Part shown: positions 1 to 64,000 of the stretch, in pieces
How the letters are laid out: each line of letters opens with the position of its first letter
Position numbering within the stretch: position 1 is the first letter of the stretch
DNA from: Streptomyces sp. PCS3-D2
GTDB lineage: Bacteria; Actinomycetota; Actinomycetes; Streptomycetales; Streptomycetaceae
DNA: 64,000 nucleotides
NCBI RefSeq assembly: GCF_000612545.2
Contig: NZ_CP097800.1
Coordinates: forward strand, 1,240,001-1,304,000
Direction: 5' to 3'
Translations under genes and position numbers: made by a program
Notes under the pieces: model-generated
What the model was told of the DNA's origin: nothing
The model's input: only the letters and a program-made list of their open reading frames with translations
The model's database searches: none

Positions 1-753
1 GAGGGCGAAGACGCCTCGCGCGGGGTCTCCCGCCGGCACGGCGACTTCGGCCGCCCGCCAGGTCCGGCCGCGGTCCGCGGAGTGCAGGACCCGCGCGCTC
101 GCCCCGCCGCCCGTGGCCAGCCAGACGTCCCGCGGTCCGGCGCTGACCAGGCACTGGCCGCTCGCGGCGAAGCCCGCCTCGCCGGGCAGCGCCTCGGGCA
201 TTCCCGCACCGGGCAGCACCCGCCAGTGGCGGCCGCCGTCGTCCGTCGAGAGGATGCGGAACTTTCCGTCCACCGGATCGCTCACGGCCAGCCCGTGGCG
301 GGTGTCGAAGAAGGTGAGGCAGTCGTAGAAGGCGCGCGGATCGGGGTTGCGGAAGGTCTCGGTCCAGGTGGCGCCGCCGTCCTCGGTCCGCAGCACCCTG
401 GAGGCCTCGCCCTCGCCGATGGACAGGGCCACCGCCCGTCGCGCGTCGAAGGCCTCGATGTCGCGGAGTTCCAGCTGCTCCGCGACCGCGCCGGGCGGCG
501 AGACGTCCTGCCAGCTGCGGCCGCCGTCGAGCGTGCGCAGCACGGTCCCCCGGGAGCCGGCGACCCAGGCCGTGGTCCGGCTGACCGCGGCGAGCCCCCG
601 GAAGCGGGCGGTCAGGCCGGTCTCCTTGAGCGCCCAGCCGGCTGCGCGTAAGTCCTGTGCCCGGCCCTGCTCCTCGGCGTGCGCGGGACCGGCGAGCACA
701 CCGAGCACCAAACTTGCCGCGCACATGCCAATTGCGCTATCCAGAAGTCTCAT
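1..753 (-). CDS. Secreted sialidase/YCF48-like beta-propeller protein (C-terminus beyond window)
   Basis: The 251 codons visible encode a signal peptide (hydrophobic core about residues 8-22, probable cleavage after AHA at 26) followed by repeated blades with DGG-x-x-W motifs (DGGRSW, DGGATW, DDGGRHW, DRGRTW). These are the sialidase-type Asp-box turns found in YCF48/photosystem-II-stability and sialidase-like propellers. No catalytic assignment is possible; annotation pipelines often call such proteins 'oxidoreductase', which the sequence does not support. The ATG at 751-753 is chosen because it directly precedes the signal peptide. Leu35 is encoded by TTA (649-651), which makes translation likely to depend on the bldA tRNA. 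The reading frame is open to base 1, so the gene is cut by the window edge. Confidence 0.8.
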   Translation of the reverse strand, partial: MRLLDSAIGMCAASLVLGVLAGPAHAEEQGRAQDLRAAGWALKETGLTARFRGLAAVSRTTAWVAGSRGTVLRTLDGGRSWQDVSPPGAVAEQLELRDIEAFDARRAVALSIGEGEASRVLRTEDGGATWTETFRNPDPRAFYDCLTFFDTRHGLAVSDPVDGKFRILSTDDGGRHWRVLPGAGMPEALPGEAGFAASGQCLVSAGPRDVWLATGGGASARVLHSADRGRTWRAAEVAVPAGDPARGVFAL

Positions 754-1067
754 GGCGCCGGAAGCTAACGCACCCCGGACCCGCCGTCCAGAGGGCGTCC
801 CGGCAGCCTCCCGAGCGGGCGTTGCTCCGGTGGAGTGAGCGACAACCGGCCCTTCCAGAAAGCCCCCGACCCCGCACGTCACGCCGTCGCGCCTTCGCGC
901 GCTTCCGCCCACCCGGTCACTCTGTGCGATCACACAGGCAGGTTCCGGCCAGTCGGTGACACAGCTCACTCGAAGCCCCATGCACGGATTTGCCGATTCC
1001 GGCGTCTATCGGGTTGCCGGGCCCCATCCCGCAGTCCGGCAGCAGATCCGCCGCAAGGGAGTGAGCC

Positions 1068-1484
1068 GTGATCACTGTCATCGAGCAGGCCGCGCAGGCC
1101 CGTCTGGTCGCCACCGCGCCGAAGGTCGAGACCGTTCCCGTCACCCTGTGTTACGACCGCGCGGATCCGTTCGCCGTGCGCATGGCCTTCCCCGCCCCGG
1201 CGACGCTGGAAGGCGTCGAGGTCTCGTGGACCTTCTCCCGGGAACTGCTGGAGTCCGGCCTGGACCGCCCGTCCGGCTATGGCGACGTACGCGTGCGGCC
1301 GCACGACGGGGAGCGGACCACGATCGAGTTCCACGCGGTGGAGGGCGTCGCGATCGTCCTGATGCTGACCGCCGAGCTGCACCGGTTCCTGGATCGGGTC
1401 GCGAGCGTGGTTCCGCCCGGCCTGGAGCACCTCTACCTCGACATGGACCACAGCCTGGCCGAGCTGATGCGCGACAGCTGCTGA
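1068..1484 (+). CDS. SsgA-like sporulation/cell division regulator
   Basis: 138 aa, the usual length of SsgA-like proteins, which are found only in morphologically complex actinomycetes and control septum placement, FtsZ localisation and spore wall maturation. Family landmarks are visible: a central RPSGYGDVRV segment (residues 66-75), matching the conserved R-P-x-G-x-G-D-V-R-V motif, and a C-terminal PPGLEHLYLDMD stretch (about 117-128). The GTG start at 1068 follows an AAGGGAG ribosome-binding site at 1055-1061. I cannot tell which paralog (SsgA to SsgG) it is. The gene stands alone and is followed by a strong hairpin. Confidence 0.88.
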   Translation: MITVIEQAAQARLVATAPKVETVPVTLCYDRADPFAVRMAFPAPATLEGVEVSWTFSRELLESGLDRPSGYGDVRVRPHDGERTTIEFHAVEGVAIVLMLTAELHRFLDRVASVVPPGLEHLYLDMDHSLAELMRDSC

Positions 1485-1506
1485 CCCTCCGGCGTAAATC
1501 GTTTGC

Positions 1507-1524
1507 GGGCGGCCGGGGCCGCCC
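1507..1524 (+). terminator. Hairpin after the SsgA-like gene
   Basis: Perfect 8-bp inverted repeat GGGCGGCC/GGCCGCCC with a 2-nt spacer, 22 bp after the ssgA-like stop codon. There is no T-tract, as is usual for high-GC actinomycete terminators. Confidence 0.55.
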
Positions 1525-1591
1525 GTAGCTTCGTTGGCGCCCCACTGCCGTCGAACGGAGCAGGACGTTGCTCTTCTGAGGTCCGAGACAC

Positions 1592-1618
1592 CGACCACCG
1601 CGACCACCGCGACCACCG
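1592..1618 (+). repeat. Three tandem 9-bp repeats in the ABC-F leader
   Basis: CGACCACCG occurs three times head to tail (1592-1600, 1601-1609, 1610-1618), inside the 260-bp gap upstream of the ABC-F gene. The function is unknown. It lies 10 bp before a possible leader ORF. Confidence 0.6.
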
Positions 1619-1627
1619 AAGACCCCC

Positions 1628-1750
1628 GTGATCGTCCACATCACGGCCACGGTCGCCGTCCGAACGCGCTCGCGTTCCCGCTCGCGATCCGAGCGTCGGC
1701 TGTCTCCCCGCGTTGCACGCACCCTTCACGCAACCTGGAGGCCTCCATGA
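1628..1750 (+). CDS. Candidate 40-aa leader peptide (uORF) overlapping the ABC-F start
   Basis: An open frame starting at GTG 1628 runs 40 codons and ends in TGA at 1748-1750, which overlaps the ABC-F ATG (1747-1749) in an ATGA arrangement. Residues 12-20 read RTRSRSRSR, a chain of Arg-x-Arg units. Arg/Lys-x-Arg/Lys motifs are known to stall ribosomes in the presence of macrolides, and resistance ABC-F genes are often controlled by leader peptides. There is only a weak GAAGA-like ribosome-binding site upstream, so translation is uncertain. The coding mRNA also contains a GAACGCG/CGCGTTC hairpin. Inference: a regulatory leader rather than a functional protein. Confidence 0.35.
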   Translation: MIVHITATVAVRTRSRSRSRSERRLSPRVARTLHATWRPP

Positions 1751-3387
1751 GTCACGCCCCTGCATCCATCACCTGCTCCGCCCTGTCCTTCGACTGGCCC
1801 GACGGGACACCCGTGTTCGACGGGTTCCAGCTGACCGTCGGCCCCGGCCGCACCGGCCTGATCGGACTCAACGGGAGTGGCAAATCCACCCTGTTGAAGC
1901 TGATTGCTGGTGAACTGGCCCCGACCGGGGGCCAGTCGTCCGTCGCCGGCTCGGTCGGCTACCTCCCCCAGACGGTCACCCTCGACACCGCGCTGCGCGT
2001 GGACGAGGCGCTCGGCATCCACACCGCACGCGCCGCGCTCCACGCCATCGAGGCGGGCGAGGCCACCGAGGCGAACTTCGCCGCCGTCGGCGACGACTGG
2101 GACGTGGAGGAGCGGGCCCTGGCCACCCTCGACCAGCTCGGCCTCGCCCGGATCGGCCTGGACCGCACGGTCGGCGAGCTGTCGGGCGGCGAGTCGGTCC
2201 TGGTGCGCCTGGCCGCACTGCTGCTGGACCGACCGACCGTCCTGCTGCTGGACGAGCCGACCAACAACCTGGACCTGCGCGCCCGGGGCCGCCTGTACGC
2301 GGCGGTCGAGTCCTGGTCCGGAGTGATGCTCCTGGTCAGCCACGACCGCGAACTACTGGAGCGGGTCGACCAGATCGCCGATCTGCGCGACGGCGAAGTC
2401 CGCTGGTACGGAGGGAACTTCACCGACTACGAGGAGATGCTCGCCGCCGAACAGGACGCGGCCGAGCGCATGGTCCGGGTCGCGGAGGCCGACGTGCAGC
2501 GCCAGAAGCGCGAACTGGCCGACGCACGGGTCAAGTTGGCCCGGCGCAAGCGGTATGGCCAGAAGATGTCCGAGAACAAGCGCGAGCCGAAGATCGTGAT
2601 GGGCGCGCGCAAGCGCGCGGCGCAGGAATCGGCCGGCAAGCACCGCATCATGCACACCGAGAAGCTGGCCAAGGCGAGGGAGCGGCTGGACCAGGCGGTG
2701 GAGGCGGTCCGCGACGACGCCGAGATCCGTATCGAACTGCCCGCCACACTGGTCCCGCCGGGTCGGCGCGTCCTGACCCTCAGCGACCTGTACCTGCCCC
2801 ACGGTGCCCGCGTGCCGGGAGAGTGGGAACTGCGGGGCCCGGAGCGGGTCGCCCTGGTGGGCAGCAACGGCTCGGGCAAGACCACGCTGCTGCGCACGAT
2901 CGCGGGGCAGCTCACTCCCGAGTCCGGCGCGGCCGAGACACACGTGACCACCCGGTTCCTGCCCCAGCGGCTGGACGTGCTGGACGAGAACAGCTCGGTC
3001 GTGGAGAACGTGGCCCGGTTCGCCCCGCAGGCCACCGACAACCAGGTCCGGGCACGGCTCGCGCACTTCCTCTTCCGGGGCGGGCGCGCGGACCGGCCGG
3101 CGGGCACCCTGTCGGGCGGTGAGCGGTTCCGGGCGGCACTGGCGGCGCTGCTGCTGGCCGAGCCGGCCCCGCAGCTCCTCATGCTGGACGAGCCCACGAA
3201 CAACCTCGACCTGTCGAGCGTGCGGCAGCTCACCGACGCGCTGGAGTCGTACCGGGGAGCGCTTGTGGTGGCGAGCCACGACGTGCCGTTCCTGGAGTCG
3301 ATCGGGGTCACGCGCTGGCTGCTGCTGGACGGAGAGCTGCGGCCGACCACGGCCGCGGAGGTCCGGGAGACGCTGTGGCACGGCTGA
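1747..3387 (+). CDS. ABC-F family ATPase (ribosome-associated, possible antibiotic resistance)
   Basis: 546 aa with two ABC ATPase domains and no membrane segment, the ABC-F layout. Domain 1 has Walker A GLNGSGKST, signature LSGGE and Walker B LLLDEPTNNLD. Domain 2 has GSNGSGKTT, LSGGE and LMLDEPTNNLD. Between them (about residues 230-330) lies a charged helical linker rich in Arg/Lys, which in ABC-F proteins reaches the ribosomal peptidyl-transferase centre. Members either protect ribosomes from antibiotics or act as translation factors; the sequence alone does not decide which. The ATG at 1747 is chosen because GGAGG lies at 1737-1741. The frame is open upstream to 1534, but that stretch is low-complexity leader. 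Confidence 0.9.
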   Translation: MSHAPASITCSALSFDWPDGTPVFDGFQLTVGPGRTGLIGLNGSGKSTLLKLIAGELAPTGGQSSVAGSVGYLPQTVTLDTALRVDEALGIHTARAALHAIEAGEATEANFAAVGDDWDVEERALATLDQLGLARIGLDRTVGELSGGESVLVRLAALLLDRPTVLLLDEPTNNLDLRARGRLYAAVESWSGVMLLVSHDRELLERVDQIADLRDGEVRWYGGNFTDYEEMLAAEQDAAERMVRVAEADVQRQKRELADARVKLARRKRYGQKMSENKREPKIVMGARKRAAQESAGKHRIMHTEKLAKARERLDQAVEAVRDDAEIRIELPATLVPPGRRVLTLSDLYLPHGARVPGEWELRGPERVALVGSNGSGKTTLLRTIAGQLTPESGAAETHVTTRFLPQRLDVLDENSSVVENVARFAPQATDNQVRARLAHFLFRGGRADRPAGTLSGGERFRAALAALLLAEPAPQLLMLDEPTNNLDLSSVRQLTDALESYRGALVVASHDVPFLESIGVTRWLLLDGELRPTTAAEVRETLWHG

Positions 3388-3798
3388 CCGGCTGACGCAC
3401 CGACCGGCTGACGGGGCGCGGCCGCCACGCGCCCGAGCCGCGCGGACGCCGCGGCGGAGGCGGGGCGGAGGCGGGGCGGAGGCGGGACGGATGGCGGGGC
3501 GGTGCCGCCCGGGCGTCGCCCGGTGGGCGCCGTTCCACGCTGTGAGCGCCGGCCGCCTCCGTCCCTGCCGCGGCGCCCACCGGCGGGGCGGACCTCGGAC
3601 CGACGGGGTCCGTGGGGTGCTCGGGCGGGTCCACAGGGTCCTGCGCACGCGTCCCGGCCGTCAAGGCGGGAGCCGCAGACCACCTCCTGGCGTGATTCTG
3701 CCCTTTCGTTTCCCTGTCGGACCCGCCCATACTGCATAGATAACTGGATGTAACCGGACATAGGTACACGCGGGGCTTGGCTGGCCTTGATGTCGCGC
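3388..3798. other. Intergenic region between the ABC-F and desaturase genes
   Basis: About 410 bp with no convincing gene. The first half is extremely GC-rich and contains a short tandem repeat. The last 100 bp is less GC-rich, with segments such as TACTGCATAGATAACTGG (about 3728-3745), where the desaturase promoter probably lies. Confidence 0.5.
3452..3492 (+). repeat. GGCGGGGCGGA tandem repeat
   Basis: Imperfect head-to-tail copies of an 11-bp purine-rich unit. The G-runs on one strand could form a G-quadruplex. Nothing ties it to a function. Confidence 0.5.
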
Positions 3799-3836
3799 TT
3801 AACCTACGACTCCGTAGGCTACGGAACCGTAGGTAA
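3799..3836 (+). promoter_or_regulatory. Double palindromic operator upstream of the desaturase gene
   Basis: CCTACG-N4-CGTAGG (3803-3818) is followed directly by CTACGG-AA-CCGTAG (3819-3832). The whole 38-bp block is close to its own reverse complement and flanked by TTAA/GTAA. Such paired dyads are typical of TetR-family repressors of fatty acid genes in actinobacteria. It ends 25 bp before the desaturase GTG, consistent with repression or with a promoter overlapped by the site. Confidence 0.6.
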
Positions 3837-3861
3837 TTCGCTTGTGCACCCAGGAGTACCC

Positions 3862-4833
3862 GTGACGATCACCTCTCCCCACCTCGGCAGCTCGGAGGCG
3901 TGGACCGACGCCAAGCTGCTGTACGCGCTGGAAGAGGTGGTCGAGAAGGAGCTCAACCGCCACCTGAAGGTCACCAAGGACTGGATGCCCCACGAGTACG
4001 TCCCCTGGAGCGACGGCCGGAACTTCCCCGGCTTCTTCGAGGACGGCGAGGCCTGGGACCCGCAGCAGTCCAAAGTCACCGACATCGGCAAGATCGCGCT
4101 GGTCGTGAACCTGCTGACCGAGGACAACCTCCCCAGCTACCACCACGAGATCGCGACCCTCTTCGGCCGCAACGGCGCCTGGGGCACCTGGGTGCACCGC
4201 TGGACGGCCGAGGAGGGCCGCCACGGCATCGTGATGCGCGACTACCTGCTGGCCTCGCGCGCCGTGGACCCGGACAAGCTGGAAGCGTTCCGCATGCAGC
4301 ACATGTCGGAGGGCTTCGAATCCGACAACCGGCACTCCATGCTGCACTCGGTCGCCTACGTGGCCTTCCAGGAGCTCGCCACGCGCATCTCGCACCGCAA
4401 CACCGGCCACCAGTCCGGCGACCCGGTCTGCGACCGCATGCTGGCGCGCATCGCGCAGGACGAGAACCTGCACATGATCTTCTACCGCAACCTGCTGGGC
4501 GCGGCCTTCGAGCTCGCCCCGGACCTGACCATGCAGGCGGTGCGGGACGTCGTCGTCAACTTCCGGATGCCCGGACACGGCATGCCCGGCTTCGAGCGCA
4601 TGGCCGCCCAGATGGCCATCGGCGGGGTCTACAACCTGCGGATCCACCACGACGACGTGCTGGCTCCGGTCCTGCGCTTCCTCAAGGTCATGGACATCGC
4701 CGGCCTCGGCCCGGAGGGCCAGAAGGCCCAGGACGAGCTCGGCCTGTTCATGAACGGCCTGAACTCCGAGGCCACGAAGTTCGACGAGAAGCTGGCCGCC
4801 CGCGCTGCCCGCATGGCGGCCCGCAAGGGCTGA
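3862..4833 (+). CDS. Acyl-ACP desaturase (stearoyl-ACP 9-desaturase type)
   Basis: 323 aa. Soluble di-iron desaturase that would introduce a cis double bond into acyl-ACP using ferredoxin and O2, for membrane unsaturation. The two carboxylate/His metal motifs are present: EEGRH in the middle and DENLH later, as in the FA_desaturase_2 family. The GTG at 3862 is preferred over the upstream in-frame ATG at 3790 because AGGAG sits at 3852-3856 and the upstream stretch is the operator palindrome. Stand-alone gene, probably controlled through the palindrome at 3799-3836. Confidence 0.9.
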   Translation: MTITSPHLGSSEAWTDAKLLYALEEVVEKELNRHLKVTKDWMPHEYVPWSDGRNFPGFFEDGEAWDPQQSKVTDIGKIALVVNLLTEDNLPSYHHEIATLFGRNGAWGTWVHRWTAEEGRHGIVMRDYLLASRAVDPDKLEAFRMQHMSEGFESDNRHSMLHSVAYVAFQELATRISHRNTGHQSGDPVCDRMLARIAQDENLHMIFYRNLLGAAFELAPDLTMQAVRDVVVNFRMPGHGMPGFERMAAQMAIGGVYNLRIHHDDVLAPVLRFLKVMDIAGLGPEGQKAQDELGLFMNGLNSEATKFDEKLAARAARMAARKG

Positions 4834-4958
4834 CCGGCTTCCGCCCGCTCGGGCGCATGACGCCGATGACCCCGGCGGAGCCACGCTCCGCCGGGGTCCG
4901 CCGTCGTCGCGTCGAGGGCGGCGCGGGCAGGCGAGGCGGGCACCGGTTCAGCACCGGG

Positions 4959-5210
4959 TCAGCGGCGGCGGGCGCGCAGCGCCAGGCGCTCCGCCTCCGA
5001 GAGGCCGCCCCAGACGCCGAAGCGCTCGTCGTTGGCCAGGGCGTACTCCAGGCACGCCGCCCGCCCCTCGCACGCCCCGCACAGCCGCTTCGCGTCACGC
5101 AGTGAGGAGCCCGGCTCGGGGAAGAAGAAGCCCGGGCCGGTCTGGGCGCACAGGGCGAGTTCGTACCAGGCGGCGGTGTCGGCGGCTGCCGTAGAGGTGT
5201 TCGTAGACAT
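4959..5210 (-). CDS. WhiB-like [4Fe-4S] transcription factor
   Basis: 83 aa. Carries the four cysteines of the Wbl family (C21, C44, C47, C53; the C-x2-C-x5-C part is clear), followed by the GVWGG turn (residues 67-71) and a basic tail RARRR that contacts DNA. Wbl proteins bind an NO/O2-sensitive cluster and usually act with the principal sigma factor. The start used is the ATG at 5208-5210, which gives the common Wbl length; the frame is open 30 codons further upstream without family similarity. I cannot assign it to WhiB, WhiD or a numbered Wbl class. Confidence 0.9.
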   Translation of the reverse strand: MSTNTSTAAADTAAWYELALCAQTGPGFFFPEPGSSLRDAKRLCGACEGRAACLEYALANDERFGVWGGLSEAERLALRARRR

Positions 5211-5318
5211 GCCGCAGATACTGGTCAGCGCCGATGGACGTCCGCTATACGCCTGATCAACACGACGTACGCAGCCCCCGCAGAGCATCTCACCCCGCAC
5301 TGACAGAGCGCTTCGGGC

Positions 5319-6338
5319 TCAGTCCGCGTGGCGGGCGCGGCTGGGTTGGACGCGCTTGGGTTCGCCCGGCATCTTGGGGTGGTCCGGGGGGTACGGCAGG
5401 TCGCCCATACCGTGTTCGTGCTCGTCCCTGGCCGCGAGTTCCAGGACGGCGTCCAGGGCGAAGGCGTGGTCGTCCATGTCCGCGTGCACATCGCCCAGTT
5501 CCGCGAAACGGGCCGGCATCGTCACGATGTCGAAGTCCTGCGGTTCGGCGTCATCCACCTCGTCCCAGCGCAGCGGCGCCGAGACCGGGGCGTGCGGGCG
5601 GGGGCGGACCGAGTAGGCGGAGGCGATCGTGCGGTCCCGCGCCGTCTGGTTGTAGTCGACGAAGATCCGCTCGCCCCGCTCCTCCTTCCACCAGGCCGTC
5701 GTGACCTCGCCCGGCATGCGGCGCTCCAGCTCCCGGCCGAGGGCGATGGCGCACCGGCGGACTTCGGTGAAGGTCCAGCGCGGCTCGATCGGGACGAAGA
5801 CGTGCAGTCCCCGGCCGCCCGAGGTCTTGGGCCACCCGCGCAGGCCCAGCTCCTCCAGCAGGGCGCGCAGCTGGTGGGCGGCGGCCACGGCGTGGTGGTA
5901 GTCGGTGCCCGGCTGGGGGTCCAGGTCGATGCGCAGTTCGTCGGGCCGGTCGGTGTCCACCCGGCGTACTGGCCAGGGATGGAAGGTGAGGCAGCCCAGA
6001 TTGGCCGCCCACAGGACGGCGGCCGGCTCGGTCGGGCAGATCTCGTCGGCCGACCGGCCGCTCGGGAAGGCGATGCGGGCGGTCGGGATCCAGTCGGGGA
6101 GGTTCTTCGGGGCCCGCTTCTGGAAGAAGGACTCGCCCTCCACGCCGTCGGGAAAGCGTTCCAGGGTCGTCGGCCGGTCGCGGAGGGCCCGGAGGATGCC
6201 GTCCGCGACCGCCAGGTAGTACTCGGCCACGTGCCGCTTGGTGAGGCCGCGCTCCGGGAAGTAGACCTTGTCCGGGTGGGACAGCCGTACCGTCCGCCCG
6301 GCCGCTTCCAGCTCGATCGCATCGCCAGCAGCACCCAT
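5319..6338 (-). CDS. LigD-type primase-polymerase domain protein (NHEJ)
   Basis: 339 aa. Stand-alone homolog of the LigD polymerase domain (archaeo-eukaryotic primase family) that fills in ends during non-homologous end joining. Visible features: the N-terminal VRLSHPDKVYFPE segment typical of LigD polymerase modules, the metal-binding RIDLDPQPG motif (aspartates as in DxD) and KTSGGRGLHVFVPI. The neighbouring divergent gene encodes the matching ATP-dependent ligase; no Ku gene is in the window. Start at ATG 6336-6338; the upstream in-frame start would run into the divergent promoter. Confidence 0.9.
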   Translation of the reverse strand: MGAAGDAIELEAAGRTVRLSHPDKVYFPERGLTKRHVAEYYLAVADGILRALRDRPTTLERFPDGVEGESFFQKRAPKNLPDWIPTARIAFPSGRSADEICPTEPAAVLWAANLGCLTFHPWPVRRVDTDRPDELRIDLDPQPGTDYHHAVAAAHQLRALLEELGLRGWPKTSGGRGLHVFVPIEPRWTFTEVRRCAIALGRELERRMPGEVTTAWWKEERGERIFVDYNQTARDRTIASAYSVRPRPHAPVSAPLRWDEVDDAEPQDFDIVTMPARFAELGDVHADMDDHAFALDAVLELAARDEHEHGMGDLPYPPDHPKMPGEPKRVQPSRARHAD

Positions 6339-6413
6339 GGGCGCCACCGTAGGCGGGGCGGACCGCCGGTGCACACCGGGCGGGTCCGAACGCACCACCG
6401 CAGAATCGGGGGC

Positions 6414-7484
6414 ATGGATCTGCCAGTGATGCCGCCGGTCAAGCCGATGCTCGCCAAGTCAGTGGCGAAGATCCCGCCCGGCATGCAGTACGAGGCCAAG
6501 TGGGACGGCTTCCGGGCCGTCGTGCATCGTGACGGTGACGAGGTCGAGGTGGGCAGCCGCACGGGCAAGTCCCTGACCAGGTATTTTCCCGAGCTGGTGG
6601 AGGCCCTGAAGGCGAATCTGCCCGGTCGCTGCGTGGTGGACGGAGAGATCGTGATCGTCCATGAGGGGCGTCTGGACTTCGACCGGCTGACCGAGCGGAT
6701 CCATCCCGCGCAGTCCCGTGTCGCCCTTCTGGCCGAGAGGACCCCCGCCAGCTTCGTCGCCTTCGACCTGCTCGCCCTCGGCGACGAGGCCCTCCTCGAT
6801 GCCCCGCTCACCGACCGCCGTGCCGCTCTGGTCAGGTCCCTCTCCACCGCCCGGCCCCCCGTCCACCTCGCGCCCGCCACCACCGATCCCGCGCTGGCGC
6901 GGGATTGGTTCGAGCGGTTCGAGGGCGCCGGGCTCGACGGGGTGATCGCCAAACCGCTCGATCTCCCCTACCGGCCCGATGCCCGCCTCATGTACAAGAT
7001 CAAGCACGAACGTACCGCCGACGTCGTCGTCGCCGGTTTCCGTTTCCACAAGAGCGGTCCGATCGTCGGATCGCTCCTGCTCGGCCTCCACGACGCGCAG
7101 GGCACGCTCCAGCACGTGGGAGTGTGCGCCGCCTTTCCCATGAGGCGCCGGGCCGAGCTGGTGGAAGAGCTCGAACCGCTGCGGATGCCCGATCCGTCCG
7201 GTCACCCGTGGGCCGCGTGGGCCGACGAGTCCGCCCACGCGAGCGCCCGGCTGCCCGGCGCGCAGAGCCGGTGGACCGGCGGCAAGGACCTCTCGTGGGT
7301 GCCGCTGCGCCCGGAACGGGTGATCGAGGTCGGCTACGACCACATGGAGGGGGACCGCTTCCGGCACACCGCGCAGTTCCGGCGCTGGCGGCCCGACCGG
7401 ACCCCCGCAAGCTGCACCTACGCCCAGCTGGAGGAGGTCGTGGGCTACGACCTGGCCGAGGTGCTCGGGCCCGCCGCCGGCTGA
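6414..7484 (+). CDS. ATP-dependent DNA ligase (LigC/LigD ligase type)
   Basis: 356 aa. Adenylation-domain ligase with the nucleotidyl-acceptor motif EAKWDGFR (Lys29 becomes adenylylated), motif III-like FDLLALG, motif IV GLDGVIAK and motif V YKIKH, followed by an OB-fold region ending near residue 330. It would seal nicks or ends in the ATP-dependent end-joining pathway together with the polymerase encoded divergently, 75 bp away. Both promoters must lie in 6339-6413. Start at ATG 6414. Confidence 0.92.
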   Translation: MDLPVMPPVKPMLAKSVAKIPPGMQYEAKWDGFRAVVHRDGDEVEVGSRTGKSLTRYFPELVEALKANLPGRCVVDGEIVIVHEGRLDFDRLTERIHPAQSRVALLAERTPASFVAFDLLALGDEALLDAPLTDRRAALVRSLSTARPPVHLAPATTDPALARDWFERFEGAGLDGVIAKPLDLPYRPDARLMYKIKHERTADVVVAGFRFHKSGPIVGSLLLGLHDAQGTLQHVGVCAAFPMRRRAELVEELEPLRMPDPSGHPWAAWADESAHASARLPGAQSRWTGGKDLSWVPLRPERVIEVGYDHMEGDRFRHTAQFRRWRPDRTPASCTYAQLEEVVGYDLAEVLGPAAG

Positions 7485-7546
7485 GGCCGGGGCCTGCGCG
7501 ACACCCGTCGGCCGGACTCCCCGGGCCCCCGCCGACGGCCCCCGCG

Positions 7547-8971
7547 TCACCCTGCCGTGAGCTTCTCCCACTCCTCCCGGTCCGGCCCGAACTCGTGCGG
7601 CGCGTAGTCCGGCCGCGCCGCCAGCCAGCGCGCCACCCGGGCCCGGACCTCCGGGTCCGCGTAGGCGCGCTCCGGGGGCTCCGCCAGGTGGCGGACCCGC
7701 GCCCGGGCCCGCATCACCGTCGGGTCCTCCAGCGCGCAGTCGAACAGCGCGGCCACCTCCCGGGCCGTTCCGGTGCGCCCCGCCCGCGTCGCGAAGCGCT
7801 CGCCGACGGCCGCGTCGGCGACCACCTGGAAGTCGAACCACGGCTTCAGGGTGCGCACCGCCCACGCGTGATGGTGCACGGCGTAGTGGTCCGACCCCGG
7901 GTCGCGGTGCGCCGTACGGGCCACCCTGCGCGCCGCCCACAGTGCGAGGGAGGTGCCCTGGCCGAGGGTCGGGTTGGTGTACGCGATCGAGTCGCCGACC
8001 GGCACCAGCCCGGTCACGACGGGACCGTGCTCGTCCACGAGAGCGCTCCAGCGGTTGTCCAGGCTCGCAGTGGCCAGTACGCCCGACAGCGGCTCGGCTC
8101 CGAGGGCCAGCCAGGCCGCCCCGGGCGGGAAGGAGCGGGCCGCCCGCTCGAACACCGCGGGGTCGCGCAGCGCCGAGCGCGTGGTGTCCGTGGTGTGCAC
8201 GAACAGCGCCACGGCGAAGACCCGGTTGTCGGCCGGGAAGACGGCGCAGCCGGCGAAGGTTCCGCCGGTCACGGCCCAGGGCCTCCGCGGCCCCTCGTCC
8301 GTACCCGCGGGCAAGCGGTACCAGCGGCAGAAGTACGCCAGTCCCGTGCGGTGCCGTTCCACGACGGGCGGGCGGCAGCCCACCGCGCCGAGCCTGCGCT
8401 CGATGCCGCCGCGGCGTCCACCCGCGTCCACGACCAGGTCCGCGTCGTACCCACCCGCCTCGGTGGTCACTCCCGTCACCCGGATCGCGTCGGCCGCGCC
8501 GCCGGCGCCGGCCGGGTCGGCCCCGGAACGCGCCGCGGTGGTGAGTCCGGTGACCGGCTCCCCGTGGCGGACGACCACTCCCGGCTCCGCGCGCAGCGCC
8601 GTGGCCAGTGCGCTCTCCAGGACGATGCGCCGCGCCTGGAGCATGACGAGATCCTCGTCTCCGGGCAGCTCGGGCGGCCGTACGTCGAACCAGTCCAGTT
8701 CGTGCCGCTCGCAGGCGCCGAGCCGGAGCATCTCCTGGTAGACGTCGGGCAGATCGTCGCGCAGGACGTTGCGGGCGGCTCCCAGCAGCGCGTGCGGCTG
8801 GGCCGCCTGCGGTACGGCCGGCCGCCGCCACCCGAAGAAGTCGCGGTCGAGCGCGGTACCGGGAGCGCGGGTGTCGCGCTCGAACAGCTCCGCCGTGTGC
8901 CCGCGCCGCGCCGCGAGCAGGGCGGTGGCGAGCCCGCCGACGCCTCCTCCGATGACCAGCACATGTGCCAT
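7547..8971 (-). CDS. FAD-dependent oxidoreductase
   Basis: 474 aa. N-terminal Rossmann dinucleotide motif VIGGGVGGLATALLAARRG (residues 5-23) and the late FAD ribityl motif VPVGDSIAYTNPTLGQGTSL, the pattern of PHBH-type flavoprotein monooxygenases, epoxidases and geranylgeranyl-reductase-like enzymes. There is no signal peptide or membrane anchor. The substrate is unknown. The ATG at 8969-8971 follows GGGGGA and places the Rossmann fold at the N-terminus. It belongs to the same broad family as the 48.7-kb monooxygenase. No obvious operon partner. Confidence 0.8.
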   Translation of the reverse strand: MAHVLVIGGGVGGLATALLAARRGHTAELFERDTRAPGTALDRDFFGWRRPAVPQAAQPHALLGAARNVLRDDLPDVYQEMLRLGACERHELDWFDVRPPELPGDEDLVMLQARRIVLESALATALRAEPGVVVRHGEPVTGLTTAARSGADPAGAGGAADAIRVTGVTTEAGGYDADLVVDAGGRRGGIERRLGAVGCRPPVVERHRTGLAYFCRWYRLPAGTDEGPRRPWAVTGGTFAGCAVFPADNRVFAVALFVHTTDTTRSALRDPAVFERAARSFPPGAAWLALGAEPLSGVLATASLDNRWSALVDEHGPVVTGLVPVGDSIAYTNPTLGQGTSLALWAARRVARTAHRDPGSDHYAVHHHAWAVRTLKPWFDFQVVADAAVGERFATRAGRTGTAREVAALFDCALEDPTVMRARARVRHLAEPPERAYADPEVRARVARWLAARPDYAPHEFGPDREEWEKLTAG

Positions 8972-9143
8972 GGGACGTCCCCCCGAAGCCTTGGACCGCT
9001 GGATCCCTGAACCTCTGGACCTCCGGACCATATGACGATCACACCGCAGAGAGCCTGCGCGTACGGGGGCAGGCCGAAACCCGCACACCTGTCCGGAGCT
9101 CCGTCATCCGGTCATCCGGTCCCCGCCGGCGTCACCGGCCCCG

Positions 9144-10160
9144 TCAGGCGCGCGAACCGCCGGCCGCACCCGCCGCACCCGCACCTGCCGCCGCGACCGC
9201 GCGATACGCCGCCAAGGCCCGCCGCGCCTCCGCCTCGATGAGGTCGGCGTTGATGGCCGCGGCCGCCTGCGCGCCCTGGGCAGCCGCCCCCGCGAGCTTC
9301 TCCAGCGGCGCGGTCACGTTGCCCGCCGCCCAGACCCCGCGGAGGGCGGTGGCCCCGGTGGCCGGGTCGGACTCGACGCAACGGCCGATCACGTGGCCGT
9401 CCCGCGTCACCTCCGTCGTCGGCAGGCCCAGGCTCGTCAACACCCCCGAACGGGCGGTGAACCGCGGGGCCACCACCAGCGCCCGGCACTCCACGGCGGT
9501 CCCGTCGGCCAGGGTCACCGCGGTCAACCGGTCGTCCTCGACCACCAGGCCGGTCACCTCGCCGGCCACGACCCGGATCCCGAGGGCCGCCAGCAGCTCG
9601 CGCTCCCCCTCCCCCGGCAGCCAGGTGTGCGCCAGCAGCGTGGTGCGCCCGGTCCACTGCCGCCACATCTGCGCCTGGTGCACGGCCATCGGGCCTTCGG
9701 CCAGCACCGCGACCGGCTCGTCCCCGACCTCCCAGCCGTGGCAGTACGGGCAGTGCAGCACGTCCCGCCCCCAGCGCGCCCCGAGCCCCGGTACCGGCGG
9801 CAGCTCGTCCACCAGGCCCGTGGCGACCAGCAGCCGCCCCGCCCGCACGGTTGAGCCGTCTGCGCAGCGCACCAGGAAACCCCCGTCGGGCAGCCGGTCC
9901 GCGGCTACGGCGGCGCCCGGCCGGATCCGGCCCCCGTAGCGCTCCACCTCCGCGCGTCCGCGGGCCAGCAGCTCCGCCGGGCTCTCCCCGTCCAGGCCGA
10001 GGTAGCCGTGCAGGTGAGCGGCCGGGGCGTTGCGCGGGCTGCCGGAGTCGATCACCAGCACCGACCGGCGGGCCCGGACCAGGGTGAGCGCCCCGGCCAG
10101 TCCGGCCGCACCACCACCGACCACCACGACATCGAACGATTCTTCCCTTGCGTTGTCCAT
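9144..10160 (-). CDS. Thioredoxin-reductase-like NAD(P)/FAD oxidoreductase
   Basis: 338 aa. FAD motif VVVVGGGAAGLAGALTL near the N-terminus, redox pair in CPYC (HCPYCHG, about residues 135-140), and the C-terminal GVWAAGNVT FAD motif, matching the low-molecular-weight thioredoxin reductase fold. A canonical NADPH motif is weak (VAVLAEGPMAVHQA in place of GxGxxA), so the electron donor or partner may differ; such proteins also mature dithiol natural products. Divergent from an XRE-cupin regulator that probably controls it. Confidence 0.85.
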   Translation of the reverse strand: MDNAREESFDVVVVGGGAAGLAGALTLVRARRSVLVIDSGSPRNAPAAHLHGYLGLDGESPAELLARGRAEVERYGGRIRPGAAVAADRLPDGGFLVRCADGSTVRAGRLLVATGLVDELPPVPGLGARWGRDVLHCPYCHGWEVGDEPVAVLAEGPMAVHQAQMWRQWTGRTTLLAHTWLPGEGERELLAALGIRVVAGEVTGLVVEDDRLTAVTLADGTAVECRALVVAPRFTARSGVLTSLGLPTTEVTRDGHVIGRCVESDPATGATALRGVWAAGNVTAPLEKLAGAAAQGAQAAAAINADLIEAEARRALAAYRAVAAAGAGAAGAAGGSRA

Positions 10161-10225
10161 GTCTGCGAGGGTCTGCCCGAATCCGCCGTTTGACAAATGT
10201 TCTTGCCGAAGCAGCAAATGGAGTC
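10161..10225. promoter_or_regulatory. Divergent promoter region with a TTTGACAAA dyad
   Basis: The 65-bp gap between the reductase and XRE-cupin starts contains TTTGACAAA (10189-10197), a perfect 9-bp dyad that also includes a TTGACA -35-like hexamer. A related half-site, CAGCAAATG, lies 15 bp further on. A likely binding site for the adjacent XRE protein. Confidence 0.4.
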
Positions 10226-10843
10226 ATGGCCCCCGAGAAACAGGACGAGGAACTCGCCGACGTGCTCACGGCCGTGGGCCCCCGGCTGCGCGCCCTGCGC
10301 CGACAGCGCGGCACCACGCTGGCCCAGCTCAGCGAGACCACCGGCATCTCGCTCTCCACGCTCTCGCGGCTGGAGTCCGGGCAGCGCAGGCCGACGCTGG
10401 AACTACTGCTCCCGCTGGCCAAGGCGCACCGGGTGGCCCTGGACGAGCTGGTCGGCGCGCCGGAGACCGGCGACCCCCGGATCCGTCCGCGCCCCTTCGT
10501 CCGGCACGGCCACACCTACGTGCCGCTGACCCGCAACTTCGGCGGGGTGCACGCCTACAAGCAGATCCTCCGGCCCGTCGAGGGTCCGCAGCCGGTACCC
10601 GAGTTGAAGGTGCACGAGGGCTACGAGTGGCTGTACGTGCTGTCCGGCCGAATCCGGCTGCTGCTCGGCGAACACGACCTCGTGCTCGAACCCGGAGAGG
10701 CCGCCGAGTTCGACACGCGCACGCCGCACGCCTTCTGCAACGCCGGTCCGCAGCCTGCCGAGTTCCTCAGTCTCTTCGGCCCCCAGGGCGAGCGGATCCA
10801 CATCCGAGCCCGGCCCACCACTCCTCCGGAAGGACGTCCATGA
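10226..10843 (+). CDS. XRE-family regulator with C-terminal cupin sensor domain
   Basis: 205 aa. Helix-turn-helix of the XRE/Cro type at about residues 17-72 (TLAQLSETTGISLSTLSRLE), then a single cupin barrel at about 115-190 with HEGYEWLYVLSGRIRL and a later PHAF metal-ligand segment. This HTH_3-cupin_2 architecture senses a small ligand through the barrel. Start at ATG 10226. Its stop overlaps the Nudix start (ATGA), so the two are co-translated. The flavoprotein upstream is transcribed divergently. Confidence 0.88.
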   Translation: MAPEKQDEELADVLTAVGPRLRALRRQRGTTLAQLSETTGISLSTLSRLESGQRRPTLELLLPLAKAHRVALDELVGAPETGDPRIRPRPFVRHGHTYVPLTRNFGGVHAYKQILRPVEGPQPVPELKVHEGYEWLYVLSGRIRLLLGEHDLVLEPGEAAEFDTRTPHAFCNAGPQPAEFLSLFGPQGERIHIRARPTTPPEGRP

Positions 10844-11340
10844 GCACCACCGGCGCACGCCCCGAACGCCCCGAACGGGCCGTTCCCCAGCCCAATGCCG
10901 TCGTCGGCGTCGGCCTCGTCGTCATCGGCCGGGACGGCCGGGTGCTGCTCGGCCAGGCCCACGACGGGCGCTGGGAGCTGCCCGGCGGCAAGGTCGACCC
11001 CGGAGAGGGCTTCGAGCAGGCCGCCGCCCGGGAGCTCGCCGAGGAGACGGACCTGAGGGTGGACCCCGAAGGGGTAAGCGTCCTGTCCGTCCAGATCGAC
11101 GCGAAGTCCGGTCTGACCCGGCTGACGGCGGCCGCCGTCACCCGCACGGCGCAGGGCGTTCCGGCCGTCACCGAGCCCCACAAGATCGCCCGCTGGGAGT
11201 GGTTCGCGCCCGCCGAGATCCCTCCGGCGCTGTACGCGCCCTCGGCGGCGGTGCTCCGCGCCTGGCGCCCGGACCTCACGGAACTGCCGCACGTCCCCTC
11301 GTACGACTATCCGACGGCGGTCCGTGGTCCGGGCATCTGA
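10840..11340 (+). CDS. Nudix hydrolase
   Basis: 166 aa. A full Nudix box is visible at residues 49-72: GGKVDPGE, then seven residues, then RELAEE, matching G-x5-E-x7-REUxEExGU. Nudix enzymes hydrolyse nucleoside diphosphates linked to another moiety (damaged dNTPs, ADP-ribose, NADH); the specificity is not readable here. The ATG overlaps the regulator's TGA by 4 nt (translational coupling). A very strong hairpin follows. Confidence 0.92.
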   Translation: MSTTGARPERPERAVPQPNAVVGVGLVVIGRDGRVLLGQAHDGRWELPGGKVDPGEGFEQAAARELAEETDLRVDPEGVSVLSVQIDAKSGLTRLTAAAVTRTAQGVPAVTEPHKIARWEWFAPAEIPPALYAPSAAVLRAWRPDLTELPHVPSYDYPTAVRGPGI

Positions 11341-11354
11341 GGGCGCCGACGGCC

Positions 11355-11381
11355 GCGGGGCCCCGCACTCCGGGGCCCCGC
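11355..11381 (+). terminator. Terminator of the XRE-Nudix operon
   Basis: Perfect 11-bp stem GCGGGGCCCCG/CGGGGCCCCGC with a 5-nt loop (CACTC), 14 bp after the Nudix stop. Confidence 0.7.
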
Positions 11382-11500
11382 CCGGCCGGCGTGATCCATG
11401 GGATCCGCCAGAGCCTGTCCGGCCAATGATCACCGAGCGGTGATGTGACGCTCGGTTCCATTGCCTTGCCGTTCCGACACCGGCCGGCGATCCTGGGCCG

Positions 11501-11782
11501 GTGCCAGGGCAGCGAAAGAGGAAACGGCGACAAGAGGCTGAGAGGCAACGGCTTGCTGCTCGCACCGCGCCGGACGCGGGGCAGTGGGAACTGATCTTCG
11601 AAACGCAGGACGAGGCGGGGTTGCGCGCACACCTGCGCCGTCTTCGGGAGTCGCGCATCGACGAGTCGATGATCCGGATCGACGTGCTCTGCGGCCGGCT
11701 GGTGCAGCCGACCACCTATCGGCTGAGCCAGTTCGTGACGGACCCCCTGTGTGATGCCGACCACGAGCACTCCGATCATTGA
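11501..11782 (+). CDS. Conserved small hypothetical protein
   Basis: 93 aa starting at GTG 11501. A very basic N-terminus (QRKRKRRQEAERQR) is followed by an acidic/amphipathic segment with ELIFETQDEAGLRAHLRRLR. I recognise the general pattern from Streptomyces proteins of unknown function but know no assigned role. No HTH, cysteine cluster or membrane segment is visible. The basic tail could bind nucleic acid (inference only). Confidence 0.65.
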   Translation: MPGQRKRKRRQEAERQRLAARTAPDAGQWELIFETQDEAGLRAHLRRLRESRIDESMIRIDVLCGRLVQPTTYRLSQFVTDPLCDADHEHSDH

Positions 11783-11902
11783 TGTCGTGGCAGGTCGCGG
11801 TGAGTTGACGGACGCGGCGCGGGAGCGGATCGAGCCGCTCGCTACCGCGCCGGAGTCGTCCTGGCCTCGCTGGTCCTCTGGCTCCGCGAACCAGGCGGGT
11901 GA

Positions 11903-13996
11903 TCAGTTGTCAGACAGGGCCTGGTGCCGCACGACCATCTTCGGGGCGAAATTCCCCTCGCCCAGGTCCTCGGCCAGCAGCCGCTTCGCGATCGCGTCCG
12001 CCGCGACCCTCAGTTCGGCACTGCGCGGTCGGCCCCGGTCCTTCTCCAACTCGTCGCCGAGCCACGTGGCCCATGCCTCCGAGATGACGTCGGCCTCCCG
12101 GCGGCCGGCCGGTGTGAGGCTGAAGAAGGCGGCTTCGCGGCTGAGGAAGCCCTCCTGCACCATCCGTTCGAACGTCGGGAGCAGCACCTCCGGGGGCAGC
12201 GAACGCCGCCCGGCGATCAGGCCGATGCTGGCGTAGCCGATCGTCCGGGTCATCAGTTCCACCTGCATCACCGCCCACGCGCCGGCGATGTCCAGCCGGG
12301 TGTCGGAGGATTCGACGATCGCCCGCGCCGTGTCCGAGCCCATGTTCCGCACGATTCTGCCGACCGCCAGCTCCAGCAGCTTGGCCGAGTCGCCCGAGGC
12401 CGTGGCGGGCGAGCCGAAGCCGTCGCCCATGTCCGTGGACCCGGCGCGGGCGGTGTCGCGCAGCTTGACCTGCTTGAGGAAGAGCGCCACGACGAACCCG
12501 AACACCGCCACCGGCACGGTCCAGAGGAACACGGTGTGCAGGGCTTCCGCGTAGGCCTCGATGACCGGAGTCGCCGCGGCCGGATCGAGCTGGTGCACGC
12601 CCTGCGGGGTCGAGACGGCCCGGGCCAGCTCCGCCGGATCGTTCCCGGTCGCCCGAGCCGCGTCCGCGACCGCCTCCTCCAGGGCGGGGCCCAGGTGGTT
12701 GGCGTAGATCGTTCCGAAGACCGCCGTCCCGAAGGCGCTGCCGAGCGTACGGAAGAAGGTGACCCCGGAGGTGGCCGTGCCGAGGTCGGCGTAGTCGACG
12801 GTGTTCTGCACGGCGATCGTCAACACCTGCATGGACAGGCCGATGCCGACGCCGAGGACGAACATGTAGAGCGACTCCAGCAGGGTGTCGGTCCCCGGAT
12901 GCATCCGCGACAGCAGGTACAGGCCGACGCCCATGACGGCGTTGCCGACGATCGGGAAGATCCGGTACTGGCCGGTCTTGCTGACGACGTTTCCGCTGAA
13001 GACCGAGGCGAGCAGCAGCCCGAAGACCATGGGCAGGGTCCGCACGCCCGAGATCGTGGCCGAGTCCCCGTCGACGTACTGCAGGTAGGTCGGGAGGAAC
13101 GTCATCGCGCCGAGCATCGCGAAGCCGACGACGAAGCTCAGCACGGAGCACACGGCGAAGACCGGGTTGCGGAAGAGCCGCATCGGGATGGTCGGCTCGG
13201 CGGCGCGCGTCTCGGCCAGGCAGAACAGCGCCAGGGCAACCGCGCCGCCGGCGAACAGGCCGATGATGACGGGCGAGGTCCAGGGGTACTCGTTGCCGCC
13301 CCAGCTGGTGGCCAGGATCAGGGCGCTGGCGCCGATCGCCACCAGGGCGATGCCGAGGTAGTCGATGACCGGCCTGCCCGAGGCACGTACCGCCGGAATC
13401 GTTCTGGCGGCCGCGATGACCACCATGATGGCGATCGGGACGTTGACGTAGAAGCACCACCGCCAGGTCAGCTGGTCGGTGAAGAAGCCGCCGAGCAGCG
13501 GCCCGATCACGGTGGCGACGCCGAAGACGGCGCCGATCGCGCCCTGGTACTTGCCGCGTTCGCGCAGGGGTACGACATCGGCGATCAGTGCCATCGCGGT
13601 GACCATCAGGCCTCCGGCGCCGACCCCCTGGACCCCGCGCCACACGATCAGGAACGTCATGTTGCTGGACAGGCCGCACAGGAAGGAGCCGCTGATGAAG
13701 ACGATGGCGGAGACCTGGAAGATCAGCTTCCGGCCGAAGAGGTCGCCGAACTTGCCCACGAGGACCGTCGCCACGGTCTCGGCGAGCAGGTAGGAGGTCA
13801 CCACCCACGACATGTGGTCCCCGCCGCCCAGGTCCCCCACGATCGTGGGCAGGGCGGTTCCGACGATCGTCTGGTCGAGGGCCGCCAGCAACACGCCCAG
13901 CATGATCGTGCCGAAGACGACGTTGCGCCGCCGCCGGTCGAGCACGGGGGGCGCCGCGGACGCGGCGGGGGCAGTGGTCACATCTCGCACTCTCAC
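11903..13996 (-). CDS. DHA2-family MFS drug exporter with C-terminal winged-helix-like domain
   Basis: About 697 aa. The first 510 residues contain 14 predicted membrane segments of the EmrB/QacA (DHA2) type, including the motif-A region [10 protein letters not shown] and the motif-C region [10 protein letters not shown]; it should pump drugs out using the proton gradient. The remaining ~180 residues are soluble, with [20 protein letters not shown] and [12 protein letters not shown] resembling the wing of a MarR-like domain. The start is uncertain: GTG 13994-13996 has an upstream GGGCGGG, while ATG 14015-14017 and GTG 13988-13990 are alternatives. Whether the soluble tail senses ligand or binds DNA is unknown. 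Confidence 0.85.
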
Positions 13997-14088
13997 AGCC
14001 CGCCCACCGCGCCGCATGCGGCACTGGGCCGTCGGAGGGAAGCCCGCACGGCCCGGCGCACTCCCGGCCCCGGGCCGGGCGCGGCAGG

Positions 14089-15444
14089 TCAGCGCAGGTG
14101 GGCCAGGCCCGGATGGGCCGCCGCGTAGCCGTCCAGCAGCCGCCGGGCCACCGCCACGGAGTCGACCAGGGGATGGAGCGCGAAGGCCTTCACGGCGTCC
14201 GCCCGGGCACCGCTCGCCGCCGCCGCCAGGATCTCCCGCTCCGCCGCCTTGACCGCCGTCACCAGCCCGACCGCGTGCAGCGGCAGCTGCTCGACGCCCA
14301 GGGGGTGGGCTCCGTTCGCGTCGACCAGGCAGGGCACCTCGATGACCGCCCCGGCGTCCAGGACGGAGAGCGTCGAGCCGTTGCGAACGTTGAGGATCAG
14401 CGTGGCCCGCTCGTCCCGGGCGATGGCCCGCATCAGCGCGAGGGCGACCTTCTCGTAGCCCCCGGACTCCAGGTCGCTCTCGTCGCGCTCGCCCGCCCCG
14501 GCCGCCTCGCGGTTCTCGGCCATGTAGGTGGCCTCGCGTTCGGCCCGGGTCCGCTCCCAGGCGGCCAGGGCCGCTCCGGCCGGCAGCCCGGCCCGGCCCG
14601 CCTCGGTGTAGAAGCCGCGCTGCTGGTCGCGCAGGAAGGCCCCGCGGGTCTGCCGCGCCTCCCGGTACGCCCGTACGGTGTCACGGTTGAAGTAGTAATA
14701 GTGCAGGTACTCGTTGGGAATCGCGCCGAGCGAGCGCAGCCACTCGGCGCCGAAGAGGCGCCCTTCCTCGAAGGACTCAAGCGCCTCGGTGTCGGCCAGC
14801 AGCCTGGGCAGTTCGTCACGGCCGCCGATGCGCAGCCCGCGGACCCAGCCCAGGTGGTTGAGGCCGACGTAGTCGATCCAGGCGTCCTGCGGCCGGGCCC
14901 CCAGCAGCCGGGCGATGCGCCGTCCGAGGCCCACGGGCGAGTCGCAGATGCCGATCACCCGCTCGCCGAGCTCCTCGGCCATGGCCTCGGTGACCAGGCC
15001 CGCCGGGTTGGTGAAGTTGATGACCCATGCCTCGGGCGCCGAGCGGGCGATCCTGCGGGCGATCTCCCGGACCACCGGAACGGTCCTCAGTCCGTACGCG
15101 ATCCCGCCCGCGCCCACCGTCTCCTGGCCGAGGACGCCTTCGGCCAGGGCGACGCGCTCGTCCGCGGCACGCCCTTCGAGACCGCCGACGCGGATGGCGG
15201 AGAAGACGAAGTCGGCCCCGCGCAGGGCCTCGTCGAGGTCCCGGGTCGCCGTGACGGCCGGGGCGTCGGGCACCGCGGCGGCAGCGGCCAGGTCTTCGAG
15301 GACGCGCGCCACGGCGGCGAGCCGTGCGGGGTCCTCGTCGTACAGCGTCACATGGGACACCCGCCCCTCGGCGTGGTCCCCGAGCAGCGCCCCGTAGACG
15401 AGCGGTACCCGGAAGCCGCCTCCGCCGAGGATCGTCAGCCGCAC
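14089..15444 (-). CDS. GH4 family 6-phospho-beta-glucosidase
   Basis: 451 aa. NAD-dependent glycosidase of family GH4, using the unusual redox-elimination mechanism. Visible: the N-terminal Rossmann motif [25 protein letters not shown] and the metal-ligand segments ICDSPVG and VGLNHLGWV (Cys and His bind Mn2+). The GTG at 15442-15444 places the Rossmann strand at the N-terminus and follows AAGGGCGGTAGGGAC. The substrate is probably a 6-phospho-beta-glucoside. No PTS or ABC sugar importer is adjacent, so the sugar source is unclear. Confidence 0.9.
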
Positions 15445-15655
15445 GTCCCTACCGCCCTTCACCAGTGCTGATGCCGCTACGGCCGCCGGTCCGGATGCCG
15501 GTGCGGGGTGCCGTACAGCTGACGGCACCCGTAAGCCGTACCACCCTCAGGGCTCCCGCCACCGCCGGTGCCACGATCGATGACACGATCGGTGGCGCGA
15601 TCGGTGGCGCGGGCCCTTGGGCGGGCACCCGCGCGCACCAGTGTGCCTCCGTCGG

Positions 15656-16645
15656 TCACTCCACCGGTGACGGCACGGCGCGCAGCCTGGCGCCCTGCGG
15701 GCGCGGGACGGCCGCGCCCCCCTGCACGGGGCCCGCCGGCACCCCCTGCGGCCCGGACAGGATCAGGGTGATCCGGGTGAAGCCCATCTCGTCGAGCATG
15801 CGGCTGGTCTCGGCCACCATTCGGCAGCGCACCAGGCCCCATCGGGGATCGGGGTGGCGCACGGTGCGCACCGCCCCGTCCTGCTCGGCGGCCTCCGGCC
15901 CGCGCTTGCTCAGCCAGTGGGGGACGCCGTAGCGGTAGGCCGCTTCCATGAACGGGTCACGCGCCACCTCCTGGCGGATGCTGCACAGCCCCTCGTCCTC
16001 CGGGGCTTCGGCCAGTGCCGCCGCGAACTGTGCGAGCAGCGGTACGCACCAGGCGGGTTCGTGATCCTCCAGCACGGCCGCGGCGTCCGGGTGGAACAGC
16101 ACGAAGCGCAGGAAGTTGTCGTCCGGCAGTGCGGTCGGGTGCGGCCGTACGGACTGGAAGAGGTGGTCGAAGGCCGAATTGGTGAGGGCGACGTCCCACC
16201 GGTGGTCCACGAGGAAGCTCGGGTAGGGCACGGCTTCCATCAACGCCGCGTAGTCGCACAGGTAGTCGCGCTGCGCGGGGTCTTCGGGGAGCCGGTTCTC
16301 GTCGGAGGCGCGCCACGTGGGCGGCGGGTCGCGGTCGACCATGACGCGGAAGAGCCAGAAGCACTGGCGCTCGCTCATCTCCAGGGCTTCGGCCAGTGCA
16401 AGGAGCTTGCGGTCCGTCCACTCCTTGACCAGGCCGCGTTCCCAGTTACCATACGCGCGCACGCTGATGCGGAGCCGGGCGGCGAGGTCCTCCTGGCTCA
16501 GCCCAAGCTCTTCACGACGCTGGCGCAAAATCTCCTTGCGTCGCTCCGACCGCACGGCGCCGCGTGCGGACTCCTCGCCGGCCAGGCGTTCTTCACCGGC
16601 TCGGGCGAGGCCATCGGACGGGCCCACCGCTGCGAGATGTGGCAC
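15656..16645 (-). CDS. XRE-family regulator with MmyB-like ligand-binding domain
   Basis: 329 aa. The HTH spans about residues 40-95 (LGLSQEDLAARLRISVRAYGNWERG), followed by a PAS-like MmyB domain from about 125 (YPSFLVDHRWDVALTNSAFDHLF) to 295. Proteins of this type often regulate adjacent oxidoreductases or biosynthetic genes in Streptomyces. The GTG start at 16643-16645 has GGAGGGGGAG upstream. It is divergent from the three-gene cassette at 16862-19318 and shares a control region containing repeated TGTGGC motifs. Confidence 0.85.
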   Translation of the reverse strand: MPHLAAVGPSDGLARAGEERLAGEESARGAVRSERRKEILRQRREELGLSQEDLAARLRISVRAYGNWERGLVKEWTDRKLLALAEALEMSERQCFWLFRVMVDRDPPPTWRASDENRLPEDPAQRDYLCDYAALMEAVPYPSFLVDHRWDVALTNSAFDHLFQSVRPHPTALPDDNFLRFVLFHPDAAAVLEDHEPAWCVPLLAQFAAALAEAPEDEGLCSIRQEVARDPFMEAAYRYGVPHWLSKRGPEAAEQDGAVRTVRHPDPRWGLVRCRMVAETSRMLDEMGFTRITLILSGPQGVPAGPVQGGAAVPRPQGARLRAVPSPVE

Positions 16646-16773
16646 TGAGAGCTCCCCCTCCTCCGGTCTGGATCTTCATTTCCGTGTGGCGATCCTGCTA
16701 CCGACTTCATTCGAGTGTCAACTATTGTGGCAATTCCAGCCTCTTGACAGCTCATTCCCGCCACAGCTGTGGC
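16638..16773. promoter_or_regulatory. Repeated TGTGGC motifs and GCCACAGCTGTGGC palindrome
   Basis: TGTGGC occurs at 16638, 16685, 16726 and 16768, spaced 47, 41 and 42 bp (about four helical turns). The last copy is half of a perfect 14-bp palindrome (16760-16773). One copy overlaps the start codon of the MmyB-type regulator. A TTGACA hexamer lies at 16744-16749. This suggests cooperative binding by one of the two flanking regulators. Confidence 0.5.
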
Positions 16774-16861
16774 ACGTTCTAGCCCTTCGGGTCGAGAGCG
16801 GCTAGATTCCAGAAGCCGACCATGTGCCGTACCGACTTCGCGCGATCTAGGAGAACCACTG

Positions 16862-17530
16862 GTGACAGACGGCTTCCCGGCTCCCGTCGCGGTGGCCGAC
16901 GCACCCCTGGCCGCGACCATCGCCCGCGTGGCCGAACTCGCGGGCAAGATGGGCCGCGACCTCAGCCAGGTCTTCGACCTGCGACGCCTCTCGGAGGCTT
17001 CGGGCGTACCCACGGATGTGGTGAAGACCCTGCTCGACGGCAGGCCGGCCGGCGAACCCGACCTCCAGGCCCGCTTCCTCCAGCGTCTCGACCTGCTCCG
17101 GCGCACCCGCGTCAAGCCCAACGGCCGCCGCTACACGCAGCAGGAGATCGCCGACGGCGCCGGGATGTCGCGGCAGCAGGCGGGCGCCCTCATCAACGGC
17201 GACCGCCGCCCCACCATGGAGCACTGCGACGCGATCCAGCGCTTCTTCGGGGTGCACGCCGGGTTCCTCACGGCCCACGACGCCGACGCCCTCACCGACG
17301 CGCTCCAGCGGACCGAACAGCAGCTGCTCCAGGACTACGCGGGGCGCGCGCGGGAAACCGTACCGGCCGGAGCCGCTTCGGCGGGCGATCCGCTGGCAAG
17401 ACTCCTGCAGAACCACGGCGTACGGGGGATCGCCTGGCGCGCCGCCCAACTGCCCAGCGACAAGCATCGGGACAAGGTGACCGAATGGCTGGACATGCTC
17501 CTCGAAAGCGTCAAACCGAACGAATCCTGA
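16862..17530 (+). CDS. HTH DNA-binding regulator, first gene of a protease/membrane cassette
   Basis: 222 aa. Central XRE-like HTH (YTQQEIADGAGMSRQQAGALI, about residues 93-113) ends in the hallmark IQRFFGVHAGFL. A partial second HTH-like unit (LSEASGVPTDVVKTLLDG) lies at about 42-59, and a C-terminal helical pair ends with WLDMLLE. The GTG at 16862 follows AGGAG (16850-16854). The same architecture, doubled, occurs in the protein at 47337-48359. It precedes an ImmA/IrrE-like protease gene by 64 bp and a membrane protein gene, probably one transcript. Likely role: a repressor cleaved or inactivated by the protease. Confidence 0.75.
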   Translation: MTDGFPAPVAVADAPLAATIARVAELAGKMGRDLSQVFDLRRLSEASGVPTDVVKTLLDGRPAGEPDLQARFLQRLDLLRRTRVKPNGRRYTQQEIADGAGMSRQQAGALINGDRRPTMEHCDAIQRFFGVHAGFLTAHDADALTDALQRTEQQLLQDYAGRARETVPAGAASAGDPLARLLQNHGVRGIAWRAAQLPSDKHRDKVTEWLDMLLESVKPNES

Positions 17531-17594
17531 CCCAGTCGAAAGTCTGGGTCTGATCCTTGAGTCCTGATCCGGATCCGCGCCGACGGGGAGAACG

Positions 17595-18152
17595 GTGAGC
17601 ATAGGCAGAGAGCAGCGGCGGTTGTGCGGGGAGCTGGTGGCCGGCATCCGGCTGACCGCCCCCGTGGAGCCCGTGGACCTCTACGCTGCCCTCTGTGAGG
17701 GCATGAGCAGACACCGCGGCCGCCGGGTCGACTTCCGGATGGCTTCGTTCCCGCCCCGGACGGCCAGCGGTCTATGGCTCGACATGGCGGACCGCGATCT
17801 CGTGGTCATCGAGGAACGCACCGCCCCCGACCACCAACTGGTCATCCTGGGACACGAGCTGTGGCACATGAAGGCCGGCCACTGCAGCCACCATGTCGAC
17901 GGAGCCGCCGTCGCCGCCCGGCTGTTGTCCGACGAGGCCGACATCGGCGAGACGGTCCGCAGGGTCGCCGCGCGTACGCGCGCCGACGTCCAGGAGGAGA
18001 CCGAGGCCGAGACCTTCGGTTTACTGCTGGGCAGCCGCTGCAGGAACTGGCTCGTCGGGTCGGCGGGCCACCGGACTCCCGCCAAGCGCGACGACCTGGC
18101 GGGCCGGATCGAGGCCTCTCTGGGATACCGGGGACTGAGGAACGACCGTTGA
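17595..18152 (+). CDS. ImmA/IrrE-like metallopeptidase (putative antirepressor protease)
   Basis: 185 aa. Contains the zinc-protease motif HELWH (His87-Glu88-His91), followed by helical segments with a downstream Glu-rich stretch (QEETEAET), as in ImmA/IrrE enzymes that cleave XRE-type repressors in response to a signal. GTG at 17595 with GGGGAG upstream. Codon 143 is TTA (18021-18023), so expression should depend on bldA and be late in the life cycle. The next gene starts inside its stop codon (TTGA). Confidence 0.82.
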   Translation: MSIGREQRRLCGELVAGIRLTAPVEPVDLYAALCEGMSRHRGRRVDFRMASFPPRTASGLWLDMADRDLVVIEERTAPDHQLVILGHELWHMKAGHCSHHVDGAAVAARLLSDEADIGETVRRVAARTRADVQEETEAETFGLLLGSRCRNWLVGSAGHRTPAKRDDLAGRIEASLGYRGLRNDR

Positions 18153-19318
18153 CCGGTGAGGACTACTACATACCGGCAGCAGCGATGGCGATCTCACTCG
18201 CCTTCAAGCTGCCGGCCCTGCGGCACAACTGGCGCGACCCGCTCCTGCGCTCGGTCGTCGCCCTACTGGCCCTGGCCGGGGCCGTGTTCGCCTTCGCCGC
18301 TCCGCCCACCATCGCGGCGGTCAACCGCTGGACCGGGGTGGCCAACTTCTCCGCCCCGCTGGTCTACTGCCTGATCACCGCCTTCAGCGCCTCCTGCCTG
18401 GTGCTGATGGTCAACTGGCGGGGCGGGCCTCCCGACCGGACCAGGCTCGTCTCGCGCCGCTGGATCCTCGGCTACAGCATCGTGATCGTGGCCCTGATCG
18501 TGTTGTTCTCCCTCGGCGAGACCCCCGCGGAGCGCCTGCGGGACTTCGACACCTACTACGCGAACACGCCCTACGTCGGCCACATGATCGCCCTCTACCT
18601 GCTGGCGCACCACGTGGCGGCGGTGGTGATGGTGGTCCTGTGCTGGCGCTGGTCGCTGCAGGTCCGCGGCTGGCTGCGAGTCGGACTGATGATCATCGTC
18701 GTCGGCTACATCTTCAACCTCGGCTACGACGCCACGAAGATGACGGCCGTGGTCGCCCGCTGGCTCGGCAACGACCTGGACGGCCTGAGCACCTACGTGG
18801 CCCCGCCGCTCGCCTCGCTGGGCGCGCTGATCAGCGCGATGGGCTTCGTGGTCCCGCTGGTCTGCCAGCGGCTCTCGGACCACTGGCAGACCTGGGCCAC
18901 CTACCGGCGACTCGGCGCACTGTGGCAGGAGGTGCAGATCTCCGCCCCCGCCGGAACGCCCTCCGTGCAGATGGCCTGGTGGTCCGCGGCGGAACTGCGC
19001 GTGATCCAGAGGGAGTCCGACATCCACGACGGGTTCCTGCACCTCGGCCCCTACTTCGACAAGGGGCTGCGCGACGACGCCTATGACAGCGCCCTCGCCG
19101 GGGGAGCCGACGAGGAGACCGCCCGGGCCGTCGGCGACGCCGCCATGGTCGCGGCCGCGGTACGGGCCCGCGCCGCGGACCCCGAGGGGCAGATCCTCGG
19201 CGAGGACGAGGAGACCCTGCCCGACGCTTCCGACGGACCCCGCGACCTGCTGCGAATCTCCGACGCCCTGCGGCGCTCGCCGGTCGTGCAGGCGGTCCGG
19301 CGGCAGGTGGCCGTCTGA
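18149..19318 (+). CDS. MAB_1171c-like seven-TM membrane protein
   Basis: 389 aa from the TTG at 18149, which overlaps the previous stop and follows GAGG. About seven hydrophobic helices lie within residues 1-245 (e.g. LRSVVALLALAGAVFAFAAP and ILGYSIVIVALIVLFSL). A ~140-aa cytoplasmic tail follows (HWQTWATYRRLGALW...). The match is to the MAB_1171c/DUF6545 family, often labelled 'putative transporter' without evidence. It regularly follows a regulator and ImmA-like protease in Streptomyces; I infer it may be the sensor or transport part of that switch. Confidence 0.75.
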   Translation: MTGEDYYIPAAAMAISLAFKLPALRHNWRDPLLRSVVALLALAGAVFAFAAPPTIAAVNRWTGVANFSAPLVYCLITAFSASCLVLMVNWRGGPPDRTRLVSRRWILGYSIVIVALIVLFSLGETPAERLRDFDTYYANTPYVGHMIALYLLAHHVAAVVMVVLCWRWSLQVRGWLRVGLMIIVVGYIFNLGYDATKMTAVVARWLGNDLDGLSTYVAPPLASLGALISAMGFVVPLVCQRLSDHWQTWATYRRLGALWQEVQISAPAGTPSVQMAWWSAAELRVIQRESDIHDGFLHLGPYFDKGLRDDAYDSALAGGADEETARAVGDAAMVAAAVRARAADPEGQILGEDEETLPDASDGPRDLLRISDALRRSPVVQAVRRQVAV

Positions 19319-19402
19319 CCGCTGCCGGGCCTCTGACCGCTACCGACCAGTCGGGCGGTGGTGCGGCCACCCTCCCGGCCACCCTCCCGGCCACCGCCCC
19401 GC

Positions 19403-20179
19403 TCAGCGGGCCGCGGCCACCGCCGTCCTCGGGAACAGCTCCTGGAACGGCCCCGCCGAGTCGATCCCCTCCCGTCCGTACGGCGCGTCGAAGCTCCACA
19501 CCATGAACAGCAGGAACACGATCAGCGCACTGAACAGGCCCGCCAGCAGCAGCTCGCGCCCGGAACGCCGGATCTGCAGAGTGAAGATCAGGCCGACGGT
19601 GACCACGCCGCCGACCAGCAGCCCGAACCACACCACACCCGGCAGCGTCGACTCGGAGTTCTGCGTCCGCGAGTGGCGGGCCTCGTCGGCGGCCGCGATG
19701 TGGTCCAGCAGCGGCTGGTAGGCCTGGGCCTGCAACTCGGTGGCCGGACTCTGGTGGGTGACGGAGGTACGGAGCTTGCCGAGCAGCTCGCCGCCCTCGG
19801 CGGACGCGCTCTCGCCCGCGGTCAGCAGCGGCCAGTCCACGGCGACGGTGTGGGCGACGTACGCGTCCACCTCCCCCCGGATCCGGTCGCGGACCGCGGC
19901 CGGGTAGACATCGGTGCGCTGGGTGACTTCGTACAGCGCCTGCGCCTCCCGGCGCACGCTGTCCTCGGCGGCGCCGCGCGCCTCCCATACGCCGGCGATG
20001 GCCAGGCCGAGCACGATCGCGTACACCACGCCCACCATCATCGTCATGTACTCGATGACGTCGGGGGTTTCGCTGGTGTCCTCGTCGGCGGCGGCCCGGC
20101 GGTGCCGGATCGCCGTGAAGGCGAGGACGAGGGCGCAGACGAGCACCATGGCGATGGCCAGGACCAGCCATTCGGACAC
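19403..20179 (-). CDS. DUF4239/bestrophin-like membrane protein
   Basis: 258 aa. Two N-terminal membrane helices (residues 4-22 and 46-66, MMVGVVYAIVLGLAIAGVW), a ~110-residue soluble helical loop, then two C-terminal helices (VVWFGLLVGGVVTVGLIF; LLLAGLFSALIVFLLFMVW). This 2+2 layout fits DUF4239, described as bestrophin-like. GTG at 20177-20179 follows GGGAGAA. The function is unknown, possibly an ion channel. Confidence 0.72.
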   Translation of the reverse strand: MSEWLVLAIAMVLVCALVLAFTAIRHRRAAADEDTSETPDVIEYMTMMVGVVYAIVLGLAIAGVWEARGAAEDSVRREAQALYEVTQRTDVYPAAVRDRIRGEVDAYVAHTVAVDWPLLTAGESASAEGGELLGKLRTSVTHQSPATELQAQAYQPLLDHIAAADEARHSRTQNSESTLPGVVWFGLLVGGVVTVGLIFTLQIRRSGRELLLAGLFSALIVFLLFMVWSFDAPYGREGIDSAGPFQELFPRTAVAAAR

Positions 20180-20231
20180 GTGGATTCTCCCGGTGTGGAT
20201 CGGTGGACGGATCGGGGGGCGGGCTGCGGGG

Positions 20232-20786
20232 TCAGCCGCGGCCCTTGGAGCGCGGGCGCAGGGCGGCGGCCGCGAGCACGGCGGGGGTCGTCACCACGAC
20301 CATCAGCGTCACGGTGGACATCCCGCCCGGAGTGCGCCGCTCCAGGGCGACCGCACGGTACGGACGCACGTGGAAGGCACTCACCCGCGCGGCGGCGGCC
20401 CGGGGCCGCGGCGGAGCCGGCGCCCCGGCCGGGACCGGCCCGCGCTCCTCCGGGACACGGGGTGGGGGCGGCGGCGCAGCAGGCGGCCCGGCGGCCTCCA
20501 CGGCGGCCGGCGGATCCGCGGGCACGGGCGGCGGCGCCGTCGACCGCTCCGGCTCGGGGAGCCGCCCGGGGTGGCGCACCGTCGGCCCGCCGAGGCCGGG
20601 CACGGCGACCCGCACCCCGGGCCCGGCGGACGGCGGGGCGACGGGGCGCCCGGGCCGACCGCCGGGCACGCACAGGTCGACGCGCGCCCCGCGGCCGTGG
20701 CCGTCGCCCGCGACCGCCACGTGGCCGTGGAGCGGACAGAGCGCCGCCACCAGACCCGCACCGGCGAAGTACTGCCAAGCGGTCAC
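20232..20786 (-). CDS. Hypothetical proline-rich protein
   Basis: 184 aa from GTG 20784-20786, preceded by AGGGAGG. The N-terminal ~45 residues include a hydrophobic segment (YFAGAGLVAAL) and His/Cys residues. The middle (about 60-140) is Pro/Ala-rich and low-complexity, and a C-terminal hydrophobic helix (TVTLMVVVTTPAVLAAAAL) ends in a basic tail. An extracytoplasmic anchored protein is plausible. Codon usage is as biased as in neighbours, but the low complexity makes the call tentative. Confidence 0.5.
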   Translation of the reverse strand: MTAWQYFAGAGLVAALCPLHGHVAVAGDGHGRGARVDLCVPGGRPGRPVAPPSAGPGVRVAVPGLGGPTVRHPGRLPEPERSTAPPPVPADPPAAVEAAGPPAAPPPPPRVPEERGPVPAGAPAPPRPRAAAARVSAFHVRPYRAVALERRTPGGMSTVTLMVVVTTPAVLAAAALRPRSKGRG

Positions 20787-20930
20787 CGCGCGTCCTCCCT
20801 GTTCCGCAGCAGACATGAGGGTTACGTCTGAAGAAACGATCACGTCCCTGCTTCGACACGCGGCGGACCGGTGCAGATCGAAGCCGCCGGCACCGGACGT
20901 CCGCGGGCCGGGTGGCGGTCCCCTGCCCCG

Positions 20931-20961
20931 TCCGTAACCGGGCGCCGGGCCCGGTTACGGA
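20931..20961. terminator. Second hairpin downstream of the MetRS gene
   Basis: Perfect 13-bp stem TCCGTAACCGGGC/GCCCGGTTACGGA with a 5-nt loop. It lies between convergent and tandem transcripts and could act as a back-up terminator. Confidence 0.5.
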
Positions 20962-20978
20962 AGGACGCCCGGGTACGC

Positions 20979-21012
20979 CGGAGGGGCACGACCCTGTGGT
21001 CGCGCCCCTCCG
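20979..21012 (-). terminator. Terminator of the methionyl-tRNA synthetase gene
   Basis: CGGAGGGGC/GCCCCTCCG stem extended by CGACC/GGTCG across one mismatch, 33 bp past the stop codon. Confidence 0.6.
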
Positions 21013-21044
21013 TTCGGTTCGGACGGCTTCCGGCCGCCCCTGCG

Positions 21045-22760
21045 TCAGCCCGCCTCAGTGCCGCCGAAACGCTCGCGGTAGGACTCCAGGTCCTCCTCGG
21101 TGATCCGGGCGAAGAGCACCGGCGGCACGGTGAACGGGGTGCCCGCCGGGACCGCGTCCAGGGCCTTGGCCTGCTCCGGGGTCACCCACGTCGCGGTGTC
21201 GTCCGCGAGCGCGAACGCCGAGCGCATGGCGCGCGCCGAGGCCGGGATGAACGGCTCGGAGACCACCGAGTACAGGTGGATGAGGTTCATCGCGGTGCGC
21301 AGGGTGAGCGCCGCGGCGTCGAGGTCGGTCTTGACCTCCAGCCAAGGGGCCTTCTCGTCGAGGTAGGCGTTGCCGGCGGACCACAGGGCGCGCAGCGCGG
21401 CGGCGGCCTTGCGGTACTGGAGGGTCTCCATGTGGCCCTCGTACTCGGCCAGGAGCTCGGCGATCTGCTCGCCCAGCTTCGCCTCGGCCTCGCCCGCGGG
21501 GCTGCCGGCCGGGACCTCGTCGCCGAACTTCTTGCGGGAGAAGGTCAGCACGCGGTTGACGAAGTTGCCGAGGGTGCCGCCGAGGTCCTTGTTGACCGTG
21601 GCCGCGAAGTGCTCCCAGGTGAAGGACGAGTCGTCCGACTCGGGCGCGTTGGCGATCAGGAAGTAGCGCCAGAAGTCGGCCGGGAGGATCTCCAGCGCCT
21701 GGTCGGTGAAGACGCCGCGCTTCTGCGAGGTGGAGAACTTGCCGCCGTAGTACGTCAGCCAGTTGAAGGCCTTGACGTAGTCGACCTTCTTCCAGGGCTC
21801 GCGGGTGCCCAGCTCCGTGGCGGGGAACATGACCGTGTGGAACGGGACGTTGTCCTTCGCCATGAACTGGGTGTAGCGGACGTCGTCGGCCTCGTACCAC
21901 CAGGCCCTGTAGTCGCGGTTGGCCGGGTCGGCGTCGGCCCACTCCTTGGTGGAGGCGATGTACTCGATCGGGGCGTCGAACCAGACGTAGAAGACCTTGC
22001 CCTCGGCCGCCAGGTCGGGCCAGGTGTCGGCCGGTACCGGGACTCCCCAGTCGAGGTCACGGGTGATGGCCCGGTCGTGCAGGCCCTCGGTCAGCCACTT
22101 GCGGGCGATCGAGGAGGCCAGCTGCGGCCACTCCTCTTCGTGCTCGGCGACCCAGGCCTCGACCTCGTGCTGGAGCTTGGACTGCAGGAGGAAGAGGTGC
22201 TTGGTCTCGCGGACCTCCAGCTCGGTGGATCCGGAGATGGCCGAGCGCGGCTCGATCAGGTCCGTGGGGTCCAGCACCCGGGTGCAGTTCTCGCACTGGT
22301 CGCCGCGTGCCTTGTCGTAGCCGCAGTGCGGGCAGGTGCCCTCGACGTAGCGGTCCGGCAGGAAGCGGCCGTCGGCGGGCGAGTAGACCTGCCGGATCGC
22401 GCGCTCCTCGATGAAGCCGTTCTCCTGGAGCTTGCGCGCGAAGTGCTGGGTGATCTCGGCGTTCTGCGGCGAGGAGCTGCGGCCGAAGTAGTCGAAGGAC
22501 AGCTCGAAGCCGTCGTAGACCGCCTTCTGGGCGTCGTGGGCCTGGGCGCAGAACTCGGCGACCGGGAGGCCGTTCTCCTTCGCGGCGAGCTCGGCGGGGG
22601 TGCCGTGCTCGTCGGTGGCGCAGATGTAGAGGACGTCGTGGCCGCGCTGGCGGAGGTACCGGGAGTACACATCCGCGGGAAGCATCGACCCGACCATGTT
22701 GCCCAGGTGCTTGATCCCGTTGATGTACGGAAGCGCGCTGGTGATCAGGTGTCGAGCCAT
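21045..22760 (-). CDS. metG: Methionyl-tRNA synthetase (archaeal/E. coli-like type)
   Basis: 571 aa. Class I aminoacyl-tRNA synthetase charging tRNA-Met. The N-terminus [17 protein letters not shown] contains the HIGH-equivalent HLGN. A single zinc knuckle CPHCG/CENC lies at about 140-160, and the KMSKS-equivalent reads KFSTS (in [11 protein letters not shown]). The anticodon-binding helical domain follows; there is no C-terminal EMAP-like domain. The ATG at 22758-22760 has GGAG 9 nt upstream; an ATG five codons earlier is too close to its purine stretch. The knuckle and KFSTS variant suggest the second MetRS type, which in other bacteria tolerates MetRS inhibitors. A terminator-like hairpin in its leader suggests attenuation. 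Confidence 0.92.
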
Positions 22761-22870
22761 CCTCGGATGCTCCATTTCCTCTGTGCGGTGCGACGTGGCG
22801 TCACGGACTGTGAGTGCGGTCATCGTATCGAACCGCCGAAACGCCACGCGCCGCGTTTTCCGGGTGGACG

Positions 22871-22914
22871 CAAAGCAAAAGCGAGGACTGTGACCTCTCC
22901 GTCACGGCCCTCGC
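22871..22914 (-). promoter_or_regulatory. Attenuator-like hairpin in the MetRS leader
   Basis: On the minus strand a 14-bp stem with two mismatched positions (arms 22901-22914 and 22881-22894, 6-nt loop) is followed at once by TTTTGCTTTG: the form of an intrinsic terminator. No minus-strand gene lies upstream that it could terminate, and metG starts about 110 nt downstream. I find no T-box consensus upstream, so the antiterminator is unknown. Confidence 0.5.
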
Positions 22915-23146
22915 GATCGGGCCCATGGTACAGCGGGACGGTGGCGCGCCTGACCGGAGGACCGATCGGTGATACGGCGGCACCGGCAGGCGGCATATGC
23001 ATTCGTGCTGGCTGGAGCCTCGTGCGATCGACAACGATCACGGTTCGATCATCTGCGACGCATTGCTTCCCAGGTTTCTTCTCCGCGCCCCCCGAGTGCG
23101 CCCGTGCTGCTTTCCTGTTCTGCGCACCAGGGGATGAGGTGAAGCG

Positions 23147-23776
23147 GTGAGCGATGGCGGACCGGAGGAGCCCGGTGGGGCGGTGGGACTGCCGAGCCGG
23201 CGTCGGCGGCCGACGCCCATGAGCCAGTGGGACCCGACGGCCCGCCTGTCGTACTGGGCCTTCCACGCCAACCGGCGCCCCGCGTACATGCGCTTCGCGT
23301 ACCTTCAGCTGGGCTCGGACGAGGCGGCCGAGGCGGCGGTGGACGCCACCTTCGACTCGATCATGGGCGACTGGCTCCGGATGCTCCACATGGACCGCCT
23401 GGACGCCTACGCGTGGACCGTCCTCAAGCACTGCCTGGTCGACCGCCAGCACCTGCCCCGCCCCCGGCAGCAGGAGCCGGAGCCGATGGACATCAGCGCC
23501 TTCGAGGCGGCCCTGAAGGAGGCGCACGCCGACCAGTACGAGGTGCTGACCGACACCATCCGCTTCTACTCCGCCGTCTCCCGGCTCGCCGAGCGCCAGC
23601 GCGACGCCGTACTCCTGCGCTACGGCCTCCAGTGCACCCCCGGTGAGGCGGCCTCCGTGATGGGCGTCGACGAGGCCACGGTCCGCTCCCACCTCGGCCA
23701 GGCCCACCGCCGCCTCGCCCGGCTGCTCGACATCTCCGCCGACCCGGCGGAACCGACCGAATCGGCCGAGCCATGA
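23147..23776 (+). CDS. Sigma-70 family (ECF-like) sigma factor
   Basis: 209 aa. Region 2-like helices at about residues 38-75 (AYMRFAYLQLGSDEAAEAAV) and a clear region 4 HTH at about 145-190 (RLAERQRDAVLLRYGL...VDEATVRSHLGQAHRRLARLL). The -10 recognition part is degenerate, as in many atypical Streptomyces ECF proteins. GTG 23147 follows GAGGTGAAG. Its last codons overlap the next gene (ATGA), so the sigma factor and the IclR-like protein are made together and probably interact. Confidence 0.82.
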   Translation: MSDGGPEEPGGAVGLPSRRRRPTPMSQWDPTARLSYWAFHANRRPAYMRFAYLQLGSDEAAEAAVDATFDSIMGDWLRMLHMDRLDAYAWTVLKHCLVDRQHLPRPRQQEPEPMDISAFEAALKEAHADQYEVLTDTIRFYSAVSRLAERQRDAVLLRYGLQCTPGEAASVMGVDEATVRSHLGQAHRRLARLLDISADPAEPTESAEP

Positions 23777-25608
23777 GGCGCCGGGACCGGCCGGACGGCG
23801 ACCCGGCGCCCCGCTCGCTGGCCGAGTTCCTCGCGCGGGCGGGCGTCCGCGACCGCTACCGCCACTACGACCTCGGCGCGGCCGAGGCCCGGCTGCTGCG
23901 CGCCACACCCCACCCGGCCGTCCCGCACCGTGCCCGGCGCCGGTCGGCCCACGGCTGGAGCGACCCGGTCCGGGACCGCCCGCTCGACGCCGAGCGGGCC
24001 CGGCGCGACCTCAAGGCGATCTGCCTGGACTCCGTGTGCGCACCGGACGCCGGCGCGCACCTGGACTCCTTCGGCGGCACACGCACCGACCTGGCCGGCG
24101 CCTTCGTCTTCGGCTGCCTGCTGTACCTCGCCGGAATGCGCGAAGGCGCCCGTTTCTGGTGGCAGTTCGCCGCGGCCTCCGGCAGCGCGCGGGCCGCCGC
24201 GGCCGCCTACTGCCTCTTCCTCGACCATTCCCGGCGCGGGGAGCACCACGACGCCCGGCACTGGGCGCGCGAGCTGGGCCGCCGCGGCTTCCGACCGGGC
24301 GGCCGGCGGGACCTGCGCGAGATCCGGCTGTGCGCGCAGGCCGCCGTCCTGCGCTACGTCTACCAGTTGGAGGACCCCGACCTCGGGCCGGTGCCACTGC
24401 CGAGGGCCGGGCTGTCGGGGGTGCTGAGTGCGTTCCTCCCGCCGCCCGTCACGGTCGCCGCACCGGTGGCGGCGGCCCGGCCGGCCGCCGGGCCGCTGCG
24501 CCACCCCGCGCTGACGGCTGCGGCCCGCAGGACCGTCGTCCAGGGCGGCACCACCGAGGCACTCGCGGAGGCCCGGCGCGCACTGGCCGTCGTACGCGTC
24601 CTGGAGCGGCGCCCGCTCGGGGTGCGGTTCGGCCAACTGGCACGGGAGTCGGGCCTCGCGGAGGCGGAACTGCGCCCGGTCCTGGCGATGCTGTGCGAGG
24701 AGGAGTACGCGGACCGGCCGGGGGTGGGGGTGTACGGGCGCGGCCCGGCCCTGGACCGGCTCGCCGCCCCCGACGGCCACGGCCTGGCCGGGCAGCTCCA
24801 GCGCACCCTGGCCCTGGCCCGGGACAGCGCGGGCGCCGCGGTGTACCTCAGCCGGTACGCGGCGGGCGAGGTGCACATCACGCAGATGGCGGCCGGACCG
24901 GCGACGCCGCCGGTACGCGAGTGGGTCGACTTCCGGGACGCCGCGCACGCCAGCGCGGTCGGCAAGTGCCTGCTGACGCAGCTCGACCACGACCGCCGCG
25001 CCGACCACGTGGCCCGGCACCGGCCCGCCCGGCTCACTCCGCAGACCATCACCGACAGCCGGGCGCTGTTCACGGCGCTCGACGCGGTGGCTCCGGGCGC
25101 GCCGGTCTTCGACCTGCTTGAGTACGCGCCGGGGGTCGTCTGCTCGGCCGTACCCATCGCCACGGGGGGAGCCGCGGGAAGCCTCGCGCTGTCGCTGCCC
25201 GCGGCGCACGCCCACCGGCTGCGCCCGGCCACCGAAGCGCTGCGGCGCAAGGCCGTACCGGTCCTCCTCGCCCTGCTCCTGACCGGTGCGATCCCCCCGG
25301 ACGCCGCGGCCTCCCCCGACGTCGAACCGGGCCCCGCGGCCGGCCGACGCGACACGCGGCCGATGCGGGCGCCCGTCACCCCGGAGACCCTGCGCCACCT
25401 GCGGCTGCTCTTCCGTACCCCGCTCGCCGAGGCCGCGGCGGCGGCGCAGGGCCCGCACCTGGTCAGTGACACCACGGCGGCGGCCGCCTACCTCTTCGAG
25501 GCCGCCCCGGACGGCTCCGCCCCGCGCCTGTCCCTCCCCCACACCTTCACGTCGGTGACCCCGGGCAGCCTGATCCGCCCGACGGGCCTGGTGGTTCTGG
25601 GTACGTGA
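23773..25608 (+). CDS. Three-part regulator with IclR-type wHTH and effector domain
   Basis: 611 aa. The N-terminal ~220 residues form an uncharacterised helical region (LAGAFVFGCLLYLAGMREGA). Residues ~255-325 resemble an IclR winged helix (VLERRPLGVRFGQLARESGL). Residues ~335-500 resemble the IclR ligand-binding GAF-like domain, with the characteristic HASAVGKCLL segment and VCSAVPI. A further ~110-aa tail follows. The ATG overlaps the sigma factor stop. IclR proteins normally have a wHTH at the N-terminus; here it is internal, which suggests control of the partner sigma factor. Confidence 0.7.
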   Translation: MRRRDRPDGDPAPRSLAEFLARAGVRDRYRHYDLGAAEARLLRATPHPAVPHRARRRSAHGWSDPVRDRPLDAERARRDLKAICLDSVCAPDAGAHLDSFGGTRTDLAGAFVFGCLLYLAGMREGARFWWQFAAASGSARAAAAAYCLFLDHSRRGEHHDARHWARELGRRGFRPGGRRDLREIRLCAQAAVLRYVYQLEDPDLGPVPLPRAGLSGVLSAFLPPPVTVAAPVAAARPAAGPLRHPALTAAARRTVVQGGTTEALAEARRALAVVRVLERRPLGVRFGQLARESGLAEAELRPVLAMLCEEEYADRPGVGVYGRGPALDRLAAPDGHGLAGQLQRTLALARDSAGAAVYLSRYAAGEVHITQMAAGPATPPVREWVDFRDAAHASAVGKCLLTQLDHDRRADHVARHRPARLTPQTITDSRALFTALDAVAPGAPVFDLLEYAPGVVCSAVPIATGGAAGSLALSLPAAHAHRLRPATEALRRKAVPVLLALLLTGAIPPDAAASPDVEPGPAAGRRDTRPMRAPVTPETLRHLRLLFRTPLAEAAAAAQGPHLVSDTTAAAAYLFEAAPDGSAPRLSLPHTFTSVTPGSLIRPTGLVVLGT

Positions 25609-25698
25609 GCCGGCACCTCACCCGGCCGGCCGCGCCGCCGCCGGGAAAGCCGCCGAACCCCTGGTCACCTGCCGGTCGCACCACCGCCCGGAAACGCA

Positions 25699-25749
25699 AA
25701 AAACCCCAGGTGAACTGGGGTTCCTGCTGGTGTCCGAGGGGGGACTTGA
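25699..25749 (+). repeat. attL-like direct repeat (displaced tRNA-Leu 3' end)
   Basis: 51 bp matching 34123-34173 with one difference (C versus T at 25715/34139). It contains the tRNA terminator dyad CCCCAG-GTGAA-CTGGGG and then the CCA, acceptor and T-arm end of tRNA-Leu. The match stops at 25750, marking the crossover region. Confidence 0.88.
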
Positions 25750-25792
25750 GCTCTCCACTCGGGCACCAGCCCCCAACCCATCTGACCTGGGG

Positions 25793-25829
25793 AAACGCCC
25801 GTCGGCAGGCTTGATTCCGGCGGGCGTTT
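25793..25829. terminator. Terminator just inside the island
   Basis: AAACGCCCG/CGGGCGTTT with a secondary CGG/CCG pairing, followed on the plus strand by TCTCCTTGTCTTT. Lies between attL and the convergent gene ending at 25919. Confidence 0.6.
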
Positions 25830-25918
25830 CTCCTTGTCTTTCCTGCTGAATCAGTCCTTCTCGGGCCCCTGTTGGTCATGCGTTGGTCACGTGACCAACC
25901 CTCCGGCTCTGGGTCTGA

Positions 25919-26278
25919 TCAGGACTTTTCGATGACCTCGAAGATGTCGGCGTCCGTCTCCTGCTGCCATGCCGGGAGGTCGGGCCAATCGGCGACGTAC
26001 CCCGCCTTGGGGTCCTCGAAGTGCTTGAACATCTGCGCTGTCCAGCACGTCGCGACGAACCGGCCCTTCTGCTCCCGGGACAGCTTGGCCGTGTGGCCGT
26101 CACTGAGCTCGATGAACTGGCGGACCTGCTCGTAGACGGCGCCTGCGGCGTCGCGCTCCCACTGCGGCGTGTCCTCCCAGGGGGCGACGTACCCGGCCTT
26201 GGGCTCCCCCGGGAAGTGACGGCGAACCCCATCGATCCAGGCTTCCCGGAACACTCGTGCGCCTTCGACCTGCGACAT
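25919..26278 (-). CDS. Conserved hypothetical with internal duplication
   Basis: 119 aa from ATG 26276-26278 (AGAGGGG upstream). Two related halves are visible: HFPGEPKAGYVAPWEDTPQW near residue 22 and HFEDPKAGYVADWPDLPAW near residue 85, each followed by an acidic helix (DAAGAVYEQV; ETDADIFEVI). I know this type only as a Streptomyces protein of unknown function, often beside XRE regulators. It lies 14 bp after the regulator gene in the same direction, probably one operon. The repeated GYV-x-x-W-x-x-x-P-x-W unit may be a small peptide- or nucleic-acid-binding motif (inference). Confidence 0.7.
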   Translation of the reverse strand: MSQVEGARVFREAWIDGVRRHFPGEPKAGYVAPWEDTPQWERDAAGAVYEQVRQFIELSDGHTAKLSREQKGRFVATCWTAQMFKHFEDPKAGYVADWPDLPAWQQETDADIFEVIEKS

Positions 26279-26292
26279 GCCAACCCCTCTCG

Positions 26293-27549
26293 TCACGGCG
26301 TGCTCAGCGTGGCGATCTCCGCCCCCAACTCCGCTACGCGGTGGTCCTTGCTCAGGGGGCCGAACTCATCGCACAGGGCTTGGAGTCTACGGGCGACGTA
26401 TCCGGACGATGATGCTTGGGCCAACTGGACGGCCTCCCGTCCGTACGCGACGACTTGTTCGGGGTCTCGCCGCTTGGCGCCGATGGCGGCGAGATCGGTC
26501 AGTACCGAGCCTCTGCGTCGGTAGGACTGGCCGGACGCAAGCTCGGTCTGTTGAAGCGCACCCTTCAGGGTCTCCTCCGCCAGATCGAGGCGTCCAAGCT
26601 GGACGTAGCGTGCGCCCCGTTCCTCGGCCAGGCGGCTGCCATCGAAGCGCAGCCATCCACCGTTGACGCTGTCCTCGGTCAGCTCCGTGACCTTCTCCGC
26701 CTGGTCGAGCGCACGCTCGCACCCGTTCAGGTCTCCCATGCCGGCGCATGCCTCGGCCTGAACTGCGGCGACCCAGCACCGCGTGGCGAGGGTGCTGTCT
26801 CCCCGTCCGGCCAGCCTCTCGGCCAGTGACAGGAGCTGCGTGGCCTGGCGGTATCGTTGATCCGACATGTCCACGTAGGCGTGCCGTACAAGGGCGCAAG
26901 CCCACAGGTCGAAGGCTCCGGCGTCCTTGCTGACGGAGGCGGCCAGGGCGTAGGACGCTGCGGCGTCCGTGTACCGGTTGGCGTCGAAGGCGACCTCCCC
27001 GGCCAACTGGAAGAGGTCAGCCGCTGCGTGCAGGAGCGGGCGGGAGTTACCCCGGTTGCCTGCTGCCAGAGCTTCGTTCAGCGTCGCGAGCTGGTCACGG
27101 ACGACGGGGTAGACAGAACCCTTGGAACGGGCCAGTTGGTACACCTGCCACTGGTGGCTGTTCATCCGCAGGGAGCCGGATGGTGCGCCCCGGCGCACCC
27201 CCTCCGTGAGAGCCTCGGCCTCATCCAGCGGCAAGGCGGTGAGGGCTCCGCTGACTGTGAGGATGCGGAGTAATTCGCGGCGGATCATGTCGTCGGGGTC
27301 TCCCGCGCCTGGGTGGTCACTGGACTGGTGCCCTGTGGCTTCCTGGCTGGCGGCTGTTGGCTGCGTCAGGAGGGCGTCAAGCTCGATGAGGGTGACTTCG
27401 AGGGCGTTGGCCAAGCCCCGTCGCTGAGGTGGCTGGGGTTCGATCCTGCCGCTCTCCCAGCGTCCGACCGTTGTTCGGTCTACCCCGAGTAACTGAGCCA
27501 ATTTCTCCTGACTGTAGCCCAGGGCTTTACGTCGTTCCGCCAGTCCCAT
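26293..27549 (-). CDS. XRE-family regulator with TPR-like C-terminal domain
   Basis: 418 aa. N-terminal HTH at about residues 3-58 (ALGYSQEKLAQLLGVDRTTV, then GRWESG), followed by ~300 residues of helical TPR-like repeats (e.g. RYTDAAASYALAASVSKDAG and GRLDLAEETLKGALQQ). This is the Streptomyces form of TPR regulators that bind small signals or peptides. ATG 27547-27549; the upstream extension of the frame is not supported. Divergent from the small-protein/peptide genes, which makes it the likely controller of the island's cassette. Confidence 0.85.
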   Translation of the reverse strand: MGLAERRKALGYSQEKLAQLLGVDRTTVGRWESGRIEPQPPQRRGLANALEVTLIELDALLTQPTAASQEATGHQSSDHPGAGDPDDMIRRELLRILTVSGALTALPLDEAEALTEGVRRGAPSGSLRMNSHQWQVYQLARSKGSVYPVVRDQLATLNEALAAGNRGNSRPLLHAAADLFQLAGEVAFDANRYTDAAASYALAASVSKDAGAFDLWACALVRHAYVDMSDQRYRQATQLLSLAERLAGRGDSTLATRCWVAAVQAEACAGMGDLNGCERALDQAEKVTELTEDSVNGGWLRFDGSRLAEERGARYVQLGRLDLAEETLKGALQQTELASGQSYRRRGSVLTDLAAIGAKRRDPEQVVAYGREAVQLAQASSSGYVARRLQALCDEFGPLSKDHRVAELGAEIATLSTP

Positions 27550-27704
27550 GACGGTTCCTTCCCCTGATCTGAGCCCCGCTGCTCGCCGTGCACGGATCTG
27601 CGTCAAGCCTGCCGCACGGATGCCGTGGAGCGCTCGGACTCCCTCCGGTTTCCTTGGGGTTGTCGCAAACGGGCACGGTGGTGAACCTGCGGAAGGGCGC
27701 GGAC

Positions 27705-27977
27705 ATGGCAGCACAGAACGAGACGTCAGACGGTTACCAAGGGTCCGGACGGACTCCGGATCTTGGCGTCGAGCCTCGCGTTCTCATGACGCTTCGGGTA
27801 TCGCGTGACTCCGGCCGCACCTGGGAACAGGGCACCAGCGTGAAGGCGGGCGACCCGTTCGTCATCCTCTCCGACCCCGGCCGGTATCCGCCATGCCTCT
27901 GCGGTCGGTGCACGGATAACAGCTCGCCGTCCGCCAGTTCGCTGCGTCAGGCCACGATCGAGCCGAGCACGACGTGA
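27705..27977 (+). CDS. Small hypothetical protein upstream of the peptide cassette
   Basis: 90 aa starting at ATG 27705 with GGAAGG at 27691-27696. The middle reads like a small beta-strand protein (VLMTLRVSRDSGRTWEQG; GDPFVILSDPG), followed by a CLCGRC cysteine cluster that might bind a metal. Not recognised. Its stop overlaps the next ATG (TGATG), coupling it to the mini membrane protein. Confidence 0.55.
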   Translation: MAAQNETSDGYQGSGRTPDLGVEPRVLMTLRVSRDSGRTWEQGTSVKAGDPFVILSDPGRYPPCLCGRCTDNSSPSASSLRQATIEPSTT

Positions 27978-28096
27978 TGTCGGGCTTAGGCAACTGGGTT
28001 CTGCGCCGGTTCGGCCGGTACGCAGGGGTGCTCTGCCTGGCCGTGATCTTCGGCGGTGTGGCGGTGTTCTTCGCCGGAGCCCTTGCGACGCGGTAG
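27977..28096 (+). CDS. Mini membrane protein (39 aa)
   Basis: Starts at ATG 27977-27979 inside the previous stop codon. A short amphipathic, basic N-terminus (WVLRRFGRYAG) leads into one hydrophobic helix (VLCLAVIFGGVAVFFAGAL). Leu4 is encoded by TTA (27986-27988), so bldA may gate its synthesis. Small enough to be missed by gene callers. Could be an immunity, export or toxin-like peptide (inference). Confidence 0.5.
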   Translation: MSGLGNWVLRRFGRYAGVLCLAVIFGGVAVFFAGALATR

Positions 28097-28126
28097 CCGC
28101 CTCGAAGGCTGCTGCCTCCCGTTCCT

Positions 28127-28146
28127 CCCGCCGGACTCCCGGCGGG
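28127..28146 (+). terminator. Hairpin just before the peptide gene
   Basis: Perfect 8-bp stem CCCGCCGG/CCGGCGGG with a 4-nt loop, followed by TGTTTCC, 26 bp before the 45-aa peptide ATG. May end the preceding mini-operon or act as an attenuator for the cassette. Confidence 0.5.
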
Positions 28147-28172
28147 TGTTTCCGAGTGGAGAGGTAAGACCG

Positions 28173-28310
28173 ATGGTGGAAGAGAACACCGGATCGGTGG
28201 CGCCCGAGGGGGGTGGCCTGCTCGTCGCGAAGCGGAAGATCGTCGCCGCGCGCACCCGCGCCGAGCAGGAGTCGGACGTCAGCAGTGGCCGTTCCGACGG
28301 CAACGACTGA
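28173..28310 (+). CDS. 45-aa putative precursor peptide
   Basis: ATG 28173 with GGAGAGGTAAG 7-16 nt upstream, a strong ribosome-binding site. The peptide has an acidic/Gly start (MVEENTGSVAPEGGG), a basic middle (KRKIVAARTR) and a Ser/Asp-rich tail (ESDVSSGRSDGND). It has no Cys, Trp, Tyr, Phe or His, so it is not a lanthipeptide, sactipeptide or thiopeptide precursor. It lies 14 bp upstream of the JmjC oxygenase gene in the same transcription unit, the arrangement expected of a RiPP precursor and its tailoring enzymes. Not a recognised family. Confidence 0.55.
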   Translation: MVEENTGSVAPEGGGLLVAKRKIVAARTRAEQESDVSSGRSDGND

Positions 28311-28324
28311 CGGGAGCGCCCACG

Positions 28325-29515
28325 GTGCTTGATGCAGCCTCGTGGGCGGGGCGTCTGGGCGGGGACGCGTTCCTCGCCCAGACGTACCACCGCTCCTACG
28401 CCCACTTCCCCGGTACCGCCGACATGGCGAGTGACCTGTTCTCCTGGGACGACCTGAATCGGATCATTGCTTCGCAGCGACTGGAGCCGCCCCGGCTGCG
28501 CCTGTCGGCCGACGGCGAGATGGTCCCGCTCCACCGCTACGCGATCCCGACCACGAACCGCCGCGCGGTCACCTGGTCCCGCATCCAGCCGGACGAGCTG
28601 CACACCCAGCTCAGAGAGGGTGCGTCGCTGGTCCTCGACGCGGTGGAGAAGATCCACCCTGCTGTGGGGGTGACGGCTGAGGGGCTGGAACGCTTCCTCG
28701 GGACTTCCGTGCAGGCCAACGTGTACGCCTCGTGGACTGAGCGGGAGGGCTTCGGCCGGCACTGGGACGACCACGATGTGGTGGTGGTCCAGTTGCACGG
28801 CTCGAAGCGGTGGCGCCTGTACGGGTCCACCCGTGAGGCCCCTACCTTCCGGGACGTGGAGTCCCCGGAGGAGCCGGAGGGCGACCCGGTGGCGGACATC
28901 GTTCTGTCCCCCGGTGACGTGCTCTACCTGCCGCGTGGCTGGTGGCACGCGGTCACCGCTGACCAGGGGACGGAGTCCCTTCACCTCACGTTCGGCATGG
29001 TCCCGCACACGGGGGCAGACCTCATGCTCTGGGTGGTCGACCAACTCCGGGCGTCCCTCGCTCTGCGCAGGGACATCCCGCGGTTTGCCTCTCTGCCTGA
29101 GCAGTCGGAGTTCATCGACGCCGTACGTCGTGAGGTGCTGGACACGATGGCGGACCCCCGCTTGATCGAGCGGTGGGCGGAGTCCACCGACACGACCGAC
29201 CTGGGCCACGCGATCCCCTCCCTCCCGTACGTGGACGGGCTCCCCGCGCGGGCAGAGATCACGGTCAAGTTGACCGCCCCGAGGAGCCGCCTGGCGGCGA
29301 ACCCCACACATGGCACGGTGACGTTCTCGGCGGCCGGTACCGCCTGGGACTTCGCCGAGTCCGCCGCGCCGGTTCTCGGCACGCTGCTGACCGGTCAGCC
29401 GACCACGCTCGGAGCCCTGGCGGACTCCGCCGGGCTGGAGGTTAAGGACGTGGCCGAACTGGCCTGGGCTCTGATCGAGGGCCAGGCGCTCGCAGTCGTG
29501 GGGACGGGGTTGTGA
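28325..29515 (+). CDS. JmjC/cupin-type Fe(II)/2-oxoglutarate oxygenase (ROX-like)
   Basis: 396 aa from GTG 28325. The JmjC barrel has the iron triad HxD (H146-D148 in GRHWDDHD) and the distal His (H208 in LPRGWWHAV), plus the QLHGSKRWRLYG strand typical of ribosomal-oxygenase-like proteins (NO66, MINA53, YcfD). A helical middle and a C-terminal winged-helix-like segment (about 335-396) complete the ROX layout. Family members hydroxylate protein side chains. Beside a small peptide gene, the substrate may be that peptide; a ribosomal protein is the alternative. Its stop overlaps the next start (GTGA). Confidence 0.8.
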   Translation: MLDAASWAGRLGGDAFLAQTYHRSYAHFPGTADMASDLFSWDDLNRIIASQRLEPPRLRLSADGEMVPLHRYAIPTTNRRAVTWSRIQPDELHTQLREGASLVLDAVEKIHPAVGVTAEGLERFLGTSVQANVYASWTEREGFGRHWDDHDVVVVQLHGSKRWRLYGSTREAPTFRDVESPEEPEGDPVADIVLSPGDVLYLPRGWWHAVTADQGTESLHLTFGMVPHTGADLMLWVVDQLRASLALRRDIPRFASLPEQSEFIDAVRREVLDTMADPRLIERWAESTDTTDLGHAIPSLPYVDGLPARAEITVKLTAPRSRLAANPTHGTVTFSAAGTAWDFAESAAPVLGTLLTGQPTTLGALADSAGLEVKDVAELAWALIEGQALAVVGTGL

Positions 29516-30417
29516 CCGCCGTCCTCTCCCTGGGGACGTACCGCGTGCGTGCCGTCGGTCTGGCGGCGCGCACCGCCCTGGCGGCCGGTAGCCCGTGGGT
29601 GGACACCGCACCCAGCTACGCCCACGGTCGGGCACACGAGGAGCTGCGCCCGGTTCTCGGGGAGTACCCGACTGTGCGGGTAGCCACGAAGGCAGGGTTC
29701 TTTACGGCGGAACAGGGCCGTGCCGCTCTGGCCGAAGGCGTGCTCACTCAGGAGGAGGCAGCGAGCAGGCACAGTCTGGAGCGGGCCTTCATCCGCTGGC
29801 AGACGGAGCGCTCGTTGGCCGCGCTCGGCCGCGCGGACCTGGTCTTCGTGCACAACCCGGAGCACCACGGGCACGGCCTCGACCGTGCCGCTCTGCACTG
29901 GCGTGTACGGGAAGCCTTCACGGCGCTGGAAGAGTTCGCCCAAGCGGGCAGGATCGGCGGGTACGGCGTCGCCACCTGGTCGGGCCTGGTAAGCGGGGCG
30001 TTCACCGTTCCCGAGCTGCACGCGCTTGCCCGGCAGGCGGCGGGTTCCGCCGAGCCCCACTTCACGGGGTTGCAGATGCCCGTCAGCCTGATCATGGACG
30101 ACCTGATCAGACAGGCACTGGACGGCGGCGGATCGCTGATGCAGGCGAAGGACGCGGGGTTGATCACGTTCGGCTCTGCACCCCTGCACGGCGGCGAACT
30201 CTTGAATGCCATGACACCCGAGCTGGTGAACTTCATCCGCCCCGGTCTGTCGGCCGCAGCCGCTGCCCTGCTGGCTGCTGGCTCGTGCCCCGGTCTCGAT
30301 GTCGTCCTTACCTCCGCGAGCACCCGTGAACACTGGGACGATGCGGCGAAGGCTCTGGCTGCGCCCCTGACGGCTGAGGAACTGAGGAGGGTGACCGATG
30401 AACTCGCCGCCGAGTGA
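29512..30417 (+). CDS. Aldo/keto reductase family protein
   Basis: 301 aa, GTG start overlapping the JmjC stop. TIM-barrel features of AKR enzymes: WVDTAPSYAHGRAHE (Asp and catalytic Tyr), VATKAGFF (Lys), DLVFVHNPEHH (His region) and IGGYGVATW. Distant from canonical members in the C-terminal half, so the cofactor-binding loop is uncertain. In this context it may oxidise or reduce a modified residue of the peptide, after hydroxylation by the JmjC protein. Confidence 0.8.
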   Translation: MTAVLSLGTYRVRAVGLAARTALAAGSPWVDTAPSYAHGRAHEELRPVLGEYPTVRVATKAGFFTAEQGRAALAEGVLTQEEAASRHSLERAFIRWQTERSLAALGRADLVFVHNPEHHGHGLDRAALHWRVREAFTALEEFAQAGRIGGYGVATWSGLVSGAFTVPELHALARQAAGSAEPHFTGLQMPVSLIMDDLIRQALDGGGSLMQAKDAGLITFGSAPLHGGELLNAMTPELVNFIRPGLSAAAAALLAAGSCPGLDVVLTSASTREHWDDAAKALAAPLTAEELRRVTDELAAE

Positions 30418-31252
30418 GGACGTACAGACCCTGATGGAGGCTGCCCACGACAGGGCGGCGAAGGCTCTGGGTCTCACGTGTACCGGTTCGCTGGCCTGGG
30501 GGTTCCAAGGTGTGACCCTCGGTCGGCAGGCGGGGGAGCACTGGCTCCGGGTAGGCCGGACGGCCAGGAGAAACGCGGGCAGGAAGCAGGGAGAGGGCAT
30601 CGTGGGGGCTTCCCTGCTGGTGCCTGATGCGGTCCCGCGCCCGCGCCTGTACGACGTCCACGACTGGACTGACGAGGAGTGGGCCTTCGAGGCCGAAGTC
30701 CTCGACTACGTGACGCACCCCGTCGTGTCCCCGGAGCGGGCCGACCTGGACCGCGACCCCGGCTTGCCTGCCGAGTGGTGGGCCGACCTGTGCCGAGCCC
30801 TGGCCCTGCTCGCTGGGGCGGAGGGAGTGAAGGTCACTGTCCGGGACGGGTGGATCGAACGCGCATTCCCCCAGTTCCTCGGCATCCCTGCCCCGACCAA
30901 GGTGGAGCGGGTGACCGGTCATGGTGACCTGCACTGGGGCAACCTCACGACCACGCCTCTGACCCTGCTGGACTGGGAGCGGTGGGGCCTGGTGCCCTAC
31001 GGCTACGACGCGGGTCTTCTTCACACGAACAGCCTGCTCGTTCCCGATGTGGCGGACCGCATCCGGCTGGAGTTCGCTTCGGTTCTGGACACCCCAGCCG
31101 GCCGAGTCGGGGAGCTTGCGGCCCTGGCGGAGATGCTGCAAGCCGTAGCCCGTGGCTGGTATCCGGACCTGGCTCCGCGCCTACTCGCTCGGGCGGAGTC
31201 ACTCACGGGCGTTCGGCCGCCGGTCCCACTCCACTCCGAGGTCAGCGGCTGA
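30398..31252 (+). CDS. APH-type phosphotransferase
   Basis: 284 aa. Kinase-like fold of the aminoglycoside phosphotransferase family: catalytic loop HGDLHWGN (H175, D177, N182) and metal-binding LLDWERWG (D192). The N-terminal Lys-containing lobe is short and divergent. The ATG at 30398 lies 20 nt inside the upstream gene, so it is translationally coupled. APH-like kinases phosphorylate small molecules or, in class V lanthipeptide and thioamitide pathways, peptide Ser/Thr residues. The precursor's Ser-rich tail would be a possible substrate. Confidence 0.82.
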   Translation: MNSPPSEDVQTLMEAAHDRAAKALGLTCTGSLAWGFQGVTLGRQAGEHWLRVGRTARRNAGRKQGEGIVGASLLVPDAVPRPRLYDVHDWTDEEWAFEAEVLDYVTHPVVSPERADLDRDPGLPAEWWADLCRALALLAGAEGVKVTVRDGWIERAFPQFLGIPAPTKVERVTGHGDLHWGNLTTTPLTLLDWERWGLVPYGYDAGLLHTNSLLVPDVADRIRLEFASVLDTPAGRVGELAALAEMLQAVARGWYPDLAPRLLARAESLTGVRPPVPLHSEVSG

Positions 31253-31320
31253 CAGGTCCGCGCATGACAGCGGCCCCCGACGTGACGCCGGGGGCCTGTC
31301 CGCGTCCGTGTGCGCCTGTC

Positions 31321-31477
31321 TCAGGCGCTCTCTCCGAGGTGCCGGTACAACGTGGCACGACCGATTCCCAGGGCCTTGGCGATGGCTGTGACGCTGTCTC
31401 CCTTGGCGTGCCGGGCACGGGCTACGGCGAGCTTGTCGTCATCCACAACGGACGGACGACCGCCGACGTTGCCCTTA
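31321..31477 (-). pseudogene. C-terminal part of a split serine recombinase
   Basis: Encodes GNVGGRPSVVDDDKLAVARA and an HTH ending in GRATLYRHLGESA, the DNA-binding end of a resolvase/invertase-type recombinase. The other part is at 33154-33290. Removing the IS and one TTA copy restores the reading frame across AARK-GNVGG. Confidence 0.75.
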
Positions 31478-31590
31478 GAGGCTGTTGTCTTTCCGAGTTT
31501 GATGACGGCGTTTTCGCTGGTCAGGGGTAGTGGTGGCGTCCGTGTGGGAGTGATGGATCGTTGTTTTCGTCGCTCTCGTGGAGGTCGCGG

Positions 31591-32139
31591 ATGCCGTCGG
31601 TTGTCGGACTGCTGGAACAGCACGAGCTTGCCGCCCGTCGTCGCGTGGACGGGCTGCGCGAGGAAGCCGACCGGATCCAGGCCGAGCTCGCGGCGGCCGA
31701 GCAGGAGTGGCTGGAGTGGACGATCGCCCGTGAGCGTGTGGGTGCCGTGCTGTCCGCGCCGGGCGGGTGTCCGGCCGACGCGGTGGCCGCCGAACGACCG
31801 GGCGGTGCCGGGACGGATGCCGGGGTGCAGGCGTCCGTGCCGGTGGCGGCGAAGGCGAAGTCGCAGGTTCCGGTGTGGCGCGAGGGGCTGGCCGTGACGG
31901 CATTGTCGGCGGACTATCAGCGCATCCTGGCCGCGCTCGCGGACCGGGTCCGTCTCGGTCAGGGCCCGCTGACCTGCCAGGAGATGGCCTCCGCCTTCGG
32001 CATGGAGACGGTGCCGGCCAAGGTGGAGGCCCTGCGGTCGAAGGCGAAACGCCTGGCCGCGCGGGGCTGGCTGGCCGAGCCTGCGCCGGGCCGGTTCACG
32101 CTCGCGCGGAACGTGAGCGGGTCAGGCGGCGGGTCATGA
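31591..32139 (+). CDS. IS accessory protein
   Basis: 182 aa from ATG 31591 (GGAGG at 31580-31584). A predicted coiled-coil N-terminus (LLEQHELAARRRVDGLREEA) is followed by a linker and a C-terminal winged-helix-like domain (TCQEMASAFGMETVPAKVEAL; KRLAARGWL). Transcribed towards the transposase gene and overlapping its 3' end by 44 bp antisense. This type of passenger protein accompanies IS5-like elements in Streptomyces; its role in transposition is unclear. Confidence 0.6.
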   Translation: MPSVVGLLEQHELAARRRVDGLREEADRIQAELAAAEQEWLEWTIARERVGAVLSAPGGCPADAVAAERPGGAGTDAGVQASVPVAAKAKSQVPVWREGLAVTALSADYQRILAALADRVRLGQGPLTCQEMASAFGMETVPAKVEALRSKAKRLAARGWLAEPAPGRFTLARNVSGSGGGS

Positions 32140-33013
32140 CCATGGTCATCGACCAGTAGATCATCGCCTCGGCGCTGGTGGTGCGGCGTTCGAAGTCGCG
32201 GACCAGGCGGCGGCTTCGCATCAGGTGGGCGAAGAGCCGCTCGACGATCCACCGCTTGGGCAGCACCACGAAGCCGCGCCTGTCGTCGCTGCGCTTGACG
32301 ATCGCCAGGACCAGGGCGAGCGTGGCCAGGCAGTGCTCGACGAGGCTGCCGGTGTAGCCGCCGTCGGCCCAGACGAGTTCCAGCCGGTGGTGGGCATCGG
32401 CCGCCCGCTCAAGCAGCACCTTCGCGGCGGCGCGGTCGCCGATGTCCGCGCTCGTGACCATCACGCCCAGCAGCAGGCCGAGGGTGTCGACCACGACATG
32501 CCGCTTGCGCCCGTTGATCAGCTTCCCGCCGTCGAACCCGCGGCTGTCGGCGCCGACCACGGCGTCCGCCTTGACCGACTGCGAGTCGATCACGCCGGCC
32601 GTCGGCTCCGCATCCCGACCCGCCTCCTGGCGGACCCGGCCACGCAGCCGGTCATGAAACTCCTGGACCAGCACGTGGTCGCGCCAGCGGCGGAAGAATG
32701 CATAGACCCGGTCCCACGGCGGGAAGTCGCCGGGCATCGCCCGCCACTTGATCCCGTTGTCCACGAGATAGCGGATCGCGTCCAGTATCGCCCGGTGGCA
32801 GTACGCCTCCGGCTGCCCGCCGCGGCCGCGCATCCAGCCCGGCACCGGCAACAGTGGCCGGACCACGGCCCACTCCGCGTCCGTCATGTCCGAGGGATAC
32901 CGCCGAACACGCTCCGGATGATCGGCCGCATTCCCGAACCTGTGAGCGACACAATCACACGACGGTGCAGCCGAGTTGGACTTCACCGGCGTGAGCACGT
33001 ACAACTGCGGCAA
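32096..33013 (-). CDS. IS5-family transposase
   Basis: 305 aa, apparently intact. DDE chemistry: first Asp in GVIDSQSVKAD, second in VWADGGYTG, and the Glu in KRWIVERLFAHLMRSRRL. The N-terminus has the family-typical YPSDMTDAEWAVVRPLLP. The TTG start (33011-33013) follows AGGAGA; ATG at MTDAEW is the conservative alternative. The complete ORF and intact ends suggest a recently active element. Confidence 0.88.
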   Translation of the reverse strand: MPQLYVLTPVKSNSAAPSCDCVAHRFGNAADHPERVRRYPSDMTDAEWAVVRPLLPVPGWMRGRGGQPEAYCHRAILDAIRYLVDNGIKWRAMPGDFPPWDRVYAFFRRWRDHVLVQEFHDRLRGRVRQEAGRDAEPTAGVIDSQSVKADAVVGADSRGFDGGKLINGRKRHVVVDTLGLLLGVMVTSADIGDRAAAKVLLERAADAHHRLELVWADGGYTGSLVEHCLATLALVLAIVKRSDDRRGFVVLPKRWIVERLFAHLMRSRRLVRDFERRTTSAEAMIYWSMTMVMTRRLTRSRSARA

Positions 33014-33153
33014 CAGGGTCTCCTGGATCTCGGTTGGCTTCGCAACCCCGAGCTACCAAGAGGCCCTGCCTTCATGCCCGCGGCCAGCCGCGATCACCCG
33101 ATCGAGACTCCCGTTCGACGCCCACCCCTCAAGATCGGAACGACAACAGCTAC

Positions 33154-33290
33154 TTACGGGCCGCAGCCTCCAACCCCTCCAACGTCTTCTCTCGGATGCC
33201 CTCTCGCTCCACCTCGGCACTGACGGCGAGCACCGCGAACACGATGGCACCTGCCCCGTTCGGGTTGTACTCCGCAATGCCTCTGTGCAG
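33154..33290 (-). pseudogene. Catalytic-domain fragment of the split serine recombinase
   Basis: The minus strand encodes YNPNGAGAIVFAVLAVSAEV and EREGIREKTLEGLEAAARK, the end of the resolvase catalytic domain plus the long E-helix. It stops at the IS boundary. Upstream (minus strand) the homology is lost after about 15 more codons; the frame seems shifted, so the N-terminus with the catalytic Ser is missing. Confidence 0.65.
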
Positions 33291-33566
33291 CCCTCTACCT
33301 GCTCCAGCGTTTCCCGCCTCAGCCGTGGCTTCTTGCGGGCGCCGTAGTGATGCTCGAACCACTGGAGCCGAGCGGGATCCTGTATCTCGGCCGAGATCGC
33401 GCCACGGTTTCACGGCCTGTCAGCGCCTGATGCTGATGGGACCCAGGGAGAGCACGGTGTCCGCGAGTGCGTCAGTCAGCGCCCGTGAGCGTGCGCCGGG
33501 CGGCACGGAGGCTTGTTCCACGTCGACAAGAGGGAAGCGCACACTGCACCGGCTTCTCGTCGCCAT
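33291..33566. other. Mosaic of gene fragments, no intact gene
   Basis: Both strands have short open stretches that look protein-like for 15-35 residues but do not join: for example minus-strand RLQWFEHHYGARKKPRLRRE and VLVDGDEKPVQCALPSCRR. The region seems to be deletion scar between the recombinase and integrase relics. Confidence 0.4.
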
Positions 33567-34063
33567 CTACCAGCACGGTCGTGGTCGAAGAGGGCAACAC
33601 CTACCGGCTTCGGAAGCTGACCAAGGACGGAGACGACAACGCGATCATCTACGTGGAGCAAGCCCTGATGAACGTCCTGAAGTGGCAGAAGGAACGCCAG
33701 GACGCAGAGCGGGAACGGCTCGGGGATCTCTGGTTGGACCATGACCTCGTGTTCGCCCGTGACGGCTTCAAGCTGTACCGGGGCGAGGCAGGCGGACCGC
33801 AGGACCCCGAGAAGATGTCGGCCCGCTGGCGGACGGCACGCAACCGTCTGCATCTGCCGGAGAACTTCCGGCCGCACGACTGGCGGGCATCGAAGATCAC
33901 AAACGATCTGGACGCCCACGAGAACCCGGTAGATGTCTCAGCCAATGCCCGGCACCACTCGCCGGGCTACACCATGGCGCGGTACGGCAGGCGTCGAGCC
34001 GAGGGGGCGAAGAAGCTGGCCGCTTCGAGCGCCAGCCGTATCGGCCTGTCATCCCTGGTCTGA
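33567..34063 (+). pseudogene. Tyrosine integrase C-terminal relic
   Basis: Encodes the C-terminal half of a phage-type integrase: YVEQALMNVLKWQKERQ, then HDWRAS (His/Arg of the active site), ARHHSPGYTMARYG with the distal His and the nucleophile Tyr, ending 60 bp before attR. The arm-binding and core-binding domains and the first catalytic Arg are missing, and the frame upstream (to 33467) does not look like integrase. The position next to the tRNA is that of an island integrase. Confidence 0.78.
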
Positions 34064-34122
34064 CCAGAAAGTTCGCTCGGCTGTTGGTCACATGGTTGGT
34101 CACGCCACAGTCGGAGAAACAG

Positions 34123-34173
34123 AAAAACCCCAGGTGAATTGGGGTTCCTGCTGGTGTCCGAGGGGGGACTTGA
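34123..34173 (+). repeat. attR-like direct repeat at the tRNA-Leu 3' end
   Basis: Second copy of the 51-bp repeat at 25699-25749. Its last 22 bases belong to the intact tRNA gene (acceptor/T arm including CCA), the rest to the tRNA's terminator dyad. Confidence 0.88.
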
Positions 34174-34239
34174 ACCCCCACGCCCGATAAAGGGCACTAG
34201 CACCTCAAGCTAGCGCGTCTGCCATTCCGCCACCCGGAC
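34152..34239 (-). tRNA. tRNA-Leu (anticodon GAG)
   Basis: 88 nt including an encoded CCA. The acceptor stem pairs GTCCGGG with CTCGGAC. The anticodon stem CTAGC/GCTAG encloses TTGAGGT (anticodon GAG). A long variable arm (class II) and TTC-containing T loop (GGGTTCAAGTCCC) are present. It reads CTC leucine codons. It remains complete after island integration because the 3' end is duplicated. Confidence 0.95.
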
Positions 34240-34690
34240 CGGTGGTCGGCCCCGGTTTCCCGCGGCGACAGGGACAACAATAGCAAAGGATCGGCGGGAC
34301 TCCGACCACTTATCGGGGCGGCCGCGGTCCGCCACGCCGGGCTGACCTGCGGGCATGCCCGGGAGGGGCGTGCGGGACGGAGCGTCTCGCGGCGGTCGCC
34401 GGACGGACCGTCCGGCGCATGCTGCCGATGCCGATGCCGATGCCGCCCATGGGATCGCTCCGCCCCGGTGCGCGGGGTTCGTGCCGCCGCGCTCGTCCTC
34501 GACCGTCTGCCTGGCGTCCTCCGACGCCGGCCGCGGCGCCGCTCGCCGCGGCCGGCGTCGGGGTGGGTTCGCCGTTCCTGCCCCCGGTGTCGCGGGCGGC
34601 GCCTTCCCGGCGCTCACGAACCGGCCGGGAACCCCGGCTTGCGTGCGGCGACGGGGCTCGGAGCGGCCCGCGGGGCGGCCGCCGAGGGCT
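34240..34690. other. Intergenic region between tRNA-Leu and the KAS III gene
   Basis: 450 bp, GC-rich. The only structure is a hexanucleotide run, GCCGAT repeated about three times at 34423-34445. A 46-codon ORF across it on the minus strand is low-complexity and not supported. Confidence 0.45.
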
Positions 34691-35632
34691 TCACGGGCAG
34701 CTGATGACCTGGCCGGCGTAGGAGAGGTTGCCGCCGAACCCGAAGAGGAGCACCGGGGCACCGGAGGGGATCTCGCCGCGCTGGACCAGCTTCGACAGGG
34801 CCATGGGGATGCTGGCCGCCGAGGTGTTGCCGGATTCGACGACGTCGCGGGCGACGACGGCGTTGACCGCTCCGATCTTGGCGGCGAGCGGCTCGATGAT
34901 GCGCAGGTTCGCCTGGTGGAGGACGACCGCTGCCAGTTCCTCGGGGGCCACTCCGGCCTTCTCGCACACCTTGCGGGCGAGCGGCGGGAGCTGGCTGGTG
35001 GTCCAGCGGTAGACGGACTGGCCCTCCTGGGCGAAGACCGGCGGCGAGCCCTCGATGCGGACCGCGTTGCCCATCTCGGGGACGGAACCCCACAGCACCG
35101 GGCCGATGCCCGGCTGCTCGCAGGCCTCGACGACGGCCGCGCCCGCTCCGTCACCGGTGAGAACGCAGGTGGTGCGGTCGGCCCAGTCGGTGATCTCGGT
35201 CATCTTGTCGGCACCGATGACCAGGGCGCGGGTGGCGGAACCGGCCCGCACGGCGTGGTCCGCGGTGGCCAGGGCGTGGGTGAAGCCCGAGCAGACGACG
35301 TTGATGTCCATGACGGCGGGGCTCGCACCCATGCCCAGCTTGGCAGCGACGCGTGCGGCCGTGTTGGGCGAGCGGTCGATCGCCGTGGAGGTGGCGACCA
35401 GCACGAGGTCGATGTCGTCCGGGGTCAGGCCTGCTCCCGCGAGCGCCTTGCCGGCCGCGTGGTAGGCGAGCTCGTCGACCGGCTCGTCCGGGCCCGCGAC
35501 GTGGCGCGTGCGGATGCCGACGCGGGAGCGGATCCACTCGTCGGCGGTGTCGACCATGGCCGCGAGGTCCTCGTTGGTGAGCACCTTCGCGGGCTGGTAG
35601 TGCCCTAGCGCCACCACGCGTGAACCGGTCAT
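34691..35632 (-). CDS. fabH: Beta-ketoacyl-ACP synthase III
   Basis: 313 aa. Thiolase-fold condensing enzyme starting fatty acid (or polyketide) chains from acyl-CoA and malonyl-ACP. The Cys-His-Asn triad is clear: C114 in VVCSGF, H240 in LHQAN, N270 in ESGNTSAASIP, plus the C-terminal GFGGNLSYAG. ATG 35630-35632 follows a GAGGGGGGA purine stretch. It stands alone, not next to fabD/acpP/fabF, so it may be a paralog rather than the primary FabH. Confidence 0.9.
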   Translation of the reverse strand: MTGSRVVALGHYQPAKVLTNEDLAAMVDTADEWIRSRVGIRTRHVAGPDEPVDELAYHAAGKALAGAGLTPDDIDLVLVATSTAIDRSPNTAARVAAKLGMGASPAVMDINVVCSGFTHALATADHAVRAGSATRALVIGADKMTEITDWADRTTCVLTGDGAGAAVVEACEQPGIGPVLWGSVPEMGNAVRIEGSPPVFAQEGQSVYRWTTSQLPPLARKVCEKAGVAPEELAAVVLHQANLRIIEPLAAKIGAVNAVVARDVVESGNTSAASIPMALSKLVQRGEIPSGAPVLLFGFGGNLSYAGQVISCP

Positions 35633-35838
35633 GGGCGGGGTCCCCCCTCGTAGGCAAGTCAGGATCACCCAGCTTTGCCTGCTACTGATGGGTACGTGTG
35701 CGTGTGACCCGACAGGATTCCGGCCCCTGATTTTGGAGCTTCCCGAGGAGCTCCCTGCCCGGGACCAGGTCGGATCCGGAACCGCGAGAATGAGTACGTC
35801 GGGCATCGGCGAGGAACAGAAGGGGCGGGCTGATCACC

Positions 35839-36666
35839 ATGGGACGGGTCACCGAACGCCGTCGCGTCGTACGGATCCGGAACGGCAGTTCGGGTGTCCG
35901 CCCGGACACACTGGTGGCAGAGGAGCCACTGGAGATACGACTCAACGGCAGGCCGCTGGCCATCACGATGCGCACCCCGGGGGACGACTTCGCGCTGGCG
36001 GTGGGTTTCCTGGTGAGCGAGGGGGTGCTCGGCGCGGCCTCCGACGTCCAGGCTGTCACCTACTGCGAGGGGGCGGCGCAGGACGGGTCGAACACCTACA
36101 ACGTGGTCAACGTGCAACTGGCCGCAGGTGTCCCGGTGCCGGACATCACGCTGGAGCGGAACGTCTACACCACCTCGTCGTGCGGACTGTGCGGGAAGGC
36201 CAGCCTGGACGCGGTGCGGACGGCGAGCCGTTTTCCGGCGGTCGCCGCCGATCCGGTACGGGTGCCCGCAGAGGTCCTCACCGGGCTCCCGGACCGGCTC
36301 CGCGCGGCCCAGAAGGTCTTCGACCGTACCGGCGGCCTGCACGCGGCGGGGCTGTTCACGGCGCAGGGCGAACTGCTCGACCTGCGCGAGGACGTGGGGC
36401 GGCACAACGCGGTGGACAAGATCGTCGGCCGGGCGCTCCAGGCGGGACGGCTCCCGCTGGCGGGGGCGGTCCTGCTGGTGTCGGGCCGGGCCTCCTTCGA
36501 GCTCGCGCAGAAGGCCGTGATGGCGGGGATCCCGGTACTGGCGGCGGTTTCCGCGCCGTCCTCGCTGGCGGTGGACCTGGCGCTGGAGTCGGGCACGACC
36601 CTGGTCGGCTTCCTGCGGGGCCCGGACATGAACATCTACGCGGGCGAGGAGCGGATCACCCTGTAG
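35839..36666 (+). CDS. fdhD: FdhD, formate dehydrogenase accessory sulfurtransferase
   Basis: 275 aa. FdhD passes sulfur from a cysteine desulfurase to the molybdenum cofactor of formate dehydrogenase-type enzymes. The catalytic loop CGLCGK (C115, C118) and the C-terminal nucleotide-binding-like segments ([21 protein letters not shown]) are present. Separated from the divergent fabH by a 206-bp promoter region. No formate dehydrogenase gene is in the window. Confidence 0.93.
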
Positions 36667-36763
36667 CGGCGCGCCGCGACGGCCTCCCTGCCGCCGCGTC
36701 CGTCGCCTCGGGCGGGGGGCCCGCGGTCGTCCGCTCCGGGTCCGGATCGCTCTCGCGGCGCCG

Positions 36764-37195
36764 TCAGCGCGTCCGGCGGGCGCGACGGGCGGAGGCGGCG
36801 GGTTTCGGGGCCGGCGGGTCGATGCGGTGGAGGTCGAGGGTGGCCGGGAGCGGGGTGGAGCCGGGGCCTCCGGATTCGGCCCAGGCGATGATCTCGTCGG
36901 TGGCGGTGTCGTCGAGGGCCCAGCCGAACCACACCGCGCGGGCGCCGCGGCGGCGGGCTTCGGTGGTGGGCTGGACCACGATGACGTTGGCCTGGGCGCA
37001 CGGTCCGAGGCAGTCGCTCGTACGGACGGCCAGGCGGCCCTCGGAGGCCGCCGCGGCCTCGCGCAGCCGGGCGAGCTGGCCGGCGTGGTCGGAGCCGGGA
37101 TTCTTGCTGGGGTCGCCGCAGCAGCAACCGCGGCAGACCACCAGGGTGCAGGGGCGTTCGGCATGTGCGCCGAGCGGGCGTATCCAGGTCACCAC
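36764..37195 (-). CDS. (2Fe-2S) ferredoxin domain protein
   Basis: 143 aa, GTG start. Thioredoxin-like 2Fe-2S domain: VVCRGCCCGD supplies the first cysteines and SDCLGPCAQAN the second pair, then a WFGWALD segment and a low-complexity Ala/Arg C-terminus. Convergent with fdhD; a link to molybdoenzyme redox chemistry is possible but inferred from position only. Confidence 0.8.
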   Translation of the reverse strand: MVTWIRPLGAHAERPCTLVVCRGCCCGDPSKNPGSDHAGQLARLREAAAASEGRLAVRTSDCLGPCAQANVIVVQPTTEARRRGARAVWFGWALDDTATDEIIAWAESGGPGSTPLPATLDLHRIDPPAPKPAASARRARRTR

Positions 37196-37225
37196 CGCAC
37201 GTTACCGGGCCGGGGATCTTGCCGG

Positions 37226-38242
37226 TCAAGCCGCGCGCGAGACCTCCGCCACATGGTCGGCGGGGAGCGCGGGCCGCGGATCCTGGGCGCGGCGCCGGGC
37301 GAGGACCGCACAGACCATCAACTGCATCTGGTGGAAGAGCATCAGCGGGAGCACGGCGAGGCCGGCCTGGGCCCCGAACAGCACGCTGGCCATGGGCAGT
37401 CCGGCGGCCAGGCTCTTCTTCGACCCGGCGAACTGGACGGCGATGCGGTCCTCGCGGCCGAAGCCGAGACGTGCCGCGCCGTACCAGGTGGCCAGCAGCA
37501 TGACCGTGAGCAGTACGGCCTCCAGGAGCATCAGCACGCCCAGGCGCAGGGGGCTCACCTGCTGCCAGACGCCGGCCGCCACGCCCGCGCTGAAGGCGGC
37601 GTAGACGACGAGCAGGATCGAACCGCGGTCGGCGTATCCCAGCGCCTTCCTGTGGCGGGTGAGGAAGCCGCCGACCCAGCGGCGCAGGGCCTGTCCCAGC
37701 AGGAAGGGCAGCAGGAGCTGAAGGGTGATCTTGAGGAGGGAGTCGGGAGAGAAGCCGCCCGTGCGACCGCCGAGCAGGACGGCGGCGAGCAGCGGGGTCA
37801 GCACGATGCCGGCCAGGCTGGAGAAGGAGCCGGCGCAGATCGCGGCGGGGACGTTGCCGCGGGCGATCGAGGTGAAGGCGATGGAGGACTGGACGGTCGA
37901 GGGGACCAGGCAGAGGAAGAGCAGGCCGCTCTGGAGGGCCGGCGGGAGCAGGCCCGGGGTGAGCGCGCGCAGGGCCAGGCCGAGGACGGGGAACAGCAGG
38001 AAGGTGCAGGCCAGCACCGTGAGATGGAGCCGCCAGTGCCGCAGCCCCTCAAGTGCCTCACGGGTGGAGAGCCGGGCGCCGTAGAGGAAGAAGAGGAGGG
38101 CGACGGCGGCGGTGGCGGCGGCGTCGGCGGCCGGGGCGGCCGCGCCGCGGGCGGGGAGCAGGACGGCGAGGCCGACGGTGGCGAGCAGGGCCAGGACGTA
38201 CGGGTCCAGGGGGATCCGGGCGGGGAGGTGCGGGCGGCGCAT
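37226..38242 (-). CDS. SBF-like (bile acid:sodium symporter family) transporter
   Basis: 338 aa, about ten hydrophobic helices (e.g. DPYVLALLATVGLAVLLPA; LTVLACTFLLFPVLGLALRA). Sequences such as LVPSTVQSSIAFTSIARGNVP and VQFAGSKKSLAAGLPM match the SBF-like/DUF4137 branch, used for organic anion or unknown substrates. The start at ATG 38240-38242 gives the usual length; an ATG at 38312-38314 would add 24 residues. Divergent from the LysR gene, 158 bp away, which probably regulates it. Confidence 0.83.
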   Translation of the reverse strand: MRRPHLPARIPLDPYVLALLATVGLAVLLPARGAAAPAADAAATAAVALLFFLYGARLSTREALEGLRHWRLHLTVLACTFLLFPVLGLALRALTPGLLPPALQSGLLFLCLVPSTVQSSIAFTSIARGNVPAAICAGSFSSLAGIVLTPLLAAVLLGGRTGGFSPDSLLKITLQLLLPFLLGQALRRWVGGFLTRHRKALGYADRGSILLVVYAAFSAGVAAGVWQQVSPLRLGVLMLLEAVLLTVMLLATWYGAARLGFGREDRIAVQFAGSKKSLAAGLPMASVLFGAQAGLAVLPLMLFHQMQLMVCAVLARRRAQDPRPALPADHVAEVSRAA

Positions 38243-38399
38243 GCGCGGGTGCTCACTTGCTGTCGGGGCGGGCGGGACCGGGGTGCTCTGCGTCCCTTCA
38301 CGGTGCCCCTTCATGGTCCGGCCCCGCCGGTGATCAGGAAACCCGTACACCGCTCTCACTGTCATCACGGATCGCGATGAGCCGGCGTACGCTGGGGGA

Positions 38400-39251
38400 A
38401 TGTACGACCCGATCCAGCTGCGGACGTTCCTCACGGTGGCCCAGACGCTGAGCTTCACCCAGGCCGCGGGGCGGCTCGGCGTACGGCAGTCCACGGTCAG
38501 CCAGCACGTGCGGCGGCTGGAGGAGGCGACCGGGCGGCCGTTGTTCCTTCGCGACACGCACAGCGTCGTGCTGACGGAGGACGGGGAGGCGATGCTCGGG
38601 TTCGCCCGGACGATCCTGGAGGCGCACGAGCGGGCGGCGGCCTTCTTCACGGGAACGCGACTGCGGGGGCGCCTGCGGTTCGGGGCCTCGGAGGACTTCG
38701 TGCTGTCGCGGCTTCCGGAGATCCTGGAGCGGTTCCGGCACGAGCACCCCGAGGTGGACCTGGAGCTGTCGGTGGAGCTGTCGGGCACGTTGCACGAACG
38801 GCTGGACGCGGGGCGCCTGGACCTGGTGCTGGCGAAGCGGCGGGGCCCGGGGGACGAGCGGGGCCGCCTGGTCTGGCGGGACCGGATGGTGTGGATCGGT
38901 GCGAAGGGGCTGCGGGTGGATCCCGAGCGGCCGGTTCCGCTGATCGTGTTCCCGCCGCCGGGCATCACCCGGGCGCGCGCCCTGGAGGTACTCGAACGGG
39001 ACGGCCGGGCGTGGCGGATCGCGTGTACGAGCGGCAGCCTGAGCGGTCTGGTCGCGGCGGCCCGGGCCGGGCTGGGCGTGATGGCACACACGCGGGGGCT
39101 GATCCCGCCGGGCCTGGTGCGGGTCGGCGGGCTGCCCGAGCTCGGGCCGGTGGAGTTCGCGCTGCTGCGCGGGCCGCGCGCGTCACCCGCGGCCGAGGCG
39201 CTGGCTGCGGCGGTCCTCGCGGGCGCGGACCGGCTCACCCGCACCGGTTGA
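38400..39251 (+). CDS. LysR-family transcriptional regulator
   Basis: 283 aa. N-terminal winged HTH (LSFTQAAGRLGVRQSTVSQH, residues 17-36), linker helix and LysR substrate domain (RLRFGASEDFVLSRLPEILE). Divergent from the SBF-like transporter, the classic LysR target arrangement. Its last codons (RLTRTG) are made by the first unit of a 14-bp tandem repeat that runs into the intergenic region. Confidence 0.9.
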   Translation: MYDPIQLRTFLTVAQTLSFTQAAGRLGVRQSTVSQHVRRLEEATGRPLFLRDTHSVVLTEDGEAMLGFARTILEAHERAAAFFTGTRLRGRLRFGASEDFVLSRLPEILERFRHEHPEVDLELSVELSGTLHERLDAGRLDLVLAKRRGPGDERGRLVWRDRMVWIGAKGLRVDPERPVPLIVFPPPGITRARALEVLERDGRAWRIACTSGSLSGLVAAARAGLGVMAHTRGLIPPGLVRVGGLPELGPVEFALLRGPRASPAAEALAAAVLAGADRLTRTG

Positions 39252-39303
39252 CCCGCACCGACTCACCCGCACCGGCCCACCCGCACCGACTGACCCGCGC
39301 CGG
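39234..39303 (+). repeat. Five 14-bp tandem repeats over a stop codon
   Basis: Units of consensus CTCACCCGCACCGG/A (39234, 39248, 39262, 39276, 39290), two positions variable. The LysR stop TGA falls in unit two. Loss or gain of units would alter the C-terminus only slightly. Confidence 0.75.
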
Positions 39304-39475
39304 CGGGCCGCAGCGGCGGGCGGGCGCGCACCGATCCGCCCGCGCGCTGCGATCCGCACGTCAGCGGCGTGAACGGCGTGATCGCTGGGGAGGTCTTGTG
39401 GAGGTATCCGAACGCCGATCAACCCCCCTTGACGCTGAGGTACGTTCACCGCGGCGCGCGGAGAGGAGCGGGGCC

Positions 39476-41299
39476 TTGCGCGAGATCACCGTCCCACCGA
39501 TCGTCACGAGCACGCCCGTCGGCGGGCTGGCCGACATCGTCTTCCAGCACGCCCGGGAGGAGCCCGACCGGGTGGTCATGGGCCGGAAGACCGAGGGAAT
39601 CTGGCGGGACGTGACCTCCGGCGAGCTGGCCGCCGAGGTGCTGGCGCTCGCCAGGGGGCTGCTGGCCCAGGGGGTGCGTTTCGGGGACCGGGTGGCGCTC
39701 ATGTCCCGGACCCGCTACGAGTTCACGCTCTTCGACTTCGCCCTGTGGGCGATCGGTGCCCAGCCCGTCCCCGTCTACCCGACGTCCTCCACCGAGCAGG
39801 TGCGCTGGATCCTCCACGACACCGACTGCACGGCCTGTGTGGTGGAGAACGAGGACCAGGCCATGACGGTGGGGTCGGTCATCGACCGGCTCCCCCACCT
39901 CAGGCGGCTGTGGCAGCTGGATGCCGGGGCGGTGGACGCGCTCGTCGCCGACGGCCGCTCGGTCGCCGAGGACGTCGTGCACCGCCACCGCGGCGCGGTG
40001 ACGCCCGACGCGACGGCCACCGTGATCTACACCTCGGGAACCACCGGCCGCCCCAAGGGATGTGTGCTCACGCACGCGAACTTCGCGTACGAGACCGACA
40101 CCCTGGTGGCCCGTTGGGAGTCGGTGTTCCGGGGCAGGCAGGGCGAACCGCCGTCGACCCTGCTCTTCCTGCCGCTGGCCCATGTCTTCGGGCGGATGGT
40201 GGAGGTGGCGGCCGTCCGGGCGCGGGTCAAGCTCGGGCACCAGCCGCTGCTGGCGGCGGCCGAGCTGATGCCGGACCTCGCGGCGTTCCGGCCGACGTTC
40301 GTGCTCGGCGTCCCGTACGTCTTCGAGAAGGTCTTCGCGGCAGCCCGCCGCACGGCGGAGGCGGAGGGGCGCACGGGGCCCTTCGACCGGGCCGTGGAGA
40401 CGGCCGTACGGTACGCGGAAGCGCGCGAACGGAAGGCATTCGGCACCGGGCCGGGCCCCTCGGCCGCGCTGCGCATGGAGCACCGGCTCTTCGAAAAGCT
40501 CGTCTACGCGAAGGTCCGCGAAGGGATGGGCGGACGGGTGCGGTACGCGATGTCGGGCGGGTCGGCGATGTCACGCCGCCTCGGGCTGTTCTTCGACGGC
40601 GCCGGGATCAGGGTGTTCGAGGGGTACGGGCTGACCGAGTCCTGCGCGGCCGCCACGGCGAACCCACCGGAGGCGACGAAGTACGGGACGGTCGGCCGGC
40701 CGATCCCGGGCAGCACGGTGTACATCGCGGACGACGGGGAGGTCTGGCTGCACGGCGGGCATGTCTTCTCCGGCTACCTGGGCGACCCGCGTGCGACGGA
40801 TGAGGTGCTGCGGGGCGGCTGGCTGGCGACCGGGGACCTGGGACGGCTGGACGAGGACGGCTACCTGACCATCACCGGCCGCAAGAAGGACATCCTGGTG
40901 ACGTCCAACGGCAAGAGCGTCGCTCCGGCGGCGCTGGAGGAACGGGTCCGCTCGCATCCGCTGGTGGCGCAGTGCGTGCTGGTCGGCAACGACCGGCCGT
41001 ACATCGCGGCGCTGCTCACCTTGGACATGGAGGGGATAGCGCACTGGCTGTCGATGCGCGGCAGACCGCAGATGCCGGCCGCGGACCTGGTGAGCGACCC
41101 TGAGCTGGCGGCGGAGGTGCGCCGGGCGGTGGTGGCCGCCAACACCCTGGTCTCGCAGGCGGAGGCGATCCGCACCTTCAGGGTGCTCGCCGAGCAGTTC
41201 ACCGAGGAGCGGGGGCTGTTGACCCCTTCGCTCAAGCTCAAGCGGCGGGCGATCGAGAAGGCGTACGAGAAGGAGGTCGACGCGCTCTACCGAACGTGA
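39476..41299 (+). CDS. AMP-dependent long-chain acyl-CoA synthetase
   Basis: 607 aa. Adenylate-forming enzyme: P-loop-like motif YTSGTTGRPKG (about residue 185), VFEGYGLTES and the C-terminal TGDLGRLDEDGYLTITGRKKD with hinge and GRKK lysine region. Activates fatty acids with ATP and CoA. TTG 39476 follows GGAGAGGAG and gives an N-terminus (REITVPPIV) at the expected site. An upstream GTG at 39398 is possible. Confidence 0.88.
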   Translation: MREITVPPIVTSTPVGGLADIVFQHAREEPDRVVMGRKTEGIWRDVTSGELAAEVLALARGLLAQGVRFGDRVALMSRTRYEFTLFDFALWAIGAQPVPVYPTSSTEQVRWILHDTDCTACVVENEDQAMTVGSVIDRLPHLRRLWQLDAGAVDALVADGRSVAEDVVHRHRGAVTPDATATVIYTSGTTGRPKGCVLTHANFAYETDTLVARWESVFRGRQGEPPSTLLFLPLAHVFGRMVEVAAVRARVKLGHQPLLAAAELMPDLAAFRPTFVLGVPYVFEKVFAAARRTAEAEGRTGPFDRAVETAVRYAEARERKAFGTGPGPSAALRMEHRLFEKLVYAKVREGMGGRVRYAMSGGSAMSRRLGLFFDGAGIRVFEGYGLTESCAAATANPPEATKYGTVGRPIPGSTVYIADDGEVWLHGGHVFSGYLGDPRATDEVLRGGWLATGDLGRLDEDGYLTITGRKKDILVTSNGKSVAPAALEERVRSHPLVAQCVLVGNDRPYIAALLTLDMEGIAHWLSMRGRPQMPAADLVSDPELAAEVRRAVVAANTLVSQAEAIRTFRVLAEQFTEERGLLTPSLKLKRRAIEKAYEKEVDALYRT

Positions 41300-41417
41300 A
41301 CCGCGGGCCCCGAGCGGAGCGCGGCCGTGGTGCGGCGGCCGGGGTACGGACGGACCCGCTGGTACGGGAGGGGTACATCGGGGCGCCCTGAGCGACATGG
41401 CCCTGGTGGCGGGAATA

Positions 41418-41455
41418 CGTCGTACGAGGGGCCGGTTGTCGCCCCTCGTACGACG
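41418..41455 (+). terminator. Hairpin between the acyl-CoA ligase and AKR genes
   Basis: Perfect 15-bp inverted repeat CGTCGTACGAGGGGC/GCCCCTCGTACGACG with an 8-nt loop, 119 bp after the ligase stop and 47 bp before the next start. May be a terminator or an operator; the stem contains the self-complementary CGTACG. Confidence 0.6.
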
Positions 41456-41501
41456 CTGTACCACCGCGCACCAACGCGCCGACGCGAGGGAACGACCCGA
41501 C

Positions 41502-42350
41502 GTGAACCAGGTCCCGGCCATCAAGCTCAACAACGGCACCTCCATGCCCCAGCTCGGCTTCGGTGTCTGGCAGGTGCCGGACGCGGAGGCGGAGCGCGCC
41601 GTGGGGACCGCACTGGAGGCCGGCTACCGCAGCATCGACACGGCCGCCGTCTACGGCAACGAGCAGGGCACGGGCCGGGCCGTCGCCGCTTCCGGGCTGC
41701 CGCGCGCGGAACTGTTCGTCACCACGAAGCTGTGGAACGGCCCGAAGCAGACGTGGGACCGCGACGCGGTGCTGCGCGCCTTCGACGACTCCCTCGCCAG
41801 GCTGGGCCTCGACCACGTCGACCTGTACCTGATCCACTGGCCGCGCCCGATGCGCGACGACTTCGTCGCCATCTGGAAGGCCTTCGAGGAGATCGCCGCG
41901 AGCGGCCGGGCCGCTGCGGTCGGCGTGTCGAACTTCCGCCCACAGGACCTGGACCGGATCGCCGCCGAGAGCGACCTGGTGCCGGCCGTCAACCAGGTCG
42001 AGCTGCACCCGCTGCACCCGCAGGCAGCACTGCGCGCCGAGCACGCGGCGCGCGGGATCGTCACCGAGGCCTGGTCCCCACTCGGCCAGGGCAAGGAGCT
42101 CCTCGCGCTGCCGGCCGTCACCGCGATCGCCGAGGCGCACGGCCGCAGCGCCGCGCAGGTGGTGCTGCGCTGGCACCTTCAGCACGGGAACGTCGTGATC
42201 CCGAAGTCCGTGACCCCCGCCCGCATCCGGGAGAACCTGGACGTCTTCGGCTTCGAGCTGGACGCGGCCGAGATGGCCGCGCTGGACGCCCTGGGGGCGG
42301 GCGCGGCGGGCCGCCGGATCGGCCCGGACCCGGCCGAATTCGACGTGTGA
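41502..42350 (+). CDS. Aldo/keto reductase (AKR5-type)
   Basis: 282 aa. Complete AKR tetrad: Asp and Tyr in SIDTAAVYGNE, Lys in VTTKLW, His in LIHWPRP; the C-terminal phosphate-binding VIPKSVTPARIREN fits NADPH. Resembles 2,5-diketo-gluconate reductases, which reduce diverse carbonyls. GTG 41502 follows GAGGGAA. Unlike the island's AKR, this one is canonical throughout. Confidence 0.92.
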   Translation: MNQVPAIKLNNGTSMPQLGFGVWQVPDAEAERAVGTALEAGYRSIDTAAVYGNEQGTGRAVAASGLPRAELFVTTKLWNGPKQTWDRDAVLRAFDDSLARLGLDHVDLYLIHWPRPMRDDFVAIWKAFEEIAASGRAAAVGVSNFRPQDLDRIAAESDLVPAVNQVELHPLHPQAALRAEHAARGIVTEAWSPLGQGKELLALPAVTAIAEAHGRSAAQVVLRWHLQHGNVVIPKSVTPARIRENLDVFGFELDAAEMAALDALGAGAAGRRIGPDPAEFDV

Positions 42351-42360
42351 GGGCGCCCTG

Positions 42361-42785
42361 GTGAACCTTCCCGAGGGGACCTATCGGATCCGCAACGCGG
42401 ACAGCGGACTGGTGCTCCAGCTGGAGGGCGCCTCACGGGTGCGGGTCGGCCCGGACGGGCCGCCCGCTCCGGCGGCCGCCCGCCGGTGGCTGATCGCGCC
42501 CGTGCACAGCGGCGGCGGGATCTTCCACGTGGTGAGCGCGGACAACGAACGGCGCCTGGACGTGGCGAACGCGTCGACGGAGAGCGGCGCCCGCGTGCAG
42601 GTGTGGCGGGCCAATGCCTTCGGTGCGCAGGAGTGGATCGTCGAGGAGCACCTGGACGCCCCCGGGGCGGTGTCCTTGATCGCCTGCATCAGCGGCCTGC
42701 CGCTGGAGGCGGACGCCGAGGGCCGGGTCCGGCAGGGCGGGACACCGACTCCCCCTCACAGTGGTGGCGGCTGGAGCCGGCGTGA
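42361..42785 (+). pseudogene. Ricin-type beta-trefoil lectin, apparently frameshifted
   Basis: Frame 1 from GTG 42361 encodes a trefoil repeat (GTYRIRNADSGLVLQLEG; ARVQVWRANAFGAQEWIVEE with the QxW motif). At about 42733-42742 the meaning moves to another frame, which reads DTDSPSQWWRLEPA and stops at 42785, the normal QWWRL end of such lectins. The unshifted frame instead continues with low-complexity residues to 42906. A 2-base gain (GGCGGGAC for GGCGAC) would explain it. It may be a sequencing error or a real decay event. Confidence 0.7.
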
Positions 42786-42805
42786 GCGACGGCCCGGCCG
42801 GGCCG

Positions 42806-43570
42806 TCAGATCCGTACGAAGCTCCGCAGGCGGTACGTCGGCTCCGGGCGCGGGGTGTCCTGGTCGGGCAGCAGCTCCAGCCGGGCCGCCAGCTCCGCGG
42901 CGGTGATGCCGCGCGGCACGATGCGTGACGCGTACCGCCCCGCGAGCAGGGCCTGCGCGGAGCCGTGCGGGGTGCGGCCCTGGCCGTGGCCGGTGAAGCG
43001 GGCCTCACCGCCGGGGCGCAGCCCCGCACGGGCCGCGTGGGCCTCGACCTCGCCGGAGGCGTCCGAGGGGGTCGGGGTCAGGTGTGCGGCGAACACGGCG
43101 TCGATGTCGCTGCCGACGTCGTGGGCGGAGTCCTTGTCCACGGTGGCGACGAGGACCCCACCGGGCCGCAGCACCCTGGCCGCCTCGGCGATCACCGCGG
43201 GCACCAGCCCGGGTTCCCGCAGCAGGTGCAGCAGCCACACGGCGCTCACCGCGTCCAGCGCGCCCGAGCGCACGGGAAGCCGGACGGCGTCGGCGAGGGC
43301 CACGGGGACACCGCGGCGCAGCGCGGCGGCGGCCATGCCGCGGGAGGCGTCAGCGCCCAGGACGCGCAGTCCGGGGCGCGTGAGGCGGGTGGTGACGATG
43401 CCCGTGCCACAGCCGAGGTCGAGGAGGGTGCCCGCGTCGGCCGGGAGCAGACTGAGGACGGCCGCCGCGGCGGCCGCCGCTCGGGGGGTGCCGCCGCGGG
43501 AGGCGTCGTAGAACTCGGCCTCGGCGTCGTAGTCGAGCAGGGGTTTCGCAGCTGGTGTGCGCGTGGTCAT
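42806..43570 (-). CDS. Class I SAM-dependent methyltransferase
   Basis: 254 aa. Motif I LLDLGCGTGIVTTRL (about residues 49-63), motif post-I LGADASRGM, ARVLRPGGVLVATVD as motif III. The type acts on small molecules (UbiE/Methyltransf_11). The start ATG overlaps the stop of the pterin dehydratase gene, so both are co-translated. Substrate unknown. Confidence 0.85.
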   Translation of the reverse strand: MTTRTPAAKPLLDYDAEAEFYDASRGGTPRAAAAAAAVLSLLPADAGTLLDLGCGTGIVTTRLTRPGLRVLGADASRGMAAAALRRGVPVALADAVRLPVRSGALDAVSAVWLLHLLREPGLVPAVIAEAARVLRPGGVLVATVDKDSAHDVGSDIDAVFAAHLTPTPSDASGEVEAHAARAGLRPGGEARFTGHGQGRTPHGSAQALLAGRYASRIVPRGITAAELAARLELLPDQDTPRPEPTYRLRSFVRI

Positions 43571-43875
43571 CAGCTCGCGCCGTGGGCCGGGGCGAGGGAC
43601 TCGACGCGCTCGGCGAGGGCGAAGTCGGTCTCGGTCACCACGCCTCCGGCGTCGTGGCTGTTCACGGAGAGCCGCACGGTGTTGTATCCGAGCGTCAGGT
43701 CGGAGTGGTGGTTCAACTCCTCCTGCACGGAGGCGATGTGGGCGACCAAGGCGCTCGCCGCGAAGTGCGTGCCCAGTCGGTAGGTTCGGATGATCCGGTC
43801 GTTCTCGAAGGCCCAGCCGGGGAGTTCCCTCAGCCGGTCCTCGATCTCCTTCTGCGACAGCGGTTCACTCGGCAT
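43570..43875 (-). CDS. Pterin-4a-carbinolamine dehydratase
   Basis: 101 aa. Dehydrates 4a-hydroxytetrahydrobiopterin. Motif NHHSDLTLGYNTVRLSVNSH carries the catalytic His pair and the E-L-N-H-H-S-D pattern; GVVTETDFALA closes the fold. ATG 43873-43875 with GGAG upstream; the frame is open seven codons earlier. It shares an operon with the methyltransferase. No aromatic amino acid hydroxylase is in the window. Confidence 0.92.
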   Translation of the reverse strand: MPSEPLSQKEIEDRLRELPGWAFENDRIIRTYRLGTHFAASALVAHIASVQEELNHHSDLTLGYNTVRLSVNSHDAGGVVTETDFALAERVESLAPAHGAS

Positions 43876-43996
43876 GCACCCGGCTCCTTTTTCCATGACG
43901 TGTAGTCAAGGTTCCCACAGTGCACCCCGGATCGAACCTTTCGCGCCATAGTGCGCTCGGGTACTTCTGCGCCTTCCACCCCTGGCGTGCGCCGCC

Positions 43997-44035
43997 TAGG
44001 ATCCTGCGCCGGACGCGAATGTTACCGGCGGTAAC
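43997..44035 (+). promoter_or_regulatory. Promoter and GTTACCG-G-CGGTAAC operator of the Tat-exported flavoprotein
   Basis: TAGGAT (43997-44002) resembles a Streptomyces -10 box. A perfect 15-bp dyad GTTACCGGCGGTAAC (44021-44035) lies 16 bp before the GTG start, in position to block transcription or early elongation. Typical of TetR- or MarR-type sites. Confidence 0.5.
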
Positions 44036-44050
44036 GAAGGGGCGTGCGGC

Positions 44051-45835
44051 ATGGTCGGCACCGGAAGTTCCAGGCGCAGGTTCATCGCGGGCGCGGCCGG
44101 CGCGGCCCTGTCGGCCCAGGCCGTGCCGGCCGCGGCGGCTCCGGTGGCCGCCCCGGCGGCGGCGCCCTTGCCGGGCGGCCGGCAGGTGGCCGTCCTCGGC
44201 GGCGGGGTGGCGGGCCTGACCGCGGCGCACGAGCTCGCCGAGCGCGGTTACGCCGTCACCGTCTACGAGCGCCGGGCGCTCGGCGGCAAGGCCCGCAGCA
44301 TGGACGTGCCGGGCAGCGCCCGCGGGGGACGCAGGCCGCTGCCCGCGGAACACGGCTTCCGCTTCATCCCGGGCATCTACCACAACCTGCCCGACACCCT
44401 GCGCCGCATCCCCTTCCCCGGCAACGCGAACGGCGTCTGGGACAACCTGGTGGCCCCGCCGGAGATGATGTTCGCCCGCTCCGGGGGGCGCGAGGACCTA
44501 CGCGGCCCCATCCCCTGGCCGGGCCACTCCCCCGCCGCCCTCGCGCCGCAGGAGGTGCGGCGCGCCCTCTCCGGCCTCCTGCAGACCGCGGTCCGGCTGC
44601 CGCCGCACGAGACGGCGTACTTCGTCGACCGGGTGCTGGTCTTCCTCACCAGCTGCGACGAGCGGCGCACCGAGGTCTGGGAGAACACCCCGTGGTGGGA
44701 GTTCACCCGGGCGGCACGGATGTCGTACGAGTACCAGCGCATCCTGGCGGTCGGCGTCACCCGCAACATCGTGGCGACCAAGGCGGAGGAGGCCTCCACC
44801 CGCACCGTCGGCACTCTCGGCGAGGCGTTCGTCTTCAACCTGCTGGGCCGCGGGGCGGACGGCCCGCCCGACCGGATCCTCAACCTGCCGACGAACGAGG
44901 CGTGGATCGACCCGTGGGAGGCCCATCTGCGCTCCCTCGGCGTGGAGTTCAGGATCGGATGGACGGTGCGGGAAGTGAGGTGCGACGACGGCCGGGTGAG
45001 CGGGGTCGCGGTCGAGGGCCCGGACGGCGTGCGGCGTGTCGTGACCGCCGACCACTACGTGAGCGCACTGCCCGTCGAGCACGCGCGGCGCACCTGGAGC
45101 ACGGCGTTGCGGGCCGCCGATCCGATGCTGGGGCGCTGCGACAAGCTCCGGACCGATTGGATGACCGGCATCCAGTTCTACCTCACGGAGCGGGCGCCGC
45201 TGGTACACGGCCACCTCAACTGCATCGATTCCCCGTGGTCGCTGACGGCGATCCAGCAGGCGGAGCACTGGCCGTCGCGGGACTTCCCCGCCGACTACGG
45301 CGACGGGACGGCGGTCGACTGCCTGTCGGTGGACATCTCGGAGTGGGACAAGCCGGGGATCCTGTACGGGAAGACGGCCAAGCAGTGCACCCGCGAGGAG
45401 GTGGCCCGCGAGGTGTGGGCACAGCTGAAGGCCTCCCTGGGCGACACCGGCAGGAGCCCGCTGTCCGACGCGAAGCTGCACTCGTGGTTCCTGGATCCCG
45501 GCGTGGACGGGCTCGGCACCCCGAACCCCACCAACGAGGACGAACTGCTGATCCACCCGGTCGGCACCCTCGGCAACCGGCCGAGCGCGGGTACCCGGGT
45601 ACCGAACTTCTTCCTCAGTGGGGACTACGTCGCGGTCGACATCGACCTCGCGACGATGGAGGGCGCCAATGCCTCCGCCCGCGCGGCCGTCAACAGCCTG
45701 CTGGACCGGGACGGTTCGACCGCGCGGCGGTGCACCGTCCGGCCGCTGTACCGGGCGCCGGAGTTGGAGTCCGCCAAACGGCACGACCTGTGGCGCCACC
45801 GCCTCGGCCTGCGCAACGTCTTCGATGTCGGCTGA
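44051..45835 (+). CDS. Tat-exported FAD-dependent amine oxidase/HpnE-like protein
   Basis: 594 aa. Twin-arginine signal SSRRRFIAGAAGAALSAQA at residues 6-24, with cleavage near AAAAP. Rossmann FAD motif VAVLGGGVAGLTAAHELAERG, then GGKARS, as in phytoene desaturase and hydroxysqualene dehydroxylase (HpnE) proteins. The C-terminal FLSGDYVAVDIDLATMEGA is the flavin-binding end. GTG 44051. The substrate is unknown; hopanoid genes are not nearby. A perfect dyad lies in the promoter. Confidence 0.8.
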   Translation: MVGTGSSRRRFIAGAAGAALSAQAVPAAAAPVAAPAAAPLPGGRQVAVLGGGVAGLTAAHELAERGYAVTVYERRALGGKARSMDVPGSARGGRRPLPAEHGFRFIPGIYHNLPDTLRRIPFPGNANGVWDNLVAPPEMMFARSGGREDLRGPIPWPGHSPAALAPQEVRRALSGLLQTAVRLPPHETAYFVDRVLVFLTSCDERRTEVWENTPWWEFTRAARMSYEYQRILAVGVTRNIVATKAEEASTRTVGTLGEAFVFNLLGRGADGPPDRILNLPTNEAWIDPWEAHLRSLGVEFRIGWTVREVRCDDGRVSGVAVEGPDGVRRVVTADHYVSALPVEHARRTWSTALRAADPMLGRCDKLRTDWMTGIQFYLTERAPLVHGHLNCIDSPWSLTAIQQAEHWPSRDFPADYGDGTAVDCLSVDISEWDKPGILYGKTAKQCTREEVAREVWAQLKASLGDTGRSPLSDAKLHSWFLDPGVDGLGTPNPTNEDELLIHPVGTLGNRPSAGTRVPNFFLSGDYVAVDIDLATMEGANASARAAVNSLLDRDGSTARRCTVRPLYRAPELESAKRHDLWRHRLGLRNVFDVG

Positions 45836-45881
45836 TCGCGCCGGGGCCCACGGCCCTGCGGGCTCGGCTACCGTCGGGGCC

Positions 45882-46676
45882 ATGACCACCTCGACGTCCT
45901 CGGTCGGCGCCCTGCTGCGCACCTGGCGGGTGCGGCGCGGCCTCAGCCAGCTGGAGCTGGCGGGGCGCGCCGACTCCTCGTCCCGGCACATCAGCTTCAT
46001 CGAGACGGGCCGCTCCCGGCCGAGCGAGGAGATGGTGCTGCGACTCGCCGACCACCTCGACGTCCCGATGCGTGAGCGCAACTCCCTGCTGCTCGCCGCG
46101 GGGTACGCCCCGCGCTTCGCGCAGACCGCGCTGGACGACCCGTCGATGGAAACCCTGCGCGAGGGCATCGAGCGGCTGCTCACCGGATACGAGCCCTGTC
46201 CGGCGCTGGTCGTGAACGCCACGTACGAGGTCGTCGCCGCCAACCGGGGCATCATGATGCTGCTGGACGGTCTGCCGGACCACCTGCTGACGCCGCCGCT
46301 GAACGCGATGCGGATCACCCTGCACCCCGAGGGACTGGCCCCGCGGATCCGCAACCTCAGGCAGTGGCGCGGGCACCTGCTCGCCCAAATGGAGCGCCAG
46401 ATCGCACTCGTCCGCTCCGAGCCGTTGCGCGCGCTGTACGAGGAGGTCCGCTCCTATCCGGTGGTCGAACGCCCCGGCGACGGCGAACCGGAGGCGCCGG
46501 TTGCGCCCATCGCGCTCCCATTGGTCATCGAGCACGACGGCCACCTGCTGTCCTTCGTGTCGTCCATCGCGACCTTCAACACGCCGATGGACGTGACCGT
46601 CGCCGAGCTCGCCATCGAGACGATGCTCCCGGCCGACCCGGCGACGGTGAAGTACCTGCGCTCACTCGGCGACTGA
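45882..46676 (+). CDS. XRE-family regulator with MmyB-like domain
   Basis: 264 aa. HTH at about residues 8-64 (RRGLSQLELAGRADSSSRHI) and a PAS-like MmyB sensor domain (PCPALVVNATYEVVAANRGIM). Such proteins usually control an adjacent oxidoreductase or short-chain dehydrogenase. ATG 45882, 47 bp after the flavoprotein gene, so it may control that gene through the dyad at 44021. Its 3' end overlaps the convergent gene by 15 bp. Confidence 0.88.
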   Translation: MTTSTSSVGALLRTWRVRRGLSQLELAGRADSSSRHISFIETGRSRPSEEMVLRLADHLDVPMRERNSLLLAAGYAPRFAQTALDDPSMETLREGIERLLTGYEPCPALVVNATYEVVAANRGIMMLLDGLPDHLLTPPLNAMRITLHPEGLAPRIRNLRQWRGHLLAQMERQIALVRSEPLRALYEEVRSYPVVERPGDGEPEAPVAPIALPLVIEHDGHLLSFVSSIATFNTPMDVTVAELAIETMLPADPATVKYLRSLGD

Positions 46677-47078
46677 GCGCAGGGCGAGCTGCTGGAGCAC
46701 GGCGAAGCCGGCGACGGTCAGGGCCTGCACCGGGATCCAGACGGTCCCGGCGACGGTCGGCGAGGACCACCAGGCGAGGGCCAGCAGACTCAGTGCGGCC
46801 CAGGCGTAGTTGGTCTCGACGACGGCCTTCACGGCGGGCGCCGGGGGCCGCCTGCGCGACGCCAGCCATCCGACCGCGGCGCCGTACAGCACGAGCACGA
46901 GGCCGAGGACCAGGAGCAGCTCCTGCCCAACCCCGAGCAGCCGTCCCAGCGGCGTGCTGAAGGCGACGTAGGCGAGGCCGTTGGCGGTGGTGACGACGGC
47001 GTCGAGAGCGAGGAAGCGACGCAGCGCGAGCTGCGGCACGGAAGTACGGGCGAAGCCGGCGAGCAGGGTCGTGGACAT
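46662..47078 (-). CDS. Four-TM membrane protein
   Basis: 138 aa. Four hydrophobic segments (VVTTANGLAYVAFSTPLG; LLLVLGLVLVLYGAAVGWLA; WAALSLLALAWWSS; VQALTVAGFAVLQQLAL). Small Streptomyces membrane proteins of this type often accompany MmyB-type regulators. Convergent with that regulator, overlapping its stop. Function unknown. Confidence 0.7.
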   Translation of the reverse strand: MSTTLLAGFARTSVPQLALRRFLALDAVVTTANGLAYVAFSTPLGRLLGVGQELLLVLGLVLVLYGAAVGWLASRRRPPAPAVKAVVETNYAWAALSLLALAWWSSPTVAGTVWIPVQALTVAGFAVLQQLALRSVAE

Positions 47079-47336
47079 GGGGAATCAGCCTCCGTCGAGG
47101 TCGAACGGCCGGGCGGTGCGCCGGATCCCGGGACCGAGTGCGCGGCCCCGGGACCCGATGCGCCCACTGTGCCGCGGCCCCCGAAGGCGGTCGATTACCT
47201 GTGAGGTCATGCCAACGGATTTTGAGGCGGGCGGCAGGAAACATTGGGGTTCCCGTCCTTCGGCCCGAGGCGGGGGGCTAGGCTTCACGCAGCCCGATCC
47301 ACTCGAACGCCTTGTCGACATATGGAGAATCCGCCG

Positions 47337-48359
47337 GTGCGAGCCACCGCACGACCCGACCTCGACGCGATCCGGCGGCGTGTCGCGGCGCTCGCCGAGC
47401 GGTGCGGCCGGGATCCCGGCGACGTGCTGGCGACAGGACGGCTGAGCCACCTCTCCGGCGTCGACGTCCGGCGCGTTCCGGGCGTGATGGCGGGTACGGC
47501 CCCCGAAGTGCCGCTGGAGCAGCGCGTGCACCAGCGCTTCCGGCTGCTGCGCGCCACCCGTCTGGACAAGCACGGCCGAGAATGGCCGCTCGCCGCCATC
47601 GCCCACGACTTCGGCGCCCCCGGAGCCTCTCTCGGACCGCTCAACGCGGGGACCGGGCTGTTGCGGATGGGGCATGCGGCGGGCGTGCAGCGGTTCTTCG
47701 GCGTCTACGCCGGCTACCTGCTGGCCGACTGCAAGAGCGCGGTGGAGCGGGCCCTCGCCCTGTCCGCCGGGACCGTCTCGGACGGCGGCGACGATCTCGA
47801 ACACCTCTCGTACCTGACCGGCATCACGCCCCGGGCCATCCGGCAGACCCTCGACGGCAGACCGCCCCGGCTCCCCCTGAAGGAGCAGGTCCACCAGCGG
47901 TTCGAACACCTGCGGCGCACCCGGCCCCGGGAGGACGGCCAGCCCCACTCACTGACGGCCATCGCCAGGTCCTTCGACGCGTCGGGGCAGTCGCTGACCC
48001 GTCTCGCCCAGGGCGAGGGCCTGCCGAACCTCGCCGCGGCGGCCGGGATCCAGCGCTTCTACGGCGTCGACGGCGGGTTCCTGCTCGCCGACGACACCGA
48101 GGCCCTCGCCACGGCCCTCAGGCTGATCGAAGGCGAACTGGAGTACGTGGAACGGGAACGGGAGAACCCGATGCTGGCCGTGCTGCGCGCCCACGACGTG
48201 CGCAGCATCGTCGCGCGGGCCGGCCGGCTGTCGCCCCAGGGTTGGAAGTCGCTCGCCGACCACCTGGACGACCTCCTCGCACGCGAGGGGCAGCTCGGAA
48301 CTCCGGGGACGACGGGCGGGACGCCGACCACGGACACCGCCGGGGGAGAAACGCCATGA
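47337..48359 (+). CDS. HTH regulator with a duplicated module (paralog of the 16.9-kb protein)
   Basis: 340 aa. Two copies of one unit: VHQRFRLLRATR...VQRFFGVYAGYLLAD (about residues 58-128) and VHQRFEHLRRTR...IQRFYGVDGGFLLAD (about 180-250), each preceded by an HTH-like stretch (LSGVDVRRVPGVM; LTGITPRAIRQTLDG). The C-terminus RSIVARAGRLSPQGWKSLAD matches the ending of the shorter protein. GTG 47337 has GGAGAA 7 nt upstream. It precedes a flavoprotein gene with ATGA overlap. No ImmA-like protease follows here. Confidence 0.75.
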   Translation: MRATARPDLDAIRRRVAALAERCGRDPGDVLATGRLSHLSGVDVRRVPGVMAGTAPEVPLEQRVHQRFRLLRATRLDKHGREWPLAAIAHDFGAPGASLGPLNAGTGLLRMGHAAGVQRFFGVYAGYLLADCKSAVERALALSAGTVSDGGDDLEHLSYLTGITPRAIRQTLDGRPPRLPLKEQVHQRFEHLRRTRPREDGQPHSLTAIARSFDASGQSLTRLAQGEGLPNLAAAAGIQRFYGVDGGFLLADDTEALATALRLIEGELEYVERERENPMLAVLRAHDVRSIVARAGRLSPQGWKSLADHLDDLLAREGQLGTPGTTGGTPTTDTAGGETP

Positions 48360-48700
48360 GGACCACACGGGCCGCGCGCGAACCGGACTCCGAACGGCTG
48401 GACGGCGCACCTGCGGCGGCCCCGGCCGATGCCGGGAAGCCCGCCGGGGCGCCGGGCGCCTCCCGCGCTGCTCAGGGGGATCCGGCGGACATCCGGGCCG
48501 AGGGCTTCGGCCGGTGCCTCGGCGGCGCCCCGTGCCTCTGCCCGCCGTCGCCCCGGGAGCGACAGTTCCCCGATGCGACCGGACGCGTCACGGCCGCACT
48601 CGGCTGGGGAAGCCCCGTGCCACGCCGTGACCAGCCCCAGCCAGTCGCCGCATCCTCACGCCGATGCCCTCAGCACGGCCCTGACAGAGAGCACGCCACG

Positions 48701-50218
48701 ATGAACCTGTCCTCACCGCCCCGCCACGCCGTCGTCATCGGCGGCAGCCTGGCCGGCCTCCTCGCGGCCGCTGTCCTCGCCGAGCACGCCGCGGTCACCG
48801 TCATCGACGCCGACCCGCTGCCCGAAGGGCCGGCGCCGCGCCGCGGGCTCCCGCAGGCCCGCCACACCCACCTGCTGTGGTCCGGCGGCGCCCGGGCCAT
48901 CGAGCGGATCCTGCCCGGCATCACCGACGACTGGACCAAGGCCGGCGCCATCCGCCGCAGCCTGCCCACCGACCTGGTCACCAAGACCGCCCAGGGATGG
49001 ATACCCCGCTGCGGGGAGAAGCAGTTCAACATCTCCTGCAGCCGCGACCTGCTCGACTCCGTGGTCCGCGCCCGGGTGACCGGCCTCCCCGGGGTGTCCA
49101 CCCTCCAGCGGAGCCGGGTCCGCGGCCTGGAGGGCAACGCGGCCCGGGTCACCGGCGTCCGGGTCGACACCCCCGAGGAGGCGGACCTGCTGGTGACGGC
49201 CGACCTCGTGGTCGACGCCAGCGGCCGCGGATCGCGGGCCCGCACCTGGCTCCAGGCACTCGGGGTGAGCGGCATCCGGCAGGCCGAGGTCGACTCCGGA
49301 CTGGTCTACGCGACCCGGATCTTCGAGGCCCCCGCCGGTGCGCACGAGATGGGCTTCCCCATCGTCAACGTGCAGTCCGACCCGCGGGTGCCCGTGCCCG
49401 GGCAGACCGCCACGATCGTGCCCATCGAGAACGGCCAGTGGCAGGCGACCCTGTCCGGCACCCGCGGCGGCCAGCCGACGGGCGACCCCGACGCTTTCAT
49501 CCCGTTCGCCCGGTCCGTCCGCGACCCGATCGTCGGTGAGCTCCTGGAGCACCGCACCCCCCTCACGGACGTCGCCGTCACCCAGGGCACCGCCAACCGG
49601 CGGATCTACTTCGAGAAGGCCGAGCTGCCCGACGGGTTCTTCGCCGTCGGTGACTCCGTCGCCACCTTCAATCCCCTGTACGGGCAGGGCATGACGGTCG
49701 CCGCCCAGGGGCTGCTCGCCGTACGCGCCCTGCTGCGGGCCAAGGGGCTGGCCCATCCCGGGATCGGCCGTGAGGCCCAGCGCACGATCGCACCCCAGGT
49801 CGCCACCGCCTGGGAGCTCGCCACCTCGCAGGACATCCTCTATCCGGGTGCCACCGGGATGAAGCCGCGCGCCGGCACCAACGTGCTCAACGGCTACGTC
49901 AACCGCCTGATGACGGGAGCCACCACCGACGAGGCCCTCACCGCCGCCCTGCTCAACGTCCTCACCATGAGCATCGAGCCCACCCACTGGCTCCGCCCCT
50001 CCGTGGTCTGGCACGTGATGCGCGCCTCCGACCGGGGCGCCCTGAAGGCTCCGCCGCTCACGGCCGCGGAGCGGGCCGTCGCCGGGCTCGACCCGGCGCC
50101 CGGCACGGGCACCGCCCCCACCACCGGCTCCGGCGGCGGGGGTGGGGGCGGCGCCGCCCCCACCGGCCCGGCAGCCGATCCGGTCGGCCCGGCCGACCCC
50201 GTCGGACAGGCCAGATGA
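48701..50218 (+). CDS. FAD-dependent monooxygenase/oxidoreductase
   Basis: 505 aa. [20 protein letters not shown] near the N-terminus, VVDASGRGSRARTWL in the middle, and the FAD ribityl motif VGDSVATFNPLYGQGMTVAA. A Gly/Pro-rich tail ends the protein (about residues 465-505). The ATG at 48701 places the Rossmann motif normally. The frame is open back to an ATG at 48356 that overlaps the regulator stop; the intervening 115 residues are Ala/Pro-rich with no family similarity, but the ATGA overlap suggests it may be translated. Probably controlled by the upstream duplicated-module protein. Confidence 0.82.
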   Translation: MNLSSPPRHAVVIGGSLAGLLAAAVLAEHAAVTVIDADPLPEGPAPRRGLPQARHTHLLWSGGARAIERILPGITDDWTKAGAIRRSLPTDLVTKTAQGWIPRCGEKQFNISCSRDLLDSVVRARVTGLPGVSTLQRSRVRGLEGNAARVTGVRVDTPEEADLLVTADLVVDASGRGSRARTWLQALGVSGIRQAEVDSGLVYATRIFEAPAGAHEMGFPIVNVQSDPRVPVPGQTATIVPIENGQWQATLSGTRGGQPTGDPDAFIPFARSVRDPIVGELLEHRTPLTDVAVTQGTANRRIYFEKAELPDGFFAVGDSVATFNPLYGQGMTVAAQGLLAVRALLRAKGLAHPGIGREAQRTIAPQVATAWELATSQDILYPGATGMKPRAGTNVLNGYVNRLMTGATTDEALTAALLNVLTMSIEPTHWLRPSVVWHVMRASDRGALKAPPLTAAERAVAGLDPAPGTGTAPTTGSGGGGGGGAAPTGPAADPVGPADPVGQAR

Positions 50219-50285
50219 GCGGCGGGGCCCGGAGACGGCTGCGCCCCGGACCGGAGTCCGGGGCGCACCGTGCAGGCGGTGCGGA

Positions 50286-51185
50286 TCAGAGCTCGGCGAG
50301 GTCCAGTCCGGCCTGCGCGGCCGCGGCCCGGACGGTCTGCTCCAGCAGGACGGCGATGGTCATCGGGCCGACACCGCCCGGCACGGGGGTGATCAGCGAG
50401 GCCCGGGCCGCCGCCGACGCGAAGTGGACGTCGCCGACGTTGCCCTCGTTGTAGCCGGCGTCCAGGACCACCGCGCCCGGCTTGATGTCCTCGCCCCGGA
50501 TGAACTCGGCCTTGCCGACGGCGGCGACCAGCACGTCCGCCTGGCGCACGATCGAGGCGAGGTCCTGGGTGCGGGAGTGGCAGTAGGTGACCGTGGCGTT
50601 CTGCTCCAGGAGCAGCATCCCGGCCGGCTTGCCCAGGATCGCGCTGCGGCCGACGACCACGGCGTGCTTGCCGGTGAGGTCCACGTCGTACTCGGCGAGC
50701 AGGCGCATGATGCCGCCCGGGGTACAGGAGACGAAGCCGGGCAGGCCGAAGCCCATGGCCGCGAAGGAGTGCATGGTGACCCCGTCCACGTCCTTCCCGG
50801 GGGCGATGGCCTCGAAGGCGGCGCGCTCGTCGATGTGGTGCGGGACGGGGTGCTGGAGCAGGATGCCGCTGATCTCCGGGTCCTCGGACAGCGCCGTGAT
50901 CGCCGCGACCAGCTCCTCGGTGGTGGTCGCGGCCGGCAGCTCCACGTGGCGCGAGGTGATCCCGGCCTTCGCGCAGCGGTTCTGCTTCATGCGGACGTAG
51001 GTGACGGAGGCGGGGTCCTCGCCGACCAGCACGGTCGCGAGGCAGGGCGCGGTGCCGGTGCGCTGGGTGATCTTCGCCGCGAGGTCGGCGGTCCGCTCCG
51101 AGACGCGGCGGGCGAGGGCGGTGCCGTCCATCAGCCGGGCGGTGCCGGCGGCAGGAGCGGCGGGGGCGTTCTGGGCAGTCGTCAC
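50286..51185 (-). CDS. folD: Bifunctional methylenetetrahydrofolate dehydrogenase/cyclohydrolase (paralog)
   Basis: 299 aa. Interconverts methylene-, methenyl- and formyl-THF. Catalytic Tyr/Lys in YVRMKQNRCAKAG, then LQHPVPHHID (canonical enzymes have Q-L-P-L-P), the DVDGV loop, VVGRSAILGKPAGMLLL and PGGVGPMTIAVLL. The divergence suggests a second FolD in this organism. GTG 51183-51185 follows AGGAG. A ZTP riboswitch lies in the leader, linking expression to purine/10-formyl-THF deficiency. Confidence 0.92.
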   Translation of the reverse strand: MTTAQNAPAAPAAGTARLMDGTALARRVSERTADLAAKITQRTGTAPCLATVLVGEDPASVTYVRMKQNRCAKAGITSRHVELPAATTTEELVAAITALSEDPEISGILLQHPVPHHIDERAAFEAIAPGKDVDGVTMHSFAAMGFGLPGFVSCTPGGIMRLLAEYDVDLTGKHAVVVGRSAILGKPAGMLLLEQNATVTYCHSRTQDLASIVRQADVLVAAVGKAEFIRGEDIKPGAVVLDAGYNEGNVGDVHFASAAARASLITPVPGGVGPMTIAVLLEQTVRAAAAQAGLDLAEL

Positions 51186-51221
51186 GGGGTCTCCTGAACG
51201 TCGCTGCGGTGCGCGGATCGA

Positions 51222-51322
51222 GGTTCGCCCAGGCGCGCGGCAGTCGACGCAGCGGGAGGTGCTCGGCTGCGCCGGGCCGCTCCCCGGTGGTGATCCACCC
51301 GAACGCCAGTCACGGCCCGGCG
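51222..51322 (-). promoter_or_regulatory. ZTP riboswitch upstream of folD
   Basis: Reading the minus strand: CCGTGACTGGCG, then ACCGGGGAGCG, then after a GC-rich variable stretch GCGCCTGGGCGA. This matches the conserved order of the pfl/ZTP riboswitch, which senses ZMP/ZTP and controls folate and purine genes. It ends 36 nt before the GTG, with AGGAG between, so control may be translational. Confidence 0.8.
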
Positions 51323-51380
51323 ACCACTGTAGTCGACCAAAGCGGTGGCCGCCCGGCGCCCGACCTGCGACGATCAATGT

Positions 51381-52142
51381 ATGACGCGTACTTTCGACCA
51401 CCTTGTCGCCGAGGCCGAATCCGTGTCCGTGGACGGCTGGGACTTCTCCTGGCTCGACGGGCGGGCCACCGAGCAGCGTCCTTCCTGGGGGTACCAGCGC
51501 CTGATGGCCGAGCGCCTGGCCCGGGTCCGGTCCGCCCTGGACATCCAGACCGGCGGCGGTGAGGTCCTCGCCGGGGCCGGGTCCCTGCCACCCCTGACGG
51601 TGGCCACGGAGTCCTGGCCGCCCAATGTCCAGCGGGCGACACGGCTGCTCCACCCGCTGGGCGCGGTGGTGGTCGCGGACGCCGACGAGCCGCCGCTGCC
51701 CTTCGGCGACGAGGCCTTCGAGCTGGTGACCAGCCGGCACCCGGTGACCATCTGGTGGGACGAGATCGCCCGGGTGCTGACCCCCGGCGGAACGTATCTC
51801 TCGCAGCAGGTCGGCCCGGCGAGCGTCTTCGAACTCGTCGAATTTTTTCTCGGACCCCAGCCCGAGGACGTCCGGCGCGCCCGGCATCCCGACGACGCGG
51901 TCGCCGACGCCACGAAGGCGGGTCTGGAAGTCCTCGACCTGCGCTCGGAGCGGCTGCGCACCGAGTTCCACGACATCGGAGCCGTGATCTACTTCCTGCG
52001 GAAGGTGATCTGGATGGTGCCCGGCTTCACGGTCGGGCAGTACCGGGACCGCCTGCGCGAGCTGCACGAACGGATCGAGCGCGACGGCCCGTTCGTCGCG
52101 CACACCGCCCGCTTCCTGATCGAGGCCCGCAAAACGGACTGA
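51381..52142 (+). CDS. SAM-dependent methyltransferase-like protein
   Basis: 253 aa. Class I fold, but motif I is degenerate (LDIQTGGGEVLAGAG). ADADEPPLPFGDEAFELVTSRH and ARVLTPGGTYLSQQVG match motifs II/III. The C-terminal region RKVIWMVPGFTVGQYRDRL is family-specific. Substrate unknown. ATG 51381; divergent from folD. Confidence 0.8.
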   Translation: MTRTFDHLVAEAESVSVDGWDFSWLDGRATEQRPSWGYQRLMAERLARVRSALDIQTGGGEVLAGAGSLPPLTVATESWPPNVQRATRLLHPLGAVVVADADEPPLPFGDEAFELVTSRHPVTIWWDEIARVLTPGGTYLSQQVGPASVFELVEFFLGPQPEDVRRARHPDDAVADATKAGLEVLDLRSERLRTEFHDIGAVIYFLRKVIWMVPGFTVGQYRDRLRELHERIERDGPFVAHTARFLIEARKTD

Positions 52143-52269
52143 TGCGGAGGGCGGACGGATCCGCGCCGGATCCGGTTGCCCGGCCGTAGCGTGGCGCAGG
52201 TCACTCAATTCAGCGCGTAACGAATCGACTCGGGCATGCGATGAACCGACAGGTGTCCTCGCGCGGCCC

Positions 52270-52296
52270 GGAATACAGACCCCCCTCGGGTCTGTT
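52270..52296 (+). promoter_or_regulatory. Candidate SigR-type promoter or hairpin upstream of hrdB
   Basis: GGAAT (52270-52274) and GTT (52294-52296) with 19-nt spacing are close to the SigR consensus (usual spacing 18); hrdB in other streptomycetes has a SigR promoter. The same bases form a perfect hairpin ACAGACCC/GGGTCTGT (52275-52295), so it may instead be a terminator of the upstream gene. Confidence 0.4.
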
Positions 52297-52357
52297 TCCC
52301 GAGTTCGCGCGATGATGTCCCGCCCACCCCATATCTGTTCGCAACGAGAGGCTCCTT

Positions 52358-53944
52358 GTGTCGCTCAGCCCGTCCCGTACGTTCCCTCCGGAGATCGCCG
52401 AATCGGAGGCCCTCGTCGCGCTCGTCGAGCGCGGCCGCGAGCAGGGTCACATCAACGGTGACGACGTGCGCCAGGCCTTCGAGGCCGGCCGCATCCCGGT
52501 GGACCAGTGGAAGCGGGTCCTGCGCAGCCTGAACCAGGTCCTCGACGAGGAGGGTGTCGCCCTTCACGTCAGCGCGGCCCCCGCCACCAAGGCTGCCGCG
52601 AAGAAGCCCCGCAAGGCTGCCGCCCCGGCCCGCACCGTGGCCAAGAAGGCCACCGCCGCGCCCCGGCCCATCGGTGCGCGCAAGACCGCGGCCCCCGCCG
52701 CGGCCACCACAGTCACGGCCACGGCGATATCCGCTCCGTCGGCCGCCGCGGCTGCGGAGGCGGCGGTTCCGGCCGAGGCAGCCGCCGAGCCGAAGAAGCG
52801 CACGGTCAAGAAGACCGCCGCCAAGAAGACCGCCGTGAAGAAGACCGCGGCGAAGAAGACCAGCGCCAAGGACGCGGACGAGGCCGAGAGCCCGGCCGTC
52901 GAGGGCGAGGACTGGGCAGCGGAGGACCTCGTCGACGAAGCCGAGGAGGAGGCGCCCAAGACCGGCGCCCAGGGCTTCGTGCTGTCCGACGACGACGAGG
53001 ACGACGCCCCGGCACAGACGGTCATGGTGGCCGGTGCCACCGCGGACCCGGTCAAGGACTACCTCAAGCTGATCGGCAAGGTGCCGCTCCTCAACGCCGA
53101 GCAGGAGGTCGAGCTCGCCAAGCGCATCGAGGCCGGTCTCTTCTCCGAGTACAAGCTCGAAGAGGAGGAGGACCACAAGCCCGCCTTCAAGCGCGAGCTG
53201 GAGATCCTCGTCGAGGACGGCCGCCGCGCCAAGAACCACCTGCTGGAGGCCAACCTCCGCCTCGTGGTCTCCCTGGCCAAGCGCTACACCGGCCGCGGCA
53301 TGCTCTTCCTGGACCTGATCCAGGAAGGCAACGTCGGCCTGATCCGCGCCGTGGAGAAGTTCGACTACACCAAGGGCTTCAAGTTCTCCACGTACGCGAC
53401 CTGGTGGATCCGGCAGGCGATCACGCGTGCGATGGCCGACCAGTCGCGCACGATCCGCATCCCCGTCCACATGGTCGAGATCATCAACAAGCTCGCCCGC
53501 GTGCAGCGCCAGATGCTCCAGGACCTGGGCCGCGAGCCCACCCCGGAGGAGCTGGGCAAGGAACTCGACATGACCCCCGAGAAGGTCATCGAGGTCCAGA
53601 AGTACGGCCGCGAGCCGATCTCCCTGCACACCCCGCTGGGTGAGGAGGGCGACAGCGAGTTCGGTGACCTCATCGAGGACTCCGAGGCGGTCGTGCCCGC
53701 GGACGCGGTCTCCTTCACCTTCCTCCAGGAGCAGCTCCAGTCGATCCTGGGCACGCTCTCGGAGCGCGAGGCGGGCGTGGTCTCCATGCGCTACGGCCTC
53801 AACGACGGCCAGCCGAAGACCCTCGACGAGATCGGCCGCGTGTACGGGGTCACCCGCGAGCGGATCCGCCAGATCGAGTCGAAGACCATGTCGAAGCTGC
53901 GCCACCCGTCGCGCTCCCAGGTGCTGCGCGACTACCTCGACTGA
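52358..53944 (+). CDS. hrdB: Principal sigma factor HrdB (RpoD)
   Basis: 528 aa. Housekeeping sigma-70: region 1.2 ([20 protein letters not shown]), 2 ([39 protein letters not shown]), 3 and 4 ([20 protein letters not shown]). The first ~230 residues hold region 1.1-like helices and a Lys/Ala-rich repeat ([18 protein letters not shown]), the mark of Streptomyces HrdB. GTG 52358 after GAGAGG. Two strong hairpins follow the gene. Confidence 0.97.
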
Positions 53945-53960
53945 GTCGATCTCCACGCAG

Positions 53961-53998
53961 CACGCCCCCGACCTGCGCATCCGCGGGCCGGGGGCGTG
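53961..53998 (+). terminator. hrdB terminator
   Basis: Perfect 10-bp stem CACGCCCCCG/CGGGGGCGTG with an 18-nt loop, 16 bp after the hrdB stop. Confidence 0.7.
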
Positions 53999-54080
53999 AC
54001 CGTACCGGCTCGGGCGCGCCGCGTCCCGGTTCCCCGGGGGTGACGGCGGGCTGCCCGAGCGGGGACGTCCTGCGCCGGTG

Positions 54081-54125
54081 GGGCGGTGTGGGGTGCGGCC
54101 CGTGTGATCGCACCCCACACCGCCC
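54081..54125. terminator. Second, stronger hairpin between hrdB and a convergent gene
   Basis: Perfect 17-bp stem GGGCGGTGTGGGGTGCG/CGCACCCCACACCGCCC, 11-nt loop. Probably a bidirectional terminator. Confidence 0.75.
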
Positions 54126-54152
54126 GGCATCCGGTTCTCCCGCGGGCGGGGC

Positions 54153-54587
54153 TCAGGCCTCGATGAGGTGCTTGAGCTTCTCCTCGTTCAGCGGCATCTC
54201 CTTGCGAGCGTGCGGTTTCACGACGAGCGGTACGAGCACCCTGCCGATGCCGTGGCCCTCGAAGTCCAGGCTCAGGGTGAGGCGGGAGCGGGTTCCGTCG
54301 CCCAGGGGCTCGACGGTGCCCCGGACATCGCCGCGGACCGGGCCGTCGATGCCGTGCAGGTGCCAGCTCCTGGGCGGGTCGTACTCGGTGAGCTCCATGG
54401 TCATCGGGAACTCACGCCGGCCGATCCGCCGCCGCACGGAGATGATCGCTCCCACGGCCGGGTGCTCGGTGCCCCGGGCGGACACCGCGCTCTTCTGCCA
54501 CTCCGGCAGGTGGGAGGCGTCCGACGCGTAGGCGAAGACCTCCTCGGGACTGCGGTCGATGTCGATGCTTTCTCTGATCGCGGACAT
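54153..54587 (-). CDS. SRPBCC family (polyketide cyclase-like) protein
   Basis: 144 aa. START/SRPBCC fold with the common N-terminal SIDIDRSPEEVFAYASDASH and a C-terminal helix ending in KEMPLNEEKLKHLIEA. These small proteins bind hydrophobic ligands; function not defined. ATG 54585-54587. A separate transcript downstream of the permease gene. Confidence 0.85.
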   Translation of the reverse strand: MSAIRESIDIDRSPEEVFAYASDASHLPEWQKSAVSARGTEHPAVGAIISVRRRIGRREFPMTMELTEYDPPRSWHLHGIDGPVRGDVRGTVEPLGDGTRSRLTLSLDFEGHGIGRVLVPLVVKPHARKEMPLNEEKLKHLIEA

Positions 54588-54640
54588 GGCGACCCCTTCA
54601 TGCCCCCTGAAGGCGCTGTCCTTCCACGCTACCGCGCAGG

Positions 54641-56014
54641 TCAGGTGGCTGTCCGCTGCCTGCGGGCGGCCATGGCGGCATGGACCGCGACGCCCGCGAA
54701 GAGGAAGAGCACGCCCTGGTAGACGGCGGCGTACCCGGAGCCGGCCACCAGCCACAGGGAAAAGCCGAAGGCCAGGACCGCGAGGGCGGCGTCGCGGACC
54801 AGGCGCCCCCGCCGGACGCGCTCGCCCTGTCCGGAGAGCAGGAAGTAGATCTGCGCGGCGGTGGAGAGCAGGTAGGGGACGGTGGCGGTGAAGGTGGTGA
54901 CGAGGACCAGGATCTCGAAGACGCCGTCGGAACCGGCCGTGTAGTTGTAGACGGTCAGGGCAGAGGCCAGGGAGGTCGTGACGACGACACCGACCACCGG
55001 GACGCCCCGCCGCTTCTTCTCGAAGGCCCGCGGGAAGAGCCCGTCCTTGGCGGCGGCGTACGGGGTCTGGGCGCTGAGGAGGGTCCAGCCGTTGAGGGCG
55101 CCACCCATCGAGACGACGGCGGCGCAGGCGACGAGGGTGCCGCCCCAGGTGCCGCCGAACATGGCGTTGACGGCGTCGGTGAACGGGGCCTCGGAGGAGA
55201 CCAGCCGCTCGTGGGCGACAAGGCCGAAGACGGAGAGGGTGCCGAGCAGGTAGACGACGGCCGCGCCGGTGGTGCCGAGGATCGTGGCCCGACCCACGTT
55301 GCGGGCGGGGTCGCGGACCTCGCCGGCGCTGACGGCGGCGGACTCCACGCCGAGGTAGCTGAAGAGGAGGATCGCCGCAGCGGCGGAAAGCGCGCCGGCC
55401 GGGCTCTGACCGGTGGCCTGGAACGGGCCGAGGTTGGCGGGGTCGAAGAAGAACAGGCCGCCCACGGCCACCAGCAGCAGCGGGGCGAACTTCAGCACGG
55501 TGGCCACCAGTTGGACGGCGCCGACGTAGCGGGTGCCGGCCAGGTTGGCGAGCGCGGGAAGCCACTGCATGGCCAGCGCCGCCAGGCACATGGACCACCT
55601 GTGCGCGCCGATGGCCGGGAAGAGGACGCTGAGGTAGCCGACGGAGGCCACGGCGAGGGCCGCGTTCGACACCCACGAGGTTATCCAGTAGCTCCAGGCG
55701 GCGAGGAAGCCGGCGAAGTCGCCGAAGGCGGCACGGGCGTAGACGTACGGGCCACCGGTCTGCGGGTGCCGGTGGGCGAGGCGGCCGAAGACGAGCGCGA
55801 GGGCGATCGCACCGAGGGTGAGCAGCGCGAAGGCGACGAGGCTGATCGTGCCGAAGGGGGCGACCGAGGCGGGGAGGAGGAAGATCCCGCCGCCGATGAT
55901 GTTGCCCATGACCAGGCAGGTCGCGATGGGGAGGCCGAAGCTCCGGGCGTGGGGGTCGCGGCCCGGCTCGGGGGGTGCGGTGGCCTCTGTGGGCAGGGCT
56001 GCGGTGCTGGTCAT
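54641..56014 (-). CDS. APC-superfamily amino acid permease
   Basis: 457 aa, about twelve membrane helices. The first helix carries the substrate motif VMGNIIGGGIFLLP, followed by GRLAHRHPQTGGPYVYARAA, both typical of AdiC/PotE-like antiporters. The substrate (amino acid or polyamine) is not readable. ATG 56012-56014. Confidence 0.88.
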   Translation of the reverse strand: MTSTAALPTEATAPPEPGRDPHARSFGLPIATCLVMGNIIGGGIFLLPASVAPFGTISLVAFALLTLGAIALALVFGRLAHRHPQTGGPYVYARAAFGDFAGFLAAWSYWITSWVSNAALAVASVGYLSVLFPAIGAHRWSMCLAALAMQWLPALANLAGTRYVGAVQLVATVLKFAPLLLVAVGGLFFFDPANLGPFQATGQSPAGALSAAAAILLFSYLGVESAAVSAGEVRDPARNVGRATILGTTGAAVVYLLGTLSVFGLVAHERLVSSEAPFTDAVNAMFGGTWGGTLVACAAVVSMGGALNGWTLLSAQTPYAAAKDGLFPRAFEKKRRGVPVVGVVVTTSLASALTVYNYTAGSDGVFEILVLVTTFTATVPYLLSTAAQIYFLLSGQGERVRRGRLVRDAALAVLAFGFSLWLVAGSGYAAVYQGVLFLFAGVAVHAAMAARRQRTAT

Positions 56015-56089
56015 CGGGGGTGCGCCTCGGGTCGTCTCACATGGTGGGCGGGTCGACACATGGTCGACCACCGTGCGGGACGTACCAAA

Positions 56090-58330
56090 TCAGCGGGTTT
56101 CGTCCCGCACCGGCGCACCCTCGGAAGGAAGGATTCCGTCGAGGGGGCCTTCCCGCCGGGAATCCTGCGGCGCCTCTCGGGCGGTCCTCCCACCGACCCG
56201 CTCCCCGGTCCCTCCGGTCCCTCTGGTCCCTCTGGTCCGCGCCGGAGGGGCGGCCGCGTGGCCGCCCGCCCCGCCGGACACGCCGCTCCCCGCCCGTCGG
56301 GACTCCGGGGCGGCCACCGGCACCTGCGGGCCGTCGGCCTCACCGAGCCAGCGCCTCAGGACGCCGTGCACCGCCTCCGCGCCGACCAGTTCCTCCCCCG
56401 GGTCCGACAGCTCCGCGGGCCACATCAGGAACGGACGCCCCTGCTCGCCGCCCAGGCCGCCGTGCGAGCCGATCTGCTCCTCGAAGGCGTGCACCGCGCC
56501 CGTGCCGGGGTCGTACGCCGAGTTCACCATGATGTCGGCCACGTGCGGGAAGGCGTCGGTCCGGCGGACGGCCGCCGCCGCCCCCGGACCGAAGGCCGCC
56601 AGCAGCTTCTCGGCCTCGCCGGGCACGTCCAGCCGGGCCTCGGCCCCGCCCGGCCCCAGCACCACCCCGTCCACCAGCAGGAAACCGACGCCGGGGTGGT
56701 TCGCCAGGGTCGCCAGCAGCGCGGGGTGGGTGCTCTCGACACGGGCCCGGGAGGCCCGGCCGGGAATGTCCGGGAAGGAGATCAGGGCCAGGTTGCCGGA
56801 GGCCAGCACCACCGGGTCCGTGCCCGGCCCCGGGCGGGCCTCCTCACCCTCCTCCACCGGCCGGTGGAGAGCGGCCAGAACCGCCGCGCGGGCTTCGGCC
56901 CCACTGCGGGTGCGGCCGGCCCTGCGGGGGACGGGCAGGCCGCAGCCCGCCCTCACCAGGTCCTTCAGGGTCAGCCCGTAGCGCGACAGGAAGGTCTCCC
57001 CGGGGCTCTGGCCGTGATCGGAGAGCAGCACGATCCGGTACGGGCGCGGCGCGTGCTCGGCGACCCGGGCGATCAGCGCAAGGCTGCGGTCGAGGCGCTC
57101 CAGCACCTGGTCGGTGTCGCGTCCGCGCGGGCCCGAGTGATGGGCGACCTCGTCGTAGGCGACGAGGTCGGCGTAGACCACGGCGCGCCCGGCGAGCATG
57201 TCGCCGATCACCGCCGAGACGACCACGTCCCGTTCGACCACGGTCGCGAAGGCCCGGATCAGCGGGTAGAGCCCGCCGCGCGAGACCCGGGGCCGGTCCC
57301 CGCGGATCCGGGCCCGCCGGGACTGGACGATCTCGCGGGCCGCGTCGGCGAAGAAGGACAGGGCCGTGCGGACGGCATTGGCCGGATCGGAGAAGTACGC
57401 GAAGTAGCCGGCGCGGGACCGGTTGGCCCGGCCCCGCCTCGCCGAGACCGAGAGCACGAGCGCCAGCTGGTCGGCACCGCCGCTGAAGAGGTTGCCGCGG
57501 CTGGCCCCGTCGAGCGTGAGCAGTCCCCCGTCGCCGGTGCGCTCGATGGCCCGCCGCTGCAGTTCCGCGGCGCTGGCGGGCCGGTTGCAGACCATCACCT
57601 CGCCGGTGTCCTTCTCGTACCAGCGGAAGGCCGGCACGTCGAAGGTGGAGCCGTGCAGGATGCCGAGCTGGCTGGCGCCGGTCTGGCTCGACCAATCCGT
57701 GCGCCAGGATGTGACGCGGTGGCCGCTTTCGAGCCAGCCGGCGACGGTGGGCATGAGCGCGCTGCCGCACGCCTCGCGCAGCACCTCGTACCCGACCCCG
57801 TCGAGCTGGAGGACCAGCAGGCCCGGCACCGCCGCCCCCGTCCGGGTGGCGGACCCGCGGCCCTGCCGGCGGCGGCGCCGGTCGGCGAGCCGGTAGAGCC
57901 GGCGCCGGTACGCCTCGTCGTCGCGCACTGCCAGCGCCGTGGAGGTCGCGGAGGCCACCGCGGACATCACGGCGGCCACGACGACCGCGGTCTCGGGGGC
58001 GGCTTCGCCCCGCCCGTCGGGGATCAGTCTGAGCGCCAGCAGCAGGAGCGAGCCGTTCAGGAAGAACACGAGGACCCCGAGCACGAGGGCGGGCACCAGC
58101 AGCAGGGCCCGCACCAGCACGGGCCAGACCAGTGCGCTCAGCAGGCCGAAGGCGCCGGCGCCCCAGGCCGCGGTGAGGCCGATCTGCGTGATGCTGTCGC
58201 CGTCGTCGGACTGCAGGCGGAAGTCCGGGAGGATCCCGGCCAGGGCGAGCATCGTGAGGGTGGACACCGCCCAGACGAGGATCACCCGCACCAGGGCGTT
58301 GCCCGTGTTCCGCCACCGCCGTCGCCGCAC
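56090..58330 (-). CDS. Membrane protein with phosphodiesterase/alkaline phosphatase-type domain
   Basis: 746 aa from GTG 58328-58330. The N-terminus has four hydrophobic helices (ALVRVILVWAVSTLTMLALAG; LLVPALVLGVLVFFLNGSL), a holin-like 4-TM unit. Residues ~165-650 form an alkaline phosphatase/phosphodiesterase superfamily domain: PGLLVLQLDGVGYEVL (metal Asp), WSSQTGASQLGILHG (nucleophile Thr region), YADLVAYDEVAHHSG and LLSDHGQSPG (metal Asp/His). Likely hydrolyses a phosphate or phosphonate ester outside the membrane. A low-complexity tail ends the protein. The frame extends far upstream without support. Confidence 0.82.
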   Translation of the reverse strand: MRRRRWRNTGNALVRVILVWAVSTLTMLALAGILPDFRLQSDDGDSITQIGLTAAWGAGAFGLLSALVWPVLVRALLLVPALVLGVLVFFLNGSLLLLALRLIPDGRGEAAPETAVVVAAVMSAVASATSTALAVRDDEAYRRRLYRLADRRRRRQGRGSATRTGAAVPGLLVLQLDGVGYEVLREACGSALMPTVAGWLESGHRVTSWRTDWSSQTGASQLGILHGSTFDVPAFRWYEKDTGEVMVCNRPASAAELQRRAIERTGDGGLLTLDGASRGNLFSGGADQLALVLSVSARRGRANRSRAGYFAYFSDPANAVRTALSFFADAAREIVQSRRARIRGDRPRVSRGGLYPLIRAFATVVERDVVVSAVIGDMLAGRAVVYADLVAYDEVAHHSGPRGRDTDQVLERLDRSLALIARVAEHAPRPYRIVLLSDHGQSPGETFLSRYGLTLKDLVRAGCGLPVPRRAGRTRSGAEARAAVLAALHRPVEEGEEARPGPGTDPVVLASGNLALISFPDIPGRASRARVESTHPALLATLANHPGVGFLLVDGVVLGPGGAEARLDVPGEAEKLLAAFGPGAAAAVRRTDAFPHVADIMVNSAYDPGTGAVHAFEEQIGSHGGLGGEQGRPFLMWPAELSDPGEELVGAEAVHGVLRRWLGEADGPQVPVAAPESRRAGSGVSGGAGGHAAAPPARTRGTRGTGGTGERVGGRTAREAPQDSRREGPLDGILPSEGAPVRDETR

Positions 58331-58416
58331 GTGCCACCCCCGGGGTCGTCTCCCGCCTCCAGGCTCGCACAACGGCTGCCGGCCGGCCGGACGACGGGAA
58401 AGCGGACGGACAGCGG

Positions 58417-58821
58417 TCAGGTGCCGTCGTAGCCGGCGGTCGGCATGGACAGCCGCCGGTGCACCTCGGCCTTCATCGCGGCGGTGTACCGCGGCTCCTC
58501 GTCCCCGGCGGTCTCCAGGCGCACGCCGCGCCGCTCGCACTCTGCGGTGAACTCCTCGACGCAGCTCAGCGCGCGGGCCAGGACCCGGTGATTGGCGGCG
58601 ACGAACAGATCGACCCGCCCGGCGGATATCTCGGACCAGAAGCCGCAGTGGTCCGCGCGCATCCCGTAGACGAGCAGTTGCTGGGTCACGAGGTAACCCC
58701 GGTCGGCCGCCCAGCGTGCGCACACGGCGTGCTGGCCCCGAGTGTCCACGGCGAACGGGTCGGCGTCCAGATCTTCGAGCGGGGCCAGGCTGGCGATCGC
58801 GGCCACGCGCAACTCTTCCAT
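58417..58821 (-). CDS. Orphan resolvase-fold-like protein
   Basis: 134 aa. The order of motifs follows the serine recombinase N-terminal domain: RVAAIASLAP, DTRGQHAVCARWAADRGYLV, AGRVDLFVAANHRVLARAL and CERRGVRLET. Catalytic residues are only partly kept (a Ser at 11; the R-x-x-R region reads HRVLAR) and no DNA-binding domain follows. Probably a domesticated, non-catalytic protein; known to me only as a Streptomyces hypothetical. ATG 58819-58821. Confidence 0.6.
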   Translation of the reverse strand: MEELRVAAIASLAPLEDLDADPFAVDTRGQHAVCARWAADRGYLVTQQLLVYGMRADHCGFWSEISAGRVDLFVAANHRVLARALSCVEEFTAECERRGVRLETAGDEEPRYTAAMKAEVHRRLSMPTAGYDGT

Positions 58822-58961
58822 GCCGCCGGACCCTACTCCGATCCGCCGCCCGGGAGGAGGGGCTGCCGGATTCCGATTCGGGTGCGGTGGCGGAGCGGCC
58901 GGCCCGGCATGATGGGAAGGACACCCCGAGGCCGGCGGGACGGCGAGGGAGGGAGGGTCTG

Positions 58962-59738
58962 GTGCCGGTGGAGATCACCTGGTGGGGCCATGCGACGTGC
59001 ACCGTCGAGGATTCCGGGGTGCGGCTGCTGACGGACCCGTTGTTCACCCGGCGGCTCGCGCACCTGCGACGGCGCCGCGGAGCGCTCCCGCCGCCCGAGG
59101 CGGCGGTGGCGGACGTGGTACTGGTGTCGCACCTGCACGCGGACCATCTGCACCTGCCGTCGCTGGGGCTGCTCGCGCCCGGCACCAGGATCCTCGTGCC
59201 GCGGGGTGCGCGGCGGGCGGTCCCGCGGCTGGCCCGGCTCGCCGGACTGCGCGGGCTGACGGTGACGGAGACGGCGCCGGGCGACGAGGTCCGCGTCGGG
59301 GAGGGCGTGCGGGTCCGCGCGGTCAGCGCACGCCACGACGGACGGCGGCTGCCGTACGGCCCGCACCTCGCGCCGGCGCTCGGATACGTGGTCCTGGGCG
59401 CCGCCCGGACGTACTTCGCCGGGGACACCGGGCTGTTCGACACCATGGCCGAGGAGGTGGGGCCGGTGGACCTGGCTCTGCTGCCGGTGGGCGGCTGGGG
59501 TCCGTACCTGGGGCCCGGACATCTGGACGCCGTACGAGCCGCTCACGCGCTGGCGCAGCTGGCCCCCGCGGCGGCGGTGCCGGTCCACTACGGGACGTAC
59601 TGGCCGGTCGGGATGGACGCGGTCCGGCCCCACGAGTTCCACGCGCCGGGCCAGGAGTTCGAGCGGCGTGCCCGGCAGCTGGCGCCGAAGGTGTGCGTGC
59701 GGGTGCCGGGGCACGGCGAGCGGGTGCGGCTGCCGTGA
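58962..59738 (+). CDS. MBL-fold metallo-hydrolase (UlaG-like)
   Basis: 258 aa. Metallo-beta-lactamase fold: WWGHATCTVE at the N-terminus, zinc motif SHLHADHLH (HxHxDH), later His in SARHDGRRLP, Asp in YFAGDTGLF and VHYGTYW near the end. UlaG/NAPE-PLD-like hydrolases cleave lactones or phosphodiesters. GTG 58962 after GGGAGGG. The next gene overlaps by 4 bp (GTGA). Confidence 0.9.
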   Translation: MPVEITWWGHATCTVEDSGVRLLTDPLFTRRLAHLRRRRGALPPPEAAVADVVLVSHLHADHLHLPSLGLLAPGTRILVPRGARRAVPRLARLAGLRGLTVTETAPGDEVRVGEGVRVRAVSARHDGRRLPYGPHLAPALGYVVLGAARTYFAGDTGLFDTMAEEVGPVDLALLPVGGWGPYLGPGHLDAVRAAHALAQLAPAAAVPVHYGTYWPVGMDAVRPHEFHAPGQEFERRARQLAPKVCVRVPGHGERVRLP

Positions 59739-60382
59739 CCCTTCGCGCGTTCACGGCGGTGGCCGTGGCGGGGGCCGCGGGGGCCGGCCAGGTGCCGCCG
59801 GATACCACCCAGCAGGCAGTGGGCTACCCGGCGTTGTTCGTGCTGGTGGCACTGGGTGCGCTGGTGCCGGTGATTCCCACCGGCGCGCTGGTGAGTTCGG
59901 CGGCGGTGGTGGCCTTCCACCACCAGGCGCCGTACGGGGTGCTGCTCGTGTTCGGGGTGTCGGCGCTGGCGGCCTTCACCGGGGATCTGGCGCTGTACTG
60001 GCTCGGGCAGCGGGGGGTGCGGTCCCGCAACGGGTCGCGGTGGCTGGCCGCGTTGCGCGGCCGGGCCGCACCGGAGCGGCTGGCGCAGGCCCAGACCCGG
60101 CTGGACGAGCACGGGGTCACGGTGCTGGTGCTCTCCCGGCTGGTACCGGCGGGCCGGATCCCGGTGATGCTGGCCTGCCTGCTGGCGGAGCTGCCGCTGC
60201 GCCGGTTCGCCCGCGGCGACGGCCCCGCTTGCCTGGCCTGGGCAGCCACGTACGGCCTGATCGGCATCCTGGGCGGCTCGCTGTTCCCGGAGCCCTGGAA
60301 GGGCGTGGCCCTGGCGGTCGGCCTGGCGCTGCTGGTCAGCGCGGGCCCGGCGCTCTGGCGCCGGTTGCGGCGCCATCCCTGA
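59735..60382 (+). CDS. DedA/VTT-domain membrane protein
   Basis: 215 aa. Hydrophobic helices ALFVLVALGALVPVIPTGALV, LALYWLGQRG and a GRIPVMLACLLAELPLRRF stretch; SRLVPAGR carries the conserved Arg of DedA proteins, which flip undecaprenyl or other phospholipids. GTG start overlaps the MBL gene stop. Co-expression with the hydrolase is probable. Confidence 0.82.
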   Translation: MTLRAFTAVAVAGAAGAGQVPPDTTQQAVGYPALFVLVALGALVPVIPTGALVSSAAVVAFHHQAPYGVLLVFGVSALAAFTGDLALYWLGQRGVRSRNGSRWLAALRGRAAPERLAQAQTRLDEHGVTVLVLSRLVPAGRIPVMLACLLAELPLRRFARGDGPACLAWAATYGLIGILGGSLFPEPWKGVALAVGLALLVSAGPALWRRLRRHP

Positions 60383-60684
60383 CGGGCGTCGGGGCGCGCC
60401 GAGCGGACCGACCCGACGCCCGTCCGGGGACGGACCGGGCTGCGATCCGAGCAGCCCGAGGGCGGCTCGGGCACGGCGTACCTGACCGCATCCCCGAGGT
60501 GCTGTGGCGTTTCTTCCCGGTGCGAGCGGCGGGGACGGGGGGCGGGCCGGGCCCGGCGCCTGTGACGAAACCTCCCGAGCCCGCACGCCGCCGGAGGCGC
60601 TCGGCAGCGTTGAGTAAGATCGGCGGGTTCAGCACTCCCCCATCGCATCCGGTGTCGCGACACCGAAGGATCATCAGAGGTGTC

Positions 60685-61881
60685 ATGTCCGACGAACGGA
60701 CCATCGCCAGGGACCGCGTCCCCGTGACCGCCGGATCACCGCAGAACGCCACCGACCGGGCACGGAGAGTGCTGTGGCGGGCCGGCAGGTCCCGGCGGGT
60801 CGGCGGTGCGACCGGGGCCGCGCGGGCACAGCGCATCGTGGTGCTGGACGGCTTGCGACTGCTCGCCGCGCTGTCGGTGGTCCTCTTCCACTACCTGGCC
60901 AGTTACGGGACGATCCCCTGGCAGCGGACGGCGGGCGAGCTCTTCCCCGCGCTGCACCGCATAGCCCAGTTCGGATGGCTGGGCGTGGCCTTCTTCTTCA
61001 TGATCAGCGGATTCGTCATCTGCATGTCCGGGTGGGGGAAGTCACTCGGACACTTCTGGCAGGGGCGGGTCCTTCGGCTCTTCCCGCTCTACTGGGCCGC
61101 GGTTGTACTCTCCTCGGCGGCTGCTCGACTGGGTCCGCACGTTCCCGGCGAACCGAAGGTCACCTTCGGGCAGATGCTCACCAACCTCACGATGCTGAAC
61201 GAACCACTCGGCGTCACCCATGTGGACAACGTCTACTGGACGCTCTGGGTCGAGCTCCGCTTCTACCTGCTCTTCTCACTGGTGGTCCTGCTGGGAAGCA
61301 ACTACCGCCGGGTCGCGACCTTCTGCTGGATCTGGGCGTTGGGCTCGGTCATGGCACCCGCATCGGGCATTCCGCTGCTTGAGCAGCTTGTGATGCCCCG
61401 CTGGGCGCCCTTCTTCATCGCCGGCATCGCCTTCTACCTGGTCCGGCGGGCGGGCCGGCTCGAAGGGGAGACCGTGGGGATCCTGGCGCTCTCGTGGCTG
61501 CTGATGCAGCACCGCCTGCCGGAGATCATGGCGGGCGAGGGGCATGGCATCAACTGGAAGGTCTGCCTCAGCGCTGTCACGGTGATGTACCTGGTGATGT
61601 GCCTGATCGCGCTTGGCAAGCTGGACCGCATTCAGTGGCGCTGGCTGCCGATCGCGGGTGTGGTCTCCTACCCCCTCTATCTCGTGCACCAGTCGCTGGG
61701 CGTGCGGGTGATCTGGCGCTGGAACGAGCAGTGGGGTGCCTGGCCGACGCTGCTCGGTGTGATCGCCGGGATGGTTCTCTTCTCCTGGCTCCTGCACCGG
61801 GTGGTCGAGCGGCCGCTCGCCAGGCTGTTGCGGCAGGCGATGGGCCCGCGACGGGAGCAGTCGCAGAAGCTCGCAGCGTAG
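60685..61881 (+). CDS. Acyltransferase family (OafA/YrhL-like) membrane protein
   Basis: 398 aa. Family acyltransferase 3: ~50 N-terminal cytoplasmic residues, then LDGLRLLAALSVVLFHY with the conserved R and H, GWLGVAFFFMISGFVI, GRVLRLFPLYWAAVVL and about ten helices. Adds acyl groups to cell-surface or secreted sugars. ATG 60685 with AGAGG upstream. It ends 39 bp before the IS701 element. Confidence 0.87.
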   Translation: MSDERTIARDRVPVTAGSPQNATDRARRVLWRAGRSRRVGGATGAARAQRIVVLDGLRLLAALSVVLFHYLASYGTIPWQRTAGELFPALHRIAQFGWLGVAFFFMISGFVICMSGWGKSLGHFWQGRVLRLFPLYWAAVVLSSAAARLGPHVPGEPKVTFGQMLTNLTMLNEPLGVTHVDNVYWTLWVELRFYLLFSLVVLLGSNYRRVATFCWIWALGSVMAPASGIPLLEQLVMPRWAPFFIAGIAFYLVRRAGRLEGETVGILALSWLLMQHRLPEIMAGEGHGINWKVCLSAVTVMYLVMCLIALGKLDRIQWRWLPIAGVVSYPLYLVHQSLGVRVIWRWNEQWGAWPTLLGVIAGMVLFSWLLHRVVERPLARLLRQAMGPRREQSQKLAA

Positions 61882-61920
61882 GGGAGGGACGGAGGAGACC
61901 GGCGGACGAAGCTCCCCTAG

Positions 61921-63362
61921 TAGGGCTTGGTCAGGTTCAGTCTTTGGTGGCGTGTCCAGTTGAGTGGCTGTGTCGTTGATCGGGTGTGACGCCTGAGGAC
62001 TTGGCCGCGGTGCGGTGTGATCTGGAGGATTTCGCGGCGGAGGTTTTCGAGCCGTTCGCGCGGAATGATCAGCGTCGGTGGGGGCGGGTCTACCTGCGTG
62101 GGCTGCTGACCGACGGGCAGCGCAAGTCGGTCGAGCCGATGGCCGCCCGGCTGGGCGAGGACGGGAACCGTCAGGCCCTGGCCCACTTCATCACCACCAG
62201 TCCGTGGGATCCGGCGCATGTGCGGGCCCGGCTGGCCTGGAGGATGGAAAGGGCGATCCGGCCCACCGTGCTGGTCTTCGACGACACCGGGTTCCTCAAG
62301 GACGGCAATGCCTCGGCGTGTGTGTCGCGGCAGTACACCGGCACCGCGGGCAAGGTCACCAACTGCCAGGTGGGCGTCTCCCTGCACATGGCTTCGGATC
62401 ATGCCTCGGCGGCGGTCGACTGGCGGCTGTTCCTGCCCGAGACCTGGGCGCCCGGGTCGGTGAAGGCGGATCCGGACAAGGTCGCCCGCCGCACCGCCTG
62501 CGGTATCCCCGACGACATCGGGCATGTGGAGAAATGGCAGCTGGCCCTGGACATGCTGGATGAGACCCGCTCGTGGGGCATCGAGGTGCCGCTGGCCATT
62601 GCGGACGCCGGATACGGCGACGCCGCGGCCTTCCGGCACGGCCTGCAGGCCCGCGGCCTCAACTACGTCGTGGGCATCTCCACCACCCTCTCGGCCCAGC
62701 CCGGCCCCGCGGTGCCGGTCGCCGAGCCGTACTCCGGGACCGGGCGCCCGCCGGTGGCGAAGTACCCCGACAAGCCGCAGTCGGTGAAACAGCTGGTCAT
62801 CGCGGCCGGCCGGAAGGCGGCGAAGCCGGTGCAGTGGCGTGAGGGATCCCGGCCCGGCACGGGCCGCAGCGGCTTCAAGCGGATGTACTCGCGGTTCGTG
62901 GCCTTGCGGATCCGGCCTGCCGGACGCGAGGTCCGCCAGACTGTTGACGGACCGGAACTGCCGGAGTGCTGGCTCCTGGCCGAGTGGCCAGCAGGCCAGG
63001 CCGAGCCGGTCCAGTTCTGGCTCTCCGACCTGCCCGCCGACACCCCGCTGACCACCCTGGTCCGCCTGGCCAAGCTCCGCTGGCGCATCGAACACGACTA
63101 CCGCGAGATGAAGCAGGCCCTGGGCCTGGCCCACTTCGAGGGCCGCACCTGGAACGGCTGGCACCACCACGTCACCCTCGTCTCCGTCGCGCACGCCTTC
63201 TGCACCCTGCAACGACTGGCCAGAGCCCCAAAAGACACGGCGCTGGCCTGACCCTCTACCGGATCATCCGCGAGCTACAAACCCTTCTCGCGACATGGAA
63301 CGGCGCCTGCCCCACCTGTCACCGCGACATACCCACCCCAATACGGACCTGACCAAGCACTA
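61921..63362 (+). mobile_element. IS701-family insertion sequence
   Basis: 1442 bp. Ends TAGGGCTTGGTCAGGTTC and (reverse complement) TAGTGCTTGGTCAGGTCC give 18-bp inverted repeats with two mismatches. A 4-bp target duplication CTAG flanks it (61917-61920 and 63363-63366), as expected for IS701. Contains one transposase gene. Confidence 0.88.
61986..63251 (+). CDS. IS701-family transposase
   Basis: 421 aa from the GTG at 61986. DDE motif: DDTGFLKDG, ADAGYGDAAAF and IEHDYREMKQALGL (Glu). The N-terminal RRWGRVYLRGLLTDGQRKSVEP is characteristic of this family. Appears intact and, with complete IS ends, potentially active. Confidence 0.93.
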   Translation: MTPEDLAAVRCDLEDFAAEVFEPFARNDQRRWGRVYLRGLLTDGQRKSVEPMAARLGEDGNRQALAHFITTSPWDPAHVRARLAWRMERAIRPTVLVFDDTGFLKDGNASACVSRQYTGTAGKVTNCQVGVSLHMASDHASAAVDWRLFLPETWAPGSVKADPDKVARRTACGIPDDIGHVEKWQLALDMLDETRSWGIEVPLAIADAGYGDAAAFRHGLQARGLNYVVGISTTLSAQPGPAVPVAEPYSGTGRPPVAKYPDKPQSVKQLVIAAGRKAAKPVQWREGSRPGTGRSGFKRMYSRFVALRIRPAGREVRQTVDGPELPECWLLAEWPAGQAEPVQFWLSDLPADTPLTTLVRLAKLRWRIEHDYREMKQALGLAHFEGRTWNGWHHHVTLVSVAHAFCTLQRLARAPKDTALA

Positions 63363-63366
63363 CTAG

Positions 63367-64000
63367 TGTCCTGCGCCAGTAGTTGATCGTTAGTTGGTAT
63401 GTGACTTCTGCTGCTGGTGCGTCTGCTCCTCGTCGGGGCCCGAAGCTCGAGCCGTTGCTGCTCTCTACTGATGAGCGGGCGGCGTTGGAGCGGTGGACAC
63501 GTCGGGCAACGTCGGCCCAGGCTCTGGCCCTGCGCGCACGGATTGTGCTGGCGTGCGCGGGGCCGGAGGTGCCGCCGATCGTCGCGGTCGCCAGGGATCT
63601 GCGGGTCACCGCGGACACGGTCCGCAAGTGGCGGCGGCGGTTCCTCGCCGAGCGGCTGGACGGGCTCGTTGACGAGCCGCGACCAGGCCGCCCGCCCACC
63701 ATCAGCGTCGACCAAGTCGAGGCGGTCGTGGTCACCACGCTGGAGGAACTCCCGAAGAACGCCACCCACTGGTCGCGCAAGTCGATGGCGGACCGCAGCG
63801 GCCTGTCCAAGTCCACAGTGGGCCGGATCTGGCGGAAGTTCCAGCTCAAGCCGCATCTGACGGACACGTTCAAGCTGTCGACGGACCCGCTGTTCGTGGA
63901 GAAGGTCTACGACGTCGTGGGTCTGTACTTCAACCCGCCCGAGGGCGCGGTGGTGCTCTCGGTGGACGAGAAGTCCCAGATCCAGGCCCTGGACCGGTCC
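63367..64000 (+). mobile_element. IS630-family element, left part
   Basis: Begins directly after the CTAG copy with TGTCCTGCGCCAGTAGTTGA, the type of sequence found at IS630-like ends, and continues into a transposase gene beyond the window. IS701 seems to have inserted at its tip. The right end is not visible. Confidence 0.6.
63401..64000 (+). CDS. IS630-family transposase (C-terminus beyond window)
   Basis: First 200 codons from GTG 63401. N-terminal HTH_29/Rrp-like (LERWTRRATSAQALALRARI; VAVARDLRVTADTVRKWRRR), second HTH WSRKSMADRSGLSKSTVGRI, and the first catalytic Asp in VVLSVDEKSQIQALDRS at the window edge. No frameshift seen in this part. Confidence 0.88.
   Translation, partial: MTSAAGASAPRRGPKLEPLLLSTDERAALERWTRRATSAQALALRARIVLACAGPEVPPIVAVARDLRVTADTVRKWRRRFLAERLDGLVDEPRPGRPPTISVDQVEAVVVTTLEELPKNATHWSRKSMADRSGLSKSTVGRIWRKFQLKPHLTDTFKLSTDPLFVEKVYDVVGLYFNPPEGAVVLSVDEKSQIQALDRS

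What the first reader, a model, noticed from the sequence alone, without database searches (positions are those of the whole stretch)
27705..31252. Compact peptide/JmjC/aldo-keto reductase/APH-kinase cassette: candidate new RiPP-like pathway
Six co-directional genes lie close together. A 90-aa protein and a 39-aa membrane peptide (TGATG overlap) are followed by a 45-aa basic peptide with a strong ribosome-binding site. Then come a ROX-like JmjC oxygenase, an AKR and an APH-type kinase, all translationally coupled. None of the usual RiPP class-defining enzymes (YcaO, LanB/C, radical SAM, ATP-grasp) is present. Seen in sequence: gene order, overlaps, JmjC triad H146/D148/H208, kinase motifs. Known: JmjC enzymes hydroxylate side chains; APH-like kinases act on peptide Ser/Thr in class V lanthipeptide and thioamitide pathways. 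Inference: the peptide is hydroxylated, redox-modified and phosphorylated. The C-terminal winged helix of the JmjC protein could serve as the recognition element.
Basis: partly seen in the sequence, partly recalled or inferred. Interest (0 to 1): 0.85.

Follow-up and report, generated by a model that had tools for sequence, protein, structure and literature searches.

The report
New RiPP-like peptide-modification cassette in streptomycetes
A tiny peptide gene travels with three enzyme genes (an oxygenase, a reductase and a kinase) in many soil bacteria, which points to an undescribed pathway in which the cell makes a small peptide and then chemically remodels it.

Summary
The core is four genes: a 45-aa peptide (28173-28310), a ROX-type JmjC oxygenase, an AKR and an APH-fold kinase; the 90-aa and 39-aa ORFs are accessory. 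JmjC-first: peptide upstream in 88 of 90 loci. Peptide-first: JmjC downstream in 30 of 30 fetched places. AKR-first: 25 of 30 loci have peptide and JmjC, the other 5 are truncated. The genome has a second copy (L002). A divergent family II has ROX, AKR, a usually inverted kinase gene, and a related peptide with another C-terminus in 30 of 30 fetched loci. Residues 15-45 are under purifying selection. No recurrent protease or transporter was seen; an NsdA-related HTH regulator is often divergent upstream. In family I, loci without AKR carry Gly where AKR loci carry Ser/Thr, but in one clade, so one event. Best reading: a new RiPP-like class with a ROX hydroxylase as key enzyme. All chemistry is inferred. 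The paper searches found no description; one possibly relevant paper and one supplementary table could not be read.

The parts
28173..28310 (+). Putative precursor peptide, 45 aa; C-terminal motif SDVSSGRSDGND
   Evidence: homologues upstream of JmjC in 88 of 90 loci; dN/dS about 0.23
28158..28164 (+). GGAGAGG, likely ribosome-binding site of the peptide
   Evidence: Read; the stretch before the start codon of each homologue is printed
28215..28271 (+). Residues 15-33 GLLVAKRKIVAARTRAEQE: conserved leader segment, proposed recognition part
   Evidence: Alignment A1; few non-synonymous changes; similar LL segment in family II peptides
28272..28307 (+). Residues 34-45 SDVSSGRSDGND: proposed core
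   Evidence: D35, G39, D42, N44, D45 invariant in 47 aligned sequences
28325..29515 (+). ROX-type JmjC (2OG/Fe) oxygenase, 396 aa
29258..29506 (+). C-terminal winged-helix-like domain of the JmjC protein (residues 312-394): strands, three helices, a strand
   Evidence: DSSP on the model; ROXA-like_wH weak, E 0.023
29512..30417 (+). Aldo-keto reductase, 301 aa; D31, Y36, K60, H114 (AKR tetrad by recall)
   Evidence: Aldo_ket_red 6.1e-16; these residues invariant in 20 of 20 aligned
30398..31252 (+). APH/choline-kinase-fold kinase, 284 aa; H175, D177, N182, D192 (catalytic motifs by recall)
26293..27549 (-). Divergent HTH regulator of the NsdA family (TPR-like by the NCBIfam name)
   Evidence: NF053720 1.2e-41; a family member is also divergent beside the second cassette of the genome; related genes within 6 kb upstream in 74 of 124 loci, 66 on the opposite strand
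27705..27977 (+). 90-aa ORF, accessory
   Evidence: 29 of 79 loci; weak BNR_2 match
27977..28096 (+). 39-aa hydrophobic ORF, accessory
   Evidence: 22 of 79 loci
25919..26296 (-). 125-aa ORF downstream of the regulator, accessory
   Evidence: 13 of 79 loci, mostly those with a close copy of the regulator; no Pfam or NCBIfam family

Best explanation
It is a RiPP-like biosynthetic cassette of a class not described in the literature that I could search. The ribosome makes a precursor of about 31-55 aa. A segment (GLLVAxRxIxAARxR) guides it to the ROX-type JmjC oxygenase, perhaps through that enzyme's winged helix. The short C-terminus (in family I SD...G[RKV][ST]DxND) is the core. Most likely order: JmjC hydroxylates a core or adjacent residue (Asp, Asn or Arg); the AKR carries out an NADP(H)-linked step that in family I depends on the Ser/Thr at position 41; the APH-fold kinase phosphorylates the other conserved Ser/Thr of the core. 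The core varies little within a lineage and no recurrent protease or exporter was seen, so the product is more likely a conserved signal or cofactor-like molecule than a diversified antibiotic. SHOWN by computation: co-occurrence, conservation, predicted folds, conserved catalytic residues. INFERRED: every chemical step, their order, leader binding, processing and function.
For: JmjC-first: peptide upstream in 88 of 90 loci whose JmjC tblastn score is 150 bits or more (72 distinct readings; 20 of 110 loci under that score left out; the 90 include the window and its second copy). One of the two misses, L011, has a family II peptide. Peptide-first: profile hits at E 0.01 in 47 of 294 genomes; of 55 places the 30 fetched first, one per genome, all have JmjC downstream and 26 have AKR. 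AKR-first over 288 genomes: of 39 places 30 were fetched, 25 with peptide and JmjC, 5 truncated. The profiles were built from loci that reappear among these hits. Of 129 loci scored together 109 hold all four genes on one strand. Family II: related peptide in 30 of 30 fetched loci (25 by pattern; 5 read by eye); of 25 examined 25 have AKR and 24 a kinase within 2.8 kb, 23 of them on the opposite strand, so the link is not mere operon inheritance. Selection: peptide dN/dS about 0.23 over 33 distinct genes; residues 15-45 change mostly synonymously, residues 2-14 not. In L207 and L211 peptide and JmjC decayed together. Folds. A JmjC enzyme modifies a RiPP precursor in biphenomycin biosynthesis (BipG, PMC12707348, passages).
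Against: No reaction was measured. RiPP cores usually vary more than leaders (recalled); here the C-terminus is among the most constant parts. No peptidase or exporter recurs nearby (only ORF families of 80 aa or more in 8 or more loci would show). The winged helix is a general ROX feature (recalled). The AKR-Ser/Thr link rests on one clade. L210 keeps JmjC and APH with only a stump of the peptide. Two IMG/VR loci with family II peptides, L296 and L297, have JmjC and APH but no AKR by profile. Distant ROX homologues (L146-L170) show no peptide, AKR or APH by tblastn, so the link holds only for this branch of ROX.
Confidence: 0.78

Rival explanations
1. The peptide is not a precursor but a small protein partner: an activator, decoy or regulatory subunit of the ROX enzyme, which then acts on ribosomes or another protein.
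For: The closest solved folds are ribosomal oxygenases NO66, MINA53 and YcfD. The peptide is short, basic in the middle and constant, as a partner could be.
Against: AKR and APH also stay linked, even when the kinase gene is inverted, which is hard to explain for a plain ribosomal hydroxylase. The C-terminal motif differs between families I and II while the LL segment is kept, as in leader-core precursors.
Confidence: 0.12
2. The three enzymes tailor a small molecule, and the ORF is a translated leader or attenuator that only regulates them.
For: The ORF ends 5-21 nt before the aligned start of JmjC in 87 of the 88 loci.
Against: Amino-acid sequence is conserved, not only position: dN/dS about 0.23, and synonymous changes prevail in residues 15-45. 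Similar peptides occur in another family of the order (L008, L009).
Confidence: 0.05
3. A chance small ORF next to unrelated genes.
For: GC-rich DNA has many ORFs; 100 of 35 aa or more overlap this 10-kb stretch.
Against: Three entry points (JmjC, peptide, AKR) give the same cassette.
Confidence: 0.01

Closest known systems
Biphenomycin pathway (BipG / BpmG / PbsQ JmjC hydroxylases)
   Same: A JmjC 2OG oxygenase modifies a ribosomal precursor peptide (passages of PMC12707348 and PMC12257519).
   Different: Those clusters have MNIO, B12 radical SAM, arginase, HExxH hydroxylase and TldD protease. Here AKR and an APH-fold kinase are the partners, and no such other enzyme family came up among recurrent neighbours; it was not searched for by name.
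Class V lanthipeptides (LxmK / SprPT) and thioamitides
   Different: Their kinase works with a HopA1-type protein, which did not come up among recurrent neighbours here (not searched by name); no Cys in the family I peptides printed.
ROX ribosomal oxygenases (YcfD, NO66, MINA53)
   Same: Predicted fold over nearly the whole length and the Fe ligands.
   Different: Encoded with a conserved peptide, AKR and kinase; 17-24% identity to the solved ROX proteins.
JmjC (PF08007) proteins with RRE-like domains, noted by Bregman et al. 2025
   Same: Same Pfam family; strands followed by three helices at the C-terminus. The paper says that bacterial homologues of the eukaryotic ones lie in RiPP-like contexts.
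   Different: In the section read, no precursor, AKR or kinase is named (PMC12710340, section 6). Its reference 45 (Xia et al. 2025, 2OG-dioxygenase macrocyclization in RiPPs) is not held and could overlap.
RRNPP peptide-receptor pairs
   Same: HTH regulator of a TPR-like family divergent from a small peptide gene.
   Different: RRNPP known from recall and the search listing only; here the peptide has modifying enzymes, and no receptor function was tested.

Membership tests
RiPP pathway (general) | Short precursor gene conserved beside modifying enzymes | tested here: met
RiPP pathway (general) | Leader-core organisation of the precursor | tested here: inconclusive
   LL-containing segment shared by two families with different C-termini, but the core is more constant than usual
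RiPP pathway (general) | Enzymatic modification of the peptide | not testable with these tools
   Needs mass spectrometry
RiPP pathway (general) | Protease or exporter nearby (frequent, not required) | tested here: inconclusive
   ORF clustering in 113 loci; 7 recurrent families scanned with Pfam gave regulators, DUF6879, an ATPase and mobilisation proteins, one without a match; the rest were judged by eye
Class V lanthipeptide / thioamitide | APH-type kinase plus HopA1-type protein | tested here: inconclusive
   Kinase fold present; HopA1 not searched by name
Class V lanthipeptide / thioamitide | Cys in core for thioether or AviCys rings | tested here: not met
   No Cys in the family I peptides printed
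ROX JmjC oxygenase | JmjC fold with HxD...H and C-terminal winged helix | tested here: met
ROX JmjC oxygenase | Hydroxylates a ribosomal protein | not testable with these tools
   No assay
RRE-containing RiPP enzyme | Three strands then three helices, binding the leader | tested here: inconclusive
   Order of elements fits from residue 312, with a fourth strand; binding not tested, domain shared by ROX proteins
RRNPP quorum sensing | HTH-TPR receptor that binds the peptide | not testable with these tools
   Only adjacency shown

The most novel reading that the evidence does not exclude
A modified-peptide signalling system: the oxygenase, reductase and kinase convert the precursor into an intracellular or exported signal, and the divergent NsdA-family HTH regulator is its receptor. 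This would be an actinobacterial counterpart of RRNPP quorum sensing with post-translational modification of the signal, carried on chromosomes, a tRNA-linked element and plasmids, with two signal families.
Probability: 0.22. Interest if true: 0.92.

Novelty: new variant of a known kind. Interest (0 to 1): 0.76.

Why it matters
If true, it adds a RiPP class that would be missed by methods built on YcaO, LanB/LanM, radical SAM or ATP-grasp bait enzymes, and puts ROX-type JmjC oxygenases, known for ribosomal proteins, in the role of key RiPP enzyme. It is common enough to study: family I peptide hits at E 1.5e-5 or better in 36 of 294 genomes of the order and family II JmjC in 34 of 297 genomes of the family. 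Many of the records are named culture-collection strains, so the product can be sought at once.

Tried and rejected
Rejected: the 90-aa and 39-aa ORFs as core parts. AKR loss with Gly at position 41 as repeated events: the tree (quick method) gives one clade of 10 plus L197, so the link is a lead; L109 and L205 appear to be the same contig. L202 (contig end), L197 (JmjC lacks its C-terminal part, no AKR or APH), L207 and L211 (peptide and JmjC decayed) as counter-examples; L210 stays as a near-exception. ROX homologues L146-L170: no peptide, AKR or APH by tblastn, taken as ordinary ROX genes. Neighbourhood clustering printed many ORF families that I judged spurious by eye; 7 were scanned with Pfam. 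The JmjC dN/dS of 0.38 came from an ungapped comparison anchored at the 3' end and may be inflated, so I do not compare it with the peptide's.

Not examined: 10 weak peptide places (E 0.0019-0.0098), partial AKR places G067:C24, G118 and G115, 5 places, and relatives beyond the best 80 of 177.

Led nowhere: Rfam over the window gave only ASdes, ZMP-ZTP and tRNA. Paper searches gave no description of the cassette. The decRiPPter paper was read by passages; its supplementary table of candidate families was not opened (no supplement look-ups allowed), so a prior listing there is not excluded. PMC13118837 speaks of cupins in general in the passages seen. A JmjC-peptide complex could not be predicted. 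Absence of other families from the fold searches is not evidence.
Full report
OBSERVATION. The peptide, JmjC, AKR and APH genes are spaced or overlapped as in an operon. The window lies at 1.24-1.30 Mb of contig C1 of the 7.63-Mb genome G000.

SECOND COPY. The same genome holds a second cassette at 1.97 Mb with a 55%-identical JmjC protein. Its peptide, MNENAPTEQASGLLISVRRINAARSRAEEASDNTGGKSDMNDT, AKR and APH are in the same order.

JMJC FIRST. A scan of genome contigs found 177 relatives and kept the best 80, giving 79 loci from Streptomyces, Kitasatospora, Streptacidiphilus, Wenjunlia and one record titled Actinobacteria bacterium. With 31 loci this made 110. Of the 90 with a JmjC score of 150 bits or more, 88 carry the peptide. 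In 87 it ends 5-21 nt before the aligned start of JmjC. In L078 the two halves of JmjC lie about 2.5 kb apart and the peptide precedes the first half. The loci are not independent: 72 peptide readings are distinct, one of them (L103) with an uncertain start. The 20 loci left out are distant ROX genes; among them L012-L014 turned out to be family II, and L016 and L021 match the family II profile, with AKR, APH and a weak peptide hit.

PEPTIDE FIRST. A profile of 47 peptides (A1) found 55 places in 47 of 294 genomes at E 0.01, 36 of them with a place at E 1.5e-5 or better. The 30 places fetched first, one per genome, all have JmjC directly downstream and 26 have AKR. Fifteen more were looked at. 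The stronger ones again had JmjC (L002, L185, L191, L202-L206). L207 (two places) and L211 are decayed cassettes with JmjC fragments. L208, L209 and L212 showed no JmjC hit at all. L213 is family II. Ten weak places were not fetched.

AKR FIRST. A profile of 20 AKRs found 39 places in 33 of 288 genomes. Of 30 loci fetched, 25 have peptide, JmjC, AKR and at least part of APH. In L273, L281, L283 and L292 JmjC is truncated or cut by a contig end; L293 has only a partial AKR and a scrap of APH.

FAMILY II. L011-L014 and L213 have a ROX JmjC at about 30% identity and an AKR, and the kinase often on the opposite strand. A typical peptide is GLLVAVQELTAVHDRYDSLRSDNQGSSGDAPWPGGDGNLHDSE. A search of 297 genomes of the family found such JmjC genes in 34 genomes of 8 of 17 genera. 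All 30 fetched loci have the peptide (25 by pattern; 5 read by eye). Of 25 examined, 25 have AKR and 24 a kinase within 2.8 kb, 23 of these on the opposite strand, 1 on the same; L253 lacks a near one. The family I profile scores 13-24 bits at the peptide in 18 of these 25, so homology is likely but not strong. C-termini differ (GDGNLHDSE, DGLNHAA, DGLNLPQE, DLNLPKE), while an LL[VI]xVExL...DR segment stays. In IMG/VR, L296 and L297 have a peptide of this kind, JmjC and APH but no AKR by profile.

PEPTIDE ANATOMY. In family I, besides M1, residues L16, D35, G39, D42, N44 and D45 are invariant in 47 sequences, and A25, A26, R27, R29 and S34 nearly so. In 33 distinct genes of the window's clade dN/dS is about 0.23. 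Per codon, residues 15-33 show 0.17 synonymous and 0.06 non-synonymous differences, residues 34-45 0.15 and 0.06, residues 2-14 0.10 and 0.21.

AKR AND POSITION 41. Of 123 loci with a peptide, those with AKR have Ser (93) or Thr (17) before the final DxND, and one is family II without the motif. Those without AKR have Gly (10) or Ser (2: L202 at a contig end and the incomplete L197). In the tree the AKR-less rows other than L197 form one clade, so this is one historical event. It suggests that the AKR step involves this Ser/Thr.

SURROUNDINGS. Clustering of ORFs in 113 loci gave as largest recurrent families that Pfam recognises an HTH regulator (61 loci), a DUF6879 protein (47), an HTH_31-DUF5753 regulator (39) and an HATPase_c_2 protein (26), with relaxase (9) and MobC/NikA-like (8) further down; no protease or transporter among the 7 families scanned. 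By an iterated profile of the window's NsdA-family regulator, a related gene lies within 6 kb upstream in 74 of 124 loci, 66 of them on the opposite strand. Both cassettes of G000 have an NsdA-family gene on the opposite strand within 0.8 kb of the peptide gene; the genome has 16 places over the family cut-off in 7.63 Mb. This looks unlikely by chance, but random genes were not tested. In family II, 13 of 20 longer loci show a related gene divergent upstream. JmjC relatives also lie on plasmids: 153 records match, 37 over at least 80% of the query, the 30 listed at 46-85% identity; the three regions read hold the cassette or its AKR-less form. In one of them the peptide is missing from the PLSDB gene table, which is incomplete. 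One of five IMG/VR loci, L294, holds a full family I cassette. The window's cassette lies between the copies of a 76-bp direct repeat at 25674 and 34098; the second copy overlaps a tRNA-Leu gene, which fits an integrated element.

LITERATURE. JmjC hydroxylases act on a RiPP precursor in biphenomycin biosynthesis (PMC12707348 and PMC12257519, passages). Bregman et al. (PMC12710340: abstract, passages, section 6, two of three parts of the reference list) remark that bacterial homologues of RRE-bearing eukaryotic JmjC (PF08007) proteins appear in RiPP-like contexts. No paper found describes this cassette. Xia et al. 2025 could not be read and might overlap.

VERDICT. The four-gene cassette is real and conserved, and most simply explained as a RiPP-like pathway with a ROX hydroxylase. 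What it makes, and whether it signals through the NsdA-family regulator, is open and directly testable.

Noticed in passing
25674-25749 and 34098-34173: 76-bp direct repeat, 84% identical (nearly exact in its last 47 bases), the second copy overlapping the end of tRNA-Leu (34152-34239): likely attachment sites of an 8.4-kb element that holds the cassette.
   Followed up: partly
31321-34063: IS4/5-type transposase (32096-33013) lies between two ORFs that look by eye like recombinase or resolvase pieces (31321-31623, 33150-33413); a phage-integrase-like piece (weak, E 0.13) at 33467-34063.
   Followed up: no
4213-4280: Rfam ASdes sRNA family match on the minus strand, 75 bits, a family named there as a TB sRNA.
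   Followed up: no
L294-L298: IMG/VR contigs carry ROX JmjC genes with family I or II-like peptides, so prophage-like elements may move them.
   Followed up: partly
L296 and L297, about 3620-3740: Family II-like peptide (DNLVI...GGDGLNIPE) with JmjC and APH but no AKR by profile, in which the Ser of the usual SD is Gly: possibly a second AKR loss.
   Followed up: no
G000 whole genome: 23 places match the NsdA family at E 1e-5, 16 over the cut-off: many regulators whose ligands are unknown.
   Followed up: no
L295:3887: A further peptide type (VVAVEQLSVVRGRMDAVHSDGAQDAGGDGHGDAGGDGLNIPESS) beside JmjC and AKR: more core types probably exist.
   Followed up: no
113 loci around the cassette: DUF6879 proteins in 47 loci and HTH_31-DUF5753 regulators in 39 loci recur upstream.
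   Followed up: no
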